A model generated the notes under the pieces. It did no database searches, was not told where the DNA came from, and saw only the letters and a list, made by a program, of their open reading frames with translations. A stretch of 64,000 nucleotides of DNA from the NCBI RefSeq assembly GCF_030908215.1, contig NZ_JAVFJK010000009.1, forward strand, positions 55,616 through 119,615, read 5' to 3'. This DNA comes from Sinomonas sp. ASV486. Lineage in GTDB: Bacteria > Actinomycetota > Actinomycetes > Actinomycetales > Micrococcaceae. Shown piece by piece: positions 1 through 64,000 of this stretch (the stretch's first letter is position 1; every line of letters starts with the position of its first letter). The translations under genes were made by a program, and so were the position numbers.

Positions 1-14
1 GGGCGGCCGGCCGG

Positions 15-90
15 TGGGGGGGGGGGGGGGGCCGGGGGCCCCGGGGGGGGGGGGGGGGGGGGCCCCCCCCCCCCCCCCCCGCCCCATCCC
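15..90. repeat. Homopolymer G then C tract at the window edge
   Basis: Long runs of G, a short GC block, more G, then about 19 C in a row. No gene starts here; the first real ribosome binding site and ATG lie just downstream. Together the runs could fold into a G/C hairpin. Tracts like this are rare in intact genomes and common at contig ends or in low-quality assembly, so an assembly artefact is the simplest reading. Confidence 0.8.
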
Positions 91-103
91 TTCAGGAGAG
101 AAC

Positions 104-433
104 ATGACCACCGGTTCCACACCTACAGCAGAGCAGCAGGCACAGCAGATCCGTGAAGTATGGCTCCTGCCCGTCTTCACGCCCAGACCCGACTGTGCCG
201 CGGAACTCAGCGCCGCCCTCCGCGAGCTCCAGCAGGAGAGCCGCCAGGACCAAGGCTCCATCGAGTACAGCGTGTACGCCGTCGATGGGCGGTTCATCCT
301 CATCGAGGGCTGGGACAGCCAGACCGACCTCGAACGCCACAACGAGCAGGCCCACGTCCAGGAATTCGTTGCCCTTTCTGCACGCCTGCTCGCCAAGCCG
401 TTCACCGTCACACCGATCACCCGCGTGGGCTGA
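104..433 (+). CDS. Putative quinol monooxygenase, ABM domain
   Basis: A 109-residue protein whose residues about 14-100 match the antibiotic biosynthesis monooxygenase (ABM) ferredoxin-like fold: an early strand (VWLLPVFTPRP), the helix AELSAALRELQQES, the GSIEYSVYAVDG strand, the strand FILIEGWDSQ, and a helix with HNEQAHVQEFVALSARL. ABM proteins of this size oxidise quinols or act on small aromatic or sugar-derived substrates; the substrate cannot be told here. The start was set at this ATG because AGGAGAG sits just upstream and everything earlier is homopolymer. The stop is 23 bases before the next gene, a sugar isomerase, so the two probably form the end of a catabolic operon whose first genes lie outside the window. 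Confidence 0.8.
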   Translation: MTTGSTPTAEQQAQQIREVWLLPVFTPRPDCAAELSAALRELQQESRQDQGSIEYSVYAVDGRFILIEGWDSQTDLERHNEQAHVQEFVALSARLLAKPFTVTPITRVG

Positions 434-456
434 AGCCCCGACCTAGGAGAGATCAC

Positions 457-1461
457 ATGCCCCGTCCGTTCACCCTGTTCACCGGCCAGTGGGCCGACCT
501 CAAGCTCGAGGAGGTCGCCGAGCTCGCGGCCGGCTGGGGCTACGACGGCCTCGAGATCGCCGTCTCCGGCGAGCACCTCGATGCCGCCCGCTGGGACGAG
601 CCCGCCTACATCGCCGAACGCCTCGGCATCCTCGACAGGCACGGCCTGGCGCTGTTCGCGATCTCGAACCACCTCAAGGGCCAGGCCGTCTGCGACGACC
701 CGATCGACTTCCGCCACCAGGCGATCGTGGGCTCCGCCGTCTGGGGCGACGGCGACCCCGAGGGCGTGCGGCGCCGCGCCGCCGAGGAGCTCAAGGACAC
801 CGCACGCCTGGCCAAGGCCCTCGGGGTCAAGACCGTCGTCGGGTTCACCGGGTCGGGCATCTGGCAGTACGTGGCCATGTTCCCGCCCGTCCCCGCCACC
901 GTCATCGACGCCGGCTACCAGGACTTCGCCGACCGCTGGAACCCCATCCTGGACGTCTTCGACGAATGCGGGGTCCGGTTCGCCCACGAGGTCCACCCCT
1001 CCGAGATCGCCTACGACTATTGGTCCACCCAGCGCGCGCTCGAGGCCATCGGCCACCGCGAGGCCTTCGGCCTGAACTGGGACCCCTCCCACATGATGTG
1101 GCAGGGACTCGATCCGGTCGCGTTCATCACCGACTTCGCCGAGCGCATCTACCACGTGGACTGCAAGGACACCCGCATGCGCATGGGCAACGGCCGCGCC
1201 GGCATCCTCTCCTCCCACCTGCCCTGGGGCGACCCCCACCGCGGCTGGGACTTCGTCTCCGCCGGGCGCGGCGACGTCCCCTGGGAGGACTGCTTCCGCG
1301 CCCTGACCGCGATCGGCTACGACGGGCCCATCTCCGTCGAGTGGGAGGACGCCGGCATGGACCGCCTCGTCGGCGCCCCCGAGGCCCTCGCCGCCCTGAA
1401 GAAGTTCGACTTCGCCCCCGCCACCGCCTCCTTCGACGCCGCCTTCAGCAACCAAGGCTGA
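457..1461 (+). CDS. Sugar phosphate isomerase/epimerase (TIM barrel)
   Basis: A 334-residue TIM-barrel protein of the xylose-isomerase-like/AP endonuclease 2 superfamily. Recognisable elements are the first strand with GWGYDGLEIAV, FAHEVHPSEIAYD, NWDPSHMMWQG, YHVDCKDT and the final strand SVEWEDAGMDR. The acidic and His residues in these segments are those that usually bind the divalent metal in the family. Members isomerise or epimerise sugars, inosose or keto-sugars in the cytoplasm; which one is unknown. The ATG was chosen because a good AGGAGA precedes it; a longer open frame upstream only overlaps the previous gene out of frame. It probably shares a transcript with the ABM gene 23 bases upstream. 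Confidence 0.85.
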   Translation: MPRPFTLFTGQWADLKLEEVAELAAGWGYDGLEIAVSGEHLDAARWDEPAYIAERLGILDRHGLALFAISNHLKGQAVCDDPIDFRHQAIVGSAVWGDGDPEGVRRRAAEELKDTARLAKALGVKTVVGFTGSGIWQYVAMFPPVPATVIDAGYQDFADRWNPILDVFDECGVRFAHEVHPSEIAYDYWSTQRALEAIGHREAFGLNWDPSHMMWQGLDPVAFITDFAERIYHVDCKDTRMRMGNGRAGILSSHLPWGDPHRGWDFVSAGRGDVPWEDCFRALTAIGYDGPISVEWEDAGMDRLVGAPEALAALKKFDFAPATASFDAAFSNQG

Positions 1462-1501
1462 CCCGTTCGGGCGACAACTCAGACAAGGTGCGGTGAGAAG
1501 G

Positions 1502-1708
1502 ATGCTGACGCGTGTGGATGACTGGTCCAAGCTATGCGGACGAACGATCGAGTTGCGCCTGCATGGCAGGACCATTTGCAGCGGCGTCGTTGGGGAGATC
1601 TCGGCGACCGGAACGGTTCTGGGGGTCCAGCCATTCACAGGGATCCGCAGGGTCTTCTACAAGCGAGACTCTTATGAGGCTTGGGCCGACTGGCGCCCAT
1701 TTTCTTGA
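1502..1708 (+). CDS. Small hypothetical protein
   Basis: A 68-residue protein with no recognised domain. Its sequence looks like a small beta-rich fold: TIELRLHGRTICSGVVGEISATGTVLGV alternates hydrophobic residues as in an Sm- or SH3-like barrel, followed by FYKRDSYEAWADW. That pattern and the absence of low-complexity residues favour a real gene. A GTG nine bases earlier could also be the start. It marks the point where GC content drops and the probable accessory stretch begins. Function unknown. Confidence 0.5.
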   Translation: MLTRVDDWSKLCGRTIELRLHGRTICSGVVGEISATGTVLGVQPFTGIRRVFYKRDSYEAWADWRPFS

Positions 1709-1959
1709 AGCTCAACCAGATTCACCGCCCGCATATGTGGGGCTTTCCAGCCGCCTATCGGCAGAGTGCCCATCGGCAGATCACTCATGGGCGCCGGTAG
1801 GTTCAGTCCCGGATTCGATGGTTCCTGAGACAGACAACTGGGATTCTTGGGGCGATGCGGATTCCAAGGGTGTGGATCGCAGCGCTATATGGCGTGGTTC
1901 TGGGATCGCTAAGTGGCGGTCCGGCTGCCCGTTTGGGGATGCCTCACCGGGGCTGCCCC

Positions 1960-2292
1960 TTATGGAGCAGCAACGGTGGACATATAGGAGTCGAACGCCT
2001 GGGGGCTCTTGAGCGCTGAGAACGGGAGCCTCGACAGGTTTGGGTGGTCCGTGGCCCGCAGATGATTAAGGGCGGCGATAGCGGCTCTCTTGTTCCAACG
2101 AACGGCACGCAGCCCCGGAAGCGCAACTCCGAATAGGATCACCAGGACACCCAGGACACCCAGGACGGCCAGGACGGCCAAGGACAGTCGAAGAGGGCCC
2201 CCGACAGGACCGAGTCCCGAGGGGTCGACCATAGACGCCACCGACAGGATGACCGTGACGGCGGCCGAGGCTAACTGGACCAGCCGGGGCAT
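1960..2292 (-). CDS. Small hypothetical membrane protein
   Basis: A 110-residue protein with two probable membrane segments: residues about 4-22 (VQLASAAVTVILSVASMV) and about 35-60 (LSLAVLAVLGVLGVLVILFG), then a basic stretch (RAVRWNKRAA) and a soluble tail. The second segment is encoded by a run of short tandem repeats of a CCAGGACA/CCAGGACG unit on the top strand (about 2140-2180). No family is recognised. An AGAGG lies upstream of the ATG. It is isolated, with no operon partner. Confidence 0.45.
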   Translation of the reverse strand: MPRLVQLASAAVTVILSVASMVDPSGLGPVGGPLRLSLAVLAVLGVLGVLVILFGVALPGLRAVRWNKRAAIAALNHLRATDHPNLSRLPFSALKSPQAFDSYMSTVAAP

Positions 2293-2724
2293 GCACGCCT
2301 CTTATCAGCTTCGCTGTCGCCTCATCGCCCACTCTCGGTACCCAGTTACCCCGGATACGACTGTCGATCTTCAGCACGTATCGCGCTCATCCCATGACCC
2401 GCACCCACGACGAACCCATATCGCGCCGACCGGTTCGGCCCGTCCCGCGGAAAGCGGAATGTTATAGCCTCGATTCACCTGCAACTCCACCGGCGTTCAG
2501 CGGGAAGCCTAGTCGCCAGACAGCAGGCAGTCCCCTCAGAGATTGCTTGGAGACTCGCCTTCTGGTTCGCAACCGCACGACGCTGTCGGTGAGCCGGTCC
2601 GTGATGGCACCTTCGGCGCTGCGCGGCGCGGTCCCGTTGTCCCAGGCATCGCGGCGGAGCGTACACCCGGATCGATGAAATGAACGATGGCGGTGCGCCA
2701 GCCGACTGTTCTGCAAAGCTACAG

Positions 2725-2803
2725 CTTTCTGAGACGCTGGCGCGGTCCCGCACAGACCTGTCTCAGGGGCAGACCGCCTCTGGACCCCCGGTGTCTCAGA
2801 AAG
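2725..2803. repeat. 11-bp perfect inverted repeat in the gene-poor stretch
   Basis: CTTTCTGAGAC at 2725-2735 is exactly inverted as GTCTCAGAAAG at 2793-2803, with a third partial copy (GTCTCAGG) in between near 2759. Sequences of the GTCTCAGAAA type occur in the ends or resolution sites of Tn3-family elements, so a relic of a mobile element is possible, but no transposase or resolvase is visible nearby. Confidence 0.4.
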
Positions 2804-3138
2804 GTGCCTCGACGGAATCTGCCTCCCCAAGCGACTCAAGAAAGAAGGTGCCGCACGGCCAGGAGGGGCGGTTCACCGGCGCGGGAGCCGTGCTGGTCAC
2901 GCGCACAGCGCCAGCCCGCGCGCTTGACCTGCCCCGGAGGTCCACTGCCAGATCCAGGTGCCGTCCGTAGTCAGATGAGGTCCACCGGCCTCGTTCCCAG
3001 CAGAGAGCTTTGGCAAAGGCCGGGCCGGATGAACCCAGAGATGATTGACAGCGCCGGTGCTGTCGCCGGGGGCTGCACCGCGCCATACATGCGGAGGAAA
3101 TGGATCGGGGGCGGCGAGTTCGTGGCGCAGCCGGGCTT

Positions 3139-3279
3139 CTATTTGAGACAACTGAAGAGGGTGGCACGGCCAACGCCGATGGTCACCTTGCCGACGTCAA
3201 GACCGCCGAGGACCTCGACCTCCCGCTCTCGGCCCTCACAGAGCGGGCAGGCGACGGGCAGCGCGCCCCGGAGCTGCAC
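3139..3279 (-). CDS. Possible tiny or remnant protein with CPLC motif
   Basis: A 46-residue frame from a GTG. It carries ACPLCEG, half of a zinc-ribbon type Cys pattern, then EREVEVLGGLDVGKVTIGVGRATLF and ends near a further Cys. The regular alternation of hydrophobic residues is unlike chance translation, but the frame is short, has no clear ribosome binding site and lies in the gene-poor stretch. It could be a small zinc protein or the last part of a decayed gene. Confidence 0.25.
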   Translation of the reverse strand: MQLRGALPVACPLCEGREREVEVLGGLDVGKVTIGVGRATLFSCLK

Positions 3280-3380
3280 CCTGTGGAGAAACGACCTTTG
3301 GAACGCGTCAGCTTCATCAGTTCCGCAGCCCAACGTCCTAGAGTGATCTTTGGTCCGTTCGGTATTTGGGGGTTGATGGA

Positions 3381-4628
3381 ATGGCGCGGCGTCGCGGGTT
3401 CCTTGCAGAGATTCAGCATCAGCAGCGGTTGGCCCAGCAGCGGGAGAGCGCGGCCCAGCGTGCTGCAGCGGCCGCGCAGGTCCGGGTGGAGCGGGCGCGG
3501 GCTGCGGCTGCTCGGGCGGCTGCAGCTGCGGAGCGTGCATCTGAGGCCGAGCGCAAGCGGCTCGCGAAGGAGGCCCTAGCGGCTCACGTCGAGGCCATGC
3601 AGGCTGAGGTCGAGAGGCTCAACGCGGGCCTGGCCGGCGAGTACGCGCAGATCGACGGGATCCTGGCCGCCACCCTGGAGTCGGACGACTGGGTTGACCT
3701 GCAGTCGCTCAAGAGGTCGGTGCAGCACCCGCCGTTCCCGCACCCCGAGCTGGAACGCCCGAACCCTGCCCCTGGACCCATCGAAGTTCCTCCGGCACCG
3801 ATCCGGCGTGAACCCCAGCCTCCATCGGGGCTGTTCGGGCGGAAGAAGAAGCTCGAGACTGCCAAGCAGCAGGCTCAGGCCGAGTACCAGCAGGCCATGC
3901 AGGACTGGATGGCGTACCGTGACTCGATCCCCGCACAGGAAGCCGCGCTCAAGGCCACACACGCCGCCTTCGAGCAGAAGAGGCTCAAGCAGCTCAAGGC
4001 TGAGACCTCCCGCTATGAGGCGGACTGCAGGGAACGTGAGAACGAGGTCGCCGAACACAACGCCTCCATCGACGATCTCGAGGCCGGTCTCGGCTACGGG
4101 GCAGCTGACGCGGTGGAGGAATACGTCGGCATCGTCCTGGCGAACTCGCTCTACCCGGACCACTTCCCGGTCCAGCACGAGGCCCAGTTCGACCCCGCCA
4201 CGGCCGAGCTGATGCTCACGGTCGCCGTGCCGGCACCAAACCGCGTCCGGACGGTGAAGGCCTACAGGTACGTGAAGGCCAGCGACGAGATCACCGAGGC
4301 CCAGCTGTCCAAGACGGAAGCAGGAAACCGGTACGCCTCCGCGCTGCACCAGGTCGCGATCAGGTCCCTGCACGAGATCTTCGAGTCCGACCGTCAGGGG
4401 ATCATCCAAGCGATCTCCCTGCAGGTCGGCCCCCAGACCAAGGACCCCGCGACAGGACGCAGCACCTTCATTCCGCTCGTCGCCGTGACCTCGCCCCGGG
4501 AGACGTTTCTGGAATTCGACCTCTCTGGCGTGGTCCCTTCCGCCACGCTGCAGCACCTCGGGGCGGCTGTGTCGAAGAGCCCCGCGACGCTTGTCGCGGT
4601 GGATCCCGCCGGCGTGCGCAGATCGTGA
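3381..4628 (+). CDS. Coiled-coil protein partnered with GIY-YIG nuclease
   Basis: A 415-residue protein of unassigned family. Residues about 5-95 are almost pure Ala/Arg/Glu/Gln with regular heptads and should form a long coiled coil. A Pro-rich linker follows (about 115-150), then a second coiled coil (about 155-240), then a compact C-terminal domain from about 240 (VEEYVGIVLANSLYPDHFPVQ, TVKAYRYVKASDEI, FLEFDLSGVVPSATLQHLGAAVSK). The C-terminal part has predicted strands and helices but no motif I can tie to a nuclease. The ATG was taken, rather than a TTG 15 bases earlier, because the coiled coil begins there. It overlaps the downstream nuclease gene by 4 bases (GTGA), so the two proteins are probably made together and may form a complex. 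Function unknown; a role in defence is inference from the partner. Confidence 0.8.
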   Translation: MARRRGFLAEIQHQQRLAQQRESAAQRAAAAAQVRVERARAAAARAAAAAERASEAERKRLAKEALAAHVEAMQAEVERLNAGLAGEYAQIDGILAATLESDDWVDLQSLKRSVQHPPFPHPELERPNPAPGPIEVPPAPIRREPQPPSGLFGRKKKLETAKQQAQAEYQQAMQDWMAYRDSIPAQEAALKATHAAFEQKRLKQLKAETSRYEADCRERENEVAEHNASIDDLEAGLGYGAADAVEEYVGIVLANSLYPDHFPVQHEAQFDPATAELMLTVAVPAPNRVRTVKAYRYVKASDEITEAQLSKTEAGNRYASALHQVAIRSLHEIFESDRQGIIQAISLQVGPQTKDPATGRSTFIPLVAVTSPRETFLEFDLSGVVPSATLQHLGAAVSKSPATLVAVDPAGVRRS

Positions 4629-6058
4629 GTACGGGCAGGCTGCGGTTCAACCCCGCTCCCGGGTGGCCTCCCGCCCGTGCGGGCTGGACGCCCCCTGCGG
4701 GGTGGAAGCCGCCCAGCTCCTGGCCAGCACCGCCCCCGGGCTGGCAGCTCTGGGTCCCAGAGGGAGAGGCCGCCGAGGGCGCAACCGCCGAGGCTCCCTC
4801 TGCCACGCCTGATCCGAAGCCCGGGCCTGAGCCCGTTCTGGAAGCACCACAGGCTGCCAAGCCCACCGCTCCTGAGGACGGGCAGCCGCTGGCGAGACTT
4901 GAAGCGCTCGAGGTCGAGAACGCCAGGCTCCGCCGGCTGCTCGAGGATGCTGTGGTGGGGGCTGGAGGGGTCCTCCAGCTCGATGACCAGAAGTTGCTTC
5001 AAGAGGTCGGCATCTACCGCTATCACCACCCCCTCGAGAATGCCGCGGCGTACCTCCAACGACTCCAAGACGTCGAATCCCGCACCGCAGCGCTGATCCG
5101 CGACGGCCACGCAATCGAGACGTCGAATATGTTCACCTTCGACAACTCCTTGGCCAAGGGTCGGAAGATGTCCGCCGACCTGGCCAAGCTGATGCTCCGT
5201 GCCTACAACGCCGAATCCGACAACAGCATCCGCACATTGAAGGCCGGCAACGTCCTGACTGCCAAGCGAAGGATCGAGGCCTCTCGCACCGCGATCGCCC
5301 GCCTGGGAGCGATGATGCAGATGCGCATCAGCGACGCCTACCACTCCCTCCGCATCGAGGAGATCGAGCTCACGGCCGACTGGCTGATGATGAAGCAGGA
5401 GGAGAAGGAGCGGGAGCGGGAAGAACGAGCTCGGCTCCGTGAGGAAAGACGCGTAGAGAGGGAGCTCGCCGAGGAACGGGCCCGACTCGACAAGGAACGC
5501 GCGCTGCTCCTGCAGACCCTCGAGACCCTCAACGCCGCCGGGACCACCAACCCAGATCTCATCCAGCGGCTCGCCGACATCGACAAGGCGATCGCCGATA
5601 ACGACTACCGTGCGGCCAACATCCGCGCGGGCTATGTCTACGTGATCTCCAACCGGGGGGCCTTCGGCATGGGAGTGGTGAAGATCGGTCTGACCCGCCG
5701 GCTTGACCCCACCGATCGCGTCAGTGAGCTCAGCGGAGCCTCCGTCCCGTTCCGCTTCGACATCCACACCATCTACTTCTCCGAAGACGCCGTCACCCTC
5801 GAAGCCGAACTCCACCGCCACTTCGCAGACCGCGCACTCAACCAGGCCAACCTCAGGAAGGAGTTCTTCTTTGCCACACCCGCCGAGGTACGTGACGTCC
5901 TGACGAGCAAGGTCGGCAATCTCCTCGAATTCACCGAAGAGGCAGAGGCAACCGAGTACTTTCAATCCCTTGGCTCGTGGCCCACCGAGCGTCATGGCCT
6001 AGACGTGCCACTACAGACCGATGACGGCCGCCTCTCGTTCGAAAGATCACACGACTAG
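4625..6058 (+). CDS. DUF4041 protein with GIY-YIG (T5orf172/MUG113) nuclease domain
   Basis: A 477-residue protein with a clear modular layout. Residues about 8-40 contain Trp/Pro repeats (PGWPP, GWKPPSSWP, PPPGW), like the short adaptor motifs at the start of many actinobacterial membrane or effector proteins. A DUF4041-like region follows (about 120-255; EVGIYRYHHPLENAAAYLQRL onward), then a charged coiled coil (about 260-310). The C-terminal GIY-YIG-type domain (from about 336) shows YVYVISN, VKIGLT, the Arg in DRVSEL and the Glu in LEAELHRHF, corresponding to the family's catalytic Tyr, KIG, Arg and Glu. T5orf172/MUG113 domains occur in phage and host proteins and are predicted DNA nucleases. 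The GTG start overlaps the preceding stop, so expression is coupled to the coiled-coil partner. Confidence 0.85.
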   Translation: MSTGRLRFNPAPGWPPARAGWTPPAGWKPPSSWPAPPPGWQLWVPEGEAAEGATAEAPSATPDPKPGPEPVLEAPQAAKPTAPEDGQPLARLEALEVENARLRRLLEDAVVGAGGVLQLDDQKLLQEVGIYRYHHPLENAAAYLQRLQDVESRTAALIRDGHAIETSNMFTFDNSLAKGRKMSADLAKLMLRAYNAESDNSIRTLKAGNVLTAKRRIEASRTAIARLGAMMQMRISDAYHSLRIEEIELTADWLMMKQEEKEREREERARLREERRVERELAEERARLDKERALLLQTLETLNAAGTTNPDLIQRLADIDKAIADNDYRAANIRAGYVYVISNRGAFGMGVVKIGLTRRLDPTDRVSELSGASVPFRFDIHTIYFSEDAVTLEAELHRHFADRALNQANLRKEFFFATPAEVRDVLTSKVGNLLEFTEEAEATEYFQSLGSWPTERHGLDVPLQTDDGRLSFERSHD

Positions 6059-6193
6059 TTCCCGCGCGCACGGACACACCGTGCCGTGCTCTCAGCAGTA
6101 GGCGACGTAGCCCGCCTCGCGTTCGGCTCGCCGTCTCTCCCGTCCACTCCCCAGACTGTGTCCGCCAAACCGGGAACGGTCCAGAGCGCGACG

Positions 6194-6199
6194 TAGGCT
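6194..6199 (+). promoter_or_regulatory. -10 box, probable leaderless promoter
   Basis: TAGGCT lies exactly 7 bases before the GTG of the aminopeptidase gene, and no ribosome binding site is present. This places the transcript start at or next to the start codon. Confidence 0.5.
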
Positions 6200-6206
6200 G
6201 CTGACC

Positions 6207-7166
6207 GTGAGCTACCCGATTGGCGAGCCGCACGACGCGGGGATGATGGCGACAGGCGACGGGCACCGGGTCTACTGGGAGGCCTACGGCAGCCCCGACG
6301 GCAAACCCGCGCTCGTGCTCCACGGCGGCCCGGGCTCGGGCGCCAGCCCGTGGTGGCGGCAGTTCTTCGACCCTTCCCGCTACCGGGTGGTGATGTTCGA
6401 CCAACGGGGATGCGGCCGCAGCACGCCCAATGCCCGCGACGACCTCGCGGCCCTCGAGAACAACACGACGGCGCATCTCATCGCGGACATCGAGGCCCTG
6501 CGGGACCTCTTCGGAATCGACAGATGGCTCCTGTTCGGCGCCTCCTGGGGATCCACCCTCGGGCTCAGCTACGCCGTCCAGCACCCCGACCGCGTCTCCG
6601 AGCTGGTGCTCTGGGCGCTCGTGACGACCCGTGCCAGAGAGGTCCACTGGCTCACCCACGTCATGGGCGAGATCTACCCGAGGGAGTTCGACGAACTCCT
6701 CAGCGTGATCCCGCCTGAGTCTCGCAGCGGCAACATCCCGATGGCCCTGAGCGTCCTGCTGCGCTCCCCTGACGCAGGAGTGCGCGATCGGGCCGCTCGG
6801 GCGTGGTGCGCCTGGGAGGACCGCATCGCGACCCTGTCGGGTCCGGTCGTTCCGAGCCAGCAATGGCAGGAGCCCTCCGCACGCCTTGGCTTCGCTCGGC
6901 TTGTGACCCACTACTTCGGCCATCACGCATTCCAGGCCGACGACGCCATCACCGCAAACCTCGACCGCATCAGAGGCATCCCCGCGTACTTCCTGCGCGG
7001 GCGGCTCGACATCGCCTCGCCCCTGCGGCCGGCCTACGAGATCGCGCAACACCTGCCCCAGGCCACGCTGGAGATCGTCGAGGCCGATGCCCACGGAGCG
7101 GGAGACGACACGCTTGAGCGTCTGGTGAGGGTGCTCGACACGCTCTCGAATGCAACGACCCCCTGA
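6207..7166 (+). CDS. pip: Prolyl aminopeptidase (alpha/beta hydrolase, S33)
   Basis: A 319-residue cytoplasmic peptidase that removes N-terminal proline from peptides. The oxyanion-hole motif HGGPGSG is at about 39-45, the nucleophile Ser113 sits in GASWGS, the acid is Asp268 in RGRLDIASP and the His is His296 in EADAHGAG: a complete S33 triad. The cap segment HYFGHHAFQADD is also typical of proline iminopeptidases. Length matches the family. The GTG start is supported by a -10 box 7 bases upstream. It is a single-gene unit, separated from the GIY-YIG gene by 148 bases with no other recognisable content, and convergent with lysE. Confidence 0.9.
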   Translation: MSYPIGEPHDAGMMATGDGHRVYWEAYGSPDGKPALVLHGGPGSGASPWWRQFFDPSRYRVVMFDQRGCGRSTPNARDDLAALENNTTAHLIADIEALRDLFGIDRWLLFGASWGSTLGLSYAVQHPDRVSELVLWALVTTRAREVHWLTHVMGEIYPREFDELLSVIPPESRSGNIPMALSVLLRSPDAGVRDRAARAWCAWEDRIATLSGPVVPSQQWQEPSARLGFARLVTHYFGHHAFQADDAITANLDRIRGIPAYFLRGRLDIASPLRPAYEIAQHLPQATLEIVEADAHGAGDDTLERLVRVLDTLSNATTP

Positions 7167-7202
7167 ACCCAAGCCCCCCAGCCGCCCACCCGCCGTCGTG
7201 CG

Positions 7203-7808
7203 TCAGCCCCCGAAGGCGAGCATCGCGGCGAGGCTCGCCATGAGCACGGCGACGAACCCATCGAGGAAGCGCCACGCGGCGGGCCGGGCGAAGAACCCGC
7301 TCAGGGACCGCGCGCCGTACCCGAGGAGCGGGAACCACAGCGCGCTCGCCGTCACGGCACCGAACCCGAAGGCCCAGCGCCCGTCGCCCTGGGCATTCGC
7401 GAGCGAGCCGAGCAGCACGAGCGTGTCGAGGTACACGTGCGGGTTGAGCCACGTGAGCGCGAGGACGGTGGCGACGGCGGCCCACATCGTCCCGTTGCCG
7501 CGCCCCTCGGCCGCGCGCAGCGAGCCGGGCCGGAGGGCGCGCTTGGCCGCGAAGAACCCGTAGGTCACGAGGAACGCCACGCCGACCCACCGCACCACCT
7601 GAAGCAGCATGGGCGCGCTCTGCACCGCCGCGCCGATCCCCGCGACACCCGAGAAGATGAGCACCGCGTCGCTGGCCGCGCACACGAGCACCACGGGCAG
7701 GATCCACTCGCGCTTGATGCCCTGCCGGAGCACATAGGCGTTCTGGGCCCCGATCGCAATGATGAGGCCGAGGCTCGCGCCGAGGCCGGCGAGGTAGGAG
7801 AGGATCAT
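7203..7808 (-). CDS. LysE/ArgO family amino acid exporter
   Basis: A 201-residue membrane protein with six probable membrane segments. It begins MILSYLAGLGASLGLIIAIGAQNAYVLRQGI, which carries the conserved GAQNAYVLRQG of LysE/ArgO transporters; later parts such as ALTWLNPHVYLDTLVLLG are equally characteristic. Members export basic amino acids (lysine, arginine) when intracellular levels are toxic. It is transcribed away from a LysR-family gene of the LysG/ArgP type, the classic arrangement in which the regulator activates the exporter in response to its substrate. Substrate choice between Lys and Arg cannot be decided here. Confidence 0.92.
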   Translation of the reverse strand: MILSYLAGLGASLGLIIAIGAQNAYVLRQGIKREWILPVVLVCAASDAVLIFSGVAGIGAAVQSAPMLLQVVRWVGVAFLVTYGFFAAKRALRPGSLRAAEGRGNGTMWAAVATVLALTWLNPHVYLDTLVLLGSLANAQGDGRWAFGFGAVTASALWFPLLGYGARSLSGFFARPAAWRFLDGFVAVLMASLAAMLAFGG

Positions 7809-7814
7809 CCCTCG

Positions 7815-7843
7815 ACGGTACGGACCTCGGATATGAAGATCAA
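7815..7843 (-). promoter_or_regulatory. lysE promoter, leaderless
   Basis: Reading on the minus strand, TTGATC (7843-7838), a 17-bp spacer, and TACCGT (7820-7815) precede the ATG by 6 bases. The transcript would start at the start codon. Confidence 0.55.
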
Positions 7844-7879
7844 CTCACGATTTCTGAATCTACATTAGCATATCTTCAT
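7833..7879. promoter_or_regulatory. Inverted repeat between lysE and its regulator
   Basis: ATGAAGAT at 7833-7840 is inverted as ATCTTCAT at 7872-7879. The arms overlap the lysE promoter spacer and the regulator's own start codon, so a LysG/ArgP-type protein bound here could activate lysE and repress itself. A -10 box TAGCAT (7866-7871) precedes the regulator ATG by 6 bases. Confidence 0.4.
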
Positions 7880-8777
7880 GGACTTGGAGCAGCTGCGGGC
7901 GCTGGCCGCCGTCGTGGACCAGGAGACGTTCGAGGCGGCGGCCGACGCCCTGCGCATCACGCCGTCCGCCGTGAGCCAGCGGATCAAGGCACTCGAGCGC
8001 TCGGTGGGCAGCGTGCTCGTGCGTCGCCTCAAGCCGGTGGTGCCGACCCCGGCGGGGGAGCGGCTCCTGCGCTCCGCCCGCCAGCTGCTCCTGCTCGCCG
8101 ACGAGGCGCTCCTCGCCCTCCGCTCGGACCAGGCGCACGACGCCGCCGGGCCGGGTTCCGGGGGCGGCCTCGCCGAGCGGCTGCGCGTCCCCATCGTGGC
8201 CAACGCCGACTCGATCGCCACGTGGCTCCCGCCCGCGATCCGCGAGGTCGCGCTGGGAGGGCGGATCGCCGTCGAACTCCTCCGCGACGACGAGCACGCG
8301 ACCGCGGACCTCCTCCGCTCCGGCGACGCCGTCGGGGCCGTGACCGCGGACCCGCGGCCCGTGCAGGGATGCAGCGTGCGGCCGCTGGGAACGATGGTGT
8401 ACCGCGCCAAGGCGTCCGCGGCGTTCGTCCAGCGGTGGTTCCCCGGCGGGGCGACCGCCGAGGCGCTCGCGATGGCGCCCGTCATGCAGTACGACCGCAA
8501 GGACTCCCATCAGCTCGCGCTCCTCGCCCGGGTGGCGCCCGAGGCGACGCCACCGCAGCACTTCATCCCGGACTCGGTCCAGTACGTCGAGGCCGTGCAG
8601 GCCGGGCTCGGGTGGGGCATGGTGCCGGACCAGCAGGACCCGGACGGGCTGCTGGTCGAGCTGGACCCGGCGTGGAGCGAGGACCTCGGGCTCTACTGGC
8701 AGTCCTGGACGCTCGACTCGCCGGGCCTCGACGAGGTGAGTGCCGCCGTCGTGCGCGCGGCGCGGGTGCTGAGGTAG
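7878..8777 (+). CDS. LysR-type regulator, LysG/ArgP family
   Basis: A 299-residue transcription factor. Residues 2-60 form the LysR winged helix-turn-helix (DLEQLRALAAVVDQETFEAAADALRITPSAVSQRIKALE); the rest is the two-lobed effector domain, with IVANADSIATW and the C-terminal GLGWGMVPDQQ typical of the LysG/ArgP subgroup that senses basic amino acids. It lies divergent to the LysE exporter with a 69-base gap and is almost certainly its activator. No ribosome binding site is visible, and a -10 box sits 6 bases before the ATG, so the mRNA is probably leaderless. The gene is immediately convergent with the sugar operon. Confidence 0.92.
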   Translation: MDLEQLRALAAVVDQETFEAAADALRITPSAVSQRIKALERSVGSVLVRRLKPVVPTPAGERLLRSARQLLLLADEALLALRSDQAHDAAGPGSGGGLAERLRVPIVANADSIATWLPPAIREVALGGRIAVELLRDDEHATADLLRSGDAVGAVTADPRPVQGCSVRPLGTMVYRAKASAAFVQRWFPGGATAEALAMAPVMQYDRKDSHQLALLARVAPEATPPQHFIPDSVQYVEAVQAGLGWGMVPDQQDPDGLLVELDPAWSEDLGLYWQSWTLDSPGLDEVSAAVVRAARVLR

Positions 8778-9650
8778 TCACGCGAAGGGCAGCACGAGCT
8801 TGGCGTAGCGCTCCTTCATGGTCTCGAGCGTCGCGTCGTTGTGGCCGTCCCAGATCTCCTGGTTGAAGATCTCCACTTCGATGAGCCCGGTGTAGCCGGC
8901 CTCCCGCACCCACGTGGTGATGGTCGGGAAGTCGATCACGCCATCGCCCATCATGCCCCGGGAGAGCAGGGCATCCGCGGCGATCGGCAGGTTGAAGTCG
9001 CACACCTGGTAGGAGGCCAGACGCCCCACACGGCCGGCCCGCGCGATCTGCTCGCGCAGCTGCGGGTCCCACCACACGTGGAACGTGTCCACGGCGACGC
9101 CGACGTCGGACGGCGCGAACGGCTCCGCAAGGTCCAGCGCCTGCCCGAGCGTGGAGACGAGCGCCCGGTCCGCGGCATACATGGGGTGCAGCGGCTCGAG
9201 GACGAGCCGGACGCCGTGCTCGTGCGCGAACGGCGCGAGCTCCGCGAGCCGGTCCGCGATCCGCTGGCGCGCCGCAACAACGTCCTTCGACCCGCCCGTG
9301 AGCCCACCCACCACGAGGTAGAGGTCCCGCGTGCCCAGCGCCGCCGCTTCGCGTACTGCGGCGCGGTTGTCGGCGAGGGCGGCGGCCTGCCCCTCGGCGT
9401 CGGCCGCCGTCAGGAAGCCGCCGCGGCACAGCGAGGAGACCTCGAGCCCGGCGGCCCGGATCATCGCGGCGGCCTCGGCGACGCCTGCCTCGTGGACGCG
9501 GTCCCGCCACGGCCCGATCGCGCCGATGCCGGCCCGGACGCAGCCGTCCACGGCCTCGCGCAGCGTCCACTTCTTGGTGGTGGCGGTGTTGAGCGAGAGC
9601 CGCTCGGCGCCGGGGGCTACCCCGCCCCCGCCCACGCCGCCCCTGGTCAC
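8778..9650 (-). CDS. Sugar phosphate isomerase/epimerase (TIM barrel)
   Basis: A 290-residue TIM-barrel protein of the xylose-isomerase-like family. Metal-binding segments are visible: VLEPLHPMY, VDTFHVWWDP, YQVCDFNLP and the last strand LIEVEIFN with the conserved Glu. It is the last gene of a three-gene operon with a DUF993 aldolase-like gene and a Gfo/Idh/MocA dehydrogenase, so it probably isomerises a keto-sugar intermediate. The GTG start overlaps the stop of the DUF993 gene by 4 bases (GTGA). The first 18 residues after it are Gly-rich and may be non-essential. A much longer open frame running upstream overlaps the two other genes and is not real. Confidence 0.87.
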   Translation of the reverse strand: MTRGGVGGGGVAPGAERLSLNTATTKKWTLREAVDGCVRAGIGAIGPWRDRVHEAGVAEAAAMIRAAGLEVSSLCRGGFLTAADAEGQAAALADNRAAVREAAALGTRDLYLVVGGLTGGSKDVVAARQRIADRLAELAPFAHEHGVRLVLEPLHPMYAADRALVSTLGQALDLAEPFAPSDVGVAVDTFHVWWDPQLREQIARAGRVGRLASYQVCDFNLPIAADALLSRGMMGDGVIDFPTITTWVREAGYTGLIEVEIFNQEIWDGHNDATLETMKERYAKLVLPFA

Positions 9651-10921
9651 TGGGGGACTCCGTTCGCGTCGAGGAAGGCGGTCATGCGCCGCGCGGCGAG
9701 GTCGGGATCGAGCAGGAGCCCCGCAGCGTCGGCAAGCTCGAACACCCTCACCAGATGCGGCACGCTGCGCCCGGACTGCAGCCCGCCCACCATCTGGAAC
9801 CCCGCCTGATGCCCGTTGAGCCAGGCCAAGAACGCGATCCCGGTCTTGTAGTAGAACGTCGGCGCGCTGAAGATGTGCAGCCCGAGCTCGCGGGTCGAGT
9901 CGAGGATGTTCCTGGCGGCGGCGGGGTCGCCGGAGTCGTACGCCTGCACGGCCGCGGACGCCGCGGGGTAGATCGCCGCGAAGATCCCCAGCAGCGCGTC
10001 GGAGTGCTGCGAGCCGTCGCCGTCGATGAGCTCGGGGTAGTTGAAGTCGTCGCCGGTGTAGAGCCGGACGCCGTCGGGCAGCGCCGCGCGCAGCGCCTTC
10101 TCGTGCTCGGCGTCCAAGAGCGAGACCTTGACCCCGTCCACCTTGGCGGCCAGCCCGCGCACGAGTTCGAGGAACGTCTCGGTGGCCTCCGCAACGCTGT
10201 CCGAGCCCCAGTAGCCGGCGAGGGCCGGATCGAACATCGGGCCGAGCCAGTGCAGGATCACCGGTTCGCGCGCCTCCTCGATCAGCGAGCGGTAGACGCG
10301 CAGGTAGTCCGAGGGCCCGGCAGCGGCCTTCGCGAGGGCCCGTGACGCCATGAGGATCACCTTCGGCCCCGCCTCCTCGACGACGGCGAGCTGCTCCCGG
10401 TACGCCTCCAGGGCGCGTTCGACGCCGGCCGGTCCGGCAGGAACCTCCGTGACGTCGAGCTGGTCGGTGCCGACCCCGCACGCCACAAGGTCGCGCACCG
10501 AGAGCCCGGCCACCGCCGGAACGGTGCCCGCCGCGGCAACGGCCGCGGCCTCCGCCCCGACACGCCGGATGAGCTCCCGCGTCGCGGCCCAGTCCAGGCC
10601 CATCCCGCGCTGCGCGGTGTCCATGGCGTCCGCGACGCCGAGCCCGTAGGACCACAGCTCGTGCCGGAATGCGAGCGTGGCCTCCCAGTCGATCTCCGCC
10701 GGCGCCCCGGGAGTGTTGTTCCCGGTGGCCGCCGGGATCACGTGCGCCGCCGCGTACACCTTCCGTGCGGCAAACGGCGCCTCGGGGCGGGCCCACGCCC
10801 GAGCCGGGGCGAGCTCGTGGAGGCGAGTGCCGCCGTCGTGCGTGGGAAGCACGACGGCGGGCGCACGCCCCGGCGGCTCCGTCACCTGCGCGCGCCGCGC
10901 GGCCTGCGCGGGCGCGCTCAC
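9647..10921 (-). CDS. DUF993 family, dihydrodipicolinate synthase-like
   Basis: A 424-residue protein of the DUF993 family, whose fold is related to dihydrodipicolinate synthase/N-acetylneuraminate lyase aldolases. Segments that support this are VYAAAHVIPAATGNNTPG, VILMASRALAKAAAGPSDYLRVYRSL, EPVILHWLGPMFDP and VKVSLLDAEHE, whose Lys stands where the Schiff-base lysine is expected. Residues 1-50 are a variable Ala/Arg/Pro-rich lead; their coding DNA contains an inverted GCCGTCGTGC/GCACGACGGC hairpin. The GTG start overlaps the dehydrogenase stop by 4 bases. In this operon it would cleave or condense a keto-sugar derived from the dehydrogenase product; the substrate is unknown. Confidence 0.85.
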   Translation of the reverse strand: MSAPAQAARRAQVTEPPGRAPAVVLPTHDGGTRLHELAPARAWARPEAPFAARKVYAAAHVIPAATGNNTPGAPAEIDWEATLAFRHELWSYGLGVADAMDTAQRGMGLDWAATRELIRRVGAEAAAVAAAGTVPAVAGLSVRDLVACGVGTDQLDVTEVPAGPAGVERALEAYREQLAVVEEAGPKVILMASRALAKAAAGPSDYLRVYRSLIEEAREPVILHWLGPMFDPALAGYWGSDSVAEATETFLELVRGLAAKVDGVKVSLLDAEHEKALRAALPDGVRLYTGDDFNYPELIDGDGSQHSDALLGIFAAIYPAASAAVQAYDSGDPAAARNILDSTRELGLHIFSAPTFYYKTGIAFLAWLNGHQAGFQMVGGLQSGRSVPHLVRVFELADAAGLLLDPDLAARRMTAFLDANGVPQ

Positions 10922-12093
10922 AGCTCGATCTCCGGGACGTCCACGGTGCGGCGCTCGTCGTTGGAGCGCAGGCCGAGCTCGGCGAGCTGCACACCGCGCG
11001 CGGCGGAGAGCAGGCCGTAGCGGTGCTCGCGCCCGGCGAGGACGTCGCGCAGGAACTCCTCCCACTGCAGCCTGAAGCCGTTGTCGAGGTCGCCGTTCGC
11101 GGGGACGTCGAGCCACTGCTCGCGGAACGGCTCGGTGACGGGCAGGTCCGGGTTCCACACGGGCTTGGGGGTGTGGGCGCGCTGCTGGGCGACGCACTTG
11201 CGCAGGCCCGCGACCGCGGAGCCGTGCGTGCCGTCCACCTGGAACTCGACGAGCTCGTCGCGGTACACGCGCACGACCCACGAGGAGTTGATCTGGCCCA
11301 CTACCGGGTCCCCGCCGGGGGTCTCGAGCTCGAAGATGCCGTACGCGGCGTCGTCGGCGGTGGCCTCGTACTCGTGGCCCTGTTCGTCCCAGCGCGCCGG
11401 GATGTGGGTGGCGGTGAGGGCGTTGACGCTCTTGACCCTGCCGATGATCCCCTCGAGGACGTAGTTCCAGTGGCAGAACATGTCCGTGGTCATGCCGCCG
11501 CCGTCCTGCTTGCGGTAGTTCCACGACGGGCGCTGCGCGGCCTGCACGTCCCCCTCGAAGACCCAGTAGCCGAACTCGCCGCGGATCGAGAGGATGCGGC
11601 CGAAGAAGCCCTCGTCGACGAGGCGGCGCAGCTTCACGAGGCCGGGGAGGTACAGCTTGTCATGCACCACGCCCGCGGTCACCCCGGCCTCCCTGCCGAT
11701 CCGCGCGAGCTCCACGGCCTCCTCGAGCGTCTCCGCGGTGGGCTTCTCGGTGAAGACGTGCTTGCCGGCGCGCATCGCCTTGCGCAGCGTCTCGGCGCGC
11801 AGGCTCGTCATGGAGGCGTCGAAGACGATGTCCACGTTCGGGTCGTCGATGAGGGCGTCGAGGTCCGTGGACCATTCGGCGACCTTGTGCTCCTCGGCGA
11901 TCTCGCGCAGCTTCGCCTCGTTGCGGCCCACGAGGATCGGCTCCACCTGGATGCGGGTGCCGTCCGCGAGGAGGATGCCGCCGGCATCGCGGATCGGGAG
12001 GATGGAGCGCAGCAGGTGCTGGCGGTAGCCCATTCGGCCGGTGATGCCGTTCATGGCGATCCGCAGGGTCTTCGGCTCGGGGTTCGCGGTCAA
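10918..12093 (-). CDS. Gfo/Idh/MocA family oxidoreductase
   Basis: A 391-residue NAD(P)-dependent dehydrogenase. The N-terminal Rossmann region begins RIAMNGITGRMGYRQHLLRS and contains VDIVFDASMTS and GKHVFTEKPTAETLEEAVEL, the EKP motif with the catalytic Lys. The C-terminal domain carries GEFGYWVFEG and GGGMTTDMFCHWNYVLEGI, with the His typical of the family. The GITGRMGY in place of a plain GxGxxG is a variant dinucleotide loop. These enzymes oxidise sugars or inositols. It starts with TTG, supported by AAGGAGG just upstream. It is the first gene of the operon and faces the LacI regulator over two operators. Confidence 0.9.
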   Translation of the reverse strand: MTANPEPKTLRIAMNGITGRMGYRQHLLRSILPIRDAGGILLADGTRIQVEPILVGRNEAKLREIAEEHKVAEWSTDLDALIDDPNVDIVFDASMTSLRAETLRKAMRAGKHVFTEKPTAETLEEAVELARIGREAGVTAGVVHDKLYLPGLVKLRRLVDEGFFGRILSIRGEFGYWVFEGDVQAAQRPSWNYRKQDGGGMTTDMFCHWNYVLEGIIGRVKSVNALTATHIPARWDEQGHEYEATADDAAYGIFELETPGGDPVVGQINSSWVVRVYRDELVEFQVDGTHGSAVAGLRKCVAQQRAHTPKPVWNPDLPVTEPFREQWLDVPANGDLDNGFRLQWEEFLRDVLAGREHRYGLLSAARGVQLAELGLRSNDERRTVDVPEIEL

Positions 12094-12126
12094 GGCCGCC
12101 TCCTTCGGTGGTCATTCAAAGGTTGA

Positions 12127-12142
12127 TGGAAAGCGCATTCCG
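12127..12142. promoter_or_regulatory. LacI-family operator, site 1
   Basis: TGGAAAGCGCATTCCG is a near-perfect palindrome centred on GCGC, the pattern bound by LacI/GalR regulators. It sits just upstream of the dehydrogenase gene, where binding would block the sugar operon. Confidence 0.7.
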
Positions 12143-12170
12143 ACATCCACTATGGCGCGCGCCACGCCGA

Positions 12171-12188
12171 TTGGCAAGCGCATTCCAA
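12171..12188. promoter_or_regulatory. LacI-family operator, site 2
   Basis: TTGGCAAGCGCATTCCAA shares the GCGCATTCC core of the site 44 bp away. Two operators about four helical turns apart would allow cooperative or looped repression and also autoregulation of the divergent lacI-type gene. Confidence 0.7.
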
Positions 12189-12239
12189 TCATCGTGCTGG
12201 GATGCCATAATCGGCTGTAGTCCACCACTGGGAGGTTCC

Positions 12240-13328
12240 ATGGCCGCCGTGAGGCTCAGCGACGTCGCACGACAGGCGGGAGTCTCGCCGGCCACGGCGT
12301 CCCGCGTGCTCAACGGCTCCGCCCGCACACCCGCCGCGGAGATCGCCGAACGGGTGCGCGAGGTTGCCGCCGCCCTCGGCTACATCCCCAACGCCCAGGC
12401 GCAGTCGCTCGCCCGCTCGAGCTCGGGCCTGATAGGGCTCGTGGTCCATGACATCGCCGACCCCTACTTCTCCTCGATCGCCCGCGGCGTCCAGACCGCG
12501 GCGCGCGAGGCGGGCAAGACCCTCCTGCTCATCAGCACCGAGACCCCGGCGGAGGAGCGCGTCGCCGTCGAGGCCCTGGCCTCCCGGCGCGCCGACGCGA
12601 TCGTCATCGCGGGCTCCCGCTCCTGCCATCCCGAGCACGGCGACGACAACGACGCCCTCGCGCACGCGGCCGCGCGCTACGAGGGGAACGGGGGCACGCT
12701 CGTCATGATCGGCTCGCCGCTGATTCCGCAGACGCACGACGGCGAGGGCGCACCCGCCGCGCCCGGTTCGCCCGACGCAGCGGGAGCCTCGGAGACGATG
12801 CTGCTCGCGATCCCCAACGGGCCGCTCGCCGCAGACCTCGCCCGTGCGCTGGTCGGGGCCGGCTGGTCGCGGTTCGCCGTGGTGGCGGGCCCGGGTGGCC
12901 TCCAGACCTCGGACCTCCGGCTCGAAGGATTCCAGCGCGGCCTGCGTGACGCGGGCGTCGCGGAGGCCACGGTGCTGCGCGCGGCGTTCAACCGCGGCGG
13001 CGGCTTCGGGGCGGGGGAGGAGCTTGAGGCGCTCATCCGGCAGAAGGCCGATCCGCTATGCGTCTTCGCCGTCAACGACCGCATGGCCATGGGTGCCGTC
13101 GCGGGCCTGCGAGCACGGGGACTGGGTGTGCCCGCGGATTACGGCATCGCGGGCTTCGACGACATCGACACGCTCGCAGACTTCGTTCCCGAGCTCACCA
13201 CGGTGCACCTCGACCTCGAACAGATCGGGCACGACGCCGCGTCGGCGGCACTGGGCGCCGGAACCGATGGCGCGGACCTCCTGCCGGCCGAGGGACGGGT
13301 GGTGCTGCGGGCGAGCACAGCCCGCTGA
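12240..13328 (+). CDS. LacI family transcriptional regulator
   Basis: A 362-residue regulator. Residues 4-50 are the LacI headpiece (RLSDVARQAGVSPATASRVLNG), followed by the hinge helix and a periplasmic-binding-protein-like sensor domain (IGLVVHDIADPYFSSIARGVQ, FAVNDRMAMGAVAGLRARGLGVP, YGIAGFDDIDTLADFVPELTTVHLDL). An insert of about 30 residues rich in Ala, Gly and Pro (HDGEGAPAAPGSPDAAG) lies in the sensor domain near residues 160-190 and is unusual. It is divergent from the sugar operon with two matching palindromes between them, so it is very probably that operon's repressor. The ATG follows GGGAGG. Confidence 0.92.
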   Translation: MAAVRLSDVARQAGVSPATASRVLNGSARTPAAEIAERVREVAAALGYIPNAQAQSLARSSSGLIGLVVHDIADPYFSSIARGVQTAAREAGKTLLLISTETPAEERVAVEALASRRADAIVIAGSRSCHPEHGDDNDALAHAAARYEGNGGTLVMIGSPLIPQTHDGEGAPAAPGSPDAAGASETMLLAIPNGPLAADLARALVGAGWSRFAVVAGPGGLQTSDLRLEGFQRGLRDAGVAEATVLRAAFNRGGGFGAGEELEALIRQKADPLCVFAVNDRMAMGAVAGLRARGLGVPADYGIAGFDDIDTLADFVPELTTVHLDLEQIGHDAASAALGAGTDGADLLPAEGRVVLRASTAR

Positions 13329-13359
13329 GCGCGGGCGTCGGGTCCCTTATTCGAACTGG

Positions 13360-13677
13360 CTACCGGAACTCGCCGGCCGCGAACACGAGCGCAAGCGCCG
13401 CATTGACGGCGGCTGCGCGTCGCCGCTTCGGGTCGAGGGCCGCGACCGCGGCCATGGTGAGGGCGTGGACCGCGTCGACGGCACCGCCGAGCCGGTGCAT
13501 CCCCGCGCCAGCCCGGGCGGTCACGAGTGCCTGGGTCAGATGCCGCGCGCCGAGGATCCTCACCACTGTGCGTGCCCGGGCATCGGGCACGCTCCCGAGG
13601 AGCAGCCGTTCGACTGCCCCGGGCGCGAGGAGCTCGGTGGCGCCGTAGGCCGCACGGACGAGCTCGAGCGGGCTCAC
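13360..13677 (-). CDS. Small hypothetical protein coupled to SDR
   Basis: A 105-residue Ala-rich protein with probable hydrophobic helices (ELVRAAYGATELLAPGAV, LGGAVDAVHALTMAAVAAL, AAAVNAALALVFAAGEF). The pattern suggests a membrane-associated helical protein, but no family is recognised with confidence. The GTG start overlaps the stop of the upstream SDR gene by 4 bases (GTGA), so translation is coupled, which is the best argument that it is real and works with that enzyme. Confidence 0.65.
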   Translation of the reverse strand: MSPLELVRAAYGATELLAPGAVERLLLGSVPDARARTVVRILGARHLTQALVTARAGAGMHRLGGAVDAVHALTMAAVAALDPKRRRAAAVNAALALVFAAGEFR

Positions 13678-14690
13678 CGCGTGCCGTTCCGGACGAGGGC
13701 AGTGGCCGCAACCACGGCCCCCGCGAGGAGCACACCCGCACCGGCTACCACGCGGTGGTGCTGGGAGGCGTAGAGCTGGGCGCTGCGTGGGGAGGCCTTA
13801 TCGTCGAAGATTCCCCGGGTTCCGAAGTCCCGAGCGCGGTCGGCGGGCTCCCACAGGTTGGCAGGCTGATCGGGATCGCGGGGGTCCGGGGTCTGCTGGG
13901 CCGAGAAGCCCGTCTTGGCCAGATAGCGGTCGAGTACACCGGGCATGACCGCGTTCGCGATGAGCGTCGCCGCCGTGCTCCCGCCGACCCAGTACTCCCG
14001 GCGCCCGGGGTGCGCCGCCGCGTGGACGACGGCGCGGGCCGCCACCTCGGGCTGGTAGATCGGCGGCACGGGCTGGGCCTGACGCGGCAGCCTCGAGAGA
14101 ACCCACGAGAACTGCGGGGTGTTCACGGCGGGCATCTGGACCATCGTGGTCCGGATGCCGCTCTTCTCATGCAGGAGCTCGGTGCGGAGCGCCTCGTTGA
14201 AGCCCTGGATCGCGTGCTTGGCCCCGCAGTACGCCGTCTGGAGCGGGATGCCACGGTAGGCGAGGGCAGAGCCGACCTGCACGATCGTGCCCCGGTTGCG
14301 GGACCGCATGCGCCGGAGGGCGGACATCGTCCCATAGACGAACCCGAGGTAGCTGACCTCGGTGACGCGCTTGAACTCCTCCGGGGTGATGTCCTCGAAG
14401 CGCGAGAACACCGAGGTGAAGGCGACATTGACCCAGACGTCGATGGGGCCGAGCTCCCGTTCCACCCGCTCCGCCGCGGCCTCGACGGCGTCGGCGTCCG
14501 CGACGTCGACCGGGACGGCGAGGGCCTGTCCGCCTGCCGCCTCGACCTCCGCGGCGGCCCCAGCGAGGCCATCCTCGCCCCGCGCGAGGAGGGCGACGGC
14601 GTCCCCCTCCCGCCCGAAGCCGATGGCCGACGCTCGGCCGATTCCTCCGCTCGCCCCGGTGACGACGACGACCCGACGTGCTGTTCCCAT
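13674..14690 (-). CDS. SDR family oxidoreductase with C-terminal membrane anchor
   Basis: A 338-residue classical short-chain dehydrogenase extended at the C-terminus. TGASGGIG (11-18) binds the dinucleotide; the catalytic residues are Ser141, Tyr154 and Lys158 (AYCGAKHA). The N-A-G motif is replaced by NVAFTS. After the SDR core (about 260 residues) comes a linker and a hydrophobic helix near the end (VVAGAGVLLAGAVVAATALV), which would tether the enzyme to the membrane. The substrate is unknown. The start chosen has AAGGAG eight bases upstream; a longer frame has no support. It is coupled to a small helical protein gene downstream. Confidence 0.85.
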   Translation of the reverse strand: MGTARRVVVVTGASGGIGRASAIGFGREGDAVALLARGEDGLAGAAAEVEAAGGQALAVPVDVADADAVEAAAERVERELGPIDVWVNVAFTSVFSRFEDITPEEFKRVTEVSYLGFVYGTMSALRRMRSRNRGTIVQVGSALAYRGIPLQTAYCGAKHAIQGFNEALRTELLHEKSGIRTTMVQMPAVNTPQFSWVLSRLPRQAQPVPPIYQPEVAARAVVHAAAHPGRREYWVGGSTAATLIANAVMPGVLDRYLAKTGFSAQQTPDPRDPDQPANLWEPADRARDFGTRGIFDDKASPRSAQLYASQHHRVVAGAGVLLAGAVVAATALVRNGTR

Positions 14691-14818
14691 GTGGACTGCT
14701 CCTTGGCTCTCGCAGGGACTGATGGCTTTCGGCAGCAAGGGTTTCGTACCCGCGACGCCGCGCGTGAAACACCGCCGTCAGGCCGCGCATTGGACTGGGC
14801 GATGCGATCGCCGATCCA

Positions 14819-14847
14819 TTGCGCCGACGGGACGGCCGCCCTAGCCT
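14819..14847 (+). promoter_or_regulatory. Promoter of GH15 gene, leaderless
   Basis: TTGCGC (14819-14824), a 17-bp spacer and TAGCCT (14842-14847) are followed 6 bases later by the ATG. Spacing is ideal for a housekeeping sigma factor and predicts a leaderless transcript. Confidence 0.6.
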
Positions 14848-14853
14848 GCAGGG

Positions 14854-16617
14854 ATGATGTCCCGCGACGCAGAGGATTTCCCGCCGTACGTCCTGCGCGA
14901 GTACGCCGTGCTCGCCGATGGACGGCGCGGGGCCCTTCTGGGACCCCGTGGGGACATCGTGTGGATGTGCGCGCCCGCATGGCACGACGACGCGGTCTTC
15001 TCGTCCCTCCTGGGAGGACCGGGCTGTTTCGCCGTGACGCCCGCCGATCCCAGGTTCGTGTGGGGCGGCCAGTATGAGGACGGAACACTCATCTGGGTCA
15101 GCCGGTGGATCACGGGCAGCGGCACCATCGAGTGCCGGGAGGCGCTGGCCCACCCCGGCGATCCGCACCGGGCCGTCCTCCTGCGAAGGGTCAGGGCGGT
15201 CGACGGGCCGGCGGAGGTGCGTGTCGTCGTCGACGTCCGGGCGGGCTTCGGACGCCACCGCATGACGAGCCTCCACGAGGACGACGGCGGGCGCTGGACG
15301 GCGCGCAGCGGCCCCGTGAGGATCAGGCTCACCGGCGCACGCGACCCCGAGACGGCAGGCGGTGCGCTCGAGTTCAACCTCCGGCTTCCGGAGGGCCACC
15401 ACCACGACCTTGTCCTCGAAGTCTCCGATATCGGGCTCCCCGACCCCGTCCAGCCTGACGAGGCCTGGCTCGCGACCGAGCATGCCTGGGACCGCGACGT
15501 TCCGCGGTTCGCGGACACGATCGCGCCCGACGACGCGCGGCAGTCCTACGCCGTCCTCCGCGGGCTCACCGGTGCCGGGGGTGCCATGGTTGCCGCCGCG
15601 ACGATGGGCCTGCCGGAGCGGGCGGAGCAGAACCGGAACTACGACTACCGCTACGCGTGGATACGGGACCAGTGCTTCGCGGGCCTCGCCGTGGCCTCAT
15701 GCGGCGAGTTCCCGCTCTTGGACGACGCGGTCGGCTTCGTCGCGGCGAGGCTCCTCGACGACGGGCCGAAGATGCGTCCCGCCTACACGGTCGACGGCGG
15801 GCGGGTCCCCGACGAGCACGACGTCGGCCTGCCGGGGTATCCGGGAGGATCGGGTACCGCGGGCAACTGGGTCAACGGGCAGTTCCAGCTCGACGCGTTC
15901 GGCGAGGCCCTCCTGCTGTTCGCCGCCGCGGCCGAGCACGACCGGCTCGACCTCGAGCACTGGAGGGCTGCGGAGATCGCGGTCGAGGCCATTGCCGAGC
16001 GGCACGGCGAGCCTGACGCGGGCATCTGGGAACTCCCGCCGGAGCACTGGGCGCACTCGCGGCTCATCTGCGCCGCCGGGCTGCGGTCCCTCGGCCGCTA
16101 CGCTCCGGCCCACCAAGGGGCCGCCTGGACCTCACGCGCCGATCAGCTCATCGCGGACGTGGCCAAGGACTGCCTCCACCCGAGCGGGCGATGGCAGCGC
16201 TCCCCGGACGACGAGAGGGTCGACGCGGCGCTCCTGCGGCCCGTGCTGCGCGGCGCGCTCACTCCGCAGGATCCCCGCTCAGTGGCCACGCTCGCCGCGA
16301 TCCGCGGGGACCTTGCACGGGACGGGTATCTCTACCGCTTCCGGCAGGACGAGCGGCCCCTCGGCCGATCCGAGGGCGCTTTCCTCCTGTGCGGGTTCGA
16401 TCTGGCCATGACGCTCCACGAGAGCGGTGACGCCGTCGAGGCCGCCCGCTGGTTCGAGCGCAACCGCGCGGCCTGCGGGAGTCCGGGGATGTTCACCGAG
16501 GAGTACGACGTCGAGCAGCGGCAGCTGCGCGGGAACTTCCCGCAGGCCTTCGTCCACGCCGCGATGATCGAGACCGCACGCCGGTTGGCCGGCGAGCCCG
16601 GCCGAGGGGTGTACTGA
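14854..16617 (+). CDS. Glycoside hydrolase family 15 (glucoamylase/trehalase-like)
   Basis: A 587-residue protein with an N-terminal beta-rich trehalase-like domain (about 1-230) and a C-terminal (alpha/alpha)6 barrel of GH15. Landmarks are ERAEQNRNYDYRYAWIRDQCF, corresponding to the family's NWDYRY-WLRD motif, GTAGNWVNGQFQLDAFGEALL, GIWELPPEHWAHSR with one probable catalytic Glu, and MFTEEYDVEQRQLRGNFPQAFVHAAMI with the second. Members hydrolyse alpha-glucosidic bonds, in actinobacteria often trehalose. There is no signal peptide, so it should act in the cytoplasm, which fits trehalose turnover. A second ATG is the next codon. It stands alone with its own promoter. Confidence 0.9.
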   Translation: MMSRDAEDFPPYVLREYAVLADGRRGALLGPRGDIVWMCAPAWHDDAVFSSLLGGPGCFAVTPADPRFVWGGQYEDGTLIWVSRWITGSGTIECREALAHPGDPHRAVLLRRVRAVDGPAEVRVVVDVRAGFGRHRMTSLHEDDGGRWTARSGPVRIRLTGARDPETAGGALEFNLRLPEGHHHDLVLEVSDIGLPDPVQPDEAWLATEHAWDRDVPRFADTIAPDDARQSYAVLRGLTGAGGAMVAAATMGLPERAEQNRNYDYRYAWIRDQCFAGLAVASCGEFPLLDDAVGFVAARLLDDGPKMRPAYTVDGGRVPDEHDVGLPGYPGGSGTAGNWVNGQFQLDAFGEALLLFAAAAEHDRLDLEHWRAAEIAVEAIAERHGEPDAGIWELPPEHWAHSRLICAAGLRSLGRYAPAHQGAAWTSRADQLIADVAKDCLHPSGRWQRSPDDERVDAALLRPVLRGALTPQDPRSVATLAAIRGDLARDGYLYRFRQDERPLGRSEGAFLLCGFDLAMTLHESGDAVEAARWFERNRAACGSPGMFTEEYDVEQRQLRGNFPQAFVHAAMIETARRLAGEPGRGVY

Positions 16618-16695
16618 CAGGGACTCCCAGAGCCCGAGCGCCCGCCGTAGGCTCGACGACGCAGTGCACGACACACCACCCAAGGAGAAACCCTT

Positions 16696-17739
16696 TTGCT
16701 GACTGTCAACGCCTACGCAGCCTCGTCCTCCGATGCTCCCCTGGAGCCGGTGACCATCACCCGGCGTGATCTGGGCCCGAAGGACGTGCTGATCGAGATC
16801 AAGTACTCCGGGATCTGCCATTCCGACATCCACACCGTCCGCGGGGAGTGGGGCCCGATCAAGCACCCGCTCGTCGTCGGGCACGAGATCGCGGGGATCG
16901 TCGCCGAGGTCGGCGCGGACGTGAGCCGGCACGCCGTCGGCGACCGGGTCGGCGTCGGCTGCATGGTCAACTCCTGCCGCGAGTGCGAGAACTGCCTCGC
17001 CGGCGAGGAGCAGTACTGCCTCAACGGCAACACCGGGACCTACGGCAGTGTCGATGCGGACGGCACCATCACCCAGGGCGGCTACTCGACGCACGTGGTC
17101 GTGGACGAGGACTTCGTGCTCCACATCCCCGAGGCTCTCGACCTCGCAACAGCGGCGCCGCTCCTGTGCGCCGGGATCACGACCTACTCGCCGCTGCGCC
17201 ACTGGGAGGCCGGTCCCGGGAAGAAGGTTGCCGTGGTCGGCGTCGGCGGACTGGGCCACATGGCGGTCAAGCTCGCCCACGCGATGGGCGCGGAGGTCAC
17301 CGCGCTCTCCCGGAGCCTGTCGAAGAAGGACGACGCCCTGCGCCTCGGCGCGGACCACTACTTCGCGACCGGCGACCCGGAGACGTTCGAGAAGCTCAAG
17401 AGCAGCTTCGACCTGATCGTCAACACCGTCTCGGCCCCGATCGACCTCGGCGCCCATCTGGGGCTCCTGCGCCGCAACGGCACGATGGTGAACGTGGGCG
17501 CCCCGGCAGAGCCTTTGCCCCTCAGGGTGTTCACGCTGTTCAGCAACCGGCGCTCGTTCGCCGGTTCGGGGATCGGCGGCATCCGCGAGACTCAGGAGAT
17601 GCTCGACTTCTGCGCCGAGCACGGGGTCAGCCCCGACACCGAGCTCATCGATGCCTCCTACATCAACGAGGCGTGGAAGCGGGTCCTCTCCTCGGACGTG
17701 CGGTACCGGTTCGTCATCGACGCGGCCACGTTCGCGTAG
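16696..17739 (+). CDS. Zinc-dependent alcohol dehydrogenase (YahK/CAD-like)
   Basis: A 347-residue medium-chain dehydrogenase. Catalytic zinc ligands Cys41 and His63 ([12 protein letters not shown]) and the structural-zinc cysteines Cys94, 97, 100 and 108 are present. The Rossmann motif is [15 protein letters not shown]. The sequence [20 protein letters not shown] and the [19 protein letters not shown] near the end identify the cinnamyl-alcohol-dehydrogenase-like, NADPH-dependent aldehyde reductase branch. The TTG start has AAGGAG 9 bases upstream. It is followed 3 bases later by an SDR gene, so the two are co-transcribed, probably for aldehyde detoxification. Confidence 0.92.
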
Positions 17740-17742
17740 GCC

Positions 17743-18480
17743 GTGAGCCGGATCCTGATCACCGGCTCTGCGGACGGACTGGGCCGGGCCGCCGGCGAGG
17801 CGCTGCTCTCTGCGGGACACGACGTCGTGCTGCATGCGAGGAACTCGGGGCGGGCGGCGAGCCTGGCGCTCCTCGTCGATCGCGGTGCGCACGTCGTCGT
17901 GGCGGACCTCGGAGAGCGCGACGACGTGCTGGGGCTGGCGGCCCAGCTGGCCGAGGGCGCCCCGCTCGACGCGGTGATCCACAACGCGGGGGTGTGGAGC
18001 GGGAGGGCCGTGATGCCGGTGAACGTCGTCGCCCCCTACCTGCTCACGGCCCTGCTGCCGGCACCGCGTCGCCTCGTCTACCTCAGCAGCGGCTCGCATT
18101 TCGGCGGGCACCCTTCGCTCGCTGGGGTCGACTGGCGCGGCACGAGGGCTGGGTCGTACTCGGACAGCAAGCTCTTCCTGACTGCGCTCGCGGCCGCGGT
18201 GGCGCGCCTGCGTCCGGCGGTGCTGAGCAACGCCGTCGACCCCGGGTGGGTGCCCACGAAGATGGGCGGCCCCCACGCCCCGGACGACCTGGAGCTCGGC
18301 CACCGCACCCAGGAGTGGCTCGCGACGAGCGACGACCCGGAAGCGCAGACCACCGGCGGGTACTGGTACCACCAGAGCAGGCGCGATCCTCATCCCGCGG
18401 TCCACGACGAGGCCTTCCAGGAGCAGCTGCTGCAGGCCTTGGCCGAGGAAACGGGGATCGCGCTCGCCGATGCGGGATGA
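17743..18480 (+). CDS. SDR family NAD(P)-dependent oxidoreductase
   Basis: A 245-residue short-chain dehydrogenase. GSADGLG (8-14) replaces the usual TGxxxGIG with a Ser and Leu, HNAGVWSG holds the NAG motif, Ser115/116 and the pair Tyr139-Lys143 (YSDSK) form the active site. It resembles retinol-dehydrogenase-like SDRs with a long loop before the Tyr. Substrate unknown. The GTG start is three bases after the alcohol dehydrogenase stop, so both are one transcript and probably act on related carbonyl compounds. Confidence 0.88.
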   Translation: MSRILITGSADGLGRAAGEALLSAGHDVVLHARNSGRAASLALLVDRGAHVVVADLGERDDVLGLAAQLAEGAPLDAVIHNAGVWSGRAVMPVNVVAPYLLTALLPAPRRLVYLSSGSHFGGHPSLAGVDWRGTRAGSYSDSKLFLTALAAAVARLRPAVLSNAVDPGWVPTKMGGPHAPDDLELGHRTQEWLATSDDPEAQTTGGYWYHQSRRDPHPAVHDEAFQEQLLQALAEETGIALADAG

Positions 18481-18533
18481 CACGGAGACTCCGCGTCTAG
18501 GCTGGACCGAGCACTACGAGCGAAGGGATTCCC

Positions 18534-19565
18534 ATGTCTTACACCGCCGCAGATGACCGTTACGACCGGATGGAGTACCGCTTCACGGGCAGGAGCGGGC
18601 TCAAGCTCCCCGCGCTGTCCTTGGGCCTCTGGCAGAACTTCGGAACCGACCGGTCAGAGGTGACCCAGCGCGCCATCCTGCAGCGGGCGTTCGACCGCGG
18701 CGTGACCCATTTCGACCTCGCCAACAACTACGGCCCCCCGTATGGCCGGGCCGAGGAGAACATGGGCCGCTACCTGCGCGAGGACTTCGCGGCGTACCGC
18801 GACGAGCTCATCATCTCGACCAAGGCCGGCTGGGACATGTGGCCCGGTCCGTACGGCCAGGGTGGCGGGTCGCGGAAATATGTGCTCGCGAGCCTCGACC
18901 AGTCGCTCAGGCGGCTCGGCCTCGACTACGTGGACATCTTCTACAGCCACCGTTTCGATCCGGATACTCCGGTCGAGGAGACGATGATGGCCCTCGACAC
19001 GGCCGTCCGCTCGGGGCGTGCGCTGTACGTGGGGATCTCGTCCTACTCCGCGGCGAAGACGCGCGAGGCGGCCGAGATCGCCCGCGACCTCGGGACGCCG
19101 CTGCTCATCCACCAGCCGTCCTACTCGATGCTCAACCGGTGGATCGAGGCAGACCTGCTCGACGAACTCGATGCGCAGGGGATGGGGTGCATCGTCTTCA
19201 CGGCGCTCGCGCAGGGCGTGCTGACGGACCGCTACCTCAACGGGATCCCGGAGGACTCGCGGGCGGCGCGGTCCGGATCCACAATCAAGTCCGACCACCT
19301 CGACGAGCGCACCCTCGCGCACGTTCGGCGGCTCAACGAGATCGCTGAGGCGCGCGGGCAGAAGCTCGCCCAGCTCGCCCTCCAGTGGGCGCTCCGCGAT
19401 CCTCGCGTCACGTCCGCGGTCATCGGAGCCTCCTCGGTCGAGCAGCTCGACACGAACCTCGACGCGCTCGCGGGCCCGCCTCTCACCGCGGAGGAGCTCA
19501 ACCTCATCGACCGCGACGCCGTCGAGGCGGGGGTCAACCTCTGGGCGAAGCAGACGGAGGAGTAG
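18534..19565 (+). CDS. Aldo/keto reductase, YghZ-like
   Basis: A 343-residue TIM-barrel reductase. The catalytic tetrad is visible: Asp in FDLANNYGPPYG, the Tyr of the same segment, Lys in ISTKAGWDMWPGPYG and His in FYSHRFDP. The GPYGQGGGSRKYV segment is diagnostic of the YghZ (L-glyceraldehyde 3-phosphate reductase) subgroup, which reduces small toxic aldehydes such as methylglyoxal or L-glyceraldehyde-3-P with NADPH. The C-terminal VTSAVIGASSVEQLDTNLDAL binds the cofactor. A GAAGGGA ribosome binding site and a -10-like TAGGCT (about 18498) precede the ATG. It follows two other carbonyl-metabolising enzymes on the same strand. Confidence 0.93.
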   Translation: MSYTAADDRYDRMEYRFTGRSGLKLPALSLGLWQNFGTDRSEVTQRAILQRAFDRGVTHFDLANNYGPPYGRAEENMGRYLREDFAAYRDELIISTKAGWDMWPGPYGQGGGSRKYVLASLDQSLRRLGLDYVDIFYSHRFDPDTPVEETMMALDTAVRSGRALYVGISSYSAAKTREAAEIARDLGTPLLIHQPSYSMLNRWIEADLLDELDAQGMGCIVFTALAQGVLTDRYLNGIPEDSRAARSGSTIKSDHLDERTLAHVRRLNEIAEARGQKLAQLALQWALRDPRVTSAVIGASSVEQLDTNLDALAGPPLTAEELNLIDRDAVEAGVNLWAKQTEE

Positions 19566-19601
19566 GAGGGCGGCTGGCCTGACCTTCTCGTCAGTGCGTG
19601 C

Positions 19602-21878
19602 TCAGGAGACGCTCTCGGCCGGCGCGGGCGACGGGTCACGCGAACCGCCCTCCGTGGCCGAGCGCCGCCCGAGGCGGGATGGCCACCAGAGGGCTCCTGC
19701 GACGTCGTAGGCGAGCGCCGGAACAAGCAGGGACCGCACCACCACGGTGTCCAGCAGCACACCGAACGCGACGATGAACGCGATCTGGGCGAGGAACAGG
19801 ATCGGGATGACGCCGAGAGCTGCGAACGTCGCGGCGAGCACCACGCCAGCGGACGTGATGACGCCGCCGGTCAGGGCGAGCCCGCGCAGGATCCCCGGCC
19901 GGGTCCCGTGCGCGAGGGACTCCTCCCGCACACGCGTCATGAGGAAGATGTTGTAGTCCACCCCGAGGGCCACCAGGAACACGAACCCGAACAGCGGCAC
20001 CGCCGCGTCCGCGCCGGGGAACCCGAACAGATGGTTGAACACGAACGCCGAAACCCCGAGCGCTGCGGCATAGGACACTACGACGCTGCCCACGAGCAGC
20101 AATGGCGCGACGATCGAGCGCAGGAGCAGGAGCAGGACCACGAGGATCACTCCGAGCACGAGCGGGATGATCCTGAGCAGGTCGGCCTGAGCGGTGTCGT
20201 TCGTGTCGAGCGCGATCGCGGTGACCCCGCCCACAAGGGCCTCCGGATCCGCGGAGTCGAGCGTCGTCCGGAGGGTGCGGACTACGCCTTGCGCCTCGGC
20301 CGAGTCAGGCTGGTGAGCGAGTACGCCGTTGATGAGCACCATCCCGTCGCGCACGGCGGCGCTCCCAGCCTGGGCGGCCGACCTGCCAGGGACGGGGCTC
20401 CCCGCAGTGGAGGGTTGGGCCGGCGCCCCTGTGTACACCGCGGCGGAGCTGATGCCGGGTGTGTTCCGGACCATCTGCAGGACGGCGTCGGCGCGGTCCT
20501 GACGCGCGATGACGACCACGGGGCTGCCCGAGCCGGCGTCGAAGTGTCGAGCGAGCACCTCTTGGCCGGCAGTGGAGTCCGTCGCCGTGAGTACGAGCTG
20601 CGTCTGCTCGACCCCGTTGGCCTTGAGCTGCGGCAGCCCGGCCACCCCGAGTGCGAGAAGGATGAGCGCCGCGGCCCACGTGGCCCGCGGGCGCCGCGCT
20701 ACGAGGGACCCGACGCGGAGCCACAGCCCGCGTACGCCCTCGAGACCGGCCGGGGTGCCGGACCTGGAGCCGGCCCCAGCGCCAGCCAGTCCCCGCACCC
20801 CGGCCGGAGCCTTGGCATGCCTCGCTGGCGAGCCCCCGCCGTCGAACGCGGGCCGGAGCGGCCAGAATGCGGCCCGGCCGAACAGCACGAGCAGGGCCGG
20901 CAGGAACGTGAGTGCCGAGAGGAGCGAGAACGCAATGCCCATGGCGGCGATCGGCCCGAGGCTCCGGTTCGAGTTCAGGTCGGAGAACAGCAGGCACAGC
21001 AGGGCCAGGATCACGGTCGCACCCGAGGCGAGGATCGGCTCGAACGCGGCCCGCCACGCACGGCGCATCGCCGCCCACCGCGACTCCACGGCGTGTAGGG
21101 CCTCGCGATAGCGGGCCACAAGCAGCAGCGCGTAGTCGGTCGCGGCGCCGATCACGAGGATCGACAGGATGCCTTGGCTCTGGCCGTTGAGTGTGATCCA
21201 TCCGGCCCGCGCGAGCCAGTAGATCGCGAGGACCGCACCGCACAGGGCCGCGACCGCGGAGAAGAGGACGAGGAATGGCAGCACGATCGATCGGTACACG
21301 AGGGCGAGGATCACGAAGACGGCGCCGACGGCCACGAGGAGCAGGATCCCGTCGATGCCTCCGAACGCGGATACGAGGTCGGCCGTGAGCGCGGCCGGTC
21401 CGGTGACCCACGCGCGCATACCGGCCTGGAGGTCGCGGGTGGCACCGCGCAGCCCCGCGACCACGGTCCGCACGTGCTCGGTGTCCGCGATGGGCACGAC
21501 GAACTGGGCGGCGCGCCCGTCCCGGGACGGGATCGGCCCGATCACGGCCGACGCAGCGCCAGCCGCAGGTGGGGCGACGCCCTCCACGGAACCGAGGCTG
21601 GCTGCGAGGGGGGCAAGGGCAGCCAGGTCGGTCCGGGAGAGCGCGCCGTCATTCTCGACGACGACGAGCGCGGGGATCGCATTCGATGCCGTGAACTTCT
21701 CCTGCCAGGCCCTCACCTCCGTTGACTCGGCCTTCGCGGGGAGGAAGGTGGCCTGATCGTTGCTCGAGACGGAGGAGAGCCTGCCGAAGGTGGGCCCGCC
21801 CACGCCGCTGAGCACGAACCACACGGCCACGAGCGCGATCGGGAAGAGCCAGCGGAGGTTCCGGCGGAGAGCCGTCAC
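19602..21878 (-). CDS. MMPL/RND family transporter
   Basis: A 758-residue membrane protein with the MMPL layout: one N-terminal membrane helix (LRWLFPIALVAVWFVLSG), an extracytoplasmic domain, five helices with ILVIGAATDYALLLVARYREAL, a charged cytoplasmic stretch, a second helix at about 390, a second outer domain and five more helices with VDYNIFLMTRVREE. The paired DY motifs are the proton-relay residues of MMPL transporters, which move lipids or hydrophobic compounds. It is the last gene of the TspO-DUF2867-MMPL operon, and its GTG overlaps the DUF2867 stop by 4 bases. In Corynebacterium glutamicum an RND transporter gene lies inside the crt operon, so a link to carotenoid export or membrane placement is plausible. 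Confidence 0.92.
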   Translation of the reverse strand: MTALRRNLRWLFPIALVAVWFVLSGVGGPTFGRLSSVSSNDQATFLPAKAESTEVRAWQEKFTASNAIPALVVVENDGALSRTDLAALAPLAASLGSVEGVAPPAAGAASAVIGPIPSRDGRAAQFVVPIADTEHVRTVVAGLRGATRDLQAGMRAWVTGPAALTADLVSAFGGIDGILLLVAVGAVFVILALVYRSIVLPFLVLFSAVAALCGAVLAIYWLARAGWITLNGQSQGILSILVIGAATDYALLLVARYREALHAVESRWAAMRRAWRAAFEPILASGATVILALLCLLFSDLNSNRSLGPIAAMGIAFSLLSALTFLPALLVLFGRAAFWPLRPAFDGGGSPARHAKAPAGVRGLAGAGAGSRSGTPAGLEGVRGLWLRVGSLVARRPRATWAAALILLALGVAGLPQLKANGVEQTQLVLTATDSTAGQEVLARHFDAGSGSPVVVIARQDRADAVLQMVRNTPGISSAAVYTGAPAQPSTAGSPVPGRSAAQAGSAAVRDGMVLINGVLAHQPDSAEAQGVVRTLRTTLDSADPEALVGGVTAIALDTNDTAQADLLRIIPLVLGVILVVLLLLLRSIVAPLLLVGSVVVSYAAALGVSAFVFNHLFGFPGADAAVPLFGFVFLVALGVDYNIFLMTRVREESLAHGTRPGILRGLALTGGVITSAGVVLAATFAALGVIPILFLAQIAFIVAFGVLLDTVVVRSLLVPALAYDVAGALWWPSRLGRRSATEGGSRDPSPAPAESVS

Positions 21879-23380
21879 GGGAGGTCCTTTCGAAGGTAGG
21901 CGGCCTGCGCGTACGGCGCCCCGGTTTCCGCCGCGGCGGTGATCCGCGAGGCCATGCCGCGGAAGATGACGCCGTGGAACGGGAGCACGGCGAGCCAGTA
22001 GAGCCGCCCGGCGAGCCCGTGCGGGACGAAGACCGCGCGCTGGGCATAGGCGCTTCCCTCAGGGCGCGGCTCGACGCTCATCTCGAGCCAGGCCCGCCCG
22101 GGCACACGCATTTCGGCGCGCAGGCGGAGGAGCCGCCCCGGCTCGAGGGCCTCAACGCGCCACCAGTCGAGGGCCTCACCGAGCTGCAGGCGGTGCGGAT
22201 TGCGGCGTCCTCGCCTCAGGCCGACCCCGCCTGCGAGCTTGTCAATCCAGCCGCGCACGGCCCATGCGAGTGGGAACGAGTACCAGCCGTTCTCGCCGCC
22301 GATCCCCTCGACGACGTCCCAGAGCTGGCTGGGACGGGCCGTGGACGTCTCGGTCCGCAGGTCAGTGAAGACAGTGCCGCCGGACCAATCGGGGTCACTC
22401 GGCAACGGATCGCTCGGTGCGTCGAGTGGGGACGAGCTGGCCCACGTCGTCTCGACCTCGCCGCGCGCAATCTTCCCGAGCGCGAGCTCGACGGCTCGCC
22501 GGTAGCCGGTGAGTCCGCCCGCGGGTCGCGGTACGAGCTCGTCGATATCGTGCTCGCGCACCACGCAGTCGTTCTGCAGCGACTCGACGAGCGGCACCGC
22601 CAGGGAGCGGGGGATCGGCGTGACGAGGTTGACCCACTGGGCCGCGAGCCACGGCGTGAGCACCGGGAGCGCGATGATGAGCGGCGCCCGCAGGCCCGCG
22701 GCCCGTGCATAGCCGCGCATCATGTCCGCATAGGTGAGGACGTCCGGGCCACCGATGTCGAACGCACGGCTCACATGCTGCGGGAGATCAGCGGCGGCCT
22801 CGAGGTAGTGCAGGGCATCGCGCACAGCGATTGGCTGGACCCGGTTGAGCACCCAGCGTGGCGCCGGCATGACGGGAAGGATATCGGTCAGGTGCCGGAC
22901 CATCTCGAAGCTTGCCGACCCCGAGCCGATCACGAGGCCTGCCTGGAGGATAGCCGTCGGAACCCCCGACTGCCCGAGAATGCGCCCTACCTCCGCGCGG
23001 GAGCCGAGGTGGCGGCTGAGACCGCTGCCCGGGTTGAGCCCGCTGAGGTAGACGATGCGCCGCACGCCGGCGTCGTGGGCCGCATGCCCAAGCGTCTCGG
23101 CGCACGCGCGCTCGCGGGCGGGGAAGTCCTCCCCGGCGTGCGCCCCCATCGAATGCACAAGGTAGTAGACGACGTCGGCGCCCTGGCACAATGCGGCGGC
23201 GGCAGCAGTGTCGTCGAGGCTGCCAGTGACAACCTCGACGTCTTCCCCCCACGGCACGTCCCGGAGCTTGGAGGAGTCCCGAGTCAGGACCCGTACGCGG
23301 TTCCCGGCGGCTAGGAGGCGGGGCACGAGGCGTCCGCCGATGTAGCCCGTGGCCCCCGTGACAGCGATGAGGCCGCTCAC
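21875..23380 (-). CDS. NAD(P)-binding SDR/NmrA-like protein with DUF2867
   Basis: A 501-residue two-domain protein. The N-terminal half is an extended SDR of the NmrA type (AVTGATGYIGGRLVPRLLAAG; YYLVHSMG; RIVYLSGLNPG), without the catalytic Tyr-x3-Lys clearly placed. The C-terminal half (about 340-495) is a DUF2867 domain with NGWYSFPLAWAVRGWIDKL and the hydrophobic end LAGRLYWLAVLPFHGVIF. Function is unknown; DUF2867 has a START-like lipid-binding fold. The GTG start overlaps the TspO stop by 4 bases and its stop overlaps MMPL, so all three are coupled. Its position beside crt genes suggests a role with isoprenoid or carotenoid lipids, which is inference. Confidence 0.88.
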   Translation of the reverse strand: MSGLIAVTGATGYIGGRLVPRLLAAGNRVRVLTRDSSKLRDVPWGEDVEVVTGSLDDTAAAAALCQGADVVYYLVHSMGAHAGEDFPARERACAETLGHAAHDAGVRRIVYLSGLNPGSGLSRHLGSRAEVGRILGQSGVPTAILQAGLVIGSGSASFEMVRHLTDILPVMPAPRWVLNRVQPIAVRDALHYLEAAADLPQHVSRAFDIGGPDVLTYADMMRGYARAAGLRAPLIIALPVLTPWLAAQWVNLVTPIPRSLAVPLVESLQNDCVVREHDIDELVPRPAGGLTGYRRAVELALGKIARGEVETTWASSSPLDAPSDPLPSDPDWSGGTVFTDLRTETSTARPSQLWDVVEGIGGENGWYSFPLAWAVRGWIDKLAGGVGLRRGRRNPHRLQLGEALDWWRVEALEPGRLLRLRAEMRVPGRAWLEMSVEPRPEGSAYAQRAVFVPHGLAGRLYWLAVLPFHGVIFRGMASRITAAAETGAPYAQAAYLRKDLP

Positions 23381-24255
23381 GCGGGTGCCTCCCTCGGGGT
23401 CTTGCGAGCCGGGACCCGCCGGCCCGGCCGGAACCGGAACGCCGCCCCCGCTCCAAGCACAATGACGGCGGCGACGGCCGCGGCGGTCCCCACCGTGGGC
23501 ATCGCGAGGGGCCCGCCCCAGCGGGCGACTGCGATCCAGACGAGACCCCACGCGATGGCGGCCAGAGGTGCCCAGCGCCGTGTGCGCGCGATGGCGACTC
23601 CGAGGCCCGCGACGACGGCGAGCACGATGATGCCGGCGGCCTCTGACGGAAGACCCGCCGGGAGCCCCGGGGCGGGGTCCCCAGGCCGCAGCCCGAGGAC
23701 GAATCCAATCAGGGCCGCGGCGTTCGCGACGGTCGCGACGCAGATCCAGCCGAGGTAGAGGCCGAAAGTGCCGTCTGAGAGGAACTGCTCAGCGCGTGAC
23801 CCCGCCGGCGTGCCGAGGTGCAGGGCGAACAGGCGGCACAGGACCGCCAACAGCACGAGCATCACGGCGAACGTGGCCGGTAGTGAGATGGCGGGGGAGG
23901 GGATCTGCGCAGCCCACAGCCACGCCGCGTTGAGCAGCATGGACGCCGCCGCCCACGGCCGGACCGTGCGCTGACGCCTGCTCGCGCGGCCCGCAGGGAG
24001 GAACTGCCAGACTGCGTAGCCCAGAAGGCCGGCGTAGACCACGCTCCAGATCGAGAAAGCCTGGGTGGCGGGCGAAACGGGCGTCGCACTGCTCGAGAGA
24101 TACCCGCCGGCGGCGTCCTGCACGGGGGTGCCGCCGAACGCACCGCTGCCCAGAGCCGCGAAGGCAAGCGCCGCGACTGCAGAGACTGCCGTGAGTACCG
24201 CTGGCGCGAGCGCCGATCGGGGGGATCCTCCGGGCTGGATCGCGGACTGTTCCAT
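23377..24255 (-). CDS. TspO/MBR family tryptophan-rich sensory protein
   Basis: A 292-residue membrane protein with about eight hydrophobic helices. It shows the aromatic and Pro features of TspO (AFSIWSVVYAGLLGYAVWQFLP, AWLWAAQIPSP, LYLGWICVATVANAAALIGF). It is longer than the classic 160-residue TspO, as is usual for the actinobacterial DUF2177/TspO-like forms, so the assignment is to the superfamily. TspO proteins bind porphyrins and sterols and respond to light or oxygen; in purple bacteria they regulate photopigment genes. It is the first gene of the operon divergent from crtE, led by an almost consensus promoter, and belongs to the carotenoid/light region. Confidence 0.85.
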   Translation of the reverse strand: MEQSAIQPGGSPRSALAPAVLTAVSAVAALAFAALGSGAFGGTPVQDAAGGYLSSSATPVSPATQAFSIWSVVYAGLLGYAVWQFLPAGRASRRQRTVRPWAAASMLLNAAWLWAAQIPSPAISLPATFAVMLVLLAVLCRLFALHLGTPAGSRAEQFLSDGTFGLYLGWICVATVANAAALIGFVLGLRPGDPAPGLPAGLPSEAAGIIVLAVVAGLGVAIARTRRWAPLAAIAWGLVWIAVARWGGPLAMPTVGTAAAVAAVIVLGAGAAFRFRPGRRVPARKTPREAPA

Positions 24256-24323
24256 TGCTGACTCCCGTGGCTGAATCTCGGCACCGACTCTGGTGGGCCT
24301 TTACTTTCGGACTATTCTCGAAG

Positions 24324-24352
24324 ATCATATTTCTCGATTGACGAGATATCAA
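24324..24352 (-). promoter_or_regulatory. Promoter of the TspO-DUF2867-MMPL operon
   Basis: On the minus strand TTGATA (24352-24347), a 17-bp spacer and TATGAT (24329-24324): each box has one mismatch to consensus. Transcription would begin about 60 bases before the TspO ATG. This is one of the best promoters in the window. Confidence 0.75.
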
Positions 24353-24362
24353 GCAATCGAGA
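24332..24362. promoter_or_regulatory. Palindromic operator between TspO and crtE
   Basis: TCTCGATTG (24332-24340) is inverted as CAATCGAGA (24354-24362); a nested repeat TCTCG-ATTGA-CGAGA covers 24332-24346. The arms lie over the TspO promoter and just upstream of the crtE ribosome binding site (GGAGG, 24371-24375). A regulator bound here could control both operons. The MarR-type gene at the end of the crt operon is the obvious candidate, since CrtR of Corynebacterium is a MarR protein acting at crtE. Confidence 0.65.
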
Positions 24363-24380
24363 TGTCTGCAGGAGGCCATC

Positions 24381-25529
24381 ATGCACACCGCGATGAGAAC
24401 CGGACAAGCCACCCTCGGCCGTGACGTCGAAGCCGGGCTGGACAGCCCCGGACCGAGGTGGGAGGACGTAGGCGCCGCCACCGAGCGCGCCCTCACCGCT
24501 TGGCTCGAGGAATCCCGTTGTACCGCCGCGACCCCGCGTCTGGGCCTGCTGTGGGAGCGCATCGCTGCCGGGATCGAGGGAGGGAAACGCCTCCGTCCCC
24601 AGCTCGCCTTCCACGCGTACGCCGCCTTCGGCGGGCGGGACGCGGACGCCTGTGCGACCCTCGCGGCGGCGATCGAGCTGCTGCACGCGGCCCTCCTTGT
24701 CCACGATGACGTCATCGACAGGGACTTCGTGCGGCGCGGCCGTCCCAACATCGCAGGCCTCTACCGCGATGACGCGCTTGCCCGCGGGCTCTCGCAGGAG
24801 GAGGCCCGGCACCTGGGCGTGTCCGTGGCGGTGATTGCGGGCGATCTCCTCCTCGCCGGGGCGTTCCGCCTCGCCGACCTCGCCTCCGCAGACCCCAAGG
24901 TTCGCGTGCGGCTCAGCGACGTGATGCACGCCGCCGTCACGGATGCCGCCGCTGGCGAGCTCGACGACGTCCTCATGGCCCACGATCCGGAGCAGACCCT
25001 CGACGACGTGCTCGAGATGGAGCAGCTCAAGACGGCGGCCTACTCGTTCGCAGCACCGATGCGGCTCGGTGCGATCCTTGCAGGCGCCCCCGAGACGAGC
25101 GCCGAGGACGTGGCCCGGGTGGGCATGCTCGTCGGTGCGGCCTACCAGGTGATCGACGACGTCCTGGGCACGTTCGGAGACGAGGCCCAGACCGGGAAGC
25201 CCGTGACCTCGGACCTGCGCGAGGGCAAGCTCACGGTCCTGACCGCTTACGCGCGCAGCCATCCGGAGGTGGCCCGTCACCTTGCCCCGAGCTCGGGGAT
25301 CGCCGTCGACCCCAACGCTGTGCTGGACCCCGACGCCCCTGGTGACCAGGACGGCGTCGGGCACGTCCGCGACATCCTCCACGGGATGGGGGCGGACACC
25401 CACGCGCTGACCCTTGCGCACTCGATGGTCACGGAGGCGCTTGACGAGGCGCGGCGCTGCGACCTCCCTCCCACGCTGCGGTCCGAGCTCACCCGGATCT
25501 GCAACCATGTCCTCCACCGGGAGCGCTGA
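24381..25529 (+). CDS. crtE: Geranylgeranyl diphosphate synthase
   Basis: A 382-residue all-alpha trans-prenyltransferase. The first aspartate-rich motif DDVID is at 109-113 (LLVHDDVIDRD), preceded by GGKRLRPQL; the second lies at about 259 (YQVIDDVLGTFGDE), where the usual DDxxD reads DDVLG with an Asp further on. It condenses IPP units to supply C20 diphosphate for phytoene. It is the first gene of the carotenoid operon and has a clear GGAGG six bases upstream. The crtB start follows immediately after its stop. Regulation is probably through the palindrome just upstream. Confidence 0.95.
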   Translation: MHTAMRTGQATLGRDVEAGLDSPGPRWEDVGAATERALTAWLEESRCTAATPRLGLLWERIAAGIEGGKRLRPQLAFHAYAAFGGRDADACATLAAAIELLHAALLVHDDVIDRDFVRRGRPNIAGLYRDDALARGLSQEEARHLGVSVAVIAGDLLLAGAFRLADLASADPKVRVRLSDVMHAAVTDAAAGELDDVLMAHDPEQTLDDVLEMEQLKTAAYSFAAPMRLGAILAGAPETSAEDVARVGMLVGAAYQVIDDVLGTFGDEAQTGKPVTSDLREGKLTVLTAYARSHPEVARHLAPSSGIAVDPNAVLDPDAPGDQDGVGHVRDILHGMGADTHALTLAHSMVTEALDEARRCDLPPTLRSELTRICNHVLHRER

Positions 25530-25530
25530 C

Positions 25531-26481
25531 GTGGCACCGCACCGCATCGCATCTGCGCCGGACGGGGCGACGCCGCTGAGGCGGTACTCGGACACCGCCG
25601 AGGCGGGCTCGGCCGTGGTGATCCGCCGCTACTCGACCTCGTTCGGCCTCGCCTGCCGCCTCCTCGGGCCATCCGTGCGGAAGGACATCGAGAATGTCTA
25701 CGCGCTCGTGCGGATTGCGGACGAGGCGGTGGACGGCGCTGCCGCGGAGGCAGGCCTCTCCACCGATGCGGTCCTCGGCCAGCTCGACCGGCTCGAGGAC
25801 GAGACGCGGATTGCCCTCGGGCTCGGATACAGCACGAATCCGGTAGTGCACGCGTTTGCGCGGACGGCGCGCCGGTCTGGAATCGGCGAGGACCTCATCG
25901 CACCGTTCTTCGCATCCATGCGGCGCGACTGCGACCCGCACGGCCACTCCGACGCCTCGCTCGGCGACTACATCTACGGCTCAGCCGAGGTGGTCGGGCT
26001 CATGTGCCTGCGCGTCTTCCTCGCCGGGCTGAGCGTGCTGCCCGCCGAGCTCGCGCGCTTCGAGCGCTCGGCCCGCAGCCTCGGGGCCGCATTCCAGAAA
26101 GTCAACTTCCTGCGGGACCTCGGCCAGGACGGCGAAGAGCTCGGGCGCAGGTACTTTCCCGGCGTCGACCCCCGGCGTCTCACTGAGGCGCAGAAGCACG
26201 CACTGCTCACCGACCTCCGCGCAGACCTCGATGCGGCCCTCCCGGGCCTCCGGCGACTTCCGGGGACGTCCCGCCGCGCCGTGGCCCTCGCGCACAGCCT
26301 GTTCTCCGAGCTCGCAGACCGCATCGAGGCGTGCCCCGCGGACGTCCTCGTGCGCACCCGCGTCCGAGTACCCACGGTCGTCAAGCTGCGGCTGGCCGCC
26401 GCGGCCCTTGCCGGCATCGGTCCGGCCTTCGAGCCCGACCCCGCGGGGTCGGCCCAGCGCGCCGAGGGGAGGGCCGCGTGA
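25531..26481 (+). CDS. crtB: Phytoene synthase
   Basis: A 316-residue squalene/phytoene synthase family enzyme that joins two GGPP molecules to phytoene. The two aspartate motifs are present: YALVRIADEAVDG near the N-terminus and NFLRDLGQDGEELGRRYFP in the middle, the latter closely matching the family consensus. The GTG was chosen because GGGAG lies 7 bases before it and it starts directly after the crtE stop; an ATG at 25507, inside crtE, would add 8 residues. The stop overlaps the crtI start (GTGA). Confidence 0.94.
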   Translation: MAPHRIASAPDGATPLRRYSDTAEAGSAVVIRRYSTSFGLACRLLGPSVRKDIENVYALVRIADEAVDGAAAEAGLSTDAVLGQLDRLEDETRIALGLGYSTNPVVHAFARTARRSGIGEDLIAPFFASMRRDCDPHGHSDASLGDYIYGSAEVVGLMCLRVFLAGLSVLPAELARFERSARSLGAAFQKVNFLRDLGQDGEELGRRYFPGVDPRRLTEAQKHALLTDLRADLDAALPGLRRLPGTSRRAVALAHSLFSELADRIEACPADVLVRTRVRVPTVVKLRLAAAALAGIGPAFEPDPAGSAQRAEGRAA

Positions 26482-28268
26482 CTCGGCGCTATGCCACCGG
26501 CCGCGCGGCCGGACCGTCGCGGCCCCTCCCGGGCAGGCCCCGGCGACCCTTGGCGGTGACGGTGATCGGTGGCGGCATCTCCGGGCTCGCTGCAGCCGGC
26601 CTGCTCGCCCGGGAGGGCCACGCCGTCCAGCTCCTTGAGCAGAATGACACGCTGGGCGGCAGGGCGGGTCGGTGGGAGGCCGGCGGCTTCCGGTTCGACA
26701 CCGGGCCGTCGTGGTACCTCATGCCAGAGGTGATCGACCACTGGTTCCGCCTCATGGGATCCAGCGCCGCCGCGGAGCTCCGGCTCACGCGACTCGACCC
26801 CGGCTACCGGGTGTTCTTCGAAGGCTCCGCGCAGCCGGTGGACGTCCCCGCGGGGCGGGACGGCGCCGTCGGCCTCTTCGACTCGCTCAGCCCGGGTTCG
26901 GGCGAATCGCTTGCCCGCTACCTTGACGAGGCTGAGGATGCCTACGGGGTGGCTCTTGAACGGTTCCTCTACGACGACTTCTCGTCCCTGCGGGGCCTTG
27001 CTCACCCGAAGGTGCTCCGGCGTGCGCCGCAGCTTGCCGCGATGCTAGCCCAGTCGCTGCACGGGCGCGTCTCGCGCCGGTTCTCGGATGTGCGTGAGCA
27101 GCAGATCCTCGGCTACCCGGCTGTGTTCCTCGGCACGACCCCGTTCCACGCCCCCGCCCTGTACCAGCTCATGAGCCATCTGGACCTTACCCAAGGGGTC
27201 CTCTATCCACAGGGCGGGTTCGCCGCGCTCGTGGATGCCATGGAGCGGCTCGCTCGCGAGGCGGGCGTCCACATCCTCACGGGTGCCCGCGCCACGGGGA
27301 TCGTCACGGGCCTGGCGCCCGGAGGTCCCCGGGTCGAGGGTGTCGCGTGGACCGACGCACAAGGCCGAGTGCACCGCACGGGCGCGTCCGTCGTGGTCGG
27401 CGCCGCCGATCTCCACCACCTCGAGACCGAGCTCCTGCCCGAGGAGCTCAGGACTCACCCAGAGGCCGCCTGGAACCGCCGCGACCCGGGGCCGGGGGCG
27501 GTGCTCGCGTGCCTCGGCGTGCGGGGGCGGCTCCCGCAGCTGGCTCACCACAGCCTGTTCTTCACCCGCGACTGGCGCGACAACTTCGACCGAATCCGGC
27601 GGGGTACTGCCCCGGCCGAGGCCACGTCGGTCTATGTCTCCCGGACGAGCGCGACCGATCAGGCAGTCGCCCCGCCGGGCGACGAGAGCCTCTTTGTGCT
27701 CGTTCCCTCCGCGGCCGTCCCAGAGTGGGGACGGGGTGGAGTGGACGGCGCCGGTGCTCCCGAAGTCGAGGCGGTCGCCGACGCCGCGGTGCGCCAGATG
27801 GCGACGTGGGCTGGCATTCCGGACCTCGCTGATCGCGTCGTGGTCCGCCGCACGTTCGGACCCGCAGACTTCGTCCACGACGTGAACGCGTGGCGCGGGG
27901 GAGCGCTTGGGCTCGCGCACACCCTCGCCCAATCAGCGTTCCTGCGCCCGGGCAACGCGAGCCGCACGGTGGATGGTCTCCTCTACGCGGGGGCCTCGGT
28001 GCGGCCGGGGATCGGGGTTCCGATGTGCCTCATCAGCGCTGAGCTCGTGCTCAAGCGGATCCGCGGGGTGCATGGTCCCGGGCCGGTGGGGCCGCCCGTA
28101 GTCCCGCTGCGCGGTGAGGCGCTCTTGGGAGAGGGCACCTCCCCGGAACGGAACGGGTCGCGTGAGTCTGGCGCCGCGGCCTCCGAAGCGCCGGTCTCCG
28201 GGGCCACGCCTCCCCGGGCGGCCGCCGCCCGAGCGGGCGCGGGAGCGGGGTCTCGATGGCCTACCTGA
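26478..28268 (+). CDS. crtI: Phytoene desaturase
   Basis: A 596-residue FAD-dependent desaturase converting phytoene to lycopene at the membrane. The dinucleotide motif VIGGGISGLAAAGLLAREG and GGRAGRWEAGGFRFDTGPSWYLMP near the N-terminus, and the C-terminal GLLYAGASVRPGIGVPMCLISAELV, are diagnostic of CrtI. The N-terminal 20 residues and a C-terminal tail of about 65 Ala/Pro/Gly-rich residues are extra compared with the usual 500-520 residues. The GTG overlaps the crtB stop by 4 bases; its own end overlaps the start of crtYe by 13 bases. Confidence 0.95.
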   Translation: MTRRYATGRAAGPSRPLPGRPRRPLAVTVIGGGISGLAAAGLLAREGHAVQLLEQNDTLGGRAGRWEAGGFRFDTGPSWYLMPEVIDHWFRLMGSSAAAELRLTRLDPGYRVFFEGSAQPVDVPAGRDGAVGLFDSLSPGSGESLARYLDEAEDAYGVALERFLYDDFSSLRGLAHPKVLRRAPQLAAMLAQSLHGRVSRRFSDVREQQILGYPAVFLGTTPFHAPALYQLMSHLDLTQGVLYPQGGFAALVDAMERLAREAGVHILTGARATGIVTGLAPGGPRVEGVAWTDAQGRVHRTGASVVVGAADLHHLETELLPEELRTHPEAAWNRRDPGPGAVLACLGVRGRLPQLAHHSLFFTRDWRDNFDRIRRGTAPAEATSVYVSRTSATDQAVAPPGDESLFVLVPSAAVPEWGRGGVDGAGAPEVEAVADAAVRQMATWAGIPDLADRVVVRRTFGPADFVHDVNAWRGGALGLAHTLAQSAFLRPGNASRTVDGLLYAGASVRPGIGVPMCLISAELVLKRIRGVHGPGPVGPPVVPLRGEALLGEGTSPERNGSRESGAAASEAPVSGATPPRAAAARAGAGAGSRWPT

Positions 28269-28594
28269 CACTCCTGATTGCGGCCGCCGCGGGCACTGCG
28301 GTGCTCGACGCCCGCCTTCACCTCGCCTTCTGGCGTGATCCGCGCGCCGCGGCCGTCACGGTTGCCGCAGGCACAGTCTTCTTCCTCGCGTGGGACCTCG
28401 CCGCCATCGCCGCGGGCGTCTTCCGGCACGGGAGCTCGCCGCTTATGACCGGTGTCATGCTCGGCCCCGAGCTTCCCCTCGAGGAGCCGGTGTTCCTCGC
28501 CTTCTTCTCCTACACGGCAGTGGTGCTGTACGCCGCGGCCGGGCGGGTCGTCGCGGCAGTGGCGCGCCGCACGGATGCTGGGGGGAACCGGTGA
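28256..28594 (+). CDS. crtYe: C50 carotenoid epsilon-cyclase subunit
   Basis: A 112-residue membrane protein of the heterodimeric lycopene-cyclase (CarRP/CrtY) domain family, with three helices. The motif PLEEPVFL, close to the conserved P-E-E-P/x-F-F of these cyclases, is in the last third. With CrtYf it forms the cyclase acting on the C50 precursor to give decaprenoxanthin-type end rings. It overlaps crtI and is followed by crtYf with a GTGA overlap, so the two subunits are made in step. Confidence 0.9.
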   Translation: MAYLTLLIAAAAGTAVLDARLHLAFWRDPRAAAVTVAAGTVFFLAWDLAAIAAGVFRHGSSPLMTGVMLGPELPLEEPVFLAFFSYTAVVLYAAAGRVVAAVARRTDAGGNR

Positions 28595-29088
28595 CCTACG
28601 CCTTCATCGACCTCGGCTTCCTCGTGGTCGCAGGAGTCGCCGTGGCCCTGCTGGGACGCTCCGCAGGCAGCGCACGACGCCGCTCCCGCACCCAGGCAGT
28701 CCCGCCCGCGACCGCCGCCGTGCGCCCAGCAGACGCACGACGACGGCCCGGCAGGTGGGTGCCCGCGCTCATCGCGGGCGCGGGGCTCGTTGCGCTCACG
28801 GCGGTCTTCGACAACGTCATGATCTCGGCGGGGCTCTTCGGATACGCGCCCGAGAAGCTCCTGGGCCCGGCCGTGGGCTTGGCCCCCGTCGAGGACTTCG
28901 CGTACCCGCTCGCCGCGGCCGTGCTCCTGCCGGCGCTGTGGCGTCGTCTCACCCGTGAAGCGTCGGGGCACAACGTCGACCGCGGCGCGTCGACCCCTGC
29001 AACGCCGGCCTCCTCGACATCAGCGCCCACTGCACAAGGCTCCGCGGCGCTCCCCTCCACGACAACAGAGTCCAAGGAGAGCCGATGA
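28591..29088 (+). CDS. crtYf: C50 carotenoid epsilon-cyclase subunit
   Basis: A 165-residue second half of the heterodimeric cyclase. It has an N-terminal helix (FIDLGFLVVAGVAVALLG), a polar linker of about 35 residues, then VPALIAGAGLVALTAVFDNVMISAGLFGY and the motif PVEDFAYPLAAAVLLPALW, matching the second conserved site of the family. The last 45 residues are Ser/Thr/Ala-rich and unlike anything needed for catalysis. GTG start overlapping crtYe by 4 bases; ATGA overlap with crtEb downstream. Confidence 0.9.
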   Translation: MTYAFIDLGFLVVAGVAVALLGRSAGSARRRSRTQAVPPATAAVRPADARRRPGRWVPALIAGAGLVALTAVFDNVMISAGLFGYAPEKLLGPAVGLAPVEDFAYPLAAAVLLPALWRRLTREASGHNVDRGASTPATPASSTSAPTAQGSAALPSTTTESKESR

Positions 29089-29999
29089 CCGCGTCGACGC
29101 GCCCTATCGGCGTCGCCCCCAGGCCGCGCCTTGCACGTGCCCTTCTGATCTCGTCCCGACCACTCTCGTGGGTCAATACGGCCTACCCGTTCGCTGCGGC
29201 TTACCTCCTCGCCGGAGGGGTAGTCGACTGGCGCCTCGCGCTCGGCACCGTGTTCTTCCTCGTGCCGTACAACCTCGCGATGTACGGCACCAATGACGTC
29301 TTCGACTACGCCTCCGACCTCCTCAACCCCCGCAAGGGCGGCGTCGAGGGTGCGGTGCTGCCGCCCGCGCTGCACCGGCCGGCCCTGTGGTGGGCATGGG
29401 GAGGGTGCGTCCCGTTCGTCGTGGCGCTCACGGCTGGTGGGGCGCCCGCGAGCTGGGCCGTCCTCGCTGTGTCCCTGTTCGCCGTTGCGGCCTACAGCGT
29501 CCCCGTGCTGCGCTTCAAAGAGCGCCCCGTCGTCGATTCGATGACGTCCAGCACCCACTTCGTCTCGCCCGCGGCGTACGGGCTCGCGCTCGCGGGAGGT
29601 GGCCTGACTCCCGCGGCCGCGGCCGTCCTCTGCTCCTTCTTCCTCTGGGGGATGGCGAGCCACGCCTTCGGGGCGGTGCAGGACATCGGCCCCGACCGCG
29701 AGGCTGGGATCGGTTCGGTTGCGACGATGCTGGGTGCCCGCACGACGGTCCGGCTCGCGGTGGTGGGATACCTGGCCGCGGGAATCCTGCTGCTCGCGCT
29801 CGTACCCGGTGCCCATGGCCCCGAGCGGTTCGCTGGCCTTCTGGCGCTGCCCTACGCTGCGAGTGCGGGGGTGTTCTGGTCCGTCACGGACAGCACCGCG
29901 GAGCGCACCCGGGCGGGCTGGCGGCGCTTCCTCTGGCTCAACTACCTCACGGGCTTCCTCGTGACCCTCCTGCTCATCTCCGTCTGGATGCATCTATGA
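29085..29999 (+). CDS. crtEb: Lycopene elongase (UbiA-type prenyltransferase)
   Basis: A 304-residue membrane prenyltransferase with about eight helices. The first Asp-rich motif is NDVFDYASDLLNPRKGG, the second GAVQDIGPDREAGIGS. In C50-carotenoid producers this enzyme adds dimethylallyl units to both ends of lycopene to make flavuxanthin-type products, which the CrtYe/CrtYf cyclase closes. The ATG has AAGGAGAG upstream and overlaps crtYf by 4 bases. The stop overlaps the photolyase ATG by 4 bases. Confidence 0.92.
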   Translation: MTASTRPIGVAPRPRLARALLISSRPLSWVNTAYPFAAAYLLAGGVVDWRLALGTVFFLVPYNLAMYGTNDVFDYASDLLNPRKGGVEGAVLPPALHRPALWWAWGGCVPFVVALTAGGAPASWAVLAVSLFAVAAYSVPVLRFKERPVVDSMTSSTHFVSPAAYGLALAGGGLTPAAAAVLCSFFLWGMASHAFGAVQDIGPDREAGIGSVATMLGARTTVRLAVVGYLAAGILLLALVPGAHGPERFAGLLALPYAASAGVFWSVTDSTAERTRAGWRRFLWLNYLTGFLVTLLLISVWMHL

Positions 30000-31504
30000 C
30001 TCCTGTTGAAAGCACCGCGGCCACCGCCGCCGTTGTCTGGTTCCGTGACGACCTGCGGGTCCGCGACAACCCGGCCCTGCGCGCCGCACTCGCCCATGGG
30101 CCCACCGTGGCCGTTTACGTCCTCGACGAGGAGTCCCCGGGCATCCGCCCGCTCGGCGGGGCCGCACGATGGTGGCTCCACTACGCGCTGAAGGACCTCG
30201 CGGTTTCGCTCGAGCACCTCGGTGTCCCGCTCGTGCTCCGGCGTGGCACGGCGGCCGCCATCGTGCCCGACGTCGCTGCCCAGTGCCGAGCTGGGTACGT
30301 GGCGTGGAACCGCCGCTATGGCGGCCCCGAGCGGCGGGCGGACACCGCGGTGAAGTCGCTTGTGCGCCGCTCGGGAAGGGAGGCGGAGAGCTTCCAAGCC
30401 TCTCTCCTGCACGAGCCCTGGGACGTCCTGACCCAGCAGGGCGGCAGCTACAAGGTCTTCACGCCCTTCTGGCGGGAGGTCTCGGGGCGGGACCATCGTC
30501 ACCCGCTGCCTGAGCCCGAGCGCCAGCGCACCCTCCCCGAGCGCGTCCCGATCAGCAACGACCTCGAGGAATGGGAGCTCCTCCCGCGGGACCCCGACTG
30601 GTCAGGACCGCTCGCGGAAGCATGGACGCCGGGGGAGCAGCCGGGGCACGCGCTGCTGGGTGAGTTCGTTGGCCCGGACCGTGCCGACACAGCCCTGGCC
30701 GAGTACCCCGAGACCCGCGACCATCCGGCGCGGCCCGGGACGAGCCGTCTCTCGCCCTACCTCCGCTGGGGCCACCTGAGCCCGTTCCAGGTGTGGCACG
30801 CGGTGGCGGATCGACGGCGTGCGGCCCCCGAGGGAAGTGCCGTGTTCGCCTCCGAGCTCGGCTGGCGCGAGTTCGCGTGGCACACGCTCTTCCACCACGC
30901 TGACCTCGCGTCGGTGAACCTCCGCAGCCAGTTCGATGCCTACCCGTGGTGGCTTCCGCGTGCATCGAATGGCGCAGCACAGCACGGTCCGCACGACGCC
31001 GCGCACGGCCGCGCGCCCGAGGGGACACCCGCCGTCGTGGGCGGGGAAGCCGACGCGCGCCGTCTGCTCGAGGCATGGCAGCGGGGTCGCACGGGGTTCC
31101 CACTCGTCGACGCCGGCCAGCGCGAGCTGTGGGCCACGGGCTGGATGCACAACAGGGTCCGGATGGTCTCGGCGAGCCTGCTCGTGAAGAACCTCGGCAT
31201 CCACTGGCGCCTCGGCGAGCGATGGTTCTGGGACACACTGGTGGACGCGGATGCCGCGAGCAACCCGTTCAACTGGCAGTGGGTTGCCGGGTCCGGCGCG
31301 GACGCGGCGCCGTTCTTCCGCATCTTCAACCCGCGTGCGCAGGCGAAGAACTTCGACCCCGACGGCACGTACGCCCGGGACTGGATCCCCGAGCTCGGGA
31401 CCGACGAGTACCCCCAGGAGTGCGTCGATCTCGCCGAGACCAGGGTCGCGGCCCTCGAGGCCTACCAGTCCCTCGCGCAGGTCGATGGAAGGAGGCGAGC
31501 CTAG
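29996..31504 (+). CDS. phrB: Deoxyribodipyrimidine photolyase
   Basis: A 502-residue flavoprotein that repairs UV pyrimidine dimers with blue light. The N-terminal antenna domain starts VVWFRDDLRVRDNPALRAAL. The FAD-binding domain contains RLSPYLRWGHLSP, FASELGWREFAWH, TGFPLVDAGQRELWATGWMHNRVRM and NPFNWQWVAGSGADAAPFFRIFNP, all canonical. An extra polar stretch of about 35 residues (near 320-355) sits between YPWW and the EAWQRGRTGFP motif. The ATG overlaps the crtEb stop by 4 bases, so DNA photorepair is co-expressed with carotenoid pigments, a sensible light-protection unit. Confidence 0.95.
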   Translation: MTPVESTAATAAVVWFRDDLRVRDNPALRAALAHGPTVAVYVLDEESPGIRPLGGAARWWLHYALKDLAVSLEHLGVPLVLRRGTAAAIVPDVAAQCRAGYVAWNRRYGGPERRADTAVKSLVRRSGREAESFQASLLHEPWDVLTQQGGSYKVFTPFWREVSGRDHRHPLPEPERQRTLPERVPISNDLEEWELLPRDPDWSGPLAEAWTPGEQPGHALLGEFVGPDRADTALAEYPETRDHPARPGTSRLSPYLRWGHLSPFQVWHAVADRRRAAPEGSAVFASELGWREFAWHTLFHHADLASVNLRSQFDAYPWWLPRASNGAAQHGPHDAAHGRAPEGTPAVVGGEADARRLLEAWQRGRTGFPLVDAGQRELWATGWMHNRVRMVSASLLVKNLGIHWRLGERWFWDTLVDADAASNPFNWQWVAGSGADAAPFFRIFNPRAQAKNFDPDGTYARDWIPELGTDEYPQECVDLAETRVAALEAYQSLAQVDGRRRA

Positions 31505-31505
31505 A

Positions 31506-32120
31506 ATGTCACCCGTGAACCATGAGCCTGACCGGCCTCCCGAGATCCCGCAGCCTCAGGAGGCCGAGTCGGAAGCTCCTGTGGGAGCTGCTGATTTCGT
31601 CTGGTCCAAGGACGCCCGCATCGACCACGAGCCGTTGGCCGAGCCGCGGGAGGGCCTGCGTTCCACCCCGGGCTTCGAGCTCCTGTTCCTCCTGCAGAAG
31701 TTCACGAACGAGGCAGACCGCTACGCCGAGACGGTGCGGCGCAAGCACGGTCTCGCCCGCAACGACATCCATGCGATCAACGCTGTGGTCGAGGCGGAGC
31801 GCGCTGGCACCACCACCACGCCCGGTGCCCTGCGCGAGAGGCTCGTCCTCAGCTCGGCCGCCATGACGTCGGTCATCGACCGCCTCGAGGCCTCGGGGCA
31901 CCTCGAGCGGCGGCACTCTCTCGAGGATCGACGACAGGTCGAGCTGAGCACGACCCCGAGCGCCCGGGAGACCGGTCGGGAGATGTTCGACCCCATGGTC
32001 AAGCACATGCTGCCCGTCGTCGCCGAGTACACCACCGAGCAGCTCACGCTCGTGACCGGCATGATGAACCGGCTCACGCAGGCGATCGCGGAGGCCCGCG
32101 AGGAGCTCCAGCGTCTCTAG
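31506..32120 (+). CDS. MarR family transcriptional regulator, CrtR-like
   Basis: A 204-residue regulator with an N-terminal extension of about 50 acidic and Pro-rich residues before the MarR fold. The winged helix-turn-helix is GALRERLVLSSAAMTSVIDRLEASGHLERRHSLEDRRQVE. It is the last gene of the crt-phr operon, one base after the photolyase stop, with a strong GGAAGGAGG. In Corynebacterium a MarR protein (CrtR) represses crtE and senses GGPP; this gene is the natural candidate to bind the palindrome upstream of crtE, though it is encoded at the operon's end rather than divergently. Confidence 0.88.
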   Translation: MSPVNHEPDRPPEIPQPQEAESEAPVGAADFVWSKDARIDHEPLAEPREGLRSTPGFELLFLLQKFTNEADRYAETVRRKHGLARNDIHAINAVVEAERAGTTTTPGALRERLVLSSAAMTSVIDRLEASGHLERRHSLEDRRQVELSTTPSARETGREMFDPMVKHMLPVVAEYTTEQLTLVTGMMNRLTQAIAEAREELQRL

Positions 32121-32247
32121 TCGCAGGGAACCTCCCCGCGCCCGGGGAGTCCCGTCTCAGGGACCCCCGGCCACATTCTCGAGATCGGGGCTCGGTGCTC
32201 GCACAGACCCGCCCTACAGCTCGAGGACCCGGTGGATACTGGGCAGC

Positions 32248-33138
32248 ATGCGCGAACTCGTGGTTCTCGGCACGGCGTCCCAGGTGCCGACACGCGCGCG
32301 GAACCACAACGGGTACCTCCTCCTCTGGGATGGCGAGGGCCTCCTCTTCGACCCGGGCGAGGGCACGCAGCGGCAGATGCTCCACGCAGGCGTGTCCGCG
32401 ACGCAGGTGACACGCATCTGCCTCACCCACGTCCACGGCGACCACTGCTACGGGCTGCCCGGCGTGCTCTCCCGCATGGTGCTCGACGGAGTCGAGCACC
32501 CCGTGCACCTGCATTACCCGGCGTCGGGGGAGGCCGTGGTCCGGGCGCTTGTCGCGGTGTCCTCCGGCGGTGTTGACCTGCGGCTCGTACCGCACGGGTC
32601 TGCCGGCGCGATTGCCCCGGGGCTCGAGATCCGGCCGCTCCGGCACCGCATCGAGACGTACGGCTACCGGCTCGCCGAGCCCGACGGCCGTACGCTCGTG
32701 CGCGAGCGGCTCGCTGCTGCGGGGATCGCAGGTCCAGACGTCGGTCGGCTCCAGCGCGACGGCCGTCTGGGCGGCGTACGGCTCGAAGACGTGAGCCGGC
32801 CGCGACGCGGGCAGCGCTTCGCCTTCGTCATGGACACGGCCCCGTGCGACGGCGCCGGGGAGCTCGCGGACGGTGCGGACCTCCTCGTCGCCGAGAGCAC
32901 CTTCGCGGACGACGACGCCGCACTCGCCGAGCAGTACCTCCACCTCACGGCCGGGCAGGCGGGCGCCCTCGCCGGGGCTGCGGGCGTCCGGAACCTCGTG
33001 CTGACCCACTTCTCCTCGCGCTACCCCGAGGTGAGCGGGCTGGAAGACGAGGCACGACGGCGGGCGGCGGCCGCCGTCGTGCGTGCCGCCAACGATCTGG
33101 ACCGGTTCGGGTTCCCGAGGCGGCGCCCCGATGGCTGA
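32248..33138 (+). CDS. rnz: Ribonuclease Z (MBL fold)
   Basis: A 296-residue metallo-beta-lactamase-fold nuclease that trims tRNA 3' ends. The zinc-binding motif THVHGDH (His61, His63, Asp65, His66) is intact, followed by DLLVAESTF and LTHFSSRYPE near the C-terminus, which hold further ligands. The N-terminal GTASQVPTRARNHNGYLLLWDGEGLLFDPGEGTQRQML is characteristic of RNase Z. A -10 box GATACT lies 7 bases before the ATG and no ribosome binding site is seen, so it is probably leaderless. Its last codons contain the inverted GCACGACGGCGG element. Confidence 0.92.
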   Translation: MRELVVLGTASQVPTRARNHNGYLLLWDGEGLLFDPGEGTQRQMLHAGVSATQVTRICLTHVHGDHCYGLPGVLSRMVLDGVEHPVHLHYPASGEAVVRALVAVSSGGVDLRLVPHGSAGAIAPGLEIRPLRHRIETYGYRLAEPDGRTLVRERLAAAGIAGPDVGRLQRDGRLGGVRLEDVSRPRRGQRFAFVMDTAPCDGAGELADGADLLVAESTFADDDAALAEQYLHLTAGQAGALAGAAGVRNLVLTHFSSRYPEVSGLEDEARRRAAAAVVRAANDLDRFGFPRRRPDG

Positions 33139-33211
33139 GCGGAGCGTCCCGGTGCTCCGGCACCGAGGCCAGAAGGGCGCGGAGGCTTTTTACAACGGAC
33201 CCAGGAGAACC

Positions 33212-33658
33212 ATGACACTCGCCGACACCGCGGAGCTCACCGTAGGCCAGCTCGCCGCTCGCAGCGGGCTGAGCGTCTCGGCGCTGCACTTCTACGAGCG
33301 CGAGGGGCTCATCCACAGCCGGCGCACCTCCGGCAACCAGCGACGCTATCCCCGCTCCGCGCTGCGGCGCGTGGCCGTCATCAAGGCCGCGCATCGGGCC
33401 GGGATCCCGCTGGCCACGGTGGCACAGGCGTTCGAGGCGCTGCCGCACGACGGCGTGCCGACCCTCGAGGATTGGGGCCGCCTTTCGACCGCCTGGCGCG
33501 AGGAGATCGAGGACCGGATCGCCCGGCTCGAGCACCTTCGCGACCGTCTCGACGGGTGCATCGGCTGCGGCTGCCTGTCACTCTCGAGCTGTGCCCTCGT
33601 CAACCCAGCGGACCGGCTCGCAGCCGAGGCGGTCGGCGCCCCGGCCCTAGAACCCTGA
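33212..33658 (+). CDS. soxR: Redox-sensitive regulator SoxR
   Basis: A 148-residue MerR-family activator. The DNA-binding N-terminus is VGQLAARSGLSVSALHFYEREGLIHSRRTSGNQRRYPRS. The C-terminal cluster Cys116-x2-Cys119-x-Cys121-x5-Cys127 is the SoxR signature for a [2Fe-2S] centre that senses redox-active compounds or oxidative stress. CCAGGAG precedes the ATG. The next gene, a flavin reductase, has a textbook SoxR box in its promoter, so it is the probable direct target. Confidence 0.95.
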   Translation: MTLADTAELTVGQLAARSGLSVSALHFYEREGLIHSRRTSGNQRRYPRSALRRVAVIKAAHRAGIPLATVAQAFEALPHDGVPTLEDWGRLSTAWREEIEDRIARLEHLRDRLDGCIGCGCLSLSSCALVNPADRLAAEAVGAPALEP

Positions 33659-33695
33659 GCCTCGCCAGCCACGGTGTGATCATGGACACTTACCC

Positions 33696-33726
33696 TTGAC
33701 CTCAACCATTGTTGAGGTTCTACCGT
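33696..33726 (+). promoter_or_regulatory. SoxR box in a 19-bp-spaced promoter
   Basis: CCTCAACCATTGTTGAGG (33700-33717) matches the SoxR operator pattern CCTCAA-N6-TTGAGG. It lies between TTGACC (33696-33701) and TACCGT (33721-33726) with a 19-bp spacer, the over-long spacing that MerR-family activators correct. The downstream GTG is 6 bases past the -10, giving a leaderless mRNA. Confidence 0.88.
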
Positions 33727-33732
33727 CGGAGT

Positions 33733-34251
33733 GTGGCCTCTCCCAAGCTCTCCCTGACTCCTTCTGAATCTGCCGTGTTCCGAGAGGCCTTCCGATCGCA
33801 CCCGGCGGGCGTCGCGGTCGTGACCGCAGCCGGCCCGGAGGGGCCCGTCGGCCTCACTGCCTCCTCCGTCGCGTCCGTCTCGGTCGACCCCCCGGCGCTC
33901 GCGTTCTCGGTGTCCGGCGGCCGCTCTGCCGCGCAGCTCGTCGAGGCGGAGACCGTGGTGGTCCACCTCATGGACGCCGACCGGCTCGACCTGGTCCGCA
34001 CCTTCGCGACCCCCGGAACGCCGCGGTTCACCGCGGACATGGACTGGGAGACGCTTCCCACCGGCGAGCCGTGGCTGCGCCAGGCGCCCTGGGCGCTGCG
34101 CTGCCGCATTGAGCACCGTGTACCCGTGGGCAGCTCGGTGCTCCTCACTGCGATCGTGCTCGACATCCGGATGCACGACGACGTTGGGGAGCCCCTCGTC
34201 TATCACGACCGTGCGTTCCACTCGCTCGGCGGCCACTCGCTGTTGCCGTAG
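33733..34251 (+). CDS. Flavin reductase (FMN-binding split barrel)
   Basis: A 172-residue flavin reductase-like protein: FREAFRSHPAGVAVVTAAGPEGPVGLTASSVASVSVDPPALAFSVS is the standard N-terminal half, with the later LLTAIVLDIRMHDDVGEPLVYHDRAFHSLG. It transfers electrons from NAD(P)H to flavin, or serves a partner monooxygenase. The start was set at this GTG because the SoxR-controlled promoter occupies the bases just upstream; an earlier TTG at 33709 would lie inside the operator. It is therefore probably induced by redox-cycling compounds through the adjacent SoxR. Confidence 0.92.
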   Translation: MASPKLSLTPSESAVFREAFRSHPAGVAVVTAAGPEGPVGLTASSVASVSVDPPALAFSVSGGRSAAQLVEAETVVVHLMDADRLDLVRTFATPGTPRFTADMDWETLPTGEPWLRQAPWALRCRIEHRVPVGSSVLLTAIVLDIRMHDDVGEPLVYHDRAFHSLGGHSLLP

Positions 34252-34306
34252 ACGGACCATGTGACCTGCTTGGATAGGACCGTGGCGGCTTTCTCGCCCG
34301 TTGCCG

Positions 34307-35248
34307 CTATCCTGCGGGCGCGTCCAGCGCCCCGAGGAGCCGCTTGACCGAGCCGCCCAGGTTCCAGTCGGTGGCGAGGAGTTCGAGCGCGCGGCGCGCA
34401 TCGCCGTCGGGCGCCCTGAGTCTGGCACCCGCCTCGGCGAGACTCGGCAGCTCGAGGTCGCGGACCACGTTCACGACGGCGGGCGCAACCTCCAGGTATG
34501 CGGCCGCCGTCGCGAGCTTGGCGCGCATGGGTCCGGGAACATCGCTGCCCGGATCTGCGGCCGCCTCGAGGAGTCCCTCCAGAGTCCCATACCGCCCGAG
34601 CAGGGTCGCGGCGGATTTCTCGCCGATGCCGGCCACACCGGGCAGCCCGTCCGACGCGTCACCGCGCAGCGTCGCGTAGTCCGCGTACTGCTCGGGCAGC
34701 ACGCGGTACTTGCCCACGACCACCGCGTCCGTCACCATCTCCAGATTCTTCATGCCCCGAGCGGTATAGATGACCCGAACATCCCGGGCATCGCTGACCA
34801 TCTGGAATAGATCTCGGTCCCCGGTCACGATGTCGACGGGCGCCGCGGCGTGGCTCGCGTACGTCCCGATGACGTCGTCGGCCTCGTGACCCCGAGCGCC
34901 GACGATCGCGATCCCGGCGAGCCCGAGCACACGCCGGATGAGCGGCACTTGCGCCACGAGCCCCGGCGGGACGGTCTCGACGTCGGGCCCTCCCGCCACG
35001 TGGCGCTCCACCCGGTGCGCCTTGTAGGTCGGGATGAGCTCCACACGCCAGTGCGGGCGCCAGTCGTCGTCCCAGCAGGCCACGAGATGGGTGGGGCCGA
35101 ACTCCCCCGTGAGCCGCGCGATCATGTCCAACAGCCCGCGCACCGCGTTGACAGGTGTCCCGTCCGCGCGGGTGATGGATTCGGGGACGCCGTAGAAGGC
35201 ACGGAAGTACATTGACGCGGTGTCCAGCAGCATGAGGCGGTCCGGCAT
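34307..35248 (-). CDS. 5'-3' exonuclease (PolA N-domain-like)
   Basis: A 313-residue stand-alone relative of the 5' nuclease domain of DNA polymerase I. Metal-binding acidic residues are seen in LLDTASMYFRAFYG, VACWDDDWRPHWRVELIPTYKAHR, GHEADDVIGTYA, IVTGDRDLFQMV and GDASDGLPGVAGIGEKSAATLL (helix-hairpin-helix). It probably removes RNA primers or flaps. The ATG at MPDRLML was chosen over an upstream GTG. It stands alone, convergent with the flavin reductase gene. Confidence 0.92.
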   Translation of the reverse strand: MPDRLMLLDTASMYFRAFYGVPESITRADGTPVNAVRGLLDMIARLTGEFGPTHLVACWDDDWRPHWRVELIPTYKAHRVERHVAGGPDVETVPPGLVAQVPLIRRVLGLAGIAIVGARGHEADDVIGTYASHAAAPVDIVTGDRDLFQMVSDARDVRVIYTARGMKNLEMVTDAVVVGKYRVLPEQYADYATLRGDASDGLPGVAGIGEKSAATLLGRYGTLEGLLEAAADPGSDVPGPMRAKLATAAAYLEVAPAVVNVVRDLELPSLAEAGARLRAPDGDARRALELLATDWNLGGSVKRLLGALDAPAG

Positions 35249-35329
35249 GGTCCATCCTGACACGGCCGCCGCGCATCAGGCTCCAGCGCGGCATCAGCTC
35301 AGGGTCCCGCACTGCCTCGGAGGCAGCGA

Positions 35330-36007
35330 TCAGTCGGAGAGCCGCCGCCCGATCACGCTCTCCTTGAACCCCTCCAGGAGCTCTCGCGGCGCGGGAAAGA
35401 CCTCGACGGCCCCGGCATCACGGAGCTCCGCCTCACTGTAGCCGCCGGACGCCAGCCCCACAGTCGGAATGTCCAGGGCGGCAGCGGCCTGGACGTCCCA
35501 CACCGCGTCGCCCACGAACAGCACCTCGGACGCCTCGAGTCCGCCGGCCTCGAGGGCCGCGATGAGGATGTCGGGCGCCGGCTTGGACTCCTCCGCGTCC
35601 GCGGAGCTGGTCGCAGCATCGATGAGACCGTCGGCGCCGATCACCGAGCGCAGCACCTCGAGGTCCTGCTGCCGGGCCGAGGACGCCAGCACCACCGTGA
35701 GCTCCTGTGCCTTGCAGCGCTCGAGGAGTCCCCGCGCGCCGTCGAACGGGCGCAGATGCGGCCAGAACGTTGAGAACACTGCACCGTGCGTGTCCAGGAT
35801 CTGGGTGTCCTGGGACGAGTCCCGGCCGGGGCCAAGGAGACGTTCGACGATCTTCTGCCCGCCCATCCCGACCAGCCTGTGGATCTCGTTCATCCGCACG
35901 TCGTGCCCCAAGCGGCGGAAGCCATACCACCACGCGAGCGTGTGGAAGTAGGTCGAGTCGACGAGCGTGCCGTCCACGTCGAACAAGACTCCCCGAAGCC
36001 GCGTCAT
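35330..36007 (-). CDS. HAD family hydrolase (phosphatase)
   Basis: A 225-residue haloacid dehalogenase-type phosphatase. Motif I is FDVDGTLVDS, with a cap domain, motif II is around VVLASSARQQD, motif III includes the Lys of EESKPAPDI, and motif IV is VLFVGDAVWDV. The subgroup is phosphoglycolate- or beta-phosphoglucomutase-like; the substrate is unknown. A second, broken copy lies about 4 kb away on the same strand beyond the dipZ block. The gap of 74 bases to dipZ carries no obvious signal. Confidence 0.92.
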   Translation of the reverse strand: MTRLRGVLFDVDGTLVDSTYFHTLAWWYGFRRLGHDVRMNEIHRLVGMGGQKIVERLLGPGRDSSQDTQILDTHGAVFSTFWPHLRPFDGARGLLERCKAQELTVVLASSARQQDLEVLRSVIGADGLIDAATSSADAEESKPAPDILIAALEAGGLEASEVLFVGDAVWDVQAAAALDIPTVGLASGGYSEAELRDAGAVEVFPAPRELLEGFKESVIGRRLSD

Positions 36008-36081
36008 CTACACCGCACCCGTTCACTGGTCATGGAACGCTGCTACCCCGGACACCACTGCCTCAATCCAAGTCCCGGCGC

Positions 36082-38016
36082 TTACCCGAACGTGAAGGAG
36101 TAGAGCTCGACGCCGGCACTCGCCGTGACCTCGATGGTCCCCTCGCGCTGGGCCTGGCTGTCGTAGAGGACGTAGGAGCGAGGTGTGCCGCCGACCCCGA
36201 CGGTCCGTTCGCCGTCCGGACCCTTCAGCGTGAGCGTCCCCGTCCCGCTGGCCACCGCCTGGACCTGCCGCGCATGGAAATTCAGCCGCACGGCCGGCGA
36301 GGCCGCAGCGCCGGGAGAGGCGCCGCCGTCGTTCGCGGAACCAGCGGTGATCTTCTGTGAGTCGAGGGTCCACGCGCCGGAGAGGGCAAACGAGTCCGCG
36401 GGCTGGCTGGCAGGGAAGGAGAACGTGCCCGGCCCGGAGCGGTACTGCCCCGTGCCCGCGTAGTTCACCTGCTTCGCAATGCCCAGGAACGTCTCCGGGG
36501 TGGTGCTGCCGGCCGCCGGCGCGGTGTCCTTGCCCTCGACCGGAGCAGGCAGGGCCACGCCCGGATGCGCCGCGGACAGCAACTGCCGCACGAGGTTCTC
36601 GGTGTTCTGGTAGCCGCCTTCGCCCTGCTGGATGTGGCGGACGTTGCCGTCGGAGTCGATGAGGTATTGGGCCGGCCAGAAACGGTTCCGGTAGGCGGAC
36701 CAGGTCGAGTACGCGTTGTCCATGGCCACGGGGTAGTCGATGCCGTGCTCCTTCACGCCGGCCTCGACGTTGCGCTGCTCGCGCTCGAACGCGTACTCCG
36801 GGGTGTGGACGCCGATCACCTCGAGCCCCGCCGCCTTGTAGGCGTCGTTGAGCTGGACGATGTGGGGGAGCGAGCGCTGGCAGTTGATGCACGAATAGGC
36901 CCAGAAGTCGATCAGCACCACCTTTCCGTGCAGCCCGGCGAGGGTTAGCGGATCGGAGCCGATCCACGCCGTCTCCCCGCGGATCGCGGGCGCTGGCCCG
37001 CAGTCCTGCAGCTCGGCGGAGCCTTGGGTGCAGTTCGCGAGGCCGCGGTTCTCATCGGTGGGCGCCCCGCCGAGGTCCAGGGGCGTGCCTGGTGCGGGAC
37101 GGAGCTGGTCCTGGAAGGACGCGGTGTAGTCGGGGATGAGCCGCTGGACGGCGGCGGGGAGGTCGAGGGCGAGGCCCGCCGCGAGGGCGATCATGAGCGC
37201 GCCGGCCGTGATGCGGATGCCCCGCTGGCGGCGCCGGAACGACTTGAGCCGCTCGGCAAGCCCGCGGCCGGCGAGTGCGAAGAAGAGGAGTGGTACCGAG
37301 ACGCCGATCGCGAAGGCGAGCGTGAGCCCGACCGTCTCCGGCCCGATCCGACCCGTCGCGCCCGAGACGGTGATCGCCGCGAGGACCGGCCCGGCGCACG
37401 GCACGAACACGGCACCCAGGGCGAGGCCCAGGCCGAAGCCGCCGCGGCGCGCGTCGACCTGCTTCTGCGGAATCCAGGAGAACGGCTTCTCGAGCCATTC
37501 TTCGACGCGGGGCACCATGAGCCCGAGCCCCACCGCCGCGAGCACCGCGATGCCTGTCCAGCGCAGCACGTCCTGGGGGAGCCCGAGGGTCGAGAGCAGC
37601 AGCGAGCCGAGGAGTGTGACCGCGCTGAAGCTCAGCACGAGCCCTGCGATCACCTGATAGGGCCGCCACCGCGACGCCGCCCGCCCCGGCTGTGCCGCCT
37701 GTGCGCCGAGGTCACCCCGTGGGACGCCGAGGTCACCCCGTGTGGCGCCGAGGTCACCCCGCGTGCGCTCGAGGTCACCCTGTGTGGCGCCGAGGTCACC
37801 CCGCGTGCGCTCGAGGTCACCCTGTGTGGCGCCGACGTCACCGCGTGTGGCACCGAGGTCACCCCGTGCGGCCACCGAAACCGGGGCGGACGACGGCGCC
37901 GCTCGGCGCGCGCTGTCGAGCCCGCCCGAGAAGAAGATCACCGGTAGAACCGGCAGGATGCAGGGCGAGATGCCCGTGATGAGACCGCCCAGCAGCCCGA
38001 TGAGTATGACGTCCAT
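36082..38016 (-). CDS. dipZ: DipZ: CcdA-type membrane protein fused to thioredoxin-like domain
   Basis: A 644-residue membrane redox protein. The N-terminal CcdA/DsbD part has two conserved cysteines in ISPCILPVLPVIFF and AVFVPCAGPVLAAITV and about six helices. The C-terminal extracytoplasmic part holds a TlpA/thioredoxin fold with the CxxC in DFWAYSCINCQRSLPHI, and a further beta-rich domain to the end. It moves electrons from cytoplasmic thioredoxin to the cell-surface side to maintain or repair disulfides. Between the first and second helices (about 47-102) lies a tandem repeat of GDLGATR-like heptads. The ATG is 7 bases after an ECF-type -10 box, implying a leaderless mRNA. In Mycobacterium tuberculosis dipZ belongs to the SigK regulon; the sigma/anti-sigma genes here are 4 kb away. 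Confidence 0.94.
   Translation of the reverse strand: MDVILIGLLGGLITGISPCILPVLPVIFFSGGLDSARRAAPSSAPVSVAARGDLGATRGDVGATQGDLERTRGDLGATQGDLERTRGDLGATRGDLGVPRGDLGAQAAQPGRAASRWRPYQVIAGLVLSFSAVTLLGSLLLSTLGLPQDVLRWTGIAVLAAVGLGLMVPRVEEWLEKPFSWIPQKQVDARRGGFGLGLALGAVFVPCAGPVLAAITVSGATGRIGPETVGLTLAFAIGVSVPLLFFALAGRGLAERLKSFRRRQRGIRITAGALMIALAAGLALDLPAAVQRLIPDYTASFQDQLRPAPGTPLDLGGAPTDENRGLANCTQGSAELQDCGPAPAIRGETAWIGSDPLTLAGLHGKVVLIDFWAYSCINCQRSLPHIVQLNDAYKAAGLEVIGVHTPEYAFEREQRNVEAGVKEHGIDYPVAMDNAYSTWSAYRNRFWPAQYLIDSDGNVRHIQQGEGGYQNTENLVRQLLSAAHPGVALPAPVEGKDTAPAAGSTTPETFLGIAKQVNYAGTGQYRSGPGTFSFPASQPADSFALSGAWTLDSQKITAGSANDGGASPGAAASPAVRLNFHARQVQAVASGTGTLTLKGPDGERTVGVGGTPRSYVLYDSQAQREGTIEVTASAGVELYSFTFG
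37708..37875. repeat. Eight 21-bp tandem repeats inside dipZ
   Basis: Eight units of 21 bases, each starting GAGGTCACC (one GACGTCACC) on the top strand. On the coding strand they read as heptapeptides GDLGATR, GDVGATQ, GDLERTR and variants. The unit length keeps the frame, so copy-number change would lengthen or shorten a loop of the membrane protein without breaking it. Confidence 0.9.
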
Positions 38017-38023
38017 GCCGAAG

Positions 38024-38052
38024 GTTCGCAGCCGGCGGGAAGCCCGGATTGG
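38024..38052 (-). promoter_or_regulatory. ECF-type promoter of dipZ
   Basis: On the minus strand CCAATCCG (38052-38045), a 15-bp spacer, then GCGAAC (38029-38024). The ATG follows after 7 bases. It matches the motif before three other units of this block. Confidence 0.7.
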
Positions 38053-38122
38053 GGCGCCCAGAGGGCAACGCCCGGAACGAGGCACCTGCAGGGAGTCGCG
38101 CCCCGCCGTGCCTACAGCCACG

Positions 38123-38151
38123 GCAATCCGCACCAGCATCCTGCTCCGAAG
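38123..38151 (+). promoter_or_regulatory. ECF-type promoter, upstream copy
   Basis: GCAATCCG (38123-38130), a 15-bp spacer, CCGAAG (38146-38151). It is the first of two tandem copies, 32 bp apart, reading toward the secreted-protein gene. Confidence 0.6.
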
Positions 38152-38154
38152 AGC

Positions 38155-38183
38155 CCAATCCGCACCCATGTGCCGCTCCGAAC
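38155..38183 (+). promoter_or_regulatory. ECF-type promoter, downstream copy
   Basis: CCAATCCG (38155-38162), a 15-bp spacer, CCGAAC (38178-38183). With the preceding copy and the dipZ site on the other strand, this 244-base divergent region carries three instances of the motif. Confidence 0.7.
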
Positions 38184-38260
38184 AGGAGTCGTCCAATCCC
38201 CGCAGCGGCCGAGAGGGCTGGACGGCTGGTCGGCGGCCGCTCATCTCAAGGAAGTGCATC

Positions 38261-38908
38261 ATGAGTTCACTCATTCGCATGGCACGGCCGGCCCTTCGGG
38301 TCTGGGCTGCTGTGCTTGCGGGGCTCGCCCTCGCCTTCGGCGGTGTGGCGGCGGCGGCCTTCGCCTCCGGATCCACCGTCCTGCCGGTCTCGAGCGCTAG
38401 GACACCGGCCTGGACCAACGGGCAGACCGTGACGGTCCAGTACGCCCAGAATTTCTTCTGCGACACGAGCGTCCCCGCCTCCGCGCCGTCCGGGTGTGAG
38501 GTGGGCACTGCCGCGAACACCGGACCGGTCGCCAACGCGGACCGCTCGGTCCTGTACGTGCTCGTGCCGCTCTTCGCGAACCCGAGTCCGGCGGCGATGT
38601 GCGCCGTCGCGAGCTGCCCCAACCACCCGCTCGACATCGACCTGTCCCGGATTGCCGGGGCCCTTGGCGCGTCTCCGGGAGCCGTGGCCTCGGTGCCGCT
38701 TCCAGCGCACAGCCACATCCTTGACGGCCCTGCCGGAGGCTGGTGGCAGATCAAGGTTGTCGCGGTGACCAACCAGGCGGCCTGGGCCCAGCTCGCGGCC
38801 GGCAAGTCGGAGACCACGATGAACGCATTGATCGCCACTCCGGGCAGCGGCGTGATTGGCCCAGTGCCCACCAACCTGTACCTGTTCTTCAACGTTGTGG
38901 GGAAGTGA
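38261..38908 (+). CDS. Secreted hypothetical protein
   Basis: A 215-residue protein with a signal peptide (RPALRVWAAVLAGLALAFGGVAAAAFASG) and a mature domain without recognised family. It contains four Cys (FFCDTSV, SGCEVG, MCAVASCPN) that could form disulfides, fitting a neighbour of the disulfide-handling dipZ, and a C-terminal beta-rich part ending TNLYLFFNVVGK. AAGGAA lies upstream of the ATG. Two tandem ECF-type promoters precede it. Probably exported and surface-associated; function unknown. Confidence 0.8.
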   Translation: MSSLIRMARPALRVWAAVLAGLALAFGGVAAAAFASGSTVLPVSSARTPAWTNGQTVTVQYAQNFFCDTSVPASAPSGCEVGTAANTGPVANADRSVLYVLVPLFANPSPAAMCAVASCPNHPLDIDLSRIAGALGASPGAVASVPLPAHSHILDGPAGGWWQIKVVAVTNQAAWAQLAAGKSETTMNALIATPGSGVIGPVPTNLYLFFNVVGK

Positions 38909-38913
38909 GGAGG

Positions 38914-39933
38914 GTGGCCTCCCACAGCTTCCTCTCGGTAGCCCGGGTGCGCCGGCTGGCGCACCCGGGCCTCCGGGCGGGCGGCCCGCTGCCGACGACG
39001 ATGGCGCTCGCCGCACTCGTCGCGGCAGTGGCGGGCCTGCTGCTGCCCTGGGTGACCGTATTCCACGGATTCGCGCCCTTGAACGGCATCGCGGCCGGTG
39101 GTGGCACCTACGCCGGGCTGGCCACGGCGTCCGCCCTCCTGCTCCTTGCCGCCCACCGCTACGCGTGGGCTCCGGGCCGCTGGATCGCACTGGGTGCTGC
39201 GTCGGCCGCGGTGGCAGGCTCTCTGTGGATCGCGCGGTCCGTGGCTGACTACGCTTCGGATCCGGGCCCTGCGGCGGCGCTGGCCTCGCCCGTCCCGGGG
39301 CCCGGCCCCTGGGTGCTCGCGGCGGGCGCGGCCCTCGTCGTGGTGGCAGTCTTCCTGCCGCTTCCACAGAACTCCCGCGGCGCGGGACTTGACCGCGCGG
39401 GACTCAACGGCGCGGGACTCGCCGGAAAAGGGAGAGCAGGCCTCGGCGCGAGGCTCGGACTCGGGGCGACGGCCTTCGTGGCCGGCTGGATCCATCTGCT
39501 CCTCGTGCCCGAGCACTGGGGAGAGTCTGCGCTGCTTGGCGCAGGCTTCCTCGGCGCAGCGATCCTGCAGCTCGCCCTCGCGATCTCGGTCGTGGAGCGC
39601 CCTGGCCATGCCGCGCACCTCACGCTCGTGGTGCTCAACGTCGCGCTCGTCGGCGTGTGGCTCTATGCGGTGTTCGTGGGGCTTCCGCTCGGAGACGCCC
39701 ACGACCACGGTGGCGCGGCTGGGTGGTCGATCGGAGCGGGAGAGCCGATCGACACAGGCGCAGTCGTGACCAAGGTGGCCGAGATAGCCGGTGCAGTATG
39801 GGCCGGCGTGCTGATCAGCCGTCCCGTCCGGCGGCCGCATGGCGCGGGACAGCAAGTGCAACGCGCCCGCCACAGGTTTGGCGGCGCGGCAGGGCTTCGG
39901 ATCGGAGCCGGATCACGGGGTGGGGCGGCCTAG
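38914..39933 (+). CDS. Hypothetical multi-pass membrane protein
   Basis: A 339-residue protein with about seven membrane helices (for example MALAALVAAVAGLLLPWVTVF, TYAGLATASALLLLAA, LGATAFVAGWIHLLLVPEHW, LVVLNVALVGVWLYAVFVGL). A cytoplasmic or outer loop near residues 150-170 carries a 15-bp DNA repeat giving AGLDR, AGLNG, AGLAG. The loop GDAHDHGG and EHWGES contain possible metal-binding His. No family is recognised. The start is uncertain: GTG here, or the ATG at 39001 which begins the first helix. It follows the secreted-protein gene by 5 bases and so shares its promoters. Confidence 0.7.
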   Translation: MASHSFLSVARVRRLAHPGLRAGGPLPTTMALAALVAAVAGLLLPWVTVFHGFAPLNGIAAGGGTYAGLATASALLLLAAHRYAWAPGRWIALGAASAAVAGSLWIARSVADYASDPGPAAALASPVPGPGPWVLAAGAALVVVAVFLPLPQNSRGAGLDRAGLNGAGLAGKGRAGLGARLGLGATAFVAGWIHLLLVPEHWGESALLGAGFLGAAILQLALAISVVERPGHAAHLTLVVLNVALVGVWLYAVFVGLPLGDAHDHGGAAGWSIGAGEPIDTGAVVTKVAEIAGAVWAGVLISRPVRRPHGAGQQVQRARHRFGGAAGLRIGAGSRGGAA

Positions 39934-39948
39934 CCGGTCCCGAGCTGC

Positions 39949-40476
39949 CTACCGATGAGGCACGTCCCACACGGCGTCGCCGACGAACAAGGCCTCCGAG
40001 GCTTCCAGGCCCGTGGCCTTGAGCGCCACCACGAGGATGTCCGGTGCGGGCTTGGGCTCCTCCGCGTCCGCGGAGCTCGTGGCGGTGTCCACGAACGCGT
40101 CGGCATCGATGACCGAGCGCAGCGCGCTCAGGTCCTGTTCCCGTGCCCAAGAGGCCAGGACCACGCTGAGGCCCGCGTCCTCGTACCGCGCGAGAAGGTC
40201 GCGCGCGCCGTCGAACGGCCGCAGGTGCGGCCAGAACGTCTAGAACACCGCGGCGTGGGTGTCGAGGATCTCGCTGTCCTGGGCCGTGTCCCGCTCCGCA
40301 CCTAGCAGGTGCTCGACGATCTTCTGCCCACCCATTCCGACACGCCGGCGGATCTCGTTCATCCGCACGTCGTGTCCGAAGCGGCGGAACGCGTACCACC
40401 ACGCGAGGGTATGGAAGTACGTGGAGTCGACGAGCGTCCCATCCACGTCGAAAAGGATTCCGCGCAATGGTGACAC
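39949..40476 (-). pseudogene. Broken second copy of the HAD phosphatase gene
   Basis: The encoded protein follows the intact HAD gene at 35330-36007 closely: 63 of the first 78 residues are identical. The frame is interrupted by a TAG (40240-40242) where the intact copy has a Ser codon (VFSTFWPHL), then continues in the same frame through VVLASW, EEPKPAPDI and ALFVGDAVWDV and stops, missing the last 55 residues including part of the fold. One nonsense codon plus a truncated 3' end make this a pseudogene. The two copies bracket the dipZ block in direct orientation. Confidence 0.88.
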
Positions 40477-40543
40477 GGGCTGCCTTCCGGTCTCGGGTGC
40501 GCCCAGCCTAAGTCAGCCTCCCAGGTCCGGCTAGCCTGAGGGG

Positions 40544-41269
40544 ATGGGGTGGCACATTGGAACGTCGGGCTGGAGCTACGACCACTGGGCGGATGCCCCG
40601 TACCCGCCGGGAACGCGTCCGGGGGACCGCCTCGGGATCTACACGAGCCGCTTCTCCACGGTGGAGCTCAACGCGAGCTTCTACCGGTGGCCGCGCACGA
40701 CGGCGTTCGCGAGCTGGCGTCGTCGGCTCCCCGAGGGCTTCCTCATGTCGGTCAAGGCCCCCCGCGGGCTCACCCACGCCAAGCGGCTCTACGCCCCGGA
40801 GGCCTGGTCGGAGCGCATTGCGGAGTCGTGGCACGAGCTCGGTCCGCGCCGCGGCGTGCTCCTCGTCCAGCTCTCGCCGAACCACGCCCGCGACGACGCC
40901 CGCCTCGACTGGTTCCTCGGCGCCCTGCCGCAATGGATCCAGGTTGCCGTCGAGCTCCGCCACCCGACCTGGCACGACGCGGCGGTCTTCGACATCCTCC
41001 GGCGCCACGGCGCGGCCTACTGCATCATGAGCGGCGCCAACCTCCCGTGCATCCTGGAGGCGACCGCCCAGACCGTCTACGTCCGCCTGCACGGGCCAGA
41101 CCACGACAACCTGTACGGCGGCTCCTACTCGGACGCGGACCTCGGCTGGTGGGCCGAGCGCATCCGCGAATGGGATCGGTCCGGCCACGAGGTCTACGTC
41201 TACTTCAACAATGACGGCGAAGGCAACGCCGTGCGCAACGCCCTCACGCTGCGTGGGATGTTGGGCTGA
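40544..41269 (+). CDS. DUF72 domain protein (YecE-like)
   Basis: A 241-residue TIM-barrel-like protein of the DUF72 family: [55 protein letters not shown] and [17 protein letters not shown] are all hallmark segments. Biochemical function is not established; some relatives are linked to nucleic-acid or cofactor chemistry. TAGCCT lies 6 bases before the ATG, so the mRNA is probably leaderless. It separates the HAD remnant from the fasciclin gene. Confidence 0.93.
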
Positions 41270-41318
41270 GGTTTCGACTCCGCTCAACCATCGGGTTTGG
41301 ACTGCGCCCGACAACCAT

Positions 41319-41346
41319 CCAATCCGTCCCCGCGACTGCTCCGAAG
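41319..41346 (+). promoter_or_regulatory. ECF-type promoter of the fasciclin gene
   Basis: CCAATCCG (41319-41326), a 14-bp spacer, CCGAAG (41341-41346), about 40 bases before the ATG. Confidence 0.75.
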
Positions 41347-41384
41347 AACCGGTGCAAGCCACCCGTGAAACAAGGAGTGAAGCC

Positions 41385-42053
41385 ATGAAGATCATCCAGC
41401 GCACGTCGGCCGTCGTGGGCCTCGCGGCCCTCAGCGCCCTCGGCCTCGCCGCGTGTGGCGGGTCGACGTCGGCAGCCGGCCCCGCGTCGTCGTCCGCGCC
41501 CTCCAGCAGCTCGGCGAAGGCCGCGAGCCCGTCGGCGATGTCCACGAAGGACCCGGCAGCGAACCTCGTCGGCGCCGGCTGCGCCGACTACGCCAAGGCC
41601 GTCCCGACCGGACCCGGCTCGGTTCAGGGGATGAGCACGGATCCCGTGGCGGTCGCGGCGTCCAACAATCCGCTCCTCAAGACGCTCGTCTCGGCGGTCT
41701 CCGGCAAGCTCAACCCGAAGGTCAACCTCGTGGACACGCTCAACTCGAGCCAGTTCACGGTGTTTGCCCCGGTGGACAGCGCGTTCGCGAAGATCGATCC
41801 GGCGACCATCGAGTCCCTCAAGACCGATGACAAGACGCTGTCCACGATTCTCACGTACCACGTGGTTCCGGGCCAGATCGAGCCTGCCTCGATTGCCGGG
41901 ACGCACAAGACGGTCGAGGGCCAGGACGTCACCGTCACCGGCTCCGGCAACAGCCTCAAGGTCAACGGCGCCAACGTGATCTGCGGCGGTGTCCAGACGG
42001 CGAACGCGACCGTCTACCTCGTGGACACGGTGCTGATGCCCCCGGCCAAGTAG
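41385..42053 (+). CDS. Fasciclin (FAS1) domain lipoprotein
   Basis: A 222-residue lipoprotein. The signal peptide ends in LAAC, a lipobox with Cys about 25 where lipid is attached; a Ser/Ala linker follows. The FAS1 domain occupies about 85-220 ([86 protein letters not shown]). Two Cys (AGCADY, VICGGV) may form a disulfide. It is the counterpart of mycobacterial MPT83/MPT70, which are controlled by SigK. AAGGAG precedes the ATG. An ECF-type promoter lies upstream and a long hairpin terminator downstream; the sigma factor gene comes next. Confidence 0.94.
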
Positions 42054-42077
42054 GCGGGCGCGCAGCGCACTAGAGCG

Positions 42078-42120
42078 CACGACGGCGGGCCGGGCGCTGG
42101 GGCCCCGGCCCGCCGTCGTG
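42078..42120. terminator. Long hairpin after the fasciclin gene
   Basis: CACGACGGCGGGCCGGG (42078-42094) is perfectly inverted at 42104-42120 around a 9-base loop. There is no T tract, as usual for actinobacterial terminators. Its arm contains the GCACGACGGCGG element seen elsewhere in the window. Confidence 0.75.
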
Positions 42121-42158
42121 TATCCCCCAGGTCAAACAGGTCACAGTGGCGGAGGACA

Positions 42159-42764
42159 GTGAGCAGCCGTGAGACAGTGGTCTACATGCCCGACTACGAC
42201 GGCGGGGCGACCCCTGCCCCGGACCTCGACGAGCTCATGGACCGCATTGCGAGCGGTGACCAGGAGGCGTTCGGGCATCTCTACGACGTGCTCGCGCCAC
42301 TGGTTCATGGCCTCGTCCTGCGGGTGCTCCGGGATCCGGCCCAGTCCGAGGAGGTCACCCAGGAGGTGTTCCTCGAGGTGTGGCAGCAGGCCAAGAGGTT
42401 CGACGCGGACCGGGGCCGCGCACGGGCCTGGATCACCGTCATGGCGCACCGCCGGGCGGTGGACAGAGTCCGCGCAGCCCAAGCCTCTACGGACCGCGAC
42501 CTCCGCGAGGGGATCAAGGACTACCAGGAGAGCTACAACGACGTTGAGCACCGCGTCGAGGTTGCCCTCGAGAGCGAGCGGGTCAACAAGGCCCTCGAGT
42601 CCCTCACCGAGGTTCAGAAGCAGGCCATCCGCCTTGCCTACTACGGCGGCTACACCTACGGGGAAGTCGCCACCGCCCTGGGGCTTCCCCTGGGCACCGT
42701 GAAGACCAGAATCCGCGACGGGATGATCCGCCTCAGAGACGTGTTGGGAGTGAGCCATGGATGA
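42159..42764 (+). CDS. sigK: ECF sigma factor, SigK-like
   Basis: A 201-residue ECF sigma factor. Region 2 spans about 25-95 (FGHLYDVLAPLVHGLVLRVLRDPAQSEEVTQEVFLEVWQQAKRFD, GRARAWITVMAHRRAVDRVR) and region 4 about 130-190 (LESLTEVQKQAIRLAYYGGYTYGEVATALGLPLGTVKTRIRDGM). This is the SigK/SigL-type group. GGAGG lies before the GTG. The last 8 bases overlap the anti-sigma gene, a classic coupling. Dedicated targets are probably dipZ, the secreted protein, fasciclin and DUF4383 genes, all of which share a promoter motif; no such motif is seen before sigK itself. Confidence 0.92.
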   Translation: MSSRETVVYMPDYDGGATPAPDLDELMDRIASGDQEAFGHLYDVLAPLVHGLVLRVLRDPAQSEEVTQEVFLEVWQQAKRFDADRGRARAWITVMAHRRAVDRVRAAQASTDRDLREGIKDYQESYNDVEHRVEVALESERVNKALESLTEVQKQAIRLAYYGGYTYGEVATALGLPLGTVKTRIRDGMIRLRDVLGVSHG

Positions 42765-43620
42765 TCAGCTGCACCTGCTGACCGGTGCCTACGCCCTCAA
42801 CGCGCTCGACGACGAGGAGCGGCGCCGCTTCGAGCGCACCCTCACGTTCGGCGACCCCGTTGCCGAGGAGGCCCGCGAGCTGGCGGAGACGGCTGCGCTC
42901 CTCGCTGCTGACGCGTCTCCGGTAGCCCCGCCTCCGGACCTCAAGGCCCGGCTCATGGCCCAGATCGCCGTGACCCCTCAGCTCGAGATCGCCGACGCGG
43001 GGTCACGTCCGAGCGATGCGGGGTCACGTCCCGGGGATGCGGGGTCACCTCTCAAGGAAACCGAGCCCCAACCCGAAGCGACGGTTGCAGACCTCGGCGC
43101 GCGCCGCCGTCGTGCGCAAGGCGGCGGTGCCGTGTTCACGGCCCCCGCCAGGTGGCTCGCGGCGGCCGCTGCGGTGCTTCTGGTTGCCGCGGGCGCGGCC
43201 GGCGTGTGGGGCTTCCGGGCCCAGCAGCAGCGCGACGACGCCGTGCGGCAGCTCGCAGCCGCCGCAGATGCGCCAGGCAGCGTCATGAACCGGATCCTCA
43301 GCGCGCCCGATGCGACGATCCAGGAGGCCAGCGTTCCCGGAGGCGGAACGGTGGTGATCGCGCATTCGCACCGGGAATCGGTGGCCGGGGTCGTGACCAT
43401 CGGCATGCCGGTTCCGGCGGCTGGTCACGTCTACGAGCTCTGGCTCGGCGACGCGTCCGGGACCATGAAGCCTGCGGGCCTCGTGGCCGGCGAGGGCACC
43501 ACCTGGAACGAGCTTGCGGGTGGGATCGGCTCCGCGACGGTCCTTGGCGTGACGGTCGAGCCGGCGGGGGGATCGGCGCGGCCGACTACCACGCCGATCC
43601 TCGTCCAACAGTTCTCCTGA
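42757..43620 (+). CDS. rskA: Anti-sigma K factor RskA-like
   Basis: A 287-residue membrane anti-sigma factor. The N-terminal cytoplasmic domain begins LLTGAYALNALDDEERRRFERTL, the usual sigma-binding start of RskA proteins. A single membrane helix lies at about 128-150 (WLAAAAAVLLVAAGAAGVWGF) and the extracytoplasmic RskA domain follows (VPGGGTVVIAHSHRESVAGVVTIGMPVPAAGHVYELWLGD). A 21-bp repeat encodes DAGSRPS heptads in the linker before the helix. It would hold the sigma factor inactive until an outside signal triggers proteolysis. It overlaps sigK by 8 bases. Confidence 0.93.
   Translation: MDDQLHLLTGAYALNALDDEERRRFERTLTFGDPVAEEARELAETAALLAADASPVAPPPDLKARLMAQIAVTPQLEIADAGSRPSDAGSRPGDAGSPLKETEPQPEATVADLGARRRRAQGGGAVFTAPARWLAAAAAVLLVAAGAAGVWGFRAQQQRDDAVRQLAAAADAPGSVMNRILSAPDATIQEASVPGGGTVVIAHSHRESVAGVVTIGMPVPAAGHVYELWLGDASGTMKPAGLVAGEGTTWNELAGGIGSATVLGVTVEPAGGSARPTTTPILVQQFS
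42994..43056. repeat. Three 21-bp tandem repeats inside rskA
   Basis: Three units of 21 bases (GATGCGGGGTCACGTCC-type) coding for DAGSRPS, DAGSRPG and DAGSPLK. Unit length and the internal GGGTCAC resemble the dipZ array. Confidence 0.85.
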
Positions 43621-43635
43621 GGAATCCGGGCTGGC

Positions 43636-43663
43636 CCAATCCGCCTGTTCGGCGGCTCCGAAG
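43636..43663 (+). promoter_or_regulatory. ECF-type promoter of the DUF4383 gene
   Basis: CCAATCCG (43636-43643), a 14-bp spacer identical in length to the fasciclin promoter, CCGAAG (43658-43663), about 60 bases before the ATG. Confidence 0.75.
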
Positions 43664-43726
43664 AGTAGGTGCGGGCATACCGCACCGGCTCCCCGGAAGG
43701 GCGCCGGATCACCGTTAGGAGAAGCT

Positions 43727-44188
43727 ATGTCCACCTCAGTCCTCTCGCACCGCCGCACCGCCGTCCAGCTCGCCGCGAGCGCGGTCGGTGTCGTGTTCCT
43801 GCTTGTCGGCGTCCTCGGATTCATCCCCGGGATCACCACGGGCTCCGGCATCGGATTCGCCGGGCATGCCTCGGACGCGTACCTCCTGGGTCTCTTCCAG
43901 GTCTCAGTGCTGCACAACGTGGTCCATTTGCTGTTCGGCATCGCCGGTCTCGCACTCGGCGCCTCGGCCGGCGGGGCGAAGCAGTTCCTCGTCTGGGGCG
44001 GCGCGATCTACCTGGTCCTGTTCGTCTACGGACTCGTGTTCGGTGGTGCCTCCGCGGGCAACTTCGTCCCGCTCAACGCCGCCGACAACGTCCTCCACGT
44101 ACTCCTCGGCGTCGGCATGCTGGGCCTTGGGCTCATCCTCGGGCGCACGACGGCGACCTCCCGCGCCGCGCGTCCGGCCCACCACTGA
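43727..44188 (+). CDS. DUF4383 membrane protein
   Basis: A 153-residue protein with four membrane helices (AASAVGVVFLLVGVLGFIPGI, SVLHNVVHLLFGIAGLALG, FLVWGGAIYLVLFVYGLVFG, NVLHVLLGVGMLGLGLILG). The paired HNVVHLLFGIAGL and DNVLHVLLGVGML segments with conserved His are the DUF4383 signature. Function unknown. It has its own ECF-type promoter, separate from sigK-rskA, so it is a probable member of that regulon. TTAGGAG lies upstream of the ATG. Confidence 0.9.
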   Translation: MSTSVLSHRRTAVQLAASAVGVVFLLVGVLGFIPGITTGSGIGFAGHASDAYLLGLFQVSVLHNVVHLLFGIAGLALGASAGGAKQFLVWGGAIYLVLFVYGLVFGGASAGNFVPLNAADNVLHVLLGVGMLGLGLILGRTTATSRAARPAHH

Positions 44189-44206
44189 CGCGGCTCACCG
44201 CCCAAT

Positions 44207-44229
44207 GGTGGGGAGTGCTCCTCCCCACC
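44207..44229. terminator. Hairpin after DUF4383 gene
   Basis: GGTGGGGAG (44207-44215) pairs with CTCCCCACC (44221-44229) over a 5-base loop, 19 bases after the stop codon. Confidence 0.65.
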
Positions 44230-44677
44230 GAGGGTCAGCAGCTGGGGGCCATCTTCCGAGGACCATCTCGTGAGGGCGGCCCCCAGATGGCCTCCAGAGG
44301 ACGGTTCAGAGCACTCCTCCCCATCATTTGCTGCACTCCTCCCCAGCTTTCCCGCCTTCCTCCAGCCGCGGGGCGTACGACGCCGCGTGGTTGCGGGAGT
44401 TCCCACGATCGCCGATGGCGGGCGGGACTCGAAAGCTGGGGAGGAGCGCGCAAGTCCAGGGGAGGAGCGCTCAAGTGCTGGGGAGGAGAGCGCAAGTCCT
44501 GGGGAGGCGAAATGCGGCAGGGAAGGACCGACCCCAGGACACGACTCAAGCTCGGCGGCCACGGCATGACCCCGCGCGGCACACGAGAGAGGTGCCGGCA
44601 TGGGGGCGGTGCCGGTGCCGGTCTGGAGGGCGGTGCCCGTCTGGAGGAGGGGTGGCGGCCTGGAGAGCGGTGCCAGC
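44230..44677. other. 450-bp repeat-rich intergenic region
   Basis: No convincing gene. The stretch is built from short repeats: CTCCTCCCCAGCTTTC (44336-44351) is perfectly inverted at 44431-44446, a 21-bp tandem array follows at 44431-44510, and an imperfect 18-bp array with GGCGGTGCC-x-GTCTGGAG units runs over about 44605-44690 toward the trpF stop. The inverted arms could fold into a long stem 80 bases apart. Open frames across it read only the repeats. Confidence 0.7.
44431..44510. repeat. Four 21-bp intergenic tandem repeats
   Basis: Units beginning CTGGGGAGGAG (second copy CAGGGGAGGAG) start at 44436, 44457, 44478 and 44499, an exact 21-base period, separated by GCGCAAGT-type filler. 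The same GGGGAGGAG word appears inverted twice just upstream. Confidence 0.85.
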
Positions 44678-45307
44678 CTAGAGGACGGTTCGGGCCGCCG
44701 CGATGAAGGCCTTGATGAGCCCCAGATCCTTGACGCCGCGCGAGGACTCGACGCCGCTCGAGACATCCACGCCCGTGGGCTCCAGCGCCTGGACCGCAGA
44801 GGCCACATTCTCGGGCGAGAGGCCCCCGGCCAGGGCCCAGAAGCCCTCGGGCGCAGTCCCAAGCTCGTCGTCGGAGAAACGGGCACCGGACCCCGGCACC
44901 GCGGCATCGATCAGGAGCCGGTCCGGTGACGACCATCCCTCGGCGGTCCGACGCGTGTAGTCGCCCGCTGAGAGGGCCCTGATCACGCGGAACCCGGCCG
45001 CGCGGAGCGCCTCCGCCACCGCATCGGGCTCGTCGCCGTGGAGCTGCACCGTGTCGACGCCGGCCTCGCGCGCGAGCCGCGCAACGTCGTCGAGCGTCTG
45101 GTTCCGCACCACCGCAACGGTCTCAATGGACCGTTCCGCCCGGCGCGCCGCGTCCCGGGCGGCCCGGACCAGCGAAGCCGCCTGAGCGGCGTCGACCGTC
45201 CGGGGGCTCCCCGGCGCCAGCACGAATCCCACCGCATCGGCTCCGGCCTCGACGGCCGTCTCAACGGCCTCGGGGGTGGACAGCCCGCAGATCTTCACCC
45301 AGAGCAT
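44678..45307 (-). CDS. trpF: Phosphoribosylanthranilate isomerase
   Basis: A 209-residue TIM-barrel enzyme of tryptophan synthesis. The start MLWVKICGLSTPEAV has the conserved KICG with the catalytic Cys; VQLHGDE, LLIDAAVPGSGARF, WALAGGLSPENV and GVDVSSGVESSRGVKD are all canonical, including the phosphate-binding loops. No other trp structural gene is adjacent, apart from a trpG/pabA 5 kb away. Its ATG overlaps the alaX stop by one base (TGATG), so it is expressed with that gene. Confidence 0.93.
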   Translation of the reverse strand: MLWVKICGLSTPEAVETAVEAGADAVGFVLAPGSPRTVDAAQAASLVRAARDAARRAERSIETVAVVRNQTLDDVARLAREAGVDTVQLHGDEPDAVAEALRAAGFRVIRALSAGDYTRRTAEGWSSPDRLLIDAAVPGSGARFSDDELGTAPEGFWALAGGLSPENVASAVQALEPTGVDVSSGVESSRGVKDLGLIKAFIAAARTVL

Positions 45308-46023
45308 CAGGCGGCGCCCTGCCCAGACGGGGAGCCGAGGGCGTGTTCCGCCTCGTACCGCACCTTGATGGCACCGCGCTTGACCTTGACCTCGAGGATC
45401 TTCACACCAACAAGGTCCGCAAGCGTGCGAACGTGAGTTCCGCCGCACGGTTCCGCATTGACGCCCTGGATCGTCACGGTGCGGTGGCCATCGGCGTCCA
45501 CGGAGGCGGAGACGTCACCGCCGCGCGCGAGCACCGCGTCCATCTGCGTCTGGAACTCGGCGCGCACGGCGTCGCGCAGCTCGGGCGTCGCGAGCTCGTC
45601 CTCGTGGCCGGCGGGGTCGAAGTCGAGGCGTGCCTGACCGGGGAAGTGAGAGTGCCCCGAGTCCTGCCAGCCGCGTGCCTGGCCGAGATGGCCGAGGATG
45701 TGCCCCGCCGTGTGCAGCGCGGCGTGGCGACGGCGCAGCTCAGCGTCGATCCGGCACACGACGGCGGCACCCACCTCGGGCGCGGAGGGCATCCCCGAGA
45801 TCGTCACGAGGCCGTCCTCGTTGCGCCCAAGGGTGACCGGGGTGCCGTCGAGCGTGCATTCGTCCGAGGGCTGGCCACCGCCCTTGGGGTAGAAGATGTT
45901 CGGCGAGACCGCGGCCCACGCGCCATCCTCGCCCGCGCCGGAGGCGATCACGGTCGCCTCGGTCTCGGTGAGGTACGTGTCGTCGAAGTAGGCGTTGGTC
46001 TGCTGCGCGGTGGCCGTGGTCAT
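45307..46023 (-). CDS. Alanyl-tRNA editing protein AlaX-like
   Basis: A 238-residue free-standing editing domain that removes misacylated amino acids (Ser or Gly) from tRNA-Ala. The zinc motif His104-x3-His108 (HTAGH) and the Cys-x3-His of CGGTHV are present. FYPKGGGQPSDECTL at the N-terminus is the other conserved block; this places it in the AlaX-M type. TAGACT stands exactly 6 bases before the ATG, so the mRNA should be leaderless. It leads the alaX-trpF unit, an unusual pairing. Confidence 0.92.
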   Translation of the reverse strand: MTTATAQQTNAYFDDTYLTETEATVIASGAGEDGAWAAVSPNIFYPKGGGQPSDECTLDGTPVTLGRNEDGLVTISGMPSAPEVGAAVVCRIDAELRRRHAALHTAGHILGHLGQARGWQDSGHSHFPGQARLDFDPAGHEDELATPELRDAVRAEFQTQMDAVLARGGDVSASVDADGHRTVTIQGVNAEPCGGTHVRTLADLVGVKILEVKVKRGAIKVRYEAEHALGSPSGQGAA

Positions 46024-46029
46024 CCATCA

Positions 46030-46035
46030 AGTCTA
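46030..46035 (-). promoter_or_regulatory. -10 box of alaX, leaderless
   Basis: TAGACT on the minus strand with 6 bases to the ATG. The divergent neighbour has a similar box 67 bp away. Confidence 0.5.
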
Positions 46036-46101
46036 GGACGGTGACCGGGGGCCGCCCTCGGCTCGCGGCCGCGGGTCTGGTTCACCCGCCCCGCGTCCGG
46101 G

Positions 46102-46107
46102 TACTGT
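46102..46107 (+). promoter_or_regulatory. -10 box of dehydrogenase gene, leaderless
   Basis: TACTGT followed after 7 bases by the ATG. No ribosome binding site is seen. Confidence 0.5.
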
Positions 46108-46114
46108 CGAATCC

Positions 46115-47125
46115 ATGGCGCAGCCGAGCGACTCCGCGGATCTGACCGCCACGTCATACTGGACCGTCGGGCCGGGCCGCGGGGAACTCCGCCGCGAGTC
46201 GCTCCCGCCTCTGGGCGATGGCGAGGCTCTCGTGCGCACGCTCTACTCGTGCCTCAGTACTGGAACCGAGAACCTCGTGCACGCGTGCCGGGTCCCCGAG
46301 CGAGTTGCGGACATCATGCAGGCGCCCCATCAGGAGGGCCGTTTCCCGGCCCCGGTGAAGTACGGGTACCTCTCCGTCGGGACCGTCGAGGCTGGACCGG
46401 CCGAGCTTGTGGGCCGCGCCGTCTTCTGCCTCTATCCACACCAGGACCTGTACGTCGTGCCGGCCGCGCACGTCGCTCTCGTGCCCGACGCCGTCCCGCC
46501 CCGCCGGGCCCTCCTCGCCGGTGCCGTGGAAACGGCGGTCAACGCGCTGTGGGAGGCCGGCCCGCGCATCGGCGACCGGATCGCGGTGGTGGGCCTCGGG
46601 CTCATCGGCGCCTCCGTCGCCGCCCTCCTGCGCCGCTTTCCCCTGGGCCGGCTCGAGGCCGTGGACAGCGATCCCGGCAGGGCCGCCCTCGTGGCTGCGC
46701 TCGGCATCGACGTCGCGCTTCCCGAGGACGCGTCCGAGGACTGCGACATCGTGGTGCACGCCTCGGGGAACGCCGCGGGCCTCGCCAGGTCCCTCGAGAT
46801 GGTGGGAGACGACGGCGACGTGGTCGAGCTGTCCTGGTACGGCGACGGCAGCGTCGAGGTGCCGCTCGGCGCCGACTTCCACGCGAGGCGCCTGTCGCTC
46901 CGCGCGAGCCAGGTCGGCGCCGTCGCCCTCCCGCGGAGGCACCGCCGCACCACCCAGGAGCGCCTTGCCCTCGCCCTTCAGCTCCTGACCGACGAGGCCT
47001 TCGACGCCTTCCTCGGCGAGGAGACCGACTTCGCCGATCTGCCCGCGACGATGGACAGGCTCTTGGATCCCGGCCACGGCAGTGCGGGCCTGTGCCACGT
47101 GATCCGCTACCCGGGCGCACCGTGA
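46115..47125 (+). CDS. Medium-chain dehydrogenase-like protein
   Basis: A 336-residue protein with the fold of zinc alcohol dehydrogenases: a GroES-like N-terminal half (LVRTLYSCLSTGTENLVHACRVPE) and the Rossmann motif IAVVGLGLIGASVAALL. It lacks the Cys-rich structural-zinc lobe and the GHE motif, so it probably does not bind zinc in the classic way. The subgroup with LSTGTE resembles bacteriochlorophyllide/threonine-dehydrogenase-like MDRs. It leads a three-gene unit with a PTPS-like protein and a glycosyltransferase, a combination that suggests a sugar-modified pterin or related small molecule (inference). Confidence 0.85.
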   Translation: MAQPSDSADLTATSYWTVGPGRGELRRESLPPLGDGEALVRTLYSCLSTGTENLVHACRVPERVADIMQAPHQEGRFPAPVKYGYLSVGTVEAGPAELVGRAVFCLYPHQDLYVVPAAHVALVPDAVPPRRALLAGAVETAVNALWEAGPRIGDRIAVVGLGLIGASVAALLRRFPLGRLEAVDSDPGRAALVAALGIDVALPEDASEDCDIVVHASGNAAGLARSLEMVGDDGDVVELSWYGDGSVEVPLGADFHARRLSLRASQVGAVALPRRHRRTTQERLALALQLLTDEAFDAFLGEETDFADLPATMDRLLDPGHGSAGLCHVIRYPGAP

Positions 47126-47153
47126 CCGCGGCGCGCCCCAGACAAGGAGGAGC

Positions 47154-47561
47154 ATGTTCAGCCTGACCGTCCGCGACCACGTCATGATCGCCCACAGCCT
47201 CCCGCGCCCTGCGTTCGGCCCGGCTCAGGGGCTCCACGGCGCCACTTTCGTCGTCGAGCTGACCCTGCGCGCGGAGGCCCTGGATGCCAACTCGACCGTG
47301 ATGGACATTGGGGAGGCCACAGAAGTCCTCGCCGCGATCCTTGACGGCCTCCGGTACAGGAACCTCGACGAGCACCCGGACTTCTCCGGGCGCCTCACCA
47401 CCACCGAGGTGCTCGCCCAGCACGTCGCCGTCTCGGCGGCAGAGCACCTCGGGCGCTTCGACCACCTCACCGCCGTCGAGGCCACCCTGCGCGAGAACCC
47501 GGACGCATGGGCCTCCTGCGCCCTCGAGCTGCGCCCGGCCGGGGACGGACGTCGCGGCTGA
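47154..47561 (+). CDS. 6-pyruvoyl-tetrahydropterin synthase/QueD-like protein
   Basis: A 135-residue protein of the PTPS/QueD T-fold. It retains IAHSLPR, VMDIGEATEVL, TTTEVLAQ and VEATLREN, which align with the family's substrate and active-site segments. The zinc-binding HGH motif reads HGA, and the catalytic Cys between the first His and that motif is absent. So the usual chemistry is doubtful, and the protein may have a changed substrate or a binding role. AAGGAGG precedes the ATG. It lies between the dehydrogenase and glycosyltransferase genes on one transcript. Confidence 0.82.
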   Translation: MFSLTVRDHVMIAHSLPRPAFGPAQGLHGATFVVELTLRAEALDANSTVMDIGEATEVLAAILDGLRYRNLDEHPDFSGRLTTTEVLAQHVAVSAAEHLGRFDHLTAVEATLRENPDAWASCALELRPAGDGRRG

Positions 47562-47562
47562 C

Positions 47563-48831
47563 ATGCCGGGCCCCGGGACCAGACCTGTGCTCCAGCCTGC
47601 GCCAGGGCCCGTGATCCGGCTCGTGGTCCCTGAGGGCCTCGGGTACACGTCGGGCGGCACGGTCTACAACACGCACGTCGCGGACGCGCTCCGCGGCCTC
47701 GGGGTGACGGTCGAGGTTGTAGGCGTCCCGGGGGCGTGGCCCGTCGGCACCGACGCCGACCGCCGCCGGCTCCGCGTCGCGCTCGACCTACCGGATGCGG
47801 CGGTGCTCGACGTCGCGGACGCCGCGGCGCTCGACGTGGCGTCCGCCGCAGCCCTGCACACTCACGGGGGCGCAACTGCCCGCAACAGCGCGATGGCCCC
47901 CGCATCCGGGGCGGCCCCGCCTGCGGCCCGGCGGGCCGTGCTCGTCGATGGGCTCCTCGCGCTCGGGGCCCCCGACGAGGTGTACGCGGCGGCCCAGGCT
48001 GCTGCGAGTAGCGGGGCGGCCCTCGGGATCCTGGTCCACATGTCCCTCGCCGACGCGCCCGGTCTGTCCGCAGAGGAGGCCGCACGGTCGGCGGCCCTCG
48101 AGCGCGAAGCCCTCGCCGCGGCGCGCACCGTCCTGGTCCCCAGCGACTTCGCTGCACGGCGTCTCGCCGAGCGTTACGGCACGTCCGCGCGGGTGGCGAG
48201 GCCCGGCGTCGTGCGGGTGCCAGCCGCCCCGGGGAGCCTTGCCGAAGGCCGAGCGCCGCACCTGCTGTGCCTCGCGGCGCTCCTGCCCGGGAAGGGGCAG
48301 CTGCGGTTGGTGCGCGCGCTCGGCGAGCTGCGGGAGATGCCGTGGACGTTGACGCTCGCGGGTCACGACGCCGCGGACCCGGGCTACGCGCACGCCGTCG
48401 CCGTGGAGGCTGCACGGCTCGGGATCGCGGACCGCGTCCTGATCCCGGGCGAGCTGCGCGGGCCCGCGCTCGAGACCGAGTGGTCGCGGACGGACCTCAC
48501 GGTGCTCGCTTCTGTCTCGGAGACGTTCGGGCTCGCCGTCGCGGAATCGCTCGCGCGCGGGGTGCCGGCACTGGTGGGCGCAGGAACGGGCGCGGCCGAG
48601 GCGCTCGGCCTCTCGCTCGCGGGGGGCCTCGGACCGGCCGGAACGGTCGTAGGGACTCCCGGGCGCGGAACCGATCCCCTCACCGCCGAGCTCGGACGAT
48701 GGCTCGCGGATCCTACCGTGCGTGCCAGATGGCGGGCCGCGGCCCGCGCGGCGAGGCCCCTCCTGCCGGGCTGGGAGTCGACGGCGCTGGGCGTTGCCCG
48801 CGCGCTCGGCGTGGGCGCCCTGCAGCCCTGA
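47563..48831 (+). CDS. Glycosyltransferase family 4
   Basis: A 422-residue GT-B fold enzyme. The C-terminal donor domain is clear: LLCLAALLPGKGQLRLVRALGEL, LTLAGHDAADPGYA, IPGELRGPALETEWSRTDLTVLASVSETFGLAVAESLARGVPAL with the conserved E-x7-E type segment. The N-terminal domain opens IRLVVPEGLGYTSGGTVYNTHVADAL. The acceptor is unknown; its neighbours suggest a small soluble product. The ATG follows the PTPS-like stop by one base. Its last 119 bases overlap the end of a convergent membrane-protein gene. Confidence 0.9.
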   Translation: MPGPGTRPVLQPAPGPVIRLVVPEGLGYTSGGTVYNTHVADALRGLGVTVEVVGVPGAWPVGTDADRRRLRVALDLPDAAVLDVADAAALDVASAAALHTHGGATARNSAMAPASGAAPPAARRAVLVDGLLALGAPDEVYAAAQAAASSGAALGILVHMSLADAPGLSAEEAARSAALEREALAAARTVLVPSDFAARRLAERYGTSARVARPGVVRVPAAPGSLAEGRAPHLLCLAALLPGKGQLRLVRALGELREMPWTLTLAGHDAADPGYAHAVAVEAARLGIADRVLIPGELRGPALETEWSRTDLTVLASVSETFGLAVAESLARGVPALVGAGTGAAEALGLSLAGGLGPAGTVVGTPGRGTDPLTAELGRWLADPTVRARWRAAARAARPLLPGWESTALGVARALGVGALQP

Positions 48832-49252
48832 GAGCCGCCAAGGTCGCGACGGCCGTGACGAGGGCTGCGGCGACGTGCACCACCACGAGCAGGTGCAGGT
48901 CGACTGGCGCTGACACCGAGGAACCCACCTCAGGCCCCGCGGCCGCTCCGTGAACATGCCCCGAGGGGTGGAAGAGCGGCGCGTTCGCGCCCGCGAGGGC
49001 AGTGAACGCCAGATGGAGCGCCTGCTGGACGAGCCCGCTGGACACGCCGAGGACCCAAGGGGCGAGCGGTACCCGCGCCGCCGCAGCGGCTAGCAGGCTC
49101 ACCGAGGCCGCAAGGGCCACGACCACCACGGCTGGGGGACTCGCGCCGCCCGAGACGAGATGGGCGGCCAACCCCAGGCCTACCGCCAGCGGACCCGCGA
49201 CGGCCGCAGCGAACGCTGACCTGCGCCGTGCAAGGACTGATACTGTCTCCAC
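48713..49252 (-). CDS. Hypothetical membrane protein
   Basis: A 179-residue protein with four probable membrane helices (FAAAVAGPLAVGLGLAAHLVSG, AVVVVALAASVSLLAAAAARV, VLGVSSGLVQQALHLAFTAL, VDLHLLVVVHVAAALVTAVATLAAL). Loop residues HPSGHVHG and the in-membrane His are notable. No family is recognised. The C-terminal 40 residues are Arg/Pro-rich and lie on DNA that also encodes the end of the glycosyltransferase on the other strand, so either the tail is dispensable or this is true overlapping convergent coding. GTG start. Confidence 0.65.
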   Translation of the reverse strand: METVSVLARRRSAFAAAVAGPLAVGLGLAAHLVSGGASPPAVVVVALAASVSLLAAAAARVPLAPWVLGVSSGLVQQALHLAFTALAGANAPLFHPSGHVHGAAAGPEVGSSVSAPVDLHLLVVVHVAAALVTAVATLAALRAAGRPRRARGQRPAPSTPSPAGGASPRGPRPAIWHAR

Positions 49253-49297
49253 ACCTGCAGTTCGGAGCGGTCGGCCCGGCGGATGGGCCCGGAGCGA

Positions 49298-49618
49298 CTA
49301 CTTGCCGCGCCAGCCCAGAGTCATGAGGAACCCGGTGATCGCGATCGCGAACCCGATCATGATGTTCCAGTTCCCCAGCTGCGGGAAGGGGAACAGTCCC
49401 TGGGTCACGTAGAACGTGATGATCCAGAGCAGGCCCACTACCATGAGCCCGAACATGACGTACTTGTACCACTCCGGCGTGGGCCCCTGAGCACGGGCTG
49501 CGCGGCGCTGGCGCTTGGCCTTCTTGGCGGCCCGGCGCGCGGCCTCCCGCGCGGCATCCTTGGGCGCTGACTTCCGCTGGGCGGCCTTCTGCTGGGGCTT
49601 GCCCGTCGACTCCGGCAC
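49298..49618 (-). CDS. crgA: Cell division protein CrgA
   Basis: A 106-residue protein with a basic cytoplasmic N-terminus (AAREAARRAAKKAKRQRRAARAQ) and two membrane helices: WYKYVMFGLMVVGLLWIITFYV and LGNWNIMIGFAIAITGFLMTLGW. These match CrgA (UPF0233), which links FtsZ, FtsI and Wag31 at the actinobacterial divisome. GTG start with GAGGAGG upstream. It sits near the Ser/Thr kinase-RodA-PbpA operon, the usual neighbourhood. Confidence 0.93.
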   Translation of the reverse strand: MPESTGKPQQKAAQRKSAPKDAAREAARRAAKKAKRQRRAARAQGPTPEWYKYVMFGLMVVGLLWIITFYVTQGLFPFPQLGNWNIMIGFAIAITGFLMTLGWRGK

Positions 49619-49716
49619 TGAACCTCCTCGGGGCCCGCCTCGATCACGGCGCTGCCCGCTTGGTATCCTGCAGACACCGCCGATGTGCCGGGGTGTTCTG
49701 CTGTCTGAAACGTCTG

Positions 49717-49731
49717 CAGTGACTGTCACTG
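49717..49731. promoter_or_regulatory. 15-bp palindrome between crgA and trpG/pabA
   Basis: CAGTGACTGTCACTG is palindromic about its central T. It lies in the 172-base divergent gap and could be an operator for either gene. A poor ribosome binding site precedes the downstream ATG. Confidence 0.4.
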
Positions 49732-49790
49732 GTCTGCACGCCAGTGTATCCCGGCGCGCTGGCCCGCCCACTCCACGATTGGCCCGCTCC

Positions 49791-50432
49791 ATGTCTACGC
49801 GCATCCTCGTCATCGACAACTACGACTCGTTCGTCTACACCCTCGTCGGCTACCTCCAGCAGCTGGGTGCCGAGACGACCGTGGTGAGGAACGACGACGT
49901 CTCGCTCGCCGAAGCGATCGAGCTTGCCGCCGCACGCGACGGCGTGCTCATCTCACCCGGACCAGGCAATCCCGCCGAGGCAGGCGTGTGCATCGAGCTC
50001 ATCAAGTGGTGCGGCGAGCAGGCGAAGCCGATGTTCGGCGTGTGCCTGGGCCTCCAGGCCCTCGCCGAGGCGTACGGCGGAACCGTGACGCATGCCCCCG
50101 AACTCATGCACGGCAAGACCTCTCTCGTGGAGCACGAGGGCAAGAGCGTATTCGAGGGCCTGCCGAGTCCCCTCACGGCCACCCGGTACCACTCGCTCGC
50201 GGCCGTCGCCGAGACCATCCCCGACGTCCTCGAGGTCACGGCCCACACGCATTCCGGCGTCATCATGGGGCTCCAGCACCGCTCGGCACCCCTCTGCGGA
50301 GTCCAGTTCCACCCCGAGAGCGTGCTCACAGAAGGCGGCTACCAGATGCTCGGCACGTGGCTCGAGTCCCTGGGGCTCCACGGCGCAGCCGAGAAGGCCT
50401 CGACCCTGAGCCCGCTCATCACCGCAGGCTGA
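49791..50432 (+). CDS. Glutamine amidotransferase, anthranilate/aminodeoxychorismate synthase component II
   Basis: A 213-residue class I glutamine amidotransferase. It opens ILVIDNYDSFVYTLVGYLQQLGA; the nucleophile Cys85 is in FGVCLGLQALAEAYGG; the His and Glu are in VQFHPESVLTEGG. TrpG and PabA cannot be separated by sequence, and in actinobacteria one protein beside crgA and pknB often serves as the PabA-type subunit. It supplies ammonia for anthranilate or aminodeoxychorismate. There is no synthase component I nearby. It is convergent with pknB. Confidence 0.9.
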   Translation: MSTRILVIDNYDSFVYTLVGYLQQLGAETTVVRNDDVSLAEAIELAAARDGVLISPGPGNPAEAGVCIELIKWCGEQAKPMFGVCLGLQALAEAYGGTVTHAPELMHGKTSLVEHEGKSVFEGLPSPLTATRYHSLAAVAETIPDVLEVTAHTHSGVIMGLQHRSAPLCGVQFHPESVLTEGGYQMLGTWLESLGLHGAAEKASTLSPLITAG

Positions 50433-50465
50433 CCCGAGGGCCAGCGGGCCCCATGCCCGGCTGGG

Positions 50466-52454
50466 TCAGGGCCCGTTGCCCTTCTTGGACGCCGAAGACG
50501 TCGGCGACGGCGTGGCGCTCGGCGTAGGACTCGGCGCCGGGGCTGGCGCCTTGGCCACGATGAGGGTCACGGTTCCGCCCTGATCGATGGTGCCGCCCAG
50601 CGGCGACTGATCGGTGACCGTCCCCGGCGCAACGACGGAGTTCTCCTGCTCCTGGACGGTCGCGCTGAGCCCCTTGTCGGAGAGCGCCTTCCGCGCCGCG
50701 TCCACGGATTCGCCGCGGACGTCGGGAACGTCGACCTTGCCGCTCGAGATCGTGAGTTCCACCTCGGTGCCGATGCCCACGGTCTGGCCGACGCCCGGGT
50801 TCGTCGAGATGACGGTCCCGATCGGCGCCTTCGGATCGTTGGCCTGCACCGCGCGCGGCTTGACCGTGAGTCCGAGGCCCTGGAGGGTCGATCTGGCTCC
50901 GGCCTCGGTCGCCCCGATGATCGAGTCCGGGATGACCGCGTTGGAGGGTCCGTCCGAGATGTCCAGCGTGATCGAGGCGCCCTTTGCGAGCTGGGTACCC
51001 GCGTCGGGCACGGTCCGGATCGCCTTGCCCTTGGGGACGGAGGGATCCTTGGGGTGCTTGATGTCCGGCTGGAGCCCGAGCCCCTGCAGCTTGAGCGCAG
51101 CCTCCGTCTCGGACATGTTCGTCACGGAGGGCACCGTGATCATCTGCACCGCGGAGGGCTGGTTCATGTAGTTGTACAGCACGATCCCGCCGCCGCCCGC
51201 GATCAGCAGGGCGGCGATGATCAGGGCGACGATCCAGGTCCTCCGGCGCCCGCGCCCGCGCCGGGCGCGCTCCTCGTCGCGGGCGTCGTCGAACTGGATG
51301 AGTCCGGCGGCCGGGGGTGGGACCGCGGGGATCTCGCCGGTGTCACCGAGATGGGACGACGACGGCGGCCCGTCACCTACGCCGCCGGCTGAGCCTTCGG
51401 TGCTCTCCGTGCCCGCTGCGCTCTCGGTGCCGTGCGCCGATTCACCGGCAGCTCCCGCAGCCCCCGCTCCGACGAGGCCGACGGCGACGGTCGGGATCCC
51501 GTCGTCGTCCGCGCCCTCGACAGAGCCCACCGCCGCTGCTGCTGCCGCTGCTGCCACCGCGGCAGCAGCACCCATGGCTGCGGCCCGCGCAGGAACGGAC
51601 ACCCCGGCCCGCGCTGCCCGGAGGGCGCGCTGGAACGCCGCGGCGCTCGCGAACCGGTTCTCGGGGTCCTTCTCGAGCGCGCGGTCCAGCACGCTCTGGA
51701 GCGCCGGGGTGACGTCTGGATTGAACTCCGCCGCCGGAGCCGCCGCGGACTGGACATGCTGGAGGGCCACGGAGACCGCCGATTCGCCGACGAACGGGGG
51801 CCTGCCGGTGAGCAGCTCGTAGAGGAGGCAGCCCGTGGAGTACAGGTCACTGCGCGCGTCCACGGTCTCGCCCTGCGCCTGCTCGGGGGAGAGGTACTGG
51901 GCGGTGCCCACCACGGCCTGGGTCTGGGTCATGGTCGCGGAGGTGTCCGCGGTGGCACGGGCGATGCCGAAGTCCATGACCTTGACCGCGCCCGGACCGT
52001 CGCACACCATGACGTTGGCGGGCTTGATGTCCCGGTGGACGATCCCCTGGCGGTGGCTGTACTCGAGGGCCGCGAGCACGCTGAGCGTGTAGTCCACGCA
52101 TTCGTCGACGGAGAGCTTCCGCTCCCGTGCGAGGTCGCGCAGCGTCTGACCGTCCACGTACTCCATGACGATGTACGGCACGGCGACGCTGTGCGGGGAC
52201 AGTGGCTCTGCGTTGTGCTCGCCCGTGTCGTACACGGCAACGATCGAGGGGTGGTTCAGGCCGGCGACGGCGCGTGCCTCGCGCTCGAACCGGGTCCGGA
52301 ACTGCCCGTCCCGAGCCATGTCGGGGCGAAGCATCTTCACGGCCACCGTGCGGGCGAGCCGCAGGTCAAGGCCCTCGTACACGTCCGCCATGCCACCCCG
52401 GCCGATGAGGCCGCCGAGCTCGTATCGGCCCGAGAGGACGATCGGAGCGGGCAT
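50466..52454 (-). CDS. pknB: Ser/Thr protein kinase with PASTA domains
   Basis: A 662-residue membrane kinase. The kinase domain spans about 10-270 with GRGGMADVYEG, Lys40, HRDIKPANV (Asp142) and DFGIAR (Asp161). An Ala-rich linker of about 110 residues leads to a membrane helix (TWIVALIIAALLIAGGGGIVLY), then three extracytoplasmic PASTA repeats that bind peptidoglycan fragments, and a Pro/Ser tail. It controls cell-wall synthesis and division. The ATG with GAGAGGACG upstream was chosen over a GTG 42 bases earlier. It is the last gene of the envelope operon. Confidence 0.94.
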   Translation of the reverse strand: MPAPIVLSGRYELGGLIGRGGMADVYEGLDLRLARTVAVKMLRPDMARDGQFRTRFEREARAVAGLNHPSIVAVYDTGEHNAEPLSPHSVAVPYIVMEYVDGQTLRDLARERKLSVDECVDYTLSVLAALEYSHRQGIVHRDIKPANVMVCDGPGAVKVMDFGIARATADTSATMTQTQAVVGTAQYLSPEQAQGETVDARSDLYSTGCLLYELLTGRPPFVGESAVSVALQHVQSAAAPAAEFNPDVTPALQSVLDRALEKDPENRFASAAAFQRALRAARAGVSVPARAAAMGAAAAVAAAAAAAAVGSVEGADDDGIPTVAVGLVGAGAAGAAGESAHGTESAAGTESTEGSAGGVGDGPPSSSHLGDTGEIPAVPPPAAGLIQFDDARDEERARRGRGRRRTWIVALIIAALLIAGGGGIVLYNYMNQPSAVQMITVPSVTNMSETEAALKLQGLGLQPDIKHPKDPSVPKGKAIRTVPDAGTQLAKGASITLDISDGPSNAVIPDSIIGATEAGARSTLQGLGLTVKPRAVQANDPKAPIGTVISTNPGVGQTVGIGTEVELTISSGKVDVPDVRGESVDAARKALSDKGLSATVQEQENSVVAPGTVTDQSPLGGTIDQGGTVTLIVAKAPAPAPSPTPSATPSPTSSASKKGNGP

Positions 52455-52500
52455 CGTCTCGTCCTCTCGTAGGGGCGGATGGGCGGAATGGGTCACGGAA

Positions 52501-54171
52501 TCAGCTGCCAGGTGCGCCGGGGAGTACGGAGGCCAGAGCGCCGGACGTCGGGGTGGGGGCCCCCGAGCGGTTGGACGTCGGGGACGTAGGCGGCGCGGCG
52601 GACGTCTGCGGCAGGGTCACCGGCGGCTGCACCGAGAGGTACGTGACGGTGATGTTGGAGTTTGCAGGCACCTGTCCTCCCGGTGAGACACTCGTGACGG
52701 CCCCCTGGATCCCCGTCTGCGACTGGACGGCGACGAGCGTGACACTCAGTCCCAGCGCCTCCAGCTGGTTCTGCACGTCAGTGTAGTTCTTGCCGAGGTA
52801 GGCGGCGGGGACCACGTTGACCGTGGCGGCCGTCGTCTGGGCCCTCGTGCTCGACGGCGGCGCGGACGAGGTGGTGCTGGGCGGAGCGCTCGACGCGGTG
52901 GTCGACTTCGAGGCGCTCGGGGAAGGCAGCGGCGTCGGGCTGAACAGCCCGGCGTTGGAGAGCCAGACGCCAATCAGCACGAACAGCAGCAGGAGGATGA
53001 GTCCCACCAGTGGCCACGTGAGTGGGCTGCGCTTGCGGGGCTTCTGCCGCCTTTGCGCTTCGGTCTCCTCGTCGTCCAACGGCGCGTAGAGCGGATGGTT
53101 CGGGTCCTCGGATGCCGCGGCACCGGCGTCGTCCGTCTCGACCATCGGCAGGGCCGACGTCGCGGGCGCGCCGTGCGCTGCCGCCGCACCGGCTGCGGCG
53201 GCCACCGCGGCGGCGCCCGCCAGGCCGGCACCGCCCACGACGGCGGTCGGGGCGGTCTGCTGATGCATGCGGCCCGTCGGGACTGCGCCCATGGCCTCGG
53301 TCGCGTCGCCCGTGAGGAGCATGCCGGGGACCGCAGCCTGCGCGGCCCTGATGTCCCCGCGGCGGAGCGCCTCGGCTGCCTCGGCGAGCTTGATCGCGTT
53401 GGCGGGGCGGCTGCGCGGGTCCTTGGCGAGCATCGACATGAGCAGGGCGCGGACGGGGGCAGGGATGTGCTCGGGCAGCGGCGGAGGGGCGTCATTGACC
53501 TGGGCGAGGGCGATGGCGATCTGGCTCTCGCCCGAGAACGGGCGGTGGCCCGTCAGGCACTCGTAGCCGATCACGCCGAGCGCGTAGATGTCGCTCGAGC
53601 CCGTGGCCTGCTGGCCCGTGGCCTGCTCCGGCGCGAGGTACTGCGCGGTGCCCATGACCTGGCCGGTCTGCGTCAGCGGCACCTGGTCGGCGAGACGCGC
53701 AATGCCGAAGTCTGTGACCTTGACCCGGTGGTCCGGGGTGATGAGCAGGTTGCCCGGCTTGACGTCCCGGTGCACGAGGCCCTGCCCGTGCGCAACGGCG
53801 AGGGCGCGGGCCGTCTGCGCAATGATGTTCAGGGTCCGGTCCGGCGAGAGGACGCGCTCGCGCTCGAGGATGGCGGAGAGCGGCTCGCCGGGGACGAGCT
53901 CCATGACGAGGTAGGCCGACCCCTCGGCCTCGCCGTAGTCGAACACGTTCGCGATGCCGCTGTGGTTCAGCAGCGCCGTGTGCCTGGCCTCGGCGCGGAA
54001 CCGCTCGAGGAAGCTGGGATCGCCCGCGTACTCCTCCTTGAGGATCTTGATCGCGACGATGCGCCCCAGGACCTCGTCCCGGGCGCGCCACACCTCACCC
54101 ATGCCGCCGATGGCGATCCGGCTCTGCAGCTGGTACCTGCTGCCCAAGGTGATGCCAGACGTCGGTCTCAC
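52501..54171 (-). CDS. pknA: Ser/Thr protein kinase, PknA-like, with C-terminal PASTA
   Basis: A 556-residue kinase. The catalytic domain (about 12-270) has [12 protein letters not shown], Lys42, [12 protein letters not shown] and TDFGIARLA. An Ala-rich linker, a membrane helix ([19 protein letters not shown]) and a Ser/Thr linker lead to a single PASTA-like domain ([24 protein letters not shown]). Mycobacterial PknA has no PASTA domain, so this is a variant common in the Micrococcaceae. The GTG overlaps the pbpA stop by 4 bases. Confidence 0.92.
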
Positions 54172-55631
54172 TTCTTCAACACCGCCTCAAAGATCTTCTT
54201 CGCTGTGGGACTGGTCAGAGCGGCGCCGGTACGGACGTCGACGCCTTCCATGACGACCGTCACCTCCACCTGGGGGTTGTCCGCCGGGGCAAACCCGGTG
54301 AACCAGGAGTTGTTGAGCCCCGAGGCGCCGAGTTCCGCCGTGCCGGTCTTGCCCGCCACCTGCACGCCTGGCACCGCGGCGCCGCCGGCGATGCCCTGGG
54401 AGACGACCATGGTCATCCACTGGGTGATCTGCCGGGCAATCTCGGGGGTCGTGGACGTGCGGAGCACCTCGGGCTTGGCCGCCGAGACGACGTGCAGGTC
54501 GGGGGCCGTGATCTGCTTCACAAGCGAGGGCTTCATCTGGACTCCGCCGTTGGCGATGGCGCTCGTCATGAGCGCGATCTGCAGGGGCGAGGCCTTGACG
54601 TCGAACTGGCCGATCGCGGACTGCGCGAGCTGCGCCTGGTTCAGATTCTGCGGCCACACGCCGGCGGAGTAGTCGAGGTGGAGCTGGTCTCCGGCGTCCT
54701 GCCCGAAGCCGAAGGCCGCGGCCTGCTTGCCAATCGCGTCCTGCCCGAGGTCGAGGGCGATCGAGGCGAAGGGCGTGTTGCAGGACTGCTCGAGCGCGAA
54801 CGCGAAGTCGGCCTGGTCCCGCGTGTAGCAGTTGCCGCCCGCGTAGTTGGGCAGCTGCGTGGAGGTCCCGGGCAGGGTCATCTGCGCTGGGTTCGGCAGG
54901 ACCGAGTCCTTGTTGTACTTGCCCGAGGCAAGGGCCGCCGCCGTGTCGATGAGCTTGAACACCGAACCGGGGGCCAGGAGTGCGCCCGTTGGCCCGCTCA
55001 CGCTCTGGTTGAGGTTGATGCCGGGCTGCGCCTGGATCTTCTTCATGGAGGCCTGCGCGGCCGCCTGATCCTGCGTGGCGACCAGGTTCGGGTCGTAGCT
55101 GGGCTTCGAGACCATCGCGATGATGGCGCCGGTCTTCGGGTTGGTCACCACGATCGAGCCGCGCTGGCCGTCCGGGACGAGGCTGTAGGCGAGCTTCTGG
55201 ATCGCGGGGTCGATTGTGAGCTCGACCGAGGCACCCTGGGGTTGTTCGCCGAGGAAGAGCTGGCGGATCCGGTCGAGGAGGAGCTCGTCCGACTTGCCCG
55301 TCAGGGTCGAGTTCATCGAGTTCTCGATGCCCGAGGAGCCGTAGATGTTCGAGTAGTAGCCCGAGAGGCCCGCGTAGAGCGCCGCCTCGCCCGGGTAGGT
55401 CCTCTGGAACTTGCACGTGTCCGAGCCGCTCGACACCGACTGCGCGATCGGCATGCCCGCGACGAGGATCGGCCCGCGCTCCTGGCAGAACGTCTGCAGG
55501 ATGGCGCGGTTGTTCTGGGGGTTCTTGTTGAGATCGTCGGCGCCGATCACCTGCACATAGCTGATGGCGCCCAGCAGGAGGGCGAACATGACGGCGAGCG
55601 CCACCCATGCGTTGCGTATGGCCTGGTTCAC
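54168..55631 (-). CDS. pbpA: Penicillin-binding protein 2/PbpA transpeptidase
   Basis: A 487-residue class B penicillin-binding protein. It has an N-terminal membrane helix ([18 protein letters not shown]), a dimerisation region and a transpeptidase domain with Ser223-Val-Phe-Lys226, Ser283-Cys-Asn285 and Lys428-Thr-Gly430. It cross-links peptidoglycan during elongation together with RodA, encoded just upstream. The GTG overlaps the rodA stop, and its own stop overlaps pknA, so synthesis of the three is coupled. Confidence 0.95.
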
Positions 55632-57067
55632 TGGGTCCTCACCGCCTGGGTCGTGTTCGTGTCGCCGATCCGATTTCGGCCGCCGCTGCGCCTCGTGCGG
55701 GCGGACGACGGCGCGTCGGGCCCGCCGTCGTCCGCGAGCGGTGCCGTGTTAACCGGTCTGCGTGCGGCGTTCGAGATGACGAGCAGGAGCGCGACGATGA
55801 TCCAGTTCGCGAGGAGGGATGAGCCGCCCGCGGCGAGGAACGGCGTCGTGAGGCCCGTGAGCGGGATGAGGCGGGTGACGCCGCCGAAGATCACGAAGAC
55901 CTGGAGCCCGACTGCCGAGGCGAGCCCCGAGGCGAGCAGCTTGCCGAAGGAGTCCCGGGCGCCGAGCGCAGCGCGGAATCCGCGGGAGACGAGGATCGCG
56001 TAGAGCATGACGATGGCGAAGAGCCCGACGAGACCGAGCTCCTCGCCGAGCGAGGCCACGATCATGTCCGAGTGCGCGAACGGGACGAGGTCGGGGCGGC
56101 CTTGGCCGATTCCCGTGCCGAGCAGGCCGCCGTTGGCCATGCCGAAGAGGCCTTGGACGATCTGGTAGCTGCCGCCGTTCGCACGCCCGTAGACGTCCGG
56201 CGAGAAGGCATTGAGCCAGCCGTCGATGCGCAAGCGGATGTGCGGGAGCGCAAGGCTCGCGCCCATCGCGCCGGTGAACATGAGGATCACGCCGAGGATC
56301 GCCCAGCTGGCGCGGCTCGTGGCGATGTAGATCGTCGAGATGAAGATGCCGAAGAACAGGATCGACATGCCCAGATCGTGCTGGAAGATCAGGATGCCGA
56401 TCGCCGCAATCCACGCCACGACCATGGGGCCCAGGTCCCGGAAGCGCGGCAGCTGGAGCCTTCCGATTCGGCGGCCCGCGAGGAGGATGAGGTCGCGGTT
56501 CGTCGAGAGGTAGCCCGCGAAGAAGAAAGCGATGGTGATCTTGGCGACCTCGCCGGGCTGGAAGGTGGAGCCGCCCACGCGGATCCACACCTGGGCGCCG
56601 TTGATCTCACCGGCCGTGATGCCCGGGACGAGCGGCATGAGCAAGAGGACGGCGCTCAGGATGAGTGAGATGTAGGTGAAGCGGCGCAGGATCCGGTGGT
56701 CCTTGAGGAACCAGATCACGGCCAGGGCCAAGACCATGCCCACCACGGTCCAGCGGGCCTGGGTGTTGCCGTAGTCCGTGTCGGGAGTGTCCAGCCGGTG
56801 GATCATCGCGAGGCCGATCCCGTTCAGCGTCACGACGATCGGAAGGATGATCGGATCGGCATACTTCGCCCGGAAGCGGAGCACTGTATGAATGGCCAAG
56901 GATGGAACGGCTAGGAGCGCGGCTTGGAGCCAGAAGTCGCGGCCGAACGCCGTGCCGTCCTGGAGGCCCTGCATCATGTTCGCGCCGATCGCCACGGCCA
57001 ACGCCAGGGTCAGGAGCGCGAGCTCCACGTTGCGCCGCGGCTTCACCGTGGTCTCGACGCCGCTCAT
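55628..57067 (-). CDS. rodA: FtsW/RodA/SpoVE family glycosyltransferase
   Basis: A 479-residue SEDS protein with about 12 membrane helices. Diagnostic parts are LNGIGLAMIHRLD, INGAQVWIRVGGSTFQPGEVAKI, FQHDLGMSILFFGIFI (with the catalytic Asp), YQIVQGLFGMANGGLLGTGIGQG and HSDMIVASLGEELGLVG. It polymerises lipid II into glycan. It pairs with the PbpA transpeptidase that follows. The C-terminal tail of about 40 residues is polar and coded by DNA holding another GACGACGGCG-type inverted repeat. Confidence 0.95.
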   Translation of the reverse strand: MSGVETTVKPRRNVELALLTLALAVAIGANMMQGLQDGTAFGRDFWLQAALLAVPSLAIHTVLRFRAKYADPIILPIVVTLNGIGLAMIHRLDTPDTDYGNTQARWTVVGMVLALAVIWFLKDHRILRRFTYISLILSAVLLLMPLVPGITAGEINGAQVWIRVGGSTFQPGEVAKITIAFFFAGYLSTNRDLILLAGRRIGRLQLPRFRDLGPMVVAWIAAIGILIFQHDLGMSILFFGIFISTIYIATSRASWAILGVILMFTGAMGASLALPHIRLRIDGWLNAFSPDVYGRANGGSYQIVQGLFGMANGGLLGTGIGQGRPDLVPFAHSDMIVASLGEELGLVGLFAIVMLYAILVSRGFRAALGARDSFGKLLASGLASAVGLQVFVIFGGVTRLIPLTGLTTPFLAAGGSSLLANWIIVALLLVISNAARRPVNTAPLADDGGPDAPSSARTRRSGGRNRIGDTNTTQAVRTQ

Positions 57068-58872
57068 CGGGTGCCTCCCAGACAGGGGTCGGGCGTGGTG
57101 GTCGGGCTCGCGGTGGCCGAGCCAGTCGGTGCTGGCCCGCCGGATGCGGAGCCCGACGGCGACGGGCTCGGGGTGGCGCTAGTGGCGCCGCTCGCGGCGC
57201 CCGAGGCTGTCGGGCTCGCGGTTGCGCCCGAGCCGGGAAGGCAGCCGCGGGGATCGCTCTGGATGTAGTGCACGATGTCCTCCGCTGCCTCGAGCCCGTC
57301 TGTCGGGACGCCGGCGCGCAGCCGCTGCTGCGTATACCCGCTCAGGGAATCGATCGGGATGTTCGTGGCGCTGTGAACGTGCGAGAGCGCGATCGGGCCG
57401 AGCTGCTGTGAGACGCCGTTGTAGATGGCCACCCGGTTGTCGTACACCCCGACGTAGTAGCGGGTCTGCGTCCAGGTGTAGCCGAACCAGACACCGAGGA
57501 TGAGGATGAGCGCGGCTATCGCGCCGAGCCCGATCCGGAACCAGCGGCGCAGGAGCCTGCGGTTGGGCGAGACGGGGTCATCGACGTCCTCGACGGGTTC
57601 TGGGCTGCGGTGCGTGAGGACTGTTGCGGCACGGCGTGCTGCCGTGCGGCTCGCCACGGCGGGAAGGGATCCGCTCGCCGCAGCCGCGGCTGCGGCGCCC
57701 ACGAGCTCGTGCGGGCGGCTGTCGAGCTCCCGCCGCAGCACCTCGGCGGAGAGGTGGGCGCCGAGGTTGGGGTCTGTCTGCGGCTCCTCGCGCCGTGGCG
57801 GCATCGGAGTCTCGTCGGAGTCGGACGCGGTGGCCTCTGCGGAGCCGGCATCTACGGACGTGGTTCCGGCGGGGCCGCCGGTTTCAGCCGCACGTGTGCC
57901 GTCGCCGGAAGCGGCGGCACGGGCTGCTGGTGCAGCTGGAGGCGCTGCTGGGCCCGAACGGGGGGTACCCGCCGGTTCGGCGGCCGCGGGAGCAGGGCTG
58001 GGAGCGGCCTTGGCGGTGTCCGAGCGGGGTGGCTGTGCCGCGGCGGCGGACGTCACGGGGGTGCGCGCGGCCGCGGCCGCGGTGAGGATCGCGGCAGCCG
58101 AGGTCGGCGCGGGAGGTGCGGCCTCGTCGTCGTCCTCCTCCGCGGAGACCACGTCGGCGACGATCACGGTGACATTGTCCGGCGCGCCGGCGGCGAGCGT
58201 GAGCTCGACGAGGCGGTCCGCGCACTCGGCTCGGTCCTCGATCTCGCGCAGGGTTCGCGTCACGAGGGGCAGCGGAACGTAGTTGAGCCCATCGGAGCAC
58301 AGGAGCCACCGCTCGCCTTCGACCGCGGGGAAGGTCGCGAGGTCCAGCTCGGGGCTCGCGTCCACATCGCCGAGTACCCGCATCAGCACATTCTTGTGCG
58401 GGTGGGTCTCGGCCTCCTCGGGACGGAGACGGCCCTCATTGATCAGGCGCTGGACGAACGTGTGGTCCGTGGAGACCTGCTCGAGGTCGTTCCCGCGGAG
58501 CCGGTAGGCCCGGGAGTCGCCGATGTGTGCGAACGCGAAGCTGCCGCCGGACAGCAGCAGTGCCGTCACCGTGGTGCCCATCCCGGCCAGGAGCGGATTG
58601 GAGCTCACGAGCTCGGAGAGGAGGGAGTTCGCGGTCTGGATCTCGTCTGCGAGCTGCGTCGTTGCCTCGCCTTCGGCGTAGCGGCCGTGGTCCAGATGGA
58701 TGAGGTCCAGGACAGTCGAGGCGCTCGCCACATCGCCGCCCGCGTGCCCGCCCATGCCGTCGGCGACGACGACAAGGTGACGGCCCGCGTAGGCGGAGTC
58801 GTCATTCTTTGCGCGCAGCCGGCCCACGTCGGAGCGGGCTGCGTAGCGCAGGATCAGCGGGGCATCAGCCAA
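57064..58872 (-). CDS. pstP: PP2C-family Ser/Thr phosphatase
   Basis: A 602-residue phosphatase that reverses PknA/PknB phosphorylation. The PP2C domain (about 1-240) shows SDVGRLRAKNDDSAYAGRHLVVVADGMGGHAGGDVAS, TTVTALLLSGGSFAFAHIGDSRAYRLR and WLLCSDGLN with the metal-binding Asp. A disordered Ala/Pro/Ser linker of about 190 residues is followed by one membrane helix (IGLGAIAALILILGVWFGYTW) and an extracytoplasmic tail. The TTG start lies two bases after the fhaB stop with GAGG upstream. Its stop overlaps rodA by 4 bases. Confidence 0.93.
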   Translation of the reverse strand: MADAPLILRYAARSDVGRLRAKNDDSAYAGRHLVVVADGMGGHAGGDVASASTVLDLIHLDHGRYAEGEATTQLADEIQTANSLLSELVSSNPLLAGMGTTVTALLLSGGSFAFAHIGDSRAYRLRGNDLEQVSTDHTFVQRLINEGRLRPEEAETHPHKNVLMRVLGDVDASPELDLATFPAVEGERWLLCSDGLNYVPLPLVTRTLREIEDRAECADRLVELTLAAGAPDNVTVIVADVVSAEEDDDEAAPPAPTSAAAILTAAAAARTPVTSAAAAQPPRSDTAKAAPSPAPAAAEPAGTPRSGPAAPPAAPAARAAASGDGTRAAETGGPAGTTSVDAGSAEATASDSDETPMPPRREEPQTDPNLGAHLSAEVLRRELDSRPHELVGAAAAAAASGSLPAVASRTAARRAATVLTHRSPEPVEDVDDPVSPNRRLLRRWFRIGLGAIAALILILGVWFGYTWTQTRYYVGVYDNRVAIYNGVSQQLGPIALSHVHSATNIPIDSLSGYTQQRLRAGVPTDGLEAAEDIVHYIQSDPRGCLPGSGATASPTASGAASGATSATPSPSPSGSASGGPAPTGSATASPTTTPDPCLGGTR

Positions 58873-58874
58873 GG

Positions 58875-59348
58875 TCAGGGCCTCAGCTCGATCACGGTCT
58901 TGCCGATGCGGATCGGCACGCCCAGCTCGACAGGCTGGGCGCGCGTGAGCTGCTGGTCGGCAAGGTACGTGCCGTTCGTGGAGCCGAGGTCTTCGATGAA
59001 CCAGCGGCTGCCCTGGGGGAACAGTCTGGCGTGGCGTCCGGACGCGTAGTCGTCCTCGAGAACGAGCGTGGCCTCTTGGGCGCGGCCGAGGAGCACGGGG
59101 ACGCCTTCGAGCGGAATGCTCGTTCCGGACAGCGGGCCCTCTACCACGACGAGCTGTCGGGCCTGCTGGCGGGCGGGCGGCTCGGCGAGCTCCGGGTTCC
59201 GCCGGACCTGGCGTGCGGTCGGTGCGCCGGTCTTGTTGCGGCTTCCGATCGCGAGGTCACGGCGCATGGCCCCCACCACGCTGAAGACCAGAACCCACAT
59301 CAGGGCCAGGAAGCCCAGTCGCAGAGCGGTGAGCGTCAGTTCGTTCAC
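58875..59348 (-). CDS. fhaB: FHA domain protein FhaB/FipA
   Basis: A 157-residue protein with an N-terminal membrane helix (LGFLALMWVLVFSVVGAM) and a C-terminal forkhead-associated domain: VLLGRAQEATLVLEDDYASGRHARLF and DLGSTNGTYL, which recognise phosphothreonine. In actinobacteria FhaB/FipA links kinase signalling to divisome and cell-wall proteins. The GTG overlaps the fhaA stop by 4 bases. Confidence 0.93.
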   Translation of the reverse strand: MNELTLTALRLGFLALMWVLVFSVVGAMRRDLAIGSRNKTGAPTARQVRRNPELAEPPARQQARQLVVVEGPLSGTSIPLEGVPVLLGRAQEATLVLEDDYASGRHARLFPQGSRWFIEDLGSTNGTYLADQQLTRAQPVELGVPIRIGKTVIELRP

Positions 59349-60067
59349 GCGTTTCCTCCCCGGGATGCCGGAAGCATGCGGAAGATGATCTTGGTGCGGC
59401 CCATCGTGATGGCAGTGCCGTCGTGGAGCTCCTCGCTGCCCACGAGGCGGTGGCCGTTGATGTAGCTGCCGTTGGTTGAGCCCAAGTCCACGGCGAAGGT
59501 GCTGCCCCCGTCCGTGCGGATCTCGAGGTGGCGGCGCGAGACGCCCGTGTCGTCGACGACGATGTCGGCTTCAGTCGATCGGCCCAGCACAACGGAGTCA
59601 GCGTTGACCGAGTACCGCTGCCCATCGATCTCCAGCACGGGGGACAGCGCGACCGGCGGCCTCGAGGGGGCTACCGGGACGTTCGGGCGGGACTGGCCCC
59701 TCTCGGTGCGCGATACGACCTCGAACTCCCCCGCCTTGAGCGCGGCATCGTGGCGGAACGAGAAGCGCACCGGGCCCTGCAGCGTGTAGTCCTGTGACCG
59801 GGCGTGCTTGACCGCGACGTCGCAGAGCTCTTCGGCGAGCGGCTGGCCCCACGTCCGGGCCCGCTCGAAGTCCTGGTCGGAGAGATGCGCCTCGAACACG
59901 TTGGGAGCGAGCGTACGGCCCTGGTCAATCGAGAAGGCCTGGCGGTCCATTTCGCGGCGGAGCCGGCTCGCGATCTCGACGGGCTGGACCTGACCCTTCG
60001 AGCCGGTGGAGAAGACACCGTGGACGGCCTTCTCGATGCCGCGTTCAAGCCTGTCGAGCAATCCCAT
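59345..60067 (-). CDS. fhaA: FhaA, DUF3662 and FHA domain protein
   Basis: A 240-residue protein with an N-terminal DUF3662 domain (about 1-120; GLLDRLERGIEKAVHGVFSTG, VQPVEIASRLRREMDRQAFS) and a C-terminal FHA domain (VVLGRSTEADIVVDDTGVSRRHLEI, DLGSTNGSYINGHRL). Mycobacterial FhaA is longer, with an extra linker. It binds phosphorylated partners such as MviN and regulates peptidoglycan synthesis at the pole. GGAGAGGG precedes the ATG. It is the first gene of the seven-gene envelope operon. Confidence 0.93.
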   Translation of the reverse strand: MGLLDRLERGIEKAVHGVFSTGSKGQVQPVEIASRLRREMDRQAFSIDQGRTLAPNVFEAHLSDQDFERARTWGQPLAEELCDVAVKHARSQDYTLQGPVRFSFRHDAALKAGEFEVVSRTERGQSRPNVPVAPSRPPVALSPVLEIDGQRYSVNADSVVLGRSTEADIVVDDTGVSRRHLEIRTDGGSTFAVDLGSTNGSYINGHRLVGSEELHDGTAITMGRTKIIFRMLPASRGGNA

Positions 60068-60206
60068 GCCCTCTCCCTTCCGTACTCACTTGCGTGCTGT
60101 CGCGCTGATTTGTGCGACGTTGGGCGTAGTTCTCCCGCGTCCGCACTCGTTCGAGCAGGATGCGCAGTCCTCAACCGATACTACTGGGCGGCTCTGGGTC
60201 CCGCCT

Positions 60207-60220
60207 GAACGGTACCGTTC
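60207..60220. promoter_or_regulatory. 14-bp perfect palindrome upstream of fhaA
   Basis: GAACGGTACCGTTC is an exact palindrome in the 343-base gap between fhaA and the tRNA gene, about 140 bases before the fhaA ATG. It could be an operator for the envelope operon. Confidence 0.4.
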
Positions 60221-60326
60221 CGGACTCGTAACGATGGATTGACGGCGGAGGAGTCCGTACCCGTCCCGCTGGTGCCGCGCGCTGGACCCTCTGACCGCGG
60301 CTGACAGCGGTGCCCGATCCCGCGAT

Positions 60327-60356
60327 TTCGCAATCCGCGATCGGCTCGGCTATGCT
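60327..60356 (+). promoter_or_regulatory. Probable tRNA-Leu promoter
   Basis: TTCGCA (60327-60332), an 18-bp spacer and TATGCT (60351-60356), about 50 bases before the tRNA. Confidence 0.45.
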
Positions 60357-60410
60357 GGTTCTCGCTGCTTTCGCGGGTTCAGGGGTGTTTTCCTGCCGCG
60401 GAGGTGTTGC

Positions 60411-60493
60411 GCGCGAGTGGCGGAACGGCAGACGCGCTGGCTTCAGGTGCCAGTGTCCGAAAGGGCGTGCGGGTTCAAATCCCGCCTCGCGCA
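60411..60493 (+). tRNA. tRNA-Leu (CAG)
   Basis: The 5' GCGCGAG pairs with 3' CTCGCGC as acceptor stem. The anticodon stem CTGGC/GCCAG (60437-60441, 60449-60453) encloses TTCAGGT with anticodon CAG at 60444-60446. A long variable arm makes it class II, and the T arm has GGGTTCAAATCCC. CCA is not encoded in full. It decodes CUG, a major Leu codon in such high-GC genomes. Confidence 0.96.
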
Positions 60494-60500
60494 CCGCTGA

Positions 60501-60533
60501 CGGAGGGCCCCGGTCGATGACCGGGGCCCTCCG
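60501..60533 (+). terminator. Terminator after tRNA-Leu
   Basis: CGGAGGGCCCCGGTC (60501-60515) pairs perfectly with 60519-60533 around a GAT loop, 7 bases past the tRNA. Confidence 0.88.
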
Positions 60534-60591
60534 CGTTCTCCGGCCTTCACCCAGAATTCACTTCGACCAGATTTTCACTCGCCGGGGGCGC

Positions 60592-60732
60592 CATCAGTCC
60601 TTGAGCCCGATCGGCCGGGTGAGTACCAGCAGCGGGGTGACGACCCACCGCTGGTGCGTCTCGCGGAATTCCGCGTGGCTCGAGAACTCGTACAGGGCGG
60701 ACCCTGCGCGGATCCAGCGGGGCCGCTCGCCG
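60592..60732. repeat. 141-bp direct repeat, left copy
   Basis: Matches 61895-62035 without gaps, with 6 mismatches in 141 bases by my count. The two copies flank the collagen-like gene in the same orientation. Confidence 0.95.
60594..60732 (-). pseudogene. 3' fragment of a lipase-maturation-factor gene
   Basis: Read on the minus strand this encodes ERPRWIRAGSALYEFSSHAE and continues to RPIGLKD and a stop, the same 45-residue C-terminus as the intact gene at 61897-63408. No upstream part of that gene is present; the similarity ends sharply at 60732. It is a duplicated tail, not an expressed gene. Confidence 0.9.
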
Positions 60733-60981
60733 CACTCAGGCGGCCCAGTCGCCCGACGTACCGGACGGGGATGTGGATCGGGCTTCAGAAATCGTCTGAA
60801 CGAGATGTCCGAAGCTCCCTGCGCGGCCCGGTCCGCCGGGGAGGTGTTGCTCAAGGTGCGGCAGGGTCTGTCCATGGCCCGGCGACCCGCCTCCGCCGGT
60901 ACCGGTGATCACATGCTCAGGGGTACCGCCCGCGGCGTGGTGGTGCAGGGCTGAGGAGTGGAGGAGCCGCAGATCCTCCGG
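60733..60981. other. Gap with no recognisable gene
   Basis: About 250 bases between the duplicated tail and the stop of the collagen-like gene. No open frame has a recognisable domain. Part of it may be the original downstream flank of the collagen-like gene. Confidence 0.5.
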
Positions 60982-61638
60982 CTACTGGAACGGCGTCAGC
61001 GAGAACGCCTTGAAGGCAATGCCGCCCGAGACGTGGAACGGCGTTCCCACCTGTACCCCGTAGCACTTGGCGGTCACGGACAGTTTGGTGTCCGCGGTGA
61101 GTCTGATGGAAGTGGTGTTCGTCGTCGGCGACGAAAGCGGAACCCCATTCAGCTTGACATCGAAGAAGAAGTCACCCCCGGCAGTACGGCAGTCCGACGA
61201 CGAGATCGTGTTGAGGATCGGATCCAGCGCGAAGACCGTCCCCGCCGGAAGGACCTCGCTCCCCGTGATGGTCGCCTCGAGGGCGTAGTAGGTGGTCGAG
61301 CCGGAGAATGACCAGAACCGCTCGCTCCCACCGGCCGGTCCCGCTGGACCCTGGGCCCCCGTAAGACCGCTGGGCCCCTGCGGGCCGGCCGGCCCCGCCG
61401 GACCCTGCGGGCCGATGCTGTTCCAGCTGATCGTCTGATCGTGGGTCGCGCACTGGGGCTGTGTGGTTCCGACCGAGCTGAGGGTCTGGCCCGGAGTGAG
61501 GCACGCATAGAACGTCTGCCCTGCGTTGACGCTCGCCGCCACTGCCGCAGGGACGAGCGCTGCGCCTGTCACGAGGAGCGCAAGCCCCGCACCGATCGCC
61601 ACGCGGTGGGCGCCAATGAATCGCTGGATGACTGTCAC
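60982..61638 (-). CDS. Secreted protein with short collagen-like segment
   Basis: A 218-residue protein with a signal peptide ([24 protein letters not shown]). After a Cys-containing domain ([24 protein letters not shown]) comes a run of Gly-x-y triplets ([16 protein letters not shown] and [13 protein letters not shown], about residues 75-103), then a beta-rich C-terminal domain with two more Cys. Collagen-like triplets in bacteria mediate trimerisation and surface adhesion; nine or ten triplets are short for a stable helix. GTG start. It is bracketed by the 141-bp direct repeat and has its own good promoter, so it looks like inserted cargo. Confidence 0.85.
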
Positions 61639-61742
61639 GTCTGTCCTCTCTGAGTCACGTCACCATCGCATGCCGATGGCGCCTCCAGCCCGGCGCCTCC
61701 CCGCACCGATGCCGCTGCCCCGAGACAGTGTGTCCACACGCC

Positions 61743-61771
61743 TTTATAGTGTCGCCCTGCGCAATGCGCAA
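61743..61771 (-). promoter_or_regulatory. Promoter of the collagen-like gene
   Basis: On the minus strand TTGCGC (61771-61766), a 17-bp spacer and TATAAA (61748-61743), giving a leader of about 100 bases before the GTG. Confidence 0.65.
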
Positions 61772-61894
61772 TGGTCCGGCCTCACCCGACTGGGGGGGTG
61801 CGCGAAACGCGGCACCTGCCTTATCCAGGACCTACCCACGGAGTGCGAGGGCTGGGGCGTGCCGAGGGGACCACGCTCGAAGTCGAAGACCCGT

Positions 61895-62035
61895 CATCAG
61901 TCCTTGAGCCCGATCGGCCGGATGAGCACCCGCAGCGGTGTGACGACCCACCGCTGGTGCGTCTCGCGGAATTCCGCGTGGCTCGAGAACTCGTACAGGG
62001 CGGACCGGGCGCGGATCCAGCGGGGCCGCTCGCCG
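61895..62035. repeat. 141-bp direct repeat, right copy
   Basis: This is the authentic 3' end of the lipase-maturation-factor gene and the first base or two after its stop; the left copy is at 60592-60732. Confidence 0.95.
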
Positions 62036-63408
62036 TCGAACGGATCCTCGCGCAGGAGCCTGAGCATGGCGGGGTCCGCGTTCAGGAGCTTCATGAGGAA
62101 CGTGTAGAACCACTCCTCGTGCACGGTGCGCAGCGGCAGGAACCACATGAGCCAGTCGAGCCGCAGATGGTAGGGCGCCCACTGCCGCGGGATCCGCTCC
62201 GGCTCACCGGGCTTGCCGCGGAACCGGTATTCGCGCCACTCGGCGTCCTCGGCGGGCACCGTATCGAGCGTTCCCTCCACGACGATCTCCACGCGGTTCT
62301 TGGTCACCGAGCCGAAGGCCCCGTACGTGTTCACGAGCTGCCACCGGTTGAAGGAGGCGTTCATGAGCTGCTGCCTCGAGACGAGGTTCTTCGCGGGCCA
62401 CCACGACAGCACAAGCAGGAGCAATGACGCGGCAAGCACGACGGCGACCCACACCCAGGCGGACCAGTCGCCCGAGGCGGGCCACGCCGTCGTGCGCCCT
62501 GTGTTCTCCGAGGAGGCGGCGTTCCACGCCGCCGACGAGAGGTCCGCTGGCACGAAGGGGAGCACTGCGTGCACGGCGGAGTCGCCCATGGCTGCGAAGG
62601 CGAGGATGATCGCTGACCAGTTGAGCCACGCGAAGTTCCCCGAGAGCACGAGCCACAGCTGCGTCACGACGACCACCGCCGCCGCGACAGATCCCACGGG
62701 CTGCGGGAAGAAGAGGAAGAACGGCACAACGAGCTGTGCGACGTGGTTCCCCACGACCTCTGAGCGGTGCATCCATTTCGGCAGGAGGTGGAACTGCCGG
62801 CTCAGCGGGCCCGGCATGGGCTGGGTCTCGTGGTGGTAGTACAGCGCGGTGAGATTGCGCCACTCGGCCCCGCCGCGGATCTTGATCATCCCTGCGCCGA
62901 ACTCGAGCCGGAACACGAGCCACACGAGAAGGATGAGGACGGGCCGCGGCGGCGGGACCTGGTCCGAGCCGAGGAACGCGACGGTGAATCCCGCCTCGAG
63001 CAGGAGCATCTCCCACCCGAAGCCGTAGAACGTCTGGCCCACGTTCACGATCGACATGTACAGGGCCCACAACACGAGGAACGCCACGAGGGGCACCCAC
63101 CAAGGCCCCATCTGTGGGACGCCGACGACCAGCAGCCCCGCGACCACGAGCCCCACGGCACACACCCAGCGGAACAGCCGGTCAGAGTAGCGGAAGCGGA
63201 AGAGGCTTGGGCGGCGCAGGCGATGGAATCCCGCGAGGTACTCGGGGGCGGGCAGGAGGCCGTGTTCGCCCACGAGCGCGGGGAACTGGTTGAGGCTCGA
63301 GAGGAACGCGACGAAGAAGAGGGCCGCGACGCCGCGCTGCAGCATCCAGCGGGCCACCTCGGAGTCGGTGGCTGCGAACCAATCCGTGAACCAGGACACT
63401 GCGTCCAC
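61897..63408 (-). CDS. Lipase maturation factor family membrane protein
   Basis: A 503-residue protein of the LMF1/LMF2 family. It has about eight membrane helices, the conserved loop RLEFGAGMIKIRGGAEWRNLTALYYHHETQPMPGPLS, and the C-terminal domain with VNTYGAFGSVTKNRVEIVVEG and RIPRQWAPYHLRLDWLMWFLPL. In animals the family helps lipases fold in the ER; the bacterial role is unknown. The GTG has a -10 box (TAGCGT) 6 bases upstream, so the mRNA is probably leaderless. Its 3' end was duplicated to the other side of the collagen-like gene. Confidence 0.93.
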   Translation of the reverse strand: MDAVSWFTDWFAATDSEVARWMLQRGVAALFFVAFLSSLNQFPALVGEHGLLPAPEYLAGFHRLRRPSLFRFRYSDRLFRWVCAVGLVVAGLLVVGVPQMGPWWVPLVAFLVLWALYMSIVNVGQTFYGFGWEMLLLEAGFTVAFLGSDQVPPPRPVLILLVWLVFRLEFGAGMIKIRGGAEWRNLTALYYHHETQPMPGPLSRQFHLLPKWMHRSEVVGNHVAQLVVPFFLFFPQPVGSVAAAVVVVTQLWLVLSGNFAWLNWSAIILAFAAMGDSAVHAVLPFVPADLSSAAWNAASSENTGRTTAWPASGDWSAWVWVAVVLAASLLLLVLSWWPAKNLVSRQQLMNASFNRWQLVNTYGAFGSVTKNRVEIVVEGTLDTVPAEDAEWREYRFRGKPGEPERIPRQWAPYHLRLDWLMWFLPLRTVHEEWFYTFLMKLLNADPAMLRLLREDPFDGERPRWIRARSALYEFSSHAEFRETHQRWVVTPLRVLIRPIGLKD

Positions 63409-63465
63409 GGTTCCACGCTACGCCGGGGCCTCGCGCACAGGGAGAGGCGGTAGGCTCTATCCGCC

Positions 63466-64000
63466 GTGACCAGTGACCCCAAGCCCGCGCCTTCCGTGCC
63501 CGGCACCGCGCACGACGCCGGAGCCGCGCCCGCCGCTGACCACACGCCGTCGCGTCTACCTGCGCCCGCGCGTTTCGCGCATCCGTTCTCCCCAAGCGTC
63601 CTGACGCTCGTGTTCGCCGGCGGGATACTCGGGGCGCTGTCACGCTGGGCGCTCGGCACCGTGATCCCGGCTCCGGACGGCTGGCCCCTCGCCACGCTGC
63701 TGATCAATCTGGCCGGGGCCCTCGCGCTCGGTGGGCTGCTCGAGTCCCTGGCCCGCCGTGGGCCGGACGTGGGCCCCCGCCGCCTCGTGCGCCTGACCGC
63801 AGGGACAGGGTTCCTCGGCGCGTTCACCACCTACTCGACGCTCGCCGTCGAGGGCTCGCGCCTCCTCATCGCCGGCCGCGCGGCCGACGGCGTGTGGTAC
63901 CTCGCGCTGAGCCTGCTCGGGGGCGCTGCGGCGACCCTCGTCGGGGTTGCTGGAGCAGCGTGGCTGCACCGCGAGGACCGGCGCGGCCTGGCCGCCGAGG
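63466..64000 (+). CDS. crcB: Fluoride ion transporter CrcB/FluC, cut by window edge
   Basis: The first 178 residues; no stop before the window ends. After an unusual polar N-terminus of about 45 Pro/Ala residues come four membrane helices. GGILGALSRWALG, LLINLAGALALGGLLE and GTGFLGAFTTYSTLAVE correspond to the conserved G-x-G-A-x-x-R, N-x-x-G and GFxGxxTTFSTF motifs of dual-topology fluoride channels. A -10-like TAGGCT is 9 bases before the GTG. Micrococcaceae often carry two crcB genes in tandem, so a second may follow outside the window. Confidence 0.9.
   Translation, partial: MTSDPKPAPSVPGTAHDAGAAPAADHTPSRLPAPARFAHPFSPSVLTLVFAGGILGALSRWALGTVIPAPDGWPLATLLINLAGALALGGLLESLARRGPDVGPRRLVRLTAGTGFLGAFTTYSTLAVEGSRLLIAGRAADGVWYLALSLLGGAAATLVGVAGAAWLHREDRRGLAAE

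Follow-up and report, generated by a model that had tools for sequence, protein, structure and literature searches.

Gene content and promoter motif of the sigK region

The window, the whole 64,000-nt stretch of DNA that was analyzed, comes from the 4.28-Mb genome of a Sinomonas strain, a soil actinobacterium related to Arthrobacter. It carries an ECF sigma factor gene, sigK (42159-42764, plus strand), whose product is of the ECF18/ECF19 type, passes NCBI's curated SigK model (NF007228, 267 bits against a cut-off of 226) and matches PDB 4NQW (E = 7.9e-48). The next gene, rskA (42757-43620, plus strand), overlaps sigK by 8 nt and encodes a membrane anti-sigma factor with an RskA_C domain (E = 8.3e-26; NF052375, 144 bits against a cut-off of 100); RskA_N scores under its cut-off (23.4 of 27 bits), and the N-terminus, HLLTGAYALNALDDEERRRFERTL, looks similar on visual inspection to the AS19-1 consensus given in PMC7406223. 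Adjoining sigK is a gene for a fasciclin-domain protein with a lipobox-like N-terminus (FAS, 41385-42053, plus strand), a homologue of MPT70/MPT83 that matches the MPT70 structure 1NYO (E = 4.5e-67). The DUF4383 membrane protein gene (43727-44188, plus strand) is the sole PF14325 match in this genome. On the minus strand, dipZ (36082-38016) encodes 644 residues comprising a DsbD_TM membrane domain, a thioredoxin-like domain and a C-terminal Thioredoxin_10 domain; residues 312-644 match PDB 2HYX, and PDB 5CYY was also matched. SEC (38261-38908, plus strand; 215 aa) is presumably exported, given its hydrophobic N-terminus, and has no match in Pfam or NCBIfam, while four cysteines and an H-x-H are invariant among 24 aligned sequences. 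It is followed by the membrane protein gene MEM (39001-39933, plus strand; start codon uncertain, 38905 to 39001), which has a His-containing loop and whose homologue comes after SEC in all eight close SEC orthologues found. The gene identities agree with those that an earlier note had given to dipZ, the secreted protein, the fasciclin, sigK, rskA and DUF4383.

That note had also described five copies of a promoter motif, CCAATCCG separated by 14-15 nt from CCGAA, and all five are present with this spacing. One precedes dipZ on the minus strand (38025-38051; it ends GGCTGCGAA and has a GCGAA box). The others, on the plus strand, are a tandem pair before SEC (38124-38150, where a G precedes CAATCCG, and 38156-38182) and single predicted promoters of FAS (41320-41345) and DUF4383 (43637-43662), both identified by motif and matrix. 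The tandem copies lie 32 nt apart; in S. notoginsengisoli the proximal copy, the predicted SEC promoter, is kept and the distal one is missing. When the window was shuffled 100 times with its dinucleotide composition preserved, chance matches averaged 0.08 with at most one per shuffle, against the five sites seen. Genome-wide, the loose pattern CAATCCG-N13..16-CGAA gave 10 matches, five of them the window sites and three of the remaining five the same, identical 25-mer. The tighter CAATCCR-N14..15-SCGAA gave eight: the five window sites, a match on a separate contig (C14:195268) that precedes a CHRD-like gene, and two with no evident target gene in this search, C18:178142 and window position 36064, the latter antisense to the 3′ end of dipZ. 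The reversed control pattern gave no match in the same search, and C12:193215, a match to a second strict pattern, had no evident target. With two targetless matches among eight, the many random intragenic matches that the earlier note named as counter-evidence were not seen in this genome.

We also scored the window with a matrix trained on 61 sites, all from genera other than Sinomonas. Its top six matches are the five sites (38025, 21.9; 38124, 24.8; 38156, 29.0; 41320, 29.5; 43637, 29.9) and a sixth, overlooked by the earlier note, at 49261 (22.1); the next match scores 10.7. In 1.28 Mb of Markov sequence only two scores reached 14 or more, with a maximum of 17.1. Positions beyond the training pattern are also kept in the related genomes, namely a T before CC (50 of 61) and a G eight from the end (59 of 61). 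The sixth site (49261-49286, minus strand) is a CCATCCG variant about 5 kb past the DUF4383 gene. It is separated by 8 nt from the GTG start (49252) of LMP (48713-49252, minus strand), whose product is a small membrane protein carrying a His-containing loop. Four further Sinomonas genomes keep both the site and the spacing; of the seven genomes of this genus that were searched, G104 and G135 yielded no LMP with its site.

At dipZ, likewise, the ATG starts 8 nt past CGAA, which makes a leaderless transcript likely. This distance is exactly 8 nt at eight dipZ and five LMP sites, 13 of 14 in a count that leaves out the dipZ starts of loci L155 and L174; the exception is the site near dipZ in L112, where no start codon stands at 8 nt. 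Such a leaderless 8-nt geometry is apparently new.

The FAS-sigK-rskA cassette and its hairpin

Since no site lies between FAS and sigK in this genome, autoregulation would depend on read-through from the FAS promoter, which may also serve sigK-rskA, past a strong hairpin at 42077-42121 (plus strand; 20 pairs, one bulge). We consider this hairpin a candidate attenuator. Alternatively, sigK-rskA could be driven by a housekeeping promoter of its own, the hairpin being a full terminator and feedback being absent. The 20 pairs are consistent with this, as are stems of at least 9 pairs in 27 of 33 related FAS-sigK gaps (six are without). However, the hairpin has no U-tract, a scan for one promoter type matched no sigma-70-like promoter in 41300-44300, and a SigK-type site stands directly before sigK in all six family loci that have no FAS match. 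Independent expression of sigK-rskA is thus credible but, in our judgment, unlikely.

With its gene order FAS-sigK-rskA and a SigK-type site ahead of FAS, the locus resembles the mpt83-sigK-rskA cassette, already known from Veyrier and co-workers and reported in Yersinia too, as described in PMC7509140; unlike that cassette, the one here has more motif-bearing genes on its flanks and, in relatives, a molybdopterin oxidoreductase gene (MOX, PF00174) beside it, before FAS or after rskA.

SigK itself contains no cysteine at all, with Ala and Val in place of the Cys133-Cys183 disulfide pair. Both switch cysteines are missing in all 40 family loci; in a class sample of 40, 22 have both, none has one and 18 have neither. 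PMC7509140 gives the disulfide as not universal, present in 94% of ECF18 and 56% of ECF19. The same source describes a cysteine-less SigK in Nocardia, which the Sinomonas protein resembles in this respect; however, in Nocardia RskA is shortened to 81 aa, whereas RskA here keeps its C-terminal domain. The longest frame after sigK is at least 200 aa in 38 of the 40 family loci.

Association of the motif with SigK across genomes

The 1.6 kb upstream of sigK contain a site in 39 of 40 family loci (all but L113) and in 28 of 40 class loci, the latter not being part of the matrix training. Any site at all is present in 34 class loci and none in six; 44 of the 52 class sites were assigned, to sigK (18), FAS (14), MOX (10) and rskA (2). 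The null for all 80 loci was 12 sites in 1.49 Mb. At the level of genomes, the strict motif occurs in 42 of 45 with a SigK orthologue versus 10 of 75 without (Fisher 3.6e-19, uncorrected for kinship, at a 183-bit orthologue cut-off chosen after both searches), leaving three orthologue-bearing genomes without a strict site and ten orthologue-free genomes with one. With the 1e-30 cut-off of the search itself, the counts are 49 of 88 versus 3 of 32 (2.8e-6, likewise uncorrected for kinship). These counts agree with the earlier proposal that the motif marks the SigK regulon. That the regulon is gathered in one place is true in part: six of its seven predicted sites lie inside about 11 kb, but the sixth is some 5 kb past the DUF4383 gene, the seventh, that of the CHRD-like gene, is on a different contig, and the arrangement differs between genomes. 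As here, dipZ lies near sigK in G104 and in two genomes of genus g19; it is separate from sigK in G084 and G135. In genus g19, some additional sites sit inside long open frames.

A probable SigK/RskA regulon and its possible role

From these sequence comparisons, we conclude that the locus very probably represents a SigK/RskA regulon in Sinomonas. It shares with its Mycobacterium counterpart SigK, RskA, an MPT70/83-type fasciclin, a DipZ matching the solved ectodomain and one common motif; mpt83, dipZ and mpt70 of Mycobacterium are each described as having their own SigK-dependent promoter (PMC9861118). In contrast to that regulon, FAS here adjoins sigK, SigK is without Cys133 and Cys183, and the predicted targets include DUF4383, SEC-MEM, LMP and the CHRD-like gene. 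These four, and MOX in relatives, are apparently new as targets, not having been found in the literature searched.

Judged by sequence, every product of the regulon seems to be exported or bound to the membrane, and one of them, DipZ, is a thiol-disulfide protein; the likeliest job of the regulon may therefore be to maintain the thiols and redox state of envelope proteins, an assignment we make tentatively and at somewhat less than even confidence. A response to copper or other metal stress instead of thiol redox upkeep could be read from the invariant Cys and H-x-H of SEC and the His-containing loops of LMP and MEM, but SEC, MEM and LMP match no metal-handling family, and DipZ and the molybdopterin oxidoreductase of relatives are redox proteins, so that we regard it as doubtful. 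That another ECF sigma factor of this genome reads the motif, with sigK a mere neighbour, is very improbable: a first look in the SigK search did yield 20 loose candidates here, and the ten orthologue-free genomes with a strict site fit such a factor, but the sites upstream of sigK, the co-occurrence with SigK and the high conservation of actinobacterial SigK sites, found also upstream of mpt83 according to PMC7509140, all argue against it.

In the SigK/RskA model, RskA would keep SigK at the membrane until an extracytoplasmic signal causes its release. SigK-RNA polymerase would then read (T)CCAATCCG, N14-15 and a downstream box closing GCTCCGAA at the seven sites of dipZ, SEC-MEM (the tandem pair), FAS, DUF4383, LMP and the CHRD-like gene. 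Read-through from the FAS promoter past the hairpin would give positive feedback on sigK-rskA at a lower dose, and dipZ and LMP would be translated from leaderless transcripts. More broadly, we speculate, as a possibility with the chances well against it, that in Micrococcales the SigK regulon serves the repair of envelope proteins in general. The ancestral core would consist of the fasciclin protein and a membrane-bound molybdopterin oxidoreductase from the sulfite-oxidase family; individual lineages would add or exchange DipZ, DUF4383, a CHRD-like protein, LMP and a SEC-MEM pair that spreads horizontally together with its own SigK promoter. Within this repair system, since SigK lacks the switch cysteines and RskA is full-length, it would be the exported portion of RskA that reads the signal, rather than a SigK thiol.

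PMC7509140 describes the signal that activates SigK as unknown. Sinomonas, in which six of the seven predicted sites cluster within about 11 kb, SigK is free of switch cysteines and RskA is full-length, would be well suited to the search for it, and the fixed 8-nt spacing should make transcript starts predictable to the base. DipZ and SEC as co-targets, together with the molybdoenzyme of relatives, may narrow the guess at this signal towards extracytoplasmic redox damage.

SigK-type promoters in the window and the genome

Five copies of one ECF promoter motif had been read in the earlier note as marking the regulon of a local SigK-like sigma factor. All five are present (at 38123, 38155, 41319 and 43636, with a minus-strand copy at 38052-38024) as matches to CAATCCG-N13..16-CGAA, against 0.08 expected in shuffles of the window. 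Across the 4.28-Mb genome (19 contigs), a loose pattern has 10 matches, 5 of them in the window, and three of the remaining five are a single identical 25-mer. The whole-genome scan that the note proposed, run with a tighter pattern, returned eight matches: the same five, one by a CHRD-like gene and two without an evident target; the reversed control matched nowhere in the genome. The CHRD-like gene lies on contig 14, 79 nt downstream of its site, and its product scores 18.1 bits in Pfam, under the cut-off of 24.1.

We then scanned the window with a two-box matrix trained on 61 sites from loci of other genera (L078-L113). The best six scores were 29.9, 29.5, 29.0, 24.8, 22.1 and 21.9, followed by 10.7. 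Five of these six sites are those already described; the sixth (49261-49286, minus strand), absent from the note, has CCATCCG in place of CAATCCG. The mycobacterial -35 box is frequently CCATCC. Eight nucleotides beyond this site is the GTG start of a gene for a small membrane protein, LMP (48713-49252, minus strand). Among the six further Sinomonas genomes compared, G121, G084, G006 and G037 have an LMP gene with a site 8 nt ahead of its ATG; none was found in G104 or G135. The earlier finding is correct, and there is somewhat more to the regulon than it stated.

Domain and structure matches support the proposed gene identities. The dipZ product (36082-38016, minus strand) combines a DsbD_TM domain with thioredoxin-like and Thioredoxin_10 domains, and 2HYX, the solved ectodomain of DipZ, is among its structural matches; the fasciclin protein FAS (41385-42053) matches MPT70 (1NYO, E 4.5e-67). 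The sigma factor (42159-42764) passes the NCBIfam SigK model; RskA (42757-43620) contains an RskA_C domain, and by eye its first helices resemble the AS19-1 consensus in the available text of PMC7406223. The DUF4383 gene (43727-44188) is the only one of its family in the genome. No Pfam or NCBIfam family scored above cut-off for the presumably secreted Cys protein SEC (38261-38908) or the membrane protein MEM (39001-39933). Short repeats were also seen: the DipZ N-terminal region has a run of RGDLGAT-like units from a short repeat (like GAGGTCACCCCGTGTGGCGCC, ~37690-37880), rskA holds a related one (GATGCGGGGTCACGTCC, 43000-43050), and numerous copies of TGGGGAGGAG / CTCCTCCCCA lie past DUF4383 (44210-44560).

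Association of the motif with SigK

A site scoring at least 14 was found within 1.6 kb upstream of sigK in 39 of 40 Micrococcaceae loci; in the lone exception, L113, the sole match is located elsewhere. Nearly all family sites (74 of 77) precede FAS (28), a molybdopterin oxidoreductase gene, MOX (19), DUF4383 (16), sigK (6), dipZ (3), SEC (1) or the CHRD-like gene (1). Because training sites had been drawn from most of the family loci, the class set is the fair test: here a site was present in 34/40 loci and upstream of sigK in 28/40, and of 52 sites 44 could be assigned (sigK 18, FAS 14, MOX 10, rskA 2; 8 unassigned). The matrix null, for all 80 loci together, was 12 sites per 1.49 Mb. Among 120 family genomes, a strict site was present in 42/45 with a SigK orthologue versus 10/75 without (107 versus 14 sites in total), with the orthologue cut of 183 bits or more chosen after both searches; at the search's own cut-off the counts were 49/88 versus 3/32. 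The p values, 3.6e-19 and 2.8e-6 respectively, are both inflated by kinship.

The start codon lies exactly 8 nt past CGAA at 13 of the 14 displayed dipZ and LMP sites (8 dipZ, 5 LMP), the exception being the site near dipZ in L112. Since this spacing is constant, dipZ and LMP transcripts may well be leaderless, beginning at the start codon. Predicted leaders at other targets measure 39 nt (FAS), 64 nt (DUF4383) and 78 nt (SEC).

A changing set of predicted targets

Of the four further Sinomonas loci retrieved, three have DUF4383 after rskA, as do some sister genera; in others, the gene after rskA encodes a membrane protein of ~517-573 aa, likewise behind the motif. One such protein, that of L085, was scanned and carries an Oxidored_molyb domain (PF00174), hence the name MOX, and the order MOX-FAS-sigK-rskA or MOX-FAS-sigK occurs in 13/40 class loci. 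In six family loci with no FAS match the site stands ahead of sigK itself, which argues that the FAS promoter also supplies sigK. A 45-nt hairpin lies between FAS and sigK in the window, and in a comparison covering FAS-sigK gaps alone, stems of at least 9 pairs without interruption were present in 27 of 33 related gaps, with sequences differing between genera. As the window hairpin has no U-tract, it could terminate transcription partly or fully, or stabilise the RNA. Near sigK, dipZ is also found in G104 and in two genomes of another genus, g19 (L078, L079); it lies ~15 kb from sigK in G135 and on a separate contig in G084, with its own site both times. Three g19 loci (L218, L219, L200) keep a SigK-type site directly ahead of a 163-191-codon gene, family unassigned.

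SEC is sparsely distributed (2/149 family and 3/394 class genomes, own genome counted). Its orthologues with 72-79% identity are nevertheless spread over Terrabacter, Humibacillus, two Microbacterium, Galbitalea and MAGs that carry the labels Frigoribacterium and Chloroflexi. Weaker homologues extend to Nocardioides, Actinoplanes and MAGs of Acidobacteria. In 8/8 close orthologues the gene after SEC is a MEM homologue. We scored the 300 nt ahead of 23 homologues, with start positions approximate for distant ones and L251, a fragment lying at the beginning of its contig, excluded. SEC looks like a SigK-type target far outside Sinomonas, because 11 of the 23 upstreams outscore all 1380 null stretches (maximum 15.3) and two more (14.1, 9.0) pass the 99% null level of 6.4; the other 10 do not exceed that level. 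In the window the SEC promoter is duplicated, as two 30-nt copies, 77% alike and 32 nt apart. Beside SEC, S. notoginsengisoli has apparently just a 3′ dipZ remnant (L230 7681-7794; L144 1178-1489, minus strand).

The dipZ-SEC-MEM block is flanked on one side by a HAD-family gene (35330-36007, minus strand) and on the other by a degenerate duplicate of it, interrupted by an in-frame stop (~39962-40455, minus strand) and 80% identical across 498 nt. Since HAD directly adjoins DUF72 in L074, L077 and L229, the block looks to have been inserted between the two copies.

SigK cysteines and the published record

According to the available text of PMC7509140, the Cys133-Cys183 disulfide of SigK is important for control by RskA and is kept in 94% of ECF18 and 56% of ECF19, and RskA is abnormal in 23% of cysteine-less versus 2% of cysteine-bearing loci. 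The window SigK has Ala and Val at these positions, and both cysteines are missing in 40/40 family loci; in the class sample they are present or absent jointly (both 22, one 0, none 18; n=40). The longest frame after sigK is at least 200 aa in 38/40 family loci, the exceptions being one interrupted by a contig end and one of 166 aa. On these two counts the Micrococcaceae, judged by sequence, fall in the larger, long-RskA part of the cysteine-less SigK group, whereas in Nocardia cysteine-less SigK is without long RskA.

The system is very probably a SigK regulon, of an already known sort: the cassette, the mpt83 and dipZ sites and cysteine-less SigK have been published (PMC7509140; PMC9861118, as available). 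The available text of PMC9861118 also reports that in M. kansasii light induces the fasciclin genes, not dipZ; that of PMC4821874 gives no motif. Among the papers listed by our literature search, none places DUF4383, SEC, MEM, LMP, the CHRD-like protein or MOX in a SigK regulon. Most worth pursuing are the target list, the putative leaderless geometry and the pairing of a cysteine-less SigK with a long RskA.
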